From a virus, in the IMG/VR virus record IMGVR_UViG_3300012954_000086, positions 1 through 23,710 of that record: a DNA stretch of 23,710 nt. The stretch is one strand, 5' to 3'. Made by a program: the position numbers and the translations under genes. Shown here in pieces: positions 1-23,710 of the stretch (position 1 is its first letter; every line of letters begins with the position of its first letter). The notes under the pieces are model-generated. The model was not told where the DNA came from. It did no database searches and saw nothing but the letters and a program-made list of their open reading frames with translations.

Positions 1-3000
1 AAGTTTACTATCAGAAGGGCAATAACTCACAACTTGCCATTCCTGAGTATTCTCACCATAAGATCTGTATCATGACTTATGCTGATACAGATGATCTACA
101 ACTGTATTATGATAAAGTCGCTACAGCATTTGCTCTGTTCCAACCAACAATTGATGACGGTGATTTCCTAGCACTACCACAGGAAAACCGTATTGTTGGT
201 CCTCTATCTGATACTAGAAGTATTATTAACCTCAGGTTGGTTGAGCAAACTGCCTCTGGTAAGACTGTAATTGAAGCAACAACTAAGGTTGCTCACGGAT
301 ACTTCAAAGAACAGTATATTGCTATCATCGACACTGGACTAAATGATGCCTTGAATGGTACATTTAAGATCACTGCTATCGATGAAGAGAATCCCAAACT
401 ATTCCGCTATGAAGTTGATGTAACTCCACAGCAGTTGGGTCTAGACATCAATCTAACTGGTTACACCACACCTGATGTAAGTCTTGCTGCTAGAGCACAG
501 GCAGAGATTGACTCTGTTGAGTCTGCTTCTCCTTATGTCTTTAACTGCTCCATCCGATCCACTTGGGGTCAGTGTGGTATGTGGGCAGACGGTTCTAAGG
601 CGACTGGATTCAAGTCAATGGTCGTGGCTCAGTACACGGGCGTTTCGCTTCAGAAGGATGACAGAGCGTTCATCCGTTATGATGAGTTCAGCAACACCTG
701 GAACCAAGCATCACTAACTGATGCTTTCGCTACCACTGCTTATCACACCAAGGGTGATGCTTACTGGAAGGATGACTGGAGAAACTTCCACATCCGTGCT
801 TCGGATGACTCCTTCATTCAGTGTGTTTCGGTCTTCGCTGTTGGTTTCTTCGATCACTTCCTAATGGAAAGTGGTGGCGATATGTCCATCACCAACTCGA
901 ACTCCAACTTCGGTAATACATCTCTACACTCTATTGGTTTCAAAGGATTCTCCTTCAACCAAGATAAGGGTGGTTACATTACTGACATTGTTCCTGTCAA
1001 GAAAGTTGATACTAGTGCTTTCAACGAAGAAGATCTTAAGTATTATCCTCTATCTAACCAGGCAACCAAAGTTAATGGTAACCAGACCAGACTATACTAT
1101 TCTGGTGATGATGTATATTCTCCATTCATCAAACCTGCCACGTCTATCGACGGTTATAGACTTGGTGCTCTAACAAATGATAAGGTATTCCTAAAACTAC
1201 CTAAGTTGGGTGGTGGTAATGCCATCTTTGAGTCTACTGTTTCACCTTCTGGTTTCAGACAGTACACTGCTTCCTTGGATACTCTAAATCCAGACGGCGT
1301 TAACATCAACAATAATGCTCAGGATGCTTCTAACCTAATCGAGACGAACAGAGAGTTCATCCAAAGAGAAGCATACAACTACATTATTACCCGTTATCCT
1401 GCTCTACAGCAGAATACCAACATCACTATTTCTAAGTGTGAAAGAGACATCGGTTACATTGTCGATGCTGTCATTCAAGACTTGAGAATTGGTGGTAACA
1501 TCAACTCTATTCAGGCAGCAGAAGGTTACTACGTTGGTGGTACACTTTCCTACATCGATGGTGAGTTCAACGAATCTATCGAAGCATACGAGTACGTTAA
1601 GAACCTCTGTATCGCTGCTATGAGGAATTTTGATTATCTAATCAAGAATCCTACGATCACCACTGGTTCACCTATTATCAACGTCGGCAGCACCGCTGGT
1701 CTGCTAGTTGGTATGACAGTCAATCAGTATCCTTATACTGATATTGCCAACGGTGATGATCCTGCCACTGCTAATTTCTACAATGGTAGACTAACTGATG
1801 TTGCTATTCCTCAGAATGTTCTGATTCCTAACAACTGCTTCATCAGACGTGTTATTGACTCGGAAAGAATCGAGATTGGTAACTCTGCTCCTGTTCTAAC
1901 CACAGACTCTCAAGGATTCCTCTCTGCTTCCTTCGGTAACGCTGTTGTAGCTAACGCTCCTGGTTCTACCAGTGGTGCTTATCTCTACTTCGAGTTCCCT
2001 AAGACAGCATCAGGATTGGATAGCGAAGATGTTCTAACTGGTGGTTACAGTGACATCAACCCTGTAAGAGATAGCACGGTACTTCAAGATACCAGTGTTT
2101 GGGATGCTGCTGATCAGGGTTATCCCGAGTGTAATGACATTCTTTCACTGATTGAAGGTTACTTCAATGAGTTCTTCTTGATCCTCAACAACGGTCTAAC
2201 ACCTCTCGGTGGCACTGAAGTTGATGCTCACAACCTAATTCTTGCTAACAAGACTCTAATCGCTACTGAGGCGGTTGAGAGAATGCTTCTTGATCCTGCT
2301 AACGCTGGATTCACAATTCCTGGTGGCAACCAAGAATGTATTGACGACGTTGAGTTGTTCCTAGAAGCAATTGCTTACAACATTAAGTACGGCGGCAACA
2401 GCAAAGTTTATGATGGTGCTCTACTCTATGTCCAGCAACCTGGACTAATCAACGACGAGAGAGATGAGTCCGTACAGGTTTACACCGAGATGAGAGATCT
2501 AGCGATCTCTGCTATGAAGAACCAACCGATCACCATTCAAGGTTCTCATGGTCTAACCCAGGTTATTGACAACAATGTCCTAGGTGATACTTCTAGTCAA
2601 CCTGGAGTCTATGACTTCGTTAATGACTGTGCTGACGTTGCTAGCTCTATCACAGTCTTTACTGCTACTATCACTCAGGCAATCGGTACAGATGCTGCTC
2701 CTGGTAATCTAAACAATATCACCAGAACAGAACCTGCTTTCAACGTTGCTACTAGAGTTGAACCAGTTGTAGACACTGCTAACCTTGCTTCCCGTGCTAC
2801 TCTATTCACGATTAACACTGGTGCTTCTACTTCTGATCCACACCTATTTGAGACTGGAACTCCTGTAAGACTTGTTCCTAAGGTAAGATCTGGTGTTGAT
2901 CCTGCTACTGTAGATAAGCGTGTTATCAGACTTCCTAAGGGATTTGATACCAACACCATCTACTATGTAATTGCTCCTGGTAGAACTACTGAACCAGAAG

Positions 3001-6000
3001 ATTACTCCGATGGCACCACATATCCTAACGTCTTTGAAAGAACCAACACAACTAAGTTGATGTTGGCAACGACTAAGGAAAATGCTGCTGCTGGTATCTA
3101 CATGTACTCACCAGAGACTGACTCTGTTGACTTTGATGTAGAGATTGCCCTTAACCAGTTTGTACTCGATGAGTCATATGATCTTCATCAGTATATTTGT
3201 AACTTCCCAACTGGTCTAACTGATCTTATCCAAACCGATGTTCCTCACATCTTCGATGTACCTGGAAATCTAGATGTTGTTCATGAAGTATTCTTCAGAA
3301 CGTTTGGTTCTAACTCATCTCTCCCACAGATCACCAGTGGTGGTGTTACTTCCGAAGTTGATACTAACAAGTATTACTATGTAAGATTCGTCACTTCCAA
3401 GACATTCGCTGTCTTTAACACTAAGGCAGAAGCAATTGCTGGTACACCTAGAATCACGTTTGCTCCTAACTTCGGTGCTAACTTCTACACCTTCGCTAAC
3501 AAGCGTGTCTCTCCTGTCAAGTTTGACCCAACTAGAGATGACTCCGCTCTGCTTCCTGATCAGCAAGAAACAACTACAGGTCAGTGGTACATCAATACCA
3601 CCGATGACTATGATCCTGCTATCAACATTCAGGCAAGAATGAATGAGATCGGTCAAGATCTCAAGGATGCTCGCTCTAAGAACACCTCATTCAAGCGTCT
3701 TAAGGATGAAAGAACTGCTCAAGACAGAATCTATCGTCTACGTTATGTCATTCCTAAGTATGCTGATGGTGTACGTGATCCTCTCAATGGTTTCGTTCTT
3801 AAGGCAAGAACTGACGAAACTAGAAAACTAGTACCACAGAAGATCCTACTGAAGCCTACTGCTTCTGGTCTTGCTGACGTTGCTCTATTCGAGACACAGA
3901 TCCAACTAACTGCTGGCGGTACTCTCGCTCAGCAATTGGGTCTTCCTTCTTCCGCCCTTGATCCAAACTTTGCTTACGATCCATATCTAAGCAGTCAAGT
4001 TAAGAAGATTCCTTCTGATAGAGTTGCTTCTAAGACTTCATTCAGTATCCAATCTGCTCGTCAGGTTGATGTAAGTGGCACCAACTACCTAGAACTAACG
4101 GTATTTGACCACACGATTACTGATGATGCTGTAAGAAACGAACAGTTTGTAACTGTTAAGATCAACGCTCCTCAAGGTGGCGGTGGTGCTTTCAGAATCA
4201 ACACTTCTGTTTCTAACAACCTCAACAAAATTCTCTGGAATGGTTTCTCCTCAGGTTTCGCTTTCGTACAAGGTTACTTCAACCCAGACGGCACCAATGA
4301 TCATTACCTAGTCCTCAAGGGTCTAGATGATGATGTAATCCGTTATGACAGAAACTCTGCTACTACCTTCTCACAACCAGTTCTAGATGCTGATAACGAT
4401 CCTGTATTGGATGGTAACGGTAATCAAGTTCTGATCTACGCTACCCTACAAGCAAAACCAAACAGTGTTGGTTCACCTAATGACTCACTGAGCAAGTCCG
4501 ACAGAAAGGACTTCCTCTACAGCGATAAGAACTCTAATGTTCTTACCATGACTCCTGGTGATATTATCACTGACGATGATGGTAACGACTACGAGATTGC
4601 TTCTGTCACTGATGCTGGCGAGATCGAAGATACCTTCTACATCTTTGACATCGAAGAGATCAAGCGTCGTATTCCTAATCAGCAAGAAGGTATCTACTAC
4701 CTAACTTGTATTAAGGGTAACATCTCTCCATTCCCAACTGGTCCTGGAGTTGGTACTAACTTCCGTGGATTCAAGTTCTCCCAGCCTATCGGTCAACTCT
4801 ATCCACTGGATTACAAGAACGATCCCCTCTGGTTCCAGGTCCGTCCTGATGACACTAGAGACACCACGATTCTTGATACTGATCCAACTGTTTGTGCTGC
4901 TGATAACTTCATTCACGGTCTTGTTACTACTAACGACTTCAAGAACAGTGAAACCAAAGAAGTTGTTCTTGACTTCATCGAGAACCCTGCTCTAAACAGA
5001 TTCGAGTACACTACCAATAAGATTGAGGCACAAGATGGTAACGCCGCTTCAGGTTCTGAAGACAGACTAATTCCTATCTCTGGTGACTCTGTATATCCAA
5101 CAGAAAACAAGCTCTACGTCGAACTACGTCGTCCATCTATTGCTAGATCTGGTAACCACACGTTTGAATATCTTGGTTTCGGTCCTGGTAACTACTCAAC
5201 TGGTTTCCCACTACGTCAGGAAGTTGTTCTAGAAGACATCCAAGACTTCTATGCTCAGGCAAAACGTGAAGACGGCGGTATCGTCTTCTACACGGGTCTA
5301 AACTCCAACGGTGACCTCTATATCGGTAACCGTAAGATCAACGCTATCACAGGCGAAGAGACGTTCCTTGAGAAAGCAGAACTACTATCATCTGATGATG
5401 ATGGTGGCGACATCGGTGGTCTGGTCACAACGTTTGAACTACCTGTTGCTTTCGAGCAAGAGATTACAGTTGACGGCAACGCTCTGTTCAACAACCCAGT
5501 AACTATTAACGTTGATGACAATGAACCAAATGCTTTCACTGTTGTCTCTAACGTTGACTCTAACTCTGGTGGTGATCAAACTCTAGACTCTGCTTCTTGG
5601 AACAGAAGCACCATTGCTTCTGAAGGTAACGTAGTTATCCATCAGAACCAGATCTTCTCTGCTATCTACAGACTGAACCCACGTGGTAGTTCACTACTAT
5701 CTGGTCAAGACTATAGTTTCAGAACTCATGTTGATCAGAACAATGGCAACACACCAACTAACAAGACTCCTAATCAGGACAATTCTAACCTCGGTGTAGA
5801 AGTTAAGTATGGTACGCTAAACACCTCCGCTGGTCCTACTGCTGGTGACATCCTACTCAAGGGTGAGGAAGTTGGCAGAACTGGTTCACTTGGTTGGATC
5901 TACGCTAACTTCTACCAGTCATTTGAAGCTAACATTGACTCCAGCACTGCTATTGGTGATGGCAATGTCCCAGCATCTGCTGGTCCTCAGGTCAGATTCA

Positions 6001-9000
6001 ACATGGCAACAGGCGAATCTCCTGCTGCTAATGGTATTGAAGTCGGTAGCATCGTTAAGATCTCTGGCATGACTGGTAGATTTACCAATGTCAATGGTAT
6101 TAGAGCAGTTCAATCTGTACTAGGTGACTCCTTCGTTGTTAGTGCTCCTGTCGTAATCGACATGAGTGCCGTTGATGATCCATCTTCACTACCTGTTGGT
6201 GCTGTTATCTCGGTATCACAGAGCAAGTGGACTGAAACGATGCTCATCGGTGCTGAAACACTCAGAACTGATACAACTAACAACGGTAGTTACAAACTGG
6301 GTATTAATACTCTAGCAAGATCTGCTCATTCTGACTTTGCTAAGGGATTCAGTTCACCTGCTGTCGATCCAAGGGCAAACCTAGATGTTGTCGGTACAGC
6401 ATTCATTAGTGGTAAGACTCTTGCTCCTAATGGTTACGATAACTTCCCACTACTTGCTGACAGAACGTTTGCTGAAGAGAACAATGCTCTACTAGTTGGT
6501 GGTGATTCTTCACAACCTAACCTAGAAGCAACGTTTAGAGTTGCTACAACTAACGGTCTACAAGGTAATAACGAGGGTCAATCTCAAGGTCAGGCAAGAA
6601 CAGTTCCTGGTGGTAGAGTTGGTATTAACGTCTCCGATGGCGATACCAACCATACACTGACTGTTGTTGGTGACATGAGACTAACAGAGAACGCTCTGTT
6701 TGAAGAGAATCTACAGATCAACGGTGGATCTCTATCTACAACTTCACCATCCTTCAGTCTAATTGATGGCGGTGCTACCACGGTTTACTTCGCTTCTGAA
6801 GCTAAGAACCTCTTCATTGGTAATTCCGTCTCTGCTGGTGATACTACTGAAGCAGCACCACAGATCATCAACATCTCACCAACTGCTGCTCATCAAGAAG
6901 TTAACATCGGTACATTTACTGACGATGGTATCTTCAAGGTACACAGTGGTGGTAGTAAGTCTTCTGTTGCTATCGGTACTTCCGATCTAACAGAAACCGA
7001 TGCTGTATCAGTTATCCGTCTTGGTGGTGCTTATGCTAAGCAATCCAACTCACTATCTGATGGTTCGGTTGTTAAGATCCAAACCAGATTCACCCAGGTT
7101 GATGGTGATCTGTCCATCGGTACAGCACTAGTAAGTGGTACTGGTATTGCTACACTAAGTTCACCTGCTCAAAGAGTTAACCTATTCACTGTTACAACTT
7201 CTAAGTTGTTCATTGGTAGTGCTGCTTCTAGAACCTTCATTGGTGCTCAGGGTGGATTCACTCAGATTAATAACAGTCTGGTTGTTAAGTCTTCTTCTAC
7301 ACTTGAGGGTGATGTAACACTCTCTGGTGGTCTTAACTCTGGTGAATTCGAGGTACGTAGAGGTTCGTTCGCTACTGATGCTACCTCACACCTTCAAGGT
7401 GATAGTGATCTCGCTAACATTGACCTCTTTACTAGAACTGAGATTGGTCAGTTCGTTGACAAGGATTCAAGTTTCTTCGGTGGCATCGCTGATGCTGTCG
7501 GTGGCACTGCTCCTAACGATGAATACTACCTACCATTCTCTACTCCTGCTAACACCACGATCTTTGAAGTTGGTGCTTTCCTACTGATTGATCGTTCTAG
7601 ACTAGCAATCTTCGACCCAACAGCATTTACTGCTAACGTTGCTGCTAACTCTAACACAATCACTAGTGTAACCAATGCTGCTAGTTTCGATACTACCAAC
7701 ACTTGGGTAAGAATTGATGTAGATCAAGACGCTACCTTTGCTGATGGTACTAAGTATGCTCAGATCACTTCTATCACTGGTACTACCTTCACCCTAAGCA
7801 AGGCAATTGCTAGTGGTACAACTCCTGGACAGGTCAAGTTTACTGGTGGTGACTCCACTCAAGGCAACGCTCCAGTTGGTGAACAGTACAGTGAACTGGT
7901 CGAGATTCTAGAACTTACCAACCTGAATAACATCACTAACGATTCTCTTCAGGTCAAGGTTAAGAGAGCAATGAACCAGCGTAATACCCTTGACGGTACT
8001 ATGATCGCTGGAACCCCTGCTGATCTTCCTGGTTCTGCTGAAGCATCTAGCTTCAAGTATCTAAGAACTGACCACCCAGATAACGTCGAACTAATCAGAT
8101 ATGATCTAGCAGAAGACGTTAGCTTCATTGATGAAGTTGGTGGTATCAACAGCACTGCTAGCGGCACTCTAGAAGACATCAACACTGGTGACTTCTCTGG
8201 TTCTGTTGGTGCTGGTGACATCCTTCGCTTCACTGATACTGAACTAGCAATCATCACTGACATCAACACGACTTCTCCACAGAGATTCGTTGTTACTGAT
8301 GGTTCCGATAACAACCCAGTCGAACAGTTCTCCATCGACTCTACGAATGGTGAAACTAACATCCTCGGCAATGTAACAGTTAACTCTAACTTCACTCTAG
8401 TTGGATCTACGACTGCTGGATCTCAGGTATTGAGCATCACCACTGGTGGTTCTAATCCTGTAACAACCTTCAGTGTTGACTCTGCTAGCGGTGATACTTG
8501 CCTCAAGGGTGACTTCGGTGCTGGTGGTCCTCAATGTGATCTCTTCACTGTTGATGCCGAGACTGGTCTCACTACTGTTAAGTCTGGTGACTTCCTGGTT
8601 GGTACTCCTACTGATCAGAAGTTGATCCTCCAGAACAGCACTGGTAACCTAACTATCGCTGGTCATCTAACTGTCGAGGGAACTACTGAGACTAGAATCT
8701 CTGGTCCTGTACAAATTGACGGCGGTAACTTCCAACTCAATAAGATCGATCAGTCACCTGATTGGGTCTCTGGTGGTGCTGTTGATGATGGTGATACTAT
8801 TCACTACAGCGGTAATATCTACACAGTTGTTGGTAACGGCAACCTAGGTAATACTCCTCCAACCCATGTATCTGGTACTCTTGCTAACGGTGGTGTAACT
8901 CTCACCTTCCTGAAGACTAAGCAACCAGAAGAACTCTTCGAGGTTGAAGTTGATGGTTCCATGAACTTCGCTGGTCAAGAAGGATTCTTCACACCAAATG

Positions 9001-9392
9001 GTGCTAGAAAGTGGGAGTTCGTTGGTGCTGGCGAAGAGACCTTCGATGTTGTATCGAACGTTAACTACTTCGTTGCTCCTTCTTCTGATACAACTCTCAA
9101 ACTACCTGAGAATCCTTCTACGGGTGACATGATTAGAGTTGTTGATGTTGGCGGTAACCTAACTTACAACGTCACTCTAAGAGTAAGAGCTAAGGATAAT
9201 GTTGCCATCCAAGGTGACAATACAAATGGCAATACTCCTGACCTAAGTAGTATTAACTACGATGGTGGTGAACTTGTCGTTCAGACTCCACATGCTGGAT
9301 TCGGTCTGATCTTCCTCGGTAGTACAAACTTTGATGGAACATCCACTGGTGCTCCATCAACGACACAAGGTTGGTGGTTAGTAGAAATCTAA
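1..9392 (+). CDS. Giant virion structural (tail/baseplate-associated) protein, 5' end outside window
   Basis: This frame is open from the left edge to TAA at 9390-9392. The first ATG is at 72, but 23 sense codons (3-71) precede it with no stop, so the gene most likely starts upstream and 72 is an internal Met. At least 3106 residues are present (numbered here from Met72). Visible parts: a Trp/Cys-containing segment near residues 161-212 (RSTWGQCGMWADG); two related ~60-residue helical units at 456-522 and 756-818; long beta-rich stretches with Val/Thr/Ser/Asn/Gly; three beta-helix-like units at about 2753-2840; and a C-terminal domain ending GWWLVEI. I recall this ending from virion structural proteins of T4-like cyanophages; I infer a fibre- or baseplate-attached particle protein. 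No enzyme motif, signal peptide or membrane segment is seen. The next gene starts on the last base of its stop codon. Its codons favour C-ending forms (sampled Phe 22 TTC to 4 TTT), unlike the genes after it. Confidence 0.85.
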   Translation, partial: VYYQKGNNSQLAIPEYSHHKICIMTYADTDDLQLYYDKVATAFALFQPTIDDGDFLALPQENRIVGPLSDTRSIINLRLVEQTASGKTVIEATTKVAHGYFKEQYIAIIDTGLNDALNGTFKITAIDEENPKLFRYEVDVTPQQLGLDINLTGYTTPDVSLAARAQAEIDSVESASPYVFNCSIRSTWGQCGMWADGSKATGFKSMVVAQYTGVSLQKDDRAFIRYDEFSNTWNQASLTDAFATTAYHTKGDAYWKDDWRNFHIRASDDSFIQCVSVFAVGFFDHFLMESGGDMSITNSNSNFGNTSLHSIGFKGFSFNQDKGGYITDIVPVKKVDTSAFNEEDLKYYPLSNQATKVNGNQTRLYYSGDDVYSPFIKPATSIDGYRLGALTNDKVFLKLPKLGGGNAIFESTVSPSGFRQYTASLDTLNPDGVNINNNAQDASNLIETNREFIQREAYNYIITRYPALQQNTNITISKCERDIGYIVDAVIQDLRIGGNINSIQAAEGYYVGGTLSYIDGEFNESIEAYEYVKNLCIAAMRNFDYLIKNPTITTGSPIINVGSTAGLLVGMTVNQYPYTDIANGDDPATANFYNGRLTDVAIPQNVLIPNNCFIRRVIDSERIEIGNSAPVLTTDSQGFLSASFGNAVVANAPGSTSGAYLYFEFPKTASGLDSEDVLTGGYSDINPVRDSTVLQDTSVWDAADQGYPECNDILSLIEGYFNEFFLILNNGLTPLGGTEVDAHNLILANKTLIATEAVERMLLDPANAGFTIPGGNQECIDDVELFLEAIAYNIKYGGNSKVYDGALLYVQQPGLINDERDESVQVYTEMRDLAISAMKNQPITIQGSHGLTQVIDNNVLGDTSSQPGVYDFVNDCADVASSITVFTATITQAIGTDAAPGNLNNITRTEPAFNVATRVEPVVDTANLASRATLFTINTGASTSDPHLFETGTPVRLVPKVRSGVDPATVDKRVIRLPKGFDTNTIYYVIAPGRTTEPEDYSDGTTYPNVFERTNTTKLMLATTKENAAAGIYMYSPETDSVDFDVEIALNQFVLDESYDLHQYICNFPTGLTDLIQTDVPHIFDVPGNLDVVHEVFFRTFGSNSSLPQITSGGVTSEVDTNKYYYVRFVTSKTFAVFNTKAEAIAGTPRITFAPNFGANFYTFANKRVSPVKFDPTRDDSALLPDQQETTTGQWYINTTDDYDPAINIQARMNEIGQDLKDARSKNTSFKRLKDERTAQDRIYRLRYVIPKYADGVRDPLNGFVLKARTDETRKLVPQKILLKPTASGLADVALFETQIQLTAGGTLAQQLGLPSSALDPNFAYDPYLSSQVKKIPSDRVASKTSFSIQSARQVDVSGTNYLELTVFDHTITDDAVRNEQFVTVKINAPQGGGGAFRINTSVSNNLNKILWNGFSSGFAFVQGYFNPDGTNDHYLVLKGLDDDVIRYDRNSATTFSQPVLDADNDPVLDGNGNQVLIYATLQAKPNSVGSPNDSLSKSDRKDFLYSDKNSNVLTMTPGDIITDDDGNDYEIASVTDAGEIEDTFYIFDIEEIKRRIPNQQEGIYYLTCIKGNISPFPTGPGVGTNFRGFKFSQPIGQLYPLDYKNDPLWFQVRPDDTRDTTILDTDPTVCAADNFIHGLVTTNDFKNSETKEVVLDFIENPALNRFEYTTNKIEAQDGNAASGSEDRLIPISGDSVYPTENKLYVELRRPSIARSGNHTFEYLGFGPGNYSTGFPLRQEVVLEDIQDFYAQAKREDGGIVFYTGLNSNGDLYIGNRKINAITGEETFLEKAELLSSDDDGGDIGGLVTTFELPVAFEQEITVDGNALFNNPVTINVDDNEPNAFTVVSNVDSNSGGDQTLDSASWNRSTIASEGNVVIHQNQIFSAIYRLNPRGSSLLSGQDYSFRTHVDQNNGNTPTNKTPNQDNSNLGVEVKYGTLNTSAGPTAGDILLKGEEVGRTGSLGWIYANFYQSFEANIDSSTAIGDGNVPASAGPQVRFNMATGESPAANGIEVGSIVKISGMTGRFTNVNGIRAVQSVLGDSFVVSAPVVIDMSAVDDPSSLPVGAVISVSQSKWTETMLIGAETLRTDTTNNGSYKLGINTLARSAHSDFAKGFSSPAVDPRANLDVVGTAFISGKTLAPNGYDNFPLLADRTFAEENNALLVGGDSSQPNLEATFRVATTNGLQGNNEGQSQGQARTVPGGRVGINVSDGDTNHTLTVVGDMRLTENALFEENLQINGGSLSTTSPSFSLIDGGATTVYFASEAKNLFIGNSVSAGDTTEAAPQIINISPTAAHQEVNIGTFTDDGIFKVHSGGSKSSVAIGTSDLTETDAVSVIRLGGAYAKQSNSLSDGSVVKIQTRFTQVDGDLSIGTALVSGTGIATLSSPAQRVNLFTVTTSKLFIGSAASRTFIGAQGGFTQINNSLVVKSSSTLEGDVTLSGGLNSGEFEVRRGSFATDATSHLQGDSDLANIDLFTRTEIGQFVDKDSSFFGGIADAVGGTAPNDEYYLPFSTPANTTIFEVGAFLLIDRSRLAIFDPTAFTANVAANSNTITSVTNAASFDTTNTWVRIDVDQDATFADGTKYAQITSITGTTFTLSKAIASGTTPGQVKFTGGDSTQGNAPVGEQYSELVEILELTNLNNITNDSLQVKVKRAMNQRNTLDGTMIAGTPADLPGSAEASSFKYLRTDHPDNVELIRYDLAEDVSFIDEVGGINSTASGTLEDINTGDFSGSVGAGDILRFTDTELAIITDINTTSPQRFVVTDGSDNNPVEQFSIDSTNGETNILGNVTVNSNFTLVGSTTAGSQVLSITTGGSNPVTTFSVDSASGDTCLKGDFGAGGPQCDLFTVDAETGLTTVKSGDFLVGTPTDQKLILQNSTGNLTIAGHLTVEGTTETRISGPVQIDGGNFQLNKIDQSPDWVSGGAVDDGDTIHYSGNIYTVVGNGNLGNTPPTHVSGTLANGGVTLTFLKTKQPEELFEVEVDGSMNFAGQEGFFTPNGARKWEFVGAGEETFDVVSNVNYFVAPSSDTTLKLPENPSTGDMIRVVDVGGNLTYNVTLRVRAKDNVAIQGDNTNGNTPDLSSINYDGGELVVQTPHAGFGLIFLGSTNFDGTSTGAPSTTQGWWLVEI
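1437..2525 (+). repeat. Two related ~60-residue units inside the giant structural protein
   Basis: Unit 1 (1437-1637) and unit 2 (2337-2525) encode segments that align from a conserved Cys to an AM(R/K)N motif. Shared pattern: C-x-D-(I/V), then D/E-A near an (L/I)-x-x-GGN, an aromatic and a GG or G-A, an (L/I)-(D/N)-(G/D)-E-x-(N/D)-E-S core, a Y-x-x-(V/M), and a final AM. The Cys-to-Met distance is 61 residues in unit 1 and 59 in unit 2. The predicted structure is helical, in contrast to the beta-rich remainder. About 700 bases of beta-rich coding sequence separate them. The interval given spans both copies. Confidence 0.7.
8328..8590 (+). repeat. Three beta-helix-like F-(S/T)-(I/V)-D-x-x-x-G repeats
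   Basis: Three short units start near residues 2753 (FSIDSTNGETNILG), 2800 (FSVDSASGDTCLKGD) and 2825 (FTVDAETGLTTVKSGD). Each has Phe-Ser/Thr-Ile/Val-Asp, a Gly turn, a Thr strand and a terminal Gly. This pattern is typical of trimeric fibre shafts and beta-helices in phage tail proteins. Similar but more degenerate strands (VTVNSN, LTVVGDMRL, LTVEGTTE) occur over the last ~900 residues, so the C-terminal third is probably a fibrous shaft in front of the terminal GWWLVEI domain. Confidence 0.5.
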
Positions 9393-11101
9393 TGGCAGGA
9401 TACAACGTAATCAAGACACAAAAAGCCCTCCCTATTGGTTCAGTACAACCATGGGGAGGTAATGTTTCTGAGATCCCGAATGGGTGGTTGTTATGTAATG
9501 GAGCGGAACTAGAAGCAGGTGATTATCCATTGTTGGCACGTATTCTACGTGACACATATGGTGGTACTGCTTTTGGTGGTACTTTTCCTAACTATACAGG
9601 AACATTCAGGTTACCACAGACAAATAATAAAGCACTAGCGGATATCTCCACCGCTTACTTTGGTGTTTACGATTCAACGACTGGTCTAATTCCATCAGAA
9701 ATTGATAATTCTGATGCTCTAACAGTTGTAGAAGAATTTTTAGGAGATTCTGTACCTGGATTTGAACCTGGAGACCTCGGTCCTCCTAACGTAGTTAATG
9801 CCAAGACAGATTTAAACTTTACATATACCCCTGATCCTGCTGGAACTATTGTTAGTGTTACCACTACTGGTACTGGACCAGTGGTAGCTACTACAAAGCA
9901 GTATAAGAATGTGGTAGCAACTAATGGAACGAATGCTGATACTGGTGCTGCTGTAACTGGATCTGGTGCTCAATTTACTGTTGTTATTAATACAGACCAG
10001 TCTTACGATATTGTTCCTAAGGTAAAGGGATCTGGATATGAAGTTGGTGATCAACTAACTATTCCTGGATCTACATTTGCTAATGATGGTGGTACTTCCA
10101 CTGCTAACGATATTGGTATTACTATCACTAAGGTTGGCAACTCATACTTTGAAGGTGTGATTACAGGTCAGTCTCTTATTGATGGATTCTCTATTAAAGA
10201 AGTGTTTGTTGTTCCTAGAAAACTAGGAAGAGAACATTTTCCACAGCACTTCCACGAAGGAACATATAGAACAACTAATACTGGTGACTCAGATGGTAAC
10301 CCAGGTAGAGGTGCCTGTGTATTTGCTACACCTGATGTAAACTTTACTGAATTCTACGAAAGAGAACACCCCTGTCCATCTGGTTACTTTGCTCCTTTAG
10401 GACCATTCTGCCCTATCCCAGGTAGAGGTATTTTGGAATGTTCTAATAGTTCTGAAATTAATACTGGATTCTGGATTGGTAACTCCCCAACAGATAACAT
10501 TACATCTCTGGACAACGTACCATTTACTTCTGGTTTTGGTAGATACGCTATCGCTTCAGTTGGTGGCACACTACCTGTTGCTGAACACATTCCATATGGT
10601 ACTGGTAATACAGGTCATGGTGTAGGTAAAACATGGTTTACTGGTGCTGGTTCTCATTGGAACTTGAGAAACCAAACAGGTTCATCAGCTGATGGATCTG
10701 ATTCTAACATGACTGCTCTAAAAAGCACTGGACGATTTGCTCCTGGTTATAGAGTTCCATTCTCAGATAACCAACAGTTGGTAAATGCTCCTAACTTTGA
10801 CCCTGGAACTGGTGGATCTGATAATACTCATGGTATTACAAAGACATTGTTTAACCATGCTGGTATCTCATTCTTGAATGATACTTCCACTGGTGGTGGT
10901 GTCAATGATGTTATCGAAGCACATGATCATGATGGATCATTCAACATTGTTTATGATGGTTCTAACTTAGATGTTTTGGAACAGTTACAGGTCTTGGCAC
11001 AACCTAATGTAACTCCAAATTCTCTCGATGGAGCACTACAGATTACATTTACCACAAGAGTGGCTTCTATTACTATTACCAACCTAATTAGAGCATACTA
11101 A
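9392..11101 (+). CDS. Tail-collar-domain fibre protein (569 aa)
   Basis: I place the start at ATG 9392, sharing one base with the preceding TAA (TAATG); a TTG at 9371 in the same frame would add seven residues inside the upstream gene and is less likely. Residues 14-90 match a phage tail collar domain: LPIGSVQPWGG, then PNGWLLCNG, a D-Y-P-L-L-A strand and FRLPQ. A beta domain with GSGYEVGDQLTIPG follows at about residues 210-225. Two His-x-His motifs, HFH at 286-288 and HDH at 511-513, resemble the metal-coordinating HxH motifs of T4 gp12 and gp37. The protein ends ITNLIRAY, close to the (I)IKAY ending common in collar proteins. Family knowledge suggests a trimeric short-tail-fibre-like adhesin. 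There is no good Shine-Dalgarno, so translation probably couples to the upstream gene. Confidence 0.8.
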   Translation: MAGYNVIKTQKALPIGSVQPWGGNVSEIPNGWLLCNGAELEAGDYPLLARILRDTYGGTAFGGTFPNYTGTFRLPQTNNKALADISTAYFGVYDSTTGLIPSEIDNSDALTVVEEFLGDSVPGFEPGDLGPPNVVNAKTDLNFTYTPDPAGTIVSVTTTGTGPVVATTKQYKNVVATNGTNADTGAAVTGSGAQFTVVINTDQSYDIVPKVKGSGYEVGDQLTIPGSTFANDGGTSTANDIGITITKVGNSYFEGVITGQSLIDGFSIKEVFVVPRKLGREHFPQHFHEGTYRTTNTGDSDGNPGRGACVFATPDVNFTEFYEREHPCPSGYFAPLGPFCPIPGRGILECSNSSEINTGFWIGNSPTDNITSLDNVPFTSGFGRYAIASVGGTLPVAEHIPYGTGNTGHGVGKTWFTGAGSHWNLRNQTGSSADGSDSNMTALKSTGRFAPGYRVPFSDNQQLVNAPNFDPGTGGSDNTHGITKTLFNHAGISFLNDTSTGGGVNDVIEAHDHDGSFNIVYDGSNLDVLEQLQVLAQPNVTPNSLDGALQITFTTRVASITITNLIRAY

Positions 11102-12000
11102 TGGCAACATATTACACTAACGAAAGAGCAAGGTTTGGTGGTGTTACTGGCACCATTCTACCTTACCCTGTCAGAATGTCTGCTGTGAATGTTCCTGATC
11201 AGGGAAACTTTAAAACTCTATTGCCTGCTGGTTTTCTAAGATGTGATGGTTCTATTCTTACTGCCACTGAGTATCCAGTTCTAGCACAAGTATTGGGCAC
11301 TGGACAGAACTCAAAATTTAAAAGACCAGAACAAGAATTAACAAGCAACCAGTTCATTCTACCTGATATTGGATCTAAATATATCCAAGGTGGTAACGCT
11401 TCTGGTACTTATCTAAATGATAGGGTAACCAATGAAAATTCAACTAAACCATATAGAGTTGGATCTGAAGTTAGCGTTGTATCTCTAATTGGAGATACTA
11501 CTACGCTCACATATAGTGGTGAGTTTGAAGTTATTGCTCCTGGCAACATTGAATTTATTGGTAATCCTGCTTTTGGTACTACTACAACTGATAGTAGAAC
11601 ACTAAAAGCATTCTTGTCAGAACAAAACTTCCAAGCACATGGACATGATGCTGATGTTGGAGTCTTTAATTATCTTGGAAACTGGGCGGACTCTTTCTTC
11701 ACAGGTGAAACAACTGGTGCCTCACAGGGTGGTAATGATGGACAGAATGAAGGTTCTAACGAAAGAATTACCATTCAATCTCCAACTGGAGCAGGTGCTG
11801 TTGTAAATCATGCTCACTTGATCGACTTCCCCTCATCTACTGAAGTCGCTGCTAATAATGATTTGAGATATTCTTTTATTAATACTAATGTTGATGCTTT
11901 TGGATTGGAGACTAGTGTAACACTAACCACTAACGATCTTGTAAAACTAGACGAAGCAACACCCCCGTTTATTTTAGTAGAATATCTTATCAAGATTTAA
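11101..12000 (+). CDS. Second tail-collar-domain fibre protein (299 aa)
   Basis: ATG 11101 overlaps the upstream TAA by one base (TAATG). Residues ~18-100 form a collar domain: TGTILPYPVRM, LPAGFLRCDGS, TEYPVLAQVLG and FILPDIGSKYIQGG. After a ~70-residue beta segment come HGH (180-182) and HAH (237-239), the same two-motif pattern as the upstream protein. The end, ILVEYLIKI, is like the terminal strand of other collar proteins. It is about half the size of its neighbour and lacks the inserted beta domain and the long region between the two HxH motifs. Probably a short trimeric fibre or fibre tip in the virion. It is either a paralogue of the upstream gene or an independent member of the collar family; identity outside the collar and HxH regions is low by eye. 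Confidence 0.78.
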   Translation: MATYYTNERARFGGVTGTILPYPVRMSAVNVPDQGNFKTLLPAGFLRCDGSILTATEYPVLAQVLGTGQNSKFKRPEQELTSNQFILPDIGSKYIQGGNASGTYLNDRVTNENSTKPYRVGSEVSVVSLIGDTTTLTYSGEFEVIAPGNIEFIGNPAFGTTTTDSRTLKAFLSEQNFQAHGHDADVGVFNYLGNWADSFFTGETTGASQGGNDGQNEGSNERITIQSPTGAGAVVNHAHLIDFPSSTEVAANNDLRYSFINTNVDAFGLETSVTLTTNDLVKLDEATPPFILVEYLIKI

Positions 12001-12001
12001 A

Positions 12002-13567
12002 ATGCCTAGTAGAAGCGTATCAGGTCCTGGATCTACATCATTTAATATACCTGTAAACGGATTTAACATTCGTGCCACCGTTCGTGGTGCCCGTGGCGGT
12101 AGAGGTGGTGAAGACGCCGAGGCAAACGGCGGCGAGGGCGGTACTGGGATTCAACAAAGTTTTCAGTGGAAGAGTAGCAGAAATTTTATTGCTAGAAACT
12201 TTAGTATAACTGCTGGCGGCAGAGGTGGTAACGGTCAAGACAACCAACCTAACGCTACTGGTGGTTCTGGTGGTGGCGGTGTTGGCAGCGGCGGTCGAGG
12301 CGGTAACGCTGGTGATCCTCCCTACTCTGGCGGTGGAGGAGGCGGCGGCGGTGGTTCCGCTGTCTATGATGGTGGCACCCTAGTTATTGTTATGGGTGGA
12401 TCAGGTGGAGGCGGTGGTGCTTCCGATGACGCTAATGGCGGTGATGGTGGTGTCGCTGGAACCAATGCCTCTGGTGTTGGCAGCGTAAGCAGTGGTTCTG
12501 GTGGTGGCGGTGGAGACCCAGGCGGTACTGACGGCGGCGGTGGCGGCGGAGGAGGCGGTGGTGCCTCTGGTGGCGGCGGTGGTCGTGCTGGTAAAGATAA
12601 AAACTGGGGTGGCGGTGGCGGTGGCGCTGGATCGTCACAATACAAGGCTAGTTACTTGAATGCTGGTGGATCATCTGGTACTACTTCGAGAGATGGTTAT
12701 GTACAAGTTGATTGGGATGAAGCAGTAGCACAGGTTAATAGTTTTACGGCGGTTCCTAAAAACCAGAATAGTAGCAGCGGTACACCAGCATATAATACAC
12801 AATTACAGTGGCAAACTACATATGCTAATAGTGTTTCAATAACAAGTAGTGCTGGAGAATCTTGGAGTTTCAGTGCTAATATGCTTGGATCTACAGGTAG
12901 TTTGAATATTAATAATTTACCACAGTCTTCAGTTCCTGGTAATAGTCCTGCCTCAAGATCATATACATTGGTTGCTAGTAATGGGGCAAATCAAAGATCT
13001 AGAAGTGTTACCGTAAATGCTCGTAATGATAATACTCCGTCAAATAGTTGGACTACTAGTTTCACCAATCAAGAACCTAATACAGTTGTTACTTTAAATA
13101 TAGGAACTATTGGTGGGGTTGATATGGCAACTACTGTTAGCACTACTGGTGCTGGCAACTTCATTGGTAGTGGTGGATCTTTTAGTGGATCTAGAACTTT
13201 CAATAATGGTAATGCAGTACAACTAAGAACTACTACGCTACCATTCAATACAAACACTGCTGGATTGACTGGTAATTTTGGTAATACTAATACCAAAACA
13301 GTAACTATTAGTTACCCTGGTGGATCACAAAATATTACTATAACTACTAGAGCTCCTAGGATTAATGAAGTCTTTGACTATGCTGATAACAAGGATAAAT
13401 ATCCATATGAGGACATTGACCTAATTCCTAACTCACCAACAGAACATCTAGCAACAGCACAGATTAACGTTGATGATATTGAGATTCCTATGGAAATGAA
13501 AGTAAGCAAACCTCAGGCACAAATAAGCATCAACGGTGGTGGTTGGCAGAACGTTAGGAGTACCTGA
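12002..13567 (+). CDS. Glycine-rich-head / Ig-like-tail adhesin-type protein (521 aa)
   Basis: ATG 12002 lies one base after the upstream TAA. Residues ~18-238 are a glycine-rich domain: GGRGGNG and GGGGGGGGG runs surround a buried strand (TLVIVMGG, from residue 126), and it closes with DGYVQVDW (to 238). This plan matches glycine-rich domains that form poly-glycine II helices, as known in the T-even-like adhesin gp38 of phage S16 and in ALK/LTK receptors; the assignment is structural inference. Residues 245-521 are beta-rich, Ig-like and shared with the next gene. The last residues (QISINGGGWQNVRST) look like the first half of an Ig-like repeat seen complete in the 1912-aa protein. Likely an adhesin or fibre-tip component. 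GC content is high in the first 720 bases and low afterwards, so the two halves may have different histories. Confidence 0.75.
   Translation: MPSRSVSGPGSTSFNIPVNGFNIRATVRGARGGRGGEDAEANGGEGGTGIQQSFQWKSSRNFIARNFSITAGGRGGNGQDNQPNATGGSGGGGVGSGGRGGNAGDPPYSGGGGGGGGGSAVYDGGTLVIVMGGSGGGGGASDDANGGDGGVAGTNASGVGSVSSGSGGGGGDPGGTDGGGGGGGGGGASGGGGGRAGKDKNWGGGGGGAGSSQYKASYLNAGGSSGTTSRDGYVQVDWDEAVAQVNSFTAVPKNQNSSSGTPAYNTQLQWQTTYANSVSITSSAGESWSFSANMLGSTGSLNINNLPQSSVPGNSPASRSYTLVASNGANQRSRSVTVNARNDNTPSNSWTTSFTNQEPNTVVTLNIGTIGGVDMATTVSTTGAGNFIGSGGSFSGSRTFNNGNAVQLRTTTLPFNTNTAGLTGNFGNTNTKTVTISYPGGSQNITITTRAPRINEVFDYADNKDKYPYEDIDLIPNSPTEHLATAQINVDDIEIPMEMKVSKPQAQISINGGGWQNVRST
12050..12718 (+). repeat. Glycine-rich (GGN)n tract encoding a probable poly-Gly II domain
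   Basis: The + strand is dominated by GGT/GGC/GGA triplets, densest at 12262-12355, 12407-12421 and 12501-12630. It encodes Gly runs of up to nine residues broken by short Asp, Asn, Ser or Ala segments. The runs mix GGT, GGC and GGA and are not perfect nucleotide repeats. Local GC is far above the flanking sequence. Because of the composition, the minus strand is open in a Pro-rich frame; I do not regard that as a gene. Confidence 0.85.
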
Positions 13568-14784
13568 TGACAAACGATTTTTCTTTTACAAGTAGATCTA
13601 CTGGTGGACCACAACATAATGATCCAGGTTGGTCTAGTTTCATGAACACCTACAATATAGGTGGAACTGAACCAGGAACCTATAACGTTACTAGAACATA
13701 CTCCTGGAGTATTACATTTAACAATTACGGTAGACAAAGGTTTTGGACTGCTGTTGATGACTACGGCGACGTTCGTATCAATGGTGCCTATCAATTTAGT
13801 ATGGGTGGATTCAATGGTCAGTCTGCTAGAACGACACCAGGATATTTCTCACCAGGAACATATACTATTAGTGCTACATCAGTAAACTCTGGTGCTGGTC
13901 CTTATGGTGTGGCATTAGATTGGTTTGGTTATATTCCACCACCGCCACCCACAGTCAGTAGTTTTTATGCTACTCCTAACCCACAGAATAGTTCTTCTGG
14001 TATACCACAATACAGCACTACATTAGTTTATGCTGCTAGTGGAGTTGACATAACTAGTGCCCAGATTGTTAGTAATGCTGGAGAAACTTGGAATGTTGGG
14101 TCTAGTGGTACTTTAAATATTACTAACCTGGCACAATCAAATGGTGATGGAACTACACCACAACAAAGAACATATTCTTTCAGGGCATGTAATGGTGGTG
14201 GTTGTTCTCCATACAGTAATGTAACTGTATCTGCTCGTAATGATAATACTCCATCAAATGGTTGGACCACATCATTTACTAATTTAGATCCTAATACTCA
14301 GGTTACTCTTAGTATAGGTACACTTTCTGGTGTGGATATGCCTACTACAATATCTACAACAGGTGCTGGTAACTTTGTTGGTAACGCTGGATCTTTTACT
14401 GGATCTAAGAACTTTAGTAATGGTCAAGTAGTACAGATAAGAACTACCACGCTGCCATATAATACTAGTATGTCGGGTGTTGGTGAGAATGATCAGTTTG
14501 GTAATACAAATAGCAAAGACGTTCCAATCACTACACCCAGTGGTACTTTCAATGTTACTTTCACAACGAAAGCACCAGTAGTTAATGAGAACTTTAACAT
14601 GGGTGATAATACGAATAAGTATCCATACACAGATATTGACCTCATTGCTAACAGTCCACAAGAGTTTATACTCACTAGTCAGATAGATGCTGATGATATT
14701 GAGTCTCCACAGGAGATCAAAATGGATCAACCTGATGCTCAGGTCAGCATAAATAATGGAGCATGGCAAAACGTAAGAGAAATT
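12734..14784 (+). repeat. Direct repeat: 831-bp module shared by two adjacent genes
   Basis: Copy 1 is 12734-13564 (residues 245-521 of the first protein) and copy 2 is 13954-14784 (residues 130-406 of the second). Both encode 277 residues. Conserved landmarks in the same order: PQNSSSG or NQNSSSG; an AGE-(S/T)-W strand; a 20-base identical stretch at 13019-13038 and 14233-14252 coding for ARNDNTP; SGVDMPTT or GGVDMATT; STTGAGNF; TTTLP(F/Y)NT; DN-x-(D/N)-KYPY; IDLI; DDIE; and a final SIN(G/N)G-x-WQNVR. Nucleotide similarity is high enough to suggest duplication within the phage lineage. The interval covers both copies and the unrelated 389-base head between them. Confidence 0.85.
13556..13560 (+). 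promoter_or_regulatory. Shine-Dalgarno AGGAG for the 406-aa gene
   Basis: AGGAG ends six bases before ATG 13567, which itself overlaps the upstream TGA (TGATG). This is one of the best ribosome sites in the window and fixes the start. Confidence 0.7.
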
Positions 14785-14787
14785 TAA
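13567..14787 (+). CDS. Lectin-like-head / Ig-like-tail protein, paralogue of upstream gene (406 aa)
   Basis: The start is ATG 13567, one base overlapping the upstream TGA, with AGGAG six bases ahead. Residues 1-125 form a compact beta-rich head: Trp and Tyr are frequent, with FWTAVDDYGDVRINGAY and PGTYTISATSVNSG near its end. Such a DDYG/DG turn followed by a GTYxI strand is reminiscent of PA14- or galactose-binding-like sandwiches; I infer a carbohydrate-contacting role with low certainty. A Pro-rich linker (PPPPPT, ~124-129) leads into residues 130-406, which duplicate the C-terminal half of the upstream protein at identical length. It ends with SINNGAWQNVREI, the half-Ig motif. The most economical reading is a shared mounting module carrying two alternative or co-displayed heads in the tail. 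No signal or membrane segments are seen. Confidence 0.75.
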   Translation: MTNDFSFTSRSTGGPQHNDPGWSSFMNTYNIGGTEPGTYNVTRTYSWSITFNNYGRQRFWTAVDDYGDVRINGAYQFSMGGFNGQSARTTPGYFSPGTYTISATSVNSGAGPYGVALDWFGYIPPPPPTVSSFYATPNPQNSSSGIPQYSTTLVYAASGVDITSAQIVSNAGETWNVGSSGTLNITNLAQSNGDGTTPQQRTYSFRACNGGGCSPYSNVTVSARNDNTPSNGWTTSFTNLDPNTQVTLSIGTLSGVDMPTTISTTGAGNFVGNAGSFTGSKNFSNGQVVQIRTTTLPYNTSMSGVGENDQFGNTNSKDVPITTPSGTFNVTFTTKAPVVNENFNMGDNTNKYPYTDIDLIANSPQEFILTSQIDADDIESPQEIKMDQPDAQVSINNGAWQNVREI

Positions 14788-14788
14788 A

Positions 14789-14998
14789 ATGGCAGTTGAA
14801 AGAACAGAAGTTGTAGACGCTATTGAAGTTAGACCTTTGCTCAAGCAAGTAGGTGTTAGAAAGACTGTTACTACAACCGAAGACGGAGAAACTGTATCTG
14901 TAAATTCATACACCCAGTATTTCTCTCAAGACGACGATGTTTCTGGAGAGGACTCTCTATTCCAGAGCATTTCTAATCATTATTGGAGTACATTGTGA
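14789..14998 (+). CDS. Small phage protein with acidic VSGEDS motif (69 aa)
   Basis: ATG 14789 follows the upstream TAA by one base. The protein starts MAVERTEVVDAIEVR and has a Val/Thr-rich middle, a polar segment QDDDVSGEDS at about residues 46-55 and a C-terminal Trp. I recall short proteins with the same plan (ERTEVVDxIEV at the start, D-x-SGED/GQD followed by an aromatic end) near tail genes of other phages, but cannot give a function. It overlaps the next gene by four bases, so the two are probably co-translated. A real gene is supported by the spacing, the coupling and the lack of gaps elsewhere in the operon. Confidence 0.65.
   Translation: MAVERTEVVDAIEVRPLLKQVGVRKTVTTTEDGETVSVNSYTQYFSQDDDVSGEDSLFQSISNHYWSTL
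14985..14988 (+). promoter_or_regulatory. Shine-Dalgarno GGAG deciding a GTG start
   Basis: GGAG lies six bases before GTG 14995. The longer in-frame TTG at 14983 would overlap this site itself, so GTG is the better start. Confidence 0.6.
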
Positions 14999-15171
14999 AA
15001 AAATTTCCCGTAGTAAATAACCTCAACCCAGACGACCCTCACTTTAAGTCGAAGATTTTTGAAGTTGATGGAGATCGAGCACAAGAAATTACGGCAGACA
15101 AACCCATACAAGTAAGAATTAACAACGGTCCTTGGATTGATGTTAGGCAGTCTGACCTAAATAACAAATAG
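14995..15171 (+). CDS. 58-aa stand-alone C-terminal half-Ig module
   Basis: GTG 14995 overlaps the upstream TGA (GTGA) and has GGAG at ideal distance. The protein (58 aa) aligns end to end with the last ~55 residues of the two proteins upstream: KFPVVNNLNPDDPHFKSKI matches their KYPYxDIDLIxNSPxExxxTxQI segment, and PIQVRINNGPWIDVRQ matches their QVSINNGAWQNVRE ending. Nothing precedes this segment, so it is either the remnant of a third copy of the 277-residue module or a genuine free-standing small structural protein. Its good start signals and intact frame argue for a live gene. The next gene begins with what looks like the complementary second half of the repeat. Confidence 0.65.
   Translation: MKKFPVVNNLNPDDPHFKSKIFEVDGDRAQEITADKPIQVRINNGPWIDVRQSDLNNK
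15157..15163 (+). promoter_or_regulatory. Possible T4-type late promoter (CTAAATA)
   Basis: CTAAATA resembles the T4 late -10 (TATAAATA) and the related motif of T4-like cyanophages. It lies at the end of the 58-aa gene, 36 bases before ATG 15200 of the 1912-aa gene, at one of the few intergenic gaps in this operon. The same heptamer also occurs inside genes (for example near 11385), so it is weak evidence alone. Confidence 0.3.
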
Positions 15172-15199
15172 AAATAGCAACGTGATAGAGTAGTAATCC

Positions 15200-18100
15200 A
15201 TGCCATTTAGCAGCACCCCTGTCAACGTTAATCCTGGCGATAAGGTTCAAGTAAGATATCCAACGCCAAGCACTTGGAATACCCAAGTTACTGTTAATGT
15301 GCAAATTGGTACTGGATCTGACCCAGACGGTGTTACTTTTGGTACTAAGATTCCAGACGCTCTACCACAATCATTCTCATTTATTGATCAGCAAGGATTC
15401 GAGAATGCTTTCAACGGCACTAATAGTCCTGGCGCTGTAAGTTTATTCCAGAGAAATACTTTCTATTATTCTCAGGTAATTGATATTTCAGATATTGAGA
15501 TTCCAATTCCTGCTACTATTTCTGCTGTATCTAACGGTCCTAAGAATAGCAATACCAATAATACTACAGCAGCATTTAGAATCTACAGAGGTGGTGCTTT
15601 TGACTCCTGGAGAACATCTATCACTGCCAATGTTGCTAATGGTACTGGTGGTCTACAACCTGGAGATAAAGTTCAACTAAGAGTACAGGTGCCTGACTGG
15701 TATGTTACCAGCACCCTAGTTACTTTTACTGTAGGTGATGAGACATTTGGTACTAATATTGGACAACCATCTACACAATTCTCTAGAACTTGGGGTATTA
15801 CTACTAGACCACAAGATCAAGATATTCTCCAATATCAATTTACTGATAGAGTAGACCAAAAGAGACCCGCCGATGGTGGTGATACCTATTTCTATCAAAA
15901 TGTTCCTATCACTGGTATTGATGGTGATGTTGTACTTAGAGCATCATCTACTGGTGATCTACAAATTTCTGCTGATAATTCTAACTGGTCACAATCTATT
16001 GGTGATCAACTTGTCCTTAATGACACTCTCTACACAAGAATTGTTAATGGACCTAATTACACCCAGAAACGTACAGGTAATCTAAACGTATTTGCTGTAG
16101 GTGGTGATACTTACACTAGAGGTAGTAGTTTCTACGAGAATACTACTGCTGGTACATATGGATCAGGTGGTTATGCTGTAACTCAAAATCTTGGTACAGT
16201 TCAGGATAACTGGCAGTCATGGACTGAAGTAGATAGATATCCAGATCCAGTAGATGCTTCTCCTGTCTTTACATATGGTGTAAAACTTGCTTTAACTGGA
16301 GCACAACCAACTGGTGGTTTTGTCCCTGGTAACACATACAATGTCAGTGGTGGTAATGGCAACAGTATGGTTGTTAAACTGACCACTAATGGTTTCAATG
16401 AACTTGAGATTGTAGATCCTGGTCAAGGATATGATATTGGTAATACTGTTACTATCAGTGCTGGTGGACAAACAGCAACATTGAATCTTCTTGAGTATGA
16501 GAAGGTAGTTGTATCTGAGGATTCTGTACATAACATAGCAGAACCAGATTACATGTACTTTGCTGATATACCTGTTACAGGTCTCGGTACTGAGTATGCT
16601 GCTGGCATCTATAATGACTTAGAAGCACCATTTACTAATCTAGGTAATAACAATCCAACTATTGCTCAAAATACAGTAGCGTCATTGAATGGTCAAGGCG
16701 TTAAGATGGCGGTTAATATCGCTGGTAGTCCTGGATTTATTAGAAAGAATAACAGTGGTAGTTGGGTACAGCAACTTATCATTGAGAATGGTGATGTCAT
16801 CAATCTCAAGATGAAAGCATCTGGTACATTTGGTAATTCTCAGACTGCTTTTGTTAGAATAGAAGGTCCACCTGATGGTAACCCTACCATTGGTAATCCT
16901 ACTGGTGGTCCTGTCTCACCAACATTCACCGAGAAACTATTCTCGATGCAACTGGTTACTAGGAAAGCAAGAACAGTTCCTTATCCATTCCATGCTACTC
17001 CTGTATATCTTTCCGATCCTGGTGTTGAACAGATTGCTGAGGTTAAACTTAGAGGATTAGATGCATCAACAACAGCATCAATTACTGGTGGTGTTGGTAG
17101 TCTTAGTGCTGATGGTGTTAACTGGGGATCATCTGTTACTGTTCTACCCTCAACATATATTTTATATGTTAGACAAAATGCCAGCACAGCATCTGGTGGT
17201 CTAGCACAACTTACATATAGAATTGGTACATCAGCTGATATCCTTGCTGGTGATGCTCTATTCGATACATTCAGGTCATATACTAGACAGTTTAACGTAC
17301 TAGGTGACTTCATCACCCAAACATATTTTGGTGTAGGATTTACTGACTTCACTAACTTCGGACTCCCTGCTTTCGCTGGCGAAGAATTCTTCGTGTCACT
17401 AATTGGTGCTGGTGGTGGATATGGTGGTGCTGATATACCTGCTAGCACTGGTGGTCCTGGTGGATCTGGTAATGTTATGAGATTGAAGGTTCAGATTCCA
17501 GCATCTCAGTGGCCACTAGATAACTTTGGCAACCCAGATTTCACACTAAGAGTTTACCCTGCTGATCAGGGTGAGGATGGTATTGATTACATCCAAGGTG
17601 CTGCTGGTGGTGCTGGTGGTTTTGGATATGCTAATGGTGGTGATGGTGGTAACGCTGGATCTGGAGATCCTTCTGGATCAGGTGGTGGCGGTGGTGGTGC
17701 CTCTGCTATTACACTCACCGATGGCACTTTGATTGCTATGGCTGGTGGTGGAGGCGGCGGTGGTGGCGCTGGTAATGATGCTGCTACACCATTAAGTCTT
17801 CAGTATGGTAACTACAATGGAAATGGTAGTGTTAACACGTCAACAGTTAATATAAACATAGCAGGTGATGATGCTCCTAATAGATCTGGTCAAGGTGGCG
17901 GTCCTGGTGGCGGCGGTGGTGGTTATGATGGCACTGCTGGTACACTAATTAATAGTTACATCGAGAATGGTGTCACTATCAATACCAGTGATCTAGATGC
18001 TACTGGTGGTAATGGTGGTGGTGCTTATTACAACACCACATATTGTACTGTGCTTGGTGGTGGAACTGTAAGTGGTCAAGGTGCTGCTTGTGGTGAAGCT

Positions 18101-20938
18101 GGTGCTGTTTATATTGAATACTCACAGCAAGATACAACACCAGATCCTTACCAGTTCTCTACATATGATGGCGCTTCTATTCAAGAAGAAGTTTATTCTG
18201 ATATTGTACAGATTACAGGTATTACGGGTACAGTTCCTGTCTCTCTAATCTCTCCTGGATTTACATCACAGATGAGAATTTGTACTGGTTCTTCTTCTGC
18301 TAGTTGTGGACCATGGCAGGCATCTGCTCAGATAGGTAATGGTCAATACGTACAGTTAAAAGCAATTACTGGTAACCAATTCTTCACTACATACACAGTT
18401 CAGTGTACTGTTGGTGATGCTTCTGCTAACTGGGATATTAATACTGGTCCACCACCTGACTCTGTTCCAAACCCATTCTTCCTAACACCTATTCAAGGTG
18501 CTATTCCTAACACTAACATCACTAGTGAAGAGATTACAGTCTCTGGTATTACTGTTCCTGTAACTATCACTGCTGTTGGTGGTCTTGCTGAGATTAGTGT
18601 GAACGGTGGAGCATATGTTCCTGGTGTCCCAGGTGCTACCATCTCAAATGGTGACACATTTACAATTAGAATGCCATCTTCACCTGACTTCTTGTCAGCA
18701 GTAACCACTACAGTAACTGTTGGTAATGGTGCTGATACTGATTGGACTGTTACTACTGCTGCTGAACTAGATTCAACACCAGATCCATACACTTGGATCT
18801 ATGAAGTTGGTGCTACGTTGCTGACAACATTTGAAAGTAATACTAACTTGATTCAAGGTCTTGGAACTGAGGTTGATTTCATTGTTGAGCAAGGTCTCGG
18901 TGATCAAGGTCAAAGTGGTGATTTGCCACGTATTATTTTGAATGGTACTGTACTACCAGCGGGTGTTACAACAACTCCAGTCAACAACTTTGATACACTA
19001 GCACTACAATATACAACTAGTGATGTTGTTGGTGAGACTAGAGTATTTAATACTAAGTTAGGTCTTGCTACCTCTACAGCAGGTTTCTTTGAAACTCCTT
19101 GGAGTGTAATTACTGCTGGTCAGTTCGGTACAGATCCTGTTCCTTTCTCCTTCGCTACACAGATTGCTGCTGCTACCAGTACATTTACTGAGGCAGTAGA
19201 AACTGTACAAATTGCTGGTCTATCTCCTGGTATTAGTGTTGGTTTATATGGTACAAACGGAATTCAATTCAACATTAACGGTGGTGGATACAATGTTTAT
19301 ACTGTAGCATCACAAGCAAACGTCAGTAATGGTGATACATTCACTGTTAGACTATTGTCATCTGGTATCCCTGGATTTACTAGGACAGCATTTGTATTTG
19401 CTGGTTCACAGGTATCAGGATTCTCTGTTCAATCTCCTGCTTCTGTACAAGATCCTATCAACAGTCAGTGGTACAGTTCTATCACACCATGTAAGTACAT
19501 TGGTAACACATTTAGTGGTGCTCAGATTAGAATCAATACCAAGTTTGATGGACTACCTGTTGGTGCTATCATGCCTGTCTTCCAAGATGCTCTAGAGAGT
19601 GATTTCTGGGGTAAACTAGATGGTAAGGCAGACTCTAGATTCCCAAGTTTTGTGTACTGTGATGGTGGATATTATGATCCAGCAGACTATCCAGTGCTAT
19701 TTGATGTCATTGGTTATGACTACGGTGGTAAGAGTGTAGGTGGAGATGTATACTTTAGAGTTCCTGATCTAAGAAACAGATATGTCAAGGGAACTGGTGT
19801 TATTGATGGTAATGCTCAGTCATCACCTGGATTGAACCCAAGTTTCAAACCAACCAAGCAATCTGGTTCCCCTGGTAACCAAGAACCTGGAGCATTTGGT
19901 GGTATGTGGTACATCGATACCATTGGTGATCCTGGTGTTGATGAACTAGAACAGGTTATTACTCCTGCTACAGGACAACCAGCACAGGAATCTGAATACT
20001 TTGGTATTGCTCAGGTATCTACTACTGGTTATACTGAAGTTACTGGACTGATCGAGTTCATTACATCTGGTAAGGCAACATGTCCTGTTGGATTGAAACC
20101 AGAAAAGATTTATGATGTTCCCCTACACTTCCACGATTTGATCTCTGGTGTTCCTGACCCAGGTAGATTCAAAGGTAGAGTTAACTGGGGTGGTACTGGT
20201 GGATATGGTATTGATGTTGTACCAGCTAATGCTGTTAACATTGGTTCTAACAATGCTACCTTTACATCATCAGGTCAGTTCTCATTCAACCTATGGGGAT
20301 ATGCTCTCCAGAACTATGATCTAACCTCAAGTAATCTACCTGGATCTACTGGTTGTGATGATTCTGGTTGGTGGGATGGTAACTCAAGTGACTGGCCCAA
20401 TAACGTTTCGCCAGGTTATGAAGGTATTGAAGAAGCCGATGAATATGGTGCTGTTACTATCGTACAGTCTGGTATTACTGGTGCTGTATATAATGAAATC
20501 AATTCTTATATTGATCTAGATGCTATTCCATTCCCAGGTCAGACTGGAGCATTTGGTGGTTCTAACGCTAGAAAGTTCCTCAGTACAGTTGACATTCCCG
20601 AGAAAGAAGTTACTGTCAAGTCTTACAACCCTGTCAATAAACTGAAGCACAATCACTACGTTTCATTGACTGCCATTGATGATGACCTAATCTATGGTTA
20701 TGGTAACTTTGAAACTGGTGGTACTACTAGTGCTGCTCTTGCTAGTTTCTCTGGTGGTATCAACAACTCAGTTGATCTAGAGTTCTCTGCTCTAGATGTT
20801 GGTATTCAGGTTCTTCCTGGTACATTCACACTACAACAAACTAAGCAGTTGATTCCTGTCCCTTCATTCTCACCTCAAGATCAAGTTCCAATGGTTACAC
20901 CTTATGTGTGGACCAAGTGGATGATCAAAGCGTTCTAA
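15200..20938 (+). CDS. Giant multidomain fibre protein: Ig-like repeats, glycine-rich domain, C-terminal tail collar (1912 aa)
   Basis: ATG 15200 is set by an in-frame TAA two codons upstream; only a weak purine stretch (AGAG) precedes it. Domain order: a partial Ig-like unit (1-55, NPGDKVQVRYPTP); a complete unit from ~95 (DIEIP) to ~195; further Ig-like units to ~500, including a GQGYDIGNTVTI beta insert; another unit from ~595 to ~700; a glycine-rich domain at 727-975 with inner strand DGTLIAMAGGGG (from 841) and closing strand GAVYIEYS; four tandem Ig-like repeats at 979-1414; a tail-collar domain at 1450-1535 (LPVGAIMPVFQ, FVYCDGG, DYPVLFDVIG, FRVPDLRNRYVKG); HFH at 1643-1645 and HNH at 1817-1819; end MIKAF. 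This looks like a long adhesive fibre with a gp12-like receptor tip. No enzyme motif is visible. A chaperone gene follows 25 bases later. Confidence 0.82.
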   Translation: MPFSSTPVNVNPGDKVQVRYPTPSTWNTQVTVNVQIGTGSDPDGVTFGTKIPDALPQSFSFIDQQGFENAFNGTNSPGAVSLFQRNTFYYSQVIDISDIEIPIPATISAVSNGPKNSNTNNTTAAFRIYRGGAFDSWRTSITANVANGTGGLQPGDKVQLRVQVPDWYVTSTLVTFTVGDETFGTNIGQPSTQFSRTWGITTRPQDQDILQYQFTDRVDQKRPADGGDTYFYQNVPITGIDGDVVLRASSTGDLQISADNSNWSQSIGDQLVLNDTLYTRIVNGPNYTQKRTGNLNVFAVGGDTYTRGSSFYENTTAGTYGSGGYAVTQNLGTVQDNWQSWTEVDRYPDPVDASPVFTYGVKLALTGAQPTGGFVPGNTYNVSGGNGNSMVVKLTTNGFNELEIVDPGQGYDIGNTVTISAGGQTATLNLLEYEKVVVSEDSVHNIAEPDYMYFADIPVTGLGTEYAAGIYNDLEAPFTNLGNNNPTIAQNTVASLNGQGVKMAVNIAGSPGFIRKNNSGSWVQQLIIENGDVINLKMKASGTFGNSQTAFVRIEGPPDGNPTIGNPTGGPVSPTFTEKLFSMQLVTRKARTVPYPFHATPVYLSDPGVEQIAEVKLRGLDASTTASITGGVGSLSADGVNWGSSVTVLPSTYILYVRQNASTASGGLAQLTYRIGTSADILAGDALFDTFRSYTRQFNVLGDFITQTYFGVGFTDFTNFGLPAFAGEEFFVSLIGAGGGYGGADIPASTGGPGGSGNVMRLKVQIPASQWPLDNFGNPDFTLRVYPADQGEDGIDYIQGAAGGAGGFGYANGGDGGNAGSGDPSGSGGGGGGASAITLTDGTLIAMAGGGGGGGGAGNDAATPLSLQYGNYNGNGSVNTSTVNINIAGDDAPNRSGQGGGPGGGGGGYDGTAGTLINSYIENGVTINTSDLDATGGNGGGAYYNTTYCTVLGGGTVSGQGAACGEAGAVYIEYSQQDTTPDPYQFSTYDGASIQEEVYSDIVQITGITGTVPVSLISPGFTSQMRICTGSSSASCGPWQASAQIGNGQYVQLKAITGNQFFTTYTVQCTVGDASANWDINTGPPPDSVPNPFFLTPIQGAIPNTNITSEEITVSGITVPVTITAVGGLAEISVNGGAYVPGVPGATISNGDTFTIRMPSSPDFLSAVTTTVTVGNGADTDWTVTTAAELDSTPDPYTWIYEVGATLLTTFESNTNLIQGLGTEVDFIVEQGLGDQGQSGDLPRIILNGTVLPAGVTTTPVNNFDTLALQYTTSDVVGETRVFNTKLGLATSTAGFFETPWSVITAGQFGTDPVPFSFATQIAAATSTFTEAVETVQIAGLSPGISVGLYGTNGIQFNINGGGYNVYTVASQANVSNGDTFTVRLLSSGIPGFTRTAFVFAGSQVSGFSVQSPASVQDPINSQWYSSITPCKYIGNTFSGAQIRINTKFDGLPVGAIMPVFQDALESDFWGKLDGKADSRFPSFVYCDGGYYDPADYPVLFDVIGYDYGGKSVGGDVYFRVPDLRNRYVKGTGVIDGNAQSSPGLNPSFKPTKQSGSPGNQEPGAFGGMWYIDTIGDPGVDELEQVITPATGQPAQESEYFGIAQVSTTGYTEVTGLIEFITSGKATCPVGLKPEKIYDVPLHFHDLISGVPDPGRFKGRVNWGGTGGYGIDVVPANAVNIGSNNATFTSSGQFSFNLWGYALQNYDLTSSNLPGSTGCDDSGWWDGNSSDWPNNVSPGYEGIEEADEYGAVTIVQSGITGAVYNEINSYIDLDAIPFPGQTGAFGGSNARKFLSTVDIPEKEVTVKSYNPVNKLKHNHYVSLTAIDDDLIYGYGNFETGGTTSAALASFSGGINNSVDLEFSALDVGIQVLPGTFTLQQTKQLIPVPSFSPQDQVPMVTPYVWTKWMIKAF
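17378..18124 (+). other. Glycine-rich (probable poly-Gly II) domain inside the 1912-aa protein
   Basis: It encodes residues 727-975. It opens with a hydrophobic strand and GAGGGYGG, passes through several Gly runs (SGGGGGGAS, AGGGGGGGGAG, GGGPGGGGGGYDG), has a central LIAMA strand and closes with AVYIEYS. The same order of elements is seen in the head of the 521-aa protein (residues 18-238), so the two are versions of one fold despite little identity outside glycine. Confidence 0.65.
18134..19441 (+). repeat. Four tandem ~100-120-residue Ig-like repeats
   Basis: Units begin at residues 979 (TTPDPYQF), 1087 (DSVPNPFFL), 1191 (DSTPDPYTW) and 1311 (TDPVPFSF) and end near 1414. The shared pattern is a D-x-x-P-(D/N/V)-P-(Y/F) opening, a (V/I)-(T/Q/S)-(I/V)-x-G(I/L) strand, a short NGG- or NG-type turn, an NGD or NFD (repeat A: NGQ) before a hydrophobic strand, and a closing strand such as TVTVGNGADTDW. 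More diverged copies precede the glycine-rich domain. This is a typical stalk architecture. Confidence 0.7.
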
Positions 20939-20941
20939 ATA
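20935..20941 (+). promoter_or_regulatory. Possible T4-type late promoter (CTAAATA)
   Basis: CTAAATA overlaps the stop codon of the 1912-aa gene and lies 22 bases before ATG 20964, which would leave a short leader. This is the same heptamer as at 15157-15163, again at a gene junction with a gap. Only suggestive. Confidence 0.35.
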
Positions 20942-20963
20942 GTAAAAAGGTATTCTAATAGAA

Positions 20964-21896
20964 ATGGCGTTCAATCCAGACGATTTTCAATTTGAGAAAA
21001 TCTTACCACCCGAAGAAAGGAAACCTATTCTAGAATGGGACGCTTTGCATCGTCTAATGGTAGTTCGTGTTAAGCAAGATGGCGAGTGGACTTACCTTGG
21101 TACGAAACTTGACACCCAGATTAATAACAACCTCCACAATAATCTACCAGATGAGTGGTCTAACGAAAACGACAGAATTGTAACTTTTGCTGTTTTTGAA
21201 GATGGTGAGCATATCTTTGAGAAGGAAAAACTAAAATTTGATTTTTCTGCTAAAACTTCAAAATGGTTGAGATATGAAAAGAATGATCTTACCGATGGTC
21301 AAGTAAGAGAACTATTTGATATTCTCAAGGCAGCACTGGCAGTACAACAAACTGATGCTGAGGTTGTAAAGTCGAAAGCAATCATTGATGTCGCTACTAG
21401 ACAAGAATACCTAGTTAAGACTGACGAGGTAAAGAAACAAAACCTAACCAAATTGCTACGTAGTTCTGATTGGTCACAACTACCAGATGCTACCGAAAGT
21501 TTCCCTGGTGAGATAGAGATGTGGACTGCTTATAGAACATATCTACGTGAAAATGTCAAGACTCCAGAAGATTTTGATGACATGCTAGATTATCTGATTT
21601 GGGATGAAGAGTACAAGTGGCCTATTGATCCCTTTGCTTATCATGAATTAGATCCAGATCACACGAATGATTATCTATCAGTACCATCTCACTTCAAGTA
21701 TAATGTATATGAAGCAGGAGAATACACTACTGAACAACTCGTAGGTGATGTTAAACAGTCTGCTCTCCTTGCTAAGAAGCGTCAAGATGAAGGTGGACTA
21801 CCAATGAACAAACAGATTTGGGATAAGATTCAACAGTATAAACTCAATGAGGGTCTAACTGGTGCTGTAATCGAAAACTTGAACATTTCGGAGTGA
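20964..21896 (+). CDS. Probable tail(-fibre) assembly chaperone with Phage_tail_APC-like domain (310 aa)
   Basis: The start is ATG 20964, 25 bases after the giant fibre gene. Residues ~158-197 carry the signature of a family of phage tail assembly chaperones (as in Pfam Phage_tail_APC): N-L-x-x-LL then SDWSQLPD (168-175) and W-x-x-YR-x-YLRE (187-196). The rest is acidic and charged, with a predicted helical stretch around 105-160 (VRELFDILKAALAVQQ). It looks soluble and cytoplasmic, unlike the Gly/Thr/Asn-rich virion proteins before it. Family members act during tail or fibre assembly; its place directly behind the fibre genes fits a dedicated folding or assembly partner, most simply of the 1912-aa protein. 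The N-terminal ~150 residues are not recognised. The ribosome site is weak (AAAAAGG about 13 bases upstream). Confidence 0.7.
   Translation: MAFNPDDFQFEKILPPEERKPILEWDALHRLMVVRVKQDGEWTYLGTKLDTQINNNLHNNLPDEWSNENDRIVTFAVFEDGEHIFEKEKLKFDFSAKTSKWLRYEKNDLTDGQVRELFDILKAALAVQQTDAEVVKSKAIIDVATRQEYLVKTDEVKKQNLTKLLRSSDWSQLPDATESFPGEIEMWTAYRTYLRENVKTPEDFDDMLDYLIWDEEYKWPIDPFAYHELDPDHTNDYLSVPSHFKYNVYEAGEYTTEQLVGDVKQSALLAKKRQDEGGLPMNKQIWDKIQQYKLNEGLTGAVIENLNISE
21890..21893 (+). promoter_or_regulatory. Shine-Dalgarno GGAG for the 127-aa gene
   Basis: GGAG sits at the end of the chaperone gene, seven bases before ATG 21901, indicating co-translation from the same message. Confidence 0.65.
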
Positions 21897-21900
21897 TATA

Positions 21901-22284
21901 ATGTACGTTACAACTAGAAATTTTGTGGAGTGGATGAGACACTACACAGAGGCAACACAATCAACCATTGTACTATTAAGAACTGTTGGACCTGATGGTG
22001 TAGATGATGCCACCAAGGCAAATAATATCTACTCAGCATATTATTTGAATATGCAATCCGAGAACCCAGCAATCTTTGACAAATTGTTGTACAATGAGTT
22101 CTCATTCGTTGAATTTACAACTGAGGAATCTGCTGATGACTTTTGTACCGAAAACTTCCCCGCTACTAAACCAGATGATGTGGATTATTTCATTCAATAC
22201 GTTATTTTTAGCAATGGATTGTATGTTAGAGGAAACGATGGGATGAACGGACTGAAAGAACCGCCACCACAACCACTGCCATAA
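21901..22284 (+). CDS. Small protein of unknown function, last gene of the structural operon (127 aa)
   Basis: ATG 21901 follows the chaperone stop by four bases and has GGAG at seven bases. The protein is acidic and rich in aromatic residues, with no Gly/Thr bias: FVEWMRHYTEA near the start, SFVEFTTEESADDFCTENFP around residues 68-87, YFIQYVIFSNGLYVRG near 97-112, and a Pro-rich tail (EPPPQPLP). I do not recognise the family. Its composition suggests a small folded cytoplasmic protein, not a fibre component; its position after the chaperone and before the terminator would fit an assembly accessory, but this is only context. A rho-independent terminator begins eight bases after its stop. Confidence 0.7.
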   Translation: MYVTTRNFVEWMRHYTEATQSTIVLLRTVGPDGVDDATKANNIYSAYYLNMQSENPAIFDKLLYNEFSFVEFTTEESADDFCTENFPATKPDDVDYFIQYVIFSNGLYVRGNDGMNGLKEPPPQPLP

Positions 22285-22291
22285 CTGTCAC

Positions 22292-22315
22292 AACCGCTCC
22301 CATGGGGGCGGTTTT
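22292..22315 (+). terminator. Rho-independent terminator closing the structural operon
   Basis: Arms at 22292-22301 and 22304-22313 pair over ten positions (AACCGC, one T-G wobble, then CCC). The inner pair must open, leaving a CATG tetraloop. TTTT at 22312-22315 follows the GC-rich stem. It is the only clear intrinsic terminator in the window. Confidence 0.85.
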
Positions 22316-22316
22316 C

Positions 22317-22325
22317 TGCTATAAT
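22317..22325 (+). promoter_or_regulatory. Extended -10 promoter (TGCTATAAT) for the helicase gene
   Basis: TG at 22317-22318, one base, then a perfect TATAAT at 22320-22325. This is the extended -10 form recognised by the host sigma-70-type polymerase and needs no strong -35; none is visible 17 bases upstream, where the terminator stem lies. The expected transcript start is near 22332, leaving a ~19-base leader before ATG 22351. Confidence 0.65.
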
Positions 22326-22340
22326 AACAGGGTAGTCAGC

Positions 22341-22344
22341 AAGG
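22341..22344 (+). promoter_or_regulatory. Shine-Dalgarno AAGG for the helicase gene
   Basis: AAGG is followed by six bases and ATG 22351. It supports this start over the in-frame TTG at 22348. Confidence 0.5.
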
Positions 22345-22350
22345 CGTTTG

Positions 22351-23598
22351 ATGCTCACCCTCCGTCCTCACCAGCAACGTGCTCTCGCTGCTCTTGAGAA
22401 CAATGCTTATGGTCAAGTCATTGTCCCCACTGGTGGTGGCAAGACTATCGTCATGATCAAGGATGCTGCTCGCCGTCTGACTGCTGCTACCACACCTCAG
22501 ACCATAGTTGTAGTTGCTCCACGTATTCTTTTGGCAAACCAACTGTGTGATGAGTTCTGGACTGCCTTCAACGGTGATGTCGATGCTGAGTTCTTCCACG
22601 TTCACAGTGGTGAGACTTCCTTCGGTAGCAGCACCAAGGTTCAGAAGATCCAGTGTCACGATGCTGTCTGTAAGACTGCTGGCATCCACCAAGTTATCTT
22701 CACCACATACAATTCGCTCCGTCGTATTGTAGAGGCAGGTATTGATGTTGATTGTATCTATTATGATGAAGCACATAATGCTGTCCGTCGTGACTTTTTT
22801 GATTCTGTGCTCAATATGGACGCCAAGTCCTATTACTTTTTCACTGCTACTCCTAAGCATACTCGTTCTGCTTACGGTCGTGGCATGAACAACAGCATGG
22901 TTTATGGTCCTGTGCTTGAGTCTGTCCCTGCTCCTGAACTGCTCAACAATGGCAGCATTCTTGCTCCTGAGGTTATCTCTTATGAGGTTGACTTCGAGCG
23001 AGTTAAGGGTCAGTTCTCCTATGAGTCTGACAAGGACACACTCACTAACCTGATCAATGACATTGATGCTGATGGTAACAAGATCCTGATTGCTGCTCCT
23101 AGCAGCAAGATCATGTTCAATCTGCTTTCCAAGACAACTGTTCTTGACTTCTTTCATGACAAAGGTTATGATGTGCTCCACATCACCAGCAAGTTTGGTG
23201 CTTATGTGAACAAGACTAAGGTCAACCGTGAACAGTTCTTCGACACCTTCAATGCTTGGGGCAAAGATCCAGACCGTAAGTTTGTGATCTTCCACTACAG
23301 CATCCTGTCTGAAGGTATCAACGTTCATGGTCTAACACACTGTGTGTTCCTTCGTCAACTCGATGTCATTCAAATGGCACAAACTGTCGGTCGTGTCATC
23401 CGTCTTAACAAAGACGACGCTGCTGACATTGCTTGTGGTAAGATTATCCCAGGCAAGTTTGACATGTATCGTAAGTCTTGTGGCAAGGTCATCGTTCCTG
23501 TCTTCAAGAACTACGGTGCTCCCACTATCAAACGTCTACAAAACCTTGTCGAGACTATCTTCGTCAAGGGTCTCCCCGCTGTCTCCGTCACTGTCTAA
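22351..23598 (+). CDS. SF2 DEAH-type helicase (415 aa)
   Basis: The start is ATG 22351 with AAGG six bases ahead. Superfamily 2 motifs are in order: LRPHQQRAL (Q-like motif, 4-12); Walker A PTGGGKT (26-32); VVVAPRILLANQ (motif Ia); DEAH (139-142); TATP (165-168, motif III); SEGINVHGL (motif V, ~318-326); QTVGRVIR (344-351, motif VI with both Arg). All catalytic residues for ATP binding and hydrolysis are present, so an active nucleic-acid translocase or helicase in the infected cell is expected. T4 UvsW has the same two-RecA core, but is ~500 aa with an N-terminal DNA-binding domain; this protein begins at its helicase core, so I do not use that symbol. It has its own promoter after a terminator. 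Arg codons are 17 CGT, 1 CGC, 1 CGA and no AGA, unlike the AGA-rich structural genes. Confidence 0.88.
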   Translation: MLTLRPHQQRALAALENNAYGQVIVPTGGGKTIVMIKDAARRLTAATTPQTIVVVAPRILLANQLCDEFWTAFNGDVDAEFFHVHSGETSFGSSTKVQKIQCHDAVCKTAGIHQVIFTTYNSLRRIVEAGIDVDCIYYDEAHNAVRRDFFDSVLNMDAKSYYFFTATPKHTRSAYGRGMNNSMVYGPVLESVPAPELLNNGSILAPEVISYEVDFERVKGQFSYESDKDTLTNLINDIDADGNKILIAAPSSKIMFNLLSKTTVLDFFHDKGYDVLHITSKFGAYVNKTKVNREQFFDTFNAWGKDPDRKFVIFHYSILSEGINVHGLTHCVFLRQLDVIQMAQTVGRVIRLNKDDAADIACGKIIPGKFDMYRKSCGKVIVPVFKNYGAPTIKRLQNLVETIFVKGLPAVSVTV

Positions 23599-23710
23599 TG
23601 GAAAGTTCAACTAAGCAGATCGGCAATCAGATCCTTGACTGGCAACAGTGCCAGGGTCTGATCAACAACAAACAAACCCTAATCATGGGTAAGCAAGCAG
23701 TACGTGATGC
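23598..23710 (+). CDS. Start of an unidentified gene, cut by the right edge
   Basis: ATG 23598 overlaps the helicase TAA by one base (TAATG). The frame stays open for 37 codons to the edge, beginning MESSTKQIGNQILDWQQ. The N-terminus is hydrophilic and Gln/Asn-rich, with no motif I can recognise. No Shine-Dalgarno is visible, so it probably depends on translational coupling to the helicase and shares its promoter. Reading continues beyond the window. Confidence 0.6.
   Translation, partial: MESSTKQIGNQILDWQQCQGLINNKQTLIMGKQAVRD

Follow-up and report, generated by a model that had tools for sequence, protein, structure and literature searches.

The window, by which we mean the whole stretch of 23,710 bases of a virus record that we analysed, contains tail genes that match those of T4-like phages of Synechococcus and Prochlorococcus. 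In order, the window encodes a giant fibre, whose gene runs off the left end, then a short fibre like gp12, the collar protein of 299 aa, and proteins of 521 and 406 aa. Two small ORFs come next, followed by the fibre of 1912 aa, a protein resembling tail assembly chaperones, a protein of 127 aa, and a helicase. Genes of this kind in cyanophages are mostly annotated as encoding hypothetical or virion structural proteins. The features of concern here are as follows.

11101–12000, plus strand: 299-aa collar-domain protein (phrog_4714, E 1.2e-65), directly upstream of the tandem head-stem genes (the ‘rack’).
12002–12736, plus strand: predicted TNF-like/poly-Gly ‘head’ of the 521-aa protein, residues 1 to about 245 (AF2 model, VIA, relatives).
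12728–13564, plus strand: C-terminal stem of the 521-aa protein, residues 243–521, common to the 406-aa protein and many relatives.
13567–13956, plus strand: PA14-like head of the 406-aa protein (Pfam PA14 in aligned members).
13954–14784, plus strand: C-terminal stem of the 406-aa protein (blastp to residues 234–519 of the 521-aa protein).
14789–14998, plus strand: small 69-aa ORF (MAVERTEVVDAIEVRPLLKQ...), conserved, between the rack and the giant 1912-aa fibre.
14983–15171, plus strand: second small ORF, conserved; the start is possibly the GTG at 14995.
15200–20938, plus strand: 1912-aa fibre protein with a mid-chain Gly-rich domain, beta-repeats and a collar domain (residues 1484–1528).
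17285–18139, plus strand: predicted mid-fibre TNF-like/poly-Gly domain, about residues 696–980 of the 1912-aa protein (AF2 model, VIA).
18131–19100 (end approximate), plus strand: D-x-x-P-[DN]-P-[YF]-type repeats of the 1912-aa protein, directly after the mid-fibre domain.
20964–21896, plus strand: 310-aa tail assembly chaperone-like protein (phrog_4697, E 1.9e-38), directly downstream of the 1912-aa gene.

The 1912-aa protein matches PF07484 (E 1.8e-8) and, over residues 1144–1912, phrog_4924; its repeats begin at residues 978, 1087, and 1191. The 310-aa protein also matches Pfam Phage_tail_APC with an E of 0.0018, a match that falls short of the family cut-off.

An earlier note on this DNA proposed that the head of the 521-aa protein and residues 727–975 of the 1912-aa protein share a plan in which runs of glycine surround a hydrophobic strand and are closed by an aromatic strand. 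The motifs it named are indeed present where it placed them: TLVIVMGG at residue 126 and GYVQVDW at residue 232 of the 521-aa protein (ATG at 12002), and TLIAMAGG at residue 843 and AVYIEYS at residue 969 of the 1912-aa protein (ATG at 15200). The mid-fibre domain starts earlier than the note had it, at about residue 697–705, as an opening strand precedes residue 727. The Gly-rich stretches contain up to ten glycines in a row, and among the tail proteins of the window we found no further stretch of this kind. Direct comparison of the two domains by blastp with composition filtering turned off gave an E of 4e-34. Because this score is inflated by glycine, we instead used shuffles that preserve the glycines together with profile comparison. 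An HMM of the N-terminal family scored 89.6 bits against the mid-fibre domain (the maximum being 36.2 in 200 shuffles in which every glycine was fixed), the reverse comparison of the mid-fibre family to the N-terminal domain gave 41.5 (shuffle maximum 22.0), and alignment of the two profiles with hhalign gave a probability of 99.6 and an E of 6.4e-24 over 229 columns. The similarity of the two domains therefore exceeds that expected from glycine composition, and the N-terminal and mid-fibre Gly-rich domains are homologous.

Structure prediction with AF2, using 44 sequences of the N-terminal family or 20 of the mid-fibre family and no templates, gave a model of the N-terminal domain with a pLDDT of 93.0 and a pTM of 0.90 (all five models 90.0–93.0) and a model of the mid-fibre domain with a pLDDT of 87.1 and a pTM of 0.87 (mean pLDDT dropping from 87.1 to 59.0 across the five models). 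Rather than one buried hydrophobic strand, as had been supposed, each model contains 11 to 12 strands of at least three residues. Foldseek matched both models with a probability of 1.00 to the receptors ALK and LTK. With VIA-align the N-terminal domain reached a Z of 14.7 to LTK, 10.6 to the mycobacteriophage Bxb1 tail tip protein, and 9.6 to the cyanophage Pam3 tail fibre, with the next row at 3.1, while the mid-fibre domain reached 16.6 to ALK, 10.7 to Bxb1, and 10.5 to Pam3, no other protein being listed (Z range 9.9–16.6). The alignments to ALK and LTK span some 190–200 residues, which is nearly the whole domain, with 22–24% identity over the aligned residues in the top rows. The ALK/LTK, Pam3, and Bxb1 entries in the PDB were first released from 2021 on and the AF2 training cut-off is 2018, so these entries postdate the training of AF2. 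By sequence alone, a PDB search with the profile of the N-terminal family ranked LTK and ALK first (E 5e-4 to 7e-3); the corresponding search with the mid-domain profile gave no match to ALK or LTK, and a PDB search with the single sequence of the 521-aa protein gave no match. The fold matches suggest that most of the strands form a TNF-like beta-sandwich of which the glycine helices would be extended loops. A poly-glycine II geometry is implied by the alignment to the solved ALK/LTK structures and by the ordered Gly regions being mostly without helix or strand. Since only ALK/LTK, Bxb1, and Pam3 exceed the noise, we place both predicted domains in the ALK/Pam3 ‘TG’ type rather than specifically with the gp38 of T-even phages. 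In the fold comparison with gp38 and ALK that the earlier note had suggested, ALK and LTK came top, and S16 gp38 never appeared in the Foldseek or VIA lists.

Searches of Pfam and NCBIfam with the single sequences of the two window domains gave no match, including to Pfam Gly_rich_2 (PF21722) at an E of up to 1. Gly_rich_2 does match relatives of both, 20 of 44 for the N-terminal domain (best E 4e-7) and 10 of 20 for the mid-fibre domain (best E 8e-10), but the name of this family says nothing of function. In BFVD the best matches were virion structural or uncharacterised proteins of the Synechococcus phages ACG-2014j, S-SM2, and ACG-2014i. We note that, among hits there such as A0A1V0EEM7, A0A385EC16, and A0A2P0VMX4, several viral proteins of this fold are named receptor protein-tyrosine kinase, probably by transfer of the ALK name, and others are labelled PE-PGRS family protein.

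Scanning viral contigs with the N-terminal domain yielded no confirmed relative, and tblastn of the mid-fibre domain against phages yielded nothing; in both cases low complexity was probably the cause. As the scan with the N-terminal domain had given no confirmed relative, we gathered relatives with the 299-aa collar protein as an anchor, which returned 80 viral loci. Counting the window, the two HMMs recognise one or more domains in 58 of 81 loci, these locus and protein counts including some overlapping or near-identical contigs. The first type of domain lies within the first 30 residues in 63 of the 73 proteins with a complete 5′ end, whereas the second type starts at residue 601–770 in the 21 fibre proteins scored, and its mid-chain position is thus conserved in relatives. 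The arrangement of a collar gene, a head-stem rack, and then a fibre with a mid-chain copy of the domain recurs in marine T4-like cyanophages.

The stem, of about 275 aa and with a terminal INNGxWxxVR motif, is shared within the window, residues 234–519 of the 521-aa protein being 54.9% identical to residues 115–404 of the 406-aa protein by blastp, and 93 stem-bearing proteins are present in the fetched loci. BLAST sorts the 83 distinct stem proteins that are complete at the 5′ end into 13 head classes, which are single-linkage clusters in which distant homologues could be split, and unrelated heads sit on stems that are up to 71% identical. The heads of the rack include Gly-rich ones, PA14-like ones, and others. 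In the class to which the head of the 406-aa protein belongs (head class 1), 3 of the 11 members aligned match Pfam PA14 (best E 2.5e-7), although the window's own 406-aa head gave no match to PA14 at an E of up to 1. Profile searches of the PDB gave nothing significant for this head (best E 0.1, to lectins) or for the stem (best E 0.88). One shared stem carries different heads in relatives, and this diversity looks like the product of head exchange.

In a set of ten near orthologues, pairwise identity within the N-terminal domain averaged 0.90 at glycines, 0.61 at non-Gly residues of the Gly region, and 0.46 in strands; for the mid-fibre domain the values were 0.96, 0.72, and 0.75, respectively. 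The variability of loops between glycine runs that had been anticipated by analogy with gp38 is not what we observe, as positions of the Gly region other than glycine vary less than the strands do in the N-terminal domain and to about the same degree in the mid-fibre domain. Hypervariable loops of the gp38 type were not seen among these ten sequences, a set in which distal loops and proximal turns are not separable. Nor are the loops invariant, which would have spoken against the proposal of the earlier note, and a conservation map read by eye places the lowest conservation of the N-terminal domain at about residues 149–166 and 216–232.

The fold itself is already known and is partly covered by Gly_rich_2. 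Its best match over both domains, the TG module of ALK and LTK (PDB 7nx0, 7nx3, 7n00, 7lrz, and 9g5i), likewise combines a TNF-like and a glycine-rich domain, but belongs to the ectodomains of animal receptor tyrosine kinases that bind protein ligands and has no context of a phage stem or fibre. Closer in setting is the tail fibre gp24 of cyanophage Pam3 (PDB 7yfw and 7ypx), in which, as here, a TNF-like and a glycine-rich domain occur in a cyanophage fibre, and whose glycine-rich domain is described as recognising the host receptor (PMC9608196). In gp24, however, the domain lies at the C-terminus behind an alpha-helical trimeric shaft, whereas the copies described here either precede a stem at the N-terminus or lie midway along the 1912-aa fibre. 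The tail tip protein of mycobacteriophage Bxb1 (PDB 9d93, chain Q) has the same fold but differs in phage group and tail type. The gp38 of Salmonella phage S16 (PDB 6F45) resembles the proteins described here in its context of a tail fibre and in its Gly-rich motifs, which are poly-glycine II helices as would be expected here. It comprises an N-terminal attachment bundle, a beta-helix in the middle, and a sandwich of ten Gly motifs with hypervariable distal loops (PMC6851490); compared with it, the 521-aa protein has its parts in reverse order, the scaffold of the domains described here corresponds to TNF-like proteins, and the ten near orthologues showed no hypervariable loops. The placement of the two domains, one at an N-terminus and one in mid-fibre, is therefore unlike that of gp38, as the earlier note had recognised. 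What looks new is the layout: an exchangeable N-terminal domain heads a C-terminal stem, such proteins are encoded in tandem racks, and the fibre next to them has its own copy of the domain built in. A limited search of open-licence papers found none that describes such a head-stem rack and none that joins ALK-like glycine-rich domains with bacteriophages.

We consider it probable that these proteins represent a swappable TNF-like/poly-Gly head on a stem, together with a copy of the same domain built into a fibre, and that they most likely serve in binding the host. Each domain would consist of a TNF-like beta-sandwich whose loops are drawn out into poly-glycine II helices packed as a bundle. 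The N-terminal domain of the 521-aa protein would be one of several exchangeable heads, and the conservation of the shared C-terminal stem suggests that attachment to the tail or to a fibre is its most likely role. Because the mid-fibre domain is built into the chain and repeats follow it directly, it most likely projects sideways from the shaft. We infer that these proteins are present in the virion, where the heads and the lateral site on the fibre would bind surface structures of Synechococcus or Prochlorococcus hosts, and specificity would change mainly by exchange of whole heads rather than through hypervariable loops. That both domains most likely bind receptors is suggested by the analogy with Pam3 gp24, by the way in which heads are exchanged while the stem stays constant, and by the PA14-like alternative head; the lack of hypervariable loops weakens the analogy with gp38 as an argument for receptor binding. 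A broader picture, which we put forward tentatively and to which we give somewhat less than an even chance, is that marine T4-like cyanophages carry a rack of adhesins, that is, tandem proteins with a conserved docking stem and freely exchanged heads (ALK-like TNF/poly-Gly, other Gly-rich, PA14-like, and others) beside a giant fibre with an ALK-like domain. If so, host range could shift by the swapping or addition of heads. How marine T4-like cyanophages recognise their hosts is still poorly understood; a defined set of heads on a common stem would single out specific candidates for receptor-binding proteins and offer a simple way to test how host range changes. A fold familiar chiefly from the human receptors ALK and LTK also gains phage members here, in a new arrangement.

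The main rival to host binding, above all for the conserved mid-fibre copy, is a structural role in which the domains act as rigid braces or spacers of the fibre or decorate the tail, as the tail tip protein of Bxb1 may also do. We regard this as unlikely overall, but it draws on the match of both models to that protein (9d93_Q, Z 10.6–10.7), on the similar place of the mid-fibre copy in 21 fibre proteins, and on the conservation of this copy (0.72–0.75 identity outside glycine) without hypervariable loops, a degree of conservation that would also suit a structural part. Against it, unrelated heads, including the PA14-like head, sit on the same stem, which better fits interchangeable binding modules, and Pam3 gp24 bears this domain at its distal end (PMC9608196).

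We give little credence to the possibility that the 521-aa protein is a true T-even gp38 adhesin capping the tip of a gp37-like fibre. Its Gly-rich repeats, its location among tail genes, and the published likeness of Pam3 gp24 to S16 gp38 (PMC9608196) are in keeping with such an assignment, but the domain order is inverted (Gly-rich domain at residues 1–244, then a 275-aa stem), the fold matches are TNF-like/Gly-rich proteins, no gp38 model was found in Pfam at an E of up to 1 for any of the 44 members of the family, and the gene directly upstream encodes the 299-aa collar protein (phrog_4714) and not a gp37-like fibre. A specific kinship with gp38 thus finds no support in domain order or neighbouring gene, and the ten near orthologues did not show its loop pattern; the lack of 6F45 from the fold lists is in itself no proof. 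A reading of the Gly-rich stretches as disordered linkers or as artefacts of low complexity is very unlikely and the least credible of these alternatives: runs of up to ten glycines and a blastp score inflated by glycine content alone would be expected of such sequence, but the Gly stretches are ordered in models with mean pLDDTs of 93 and 87, the pattern of non-Gly residues is conserved, and the models align with Z of 14.7 and 16.6 to solved ALK/LTK structures over some 190–200 residues. The confident models and their nearly full-length alignment with the glycine-rich domains of ALK and LTK argue instead for ordered Gly regions, in line with the earlier note, and lead us to reject disordered linkers.

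Several further arrangements were seen among the relatives, which we designate here by locus number where needed. In several near relatives an extra stem protein with another Gly-rich head is encoded between the 521-aa and 406-aa genes (for example L017 5242–6675, L020 11466–12896, and L021 11458–12909); the window is without this gene at the corresponding junction, at 13567, where the stop of the 521-aa gene overlaps the start of the 406-aa gene. A cultured relative, the Synechococcus phage Sf-FR1 (L003), which grows on strain WH8102 and is the only isolate found to have both head-stem proteins and the mid-fibre domain, encodes in the same slot (11355–12269) a 304-aa protein of 28% glycine with no recognised stem. 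Two of the domains occur in one chain in L049, L065, L081, L088, L090, and L091, and in three of these loci (L091 5703–11159, L081 9175–14541, and L088 7909–11649) two Gly-rich domains are combined with a head of the PA14-like 406-aa type in a single chain, as if members of the rack had been fused. In the protein encoded at 5706–12353 of L016, some 150 Gly-poor extra residues (about 950–1105) split the mid-fibre domain, and these may amount to an entire additional domain borne by a loop. The spacer that contains the two small ORFs is 411–412 bases in near relatives, in which both ORFs are conserved, and L007, L008, and L021 have the frame of the 69-aa ORF (14789–14998) open over the same length from the same start. 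The second small ORF ends in IQVRINNGPWIDVR, which is like the terminus of both stems (AQISINGGGWQNVR and AQVSINNGAWQNVR), and because of this resemblance the ORF may encode a free copy of the docking end of the stem.
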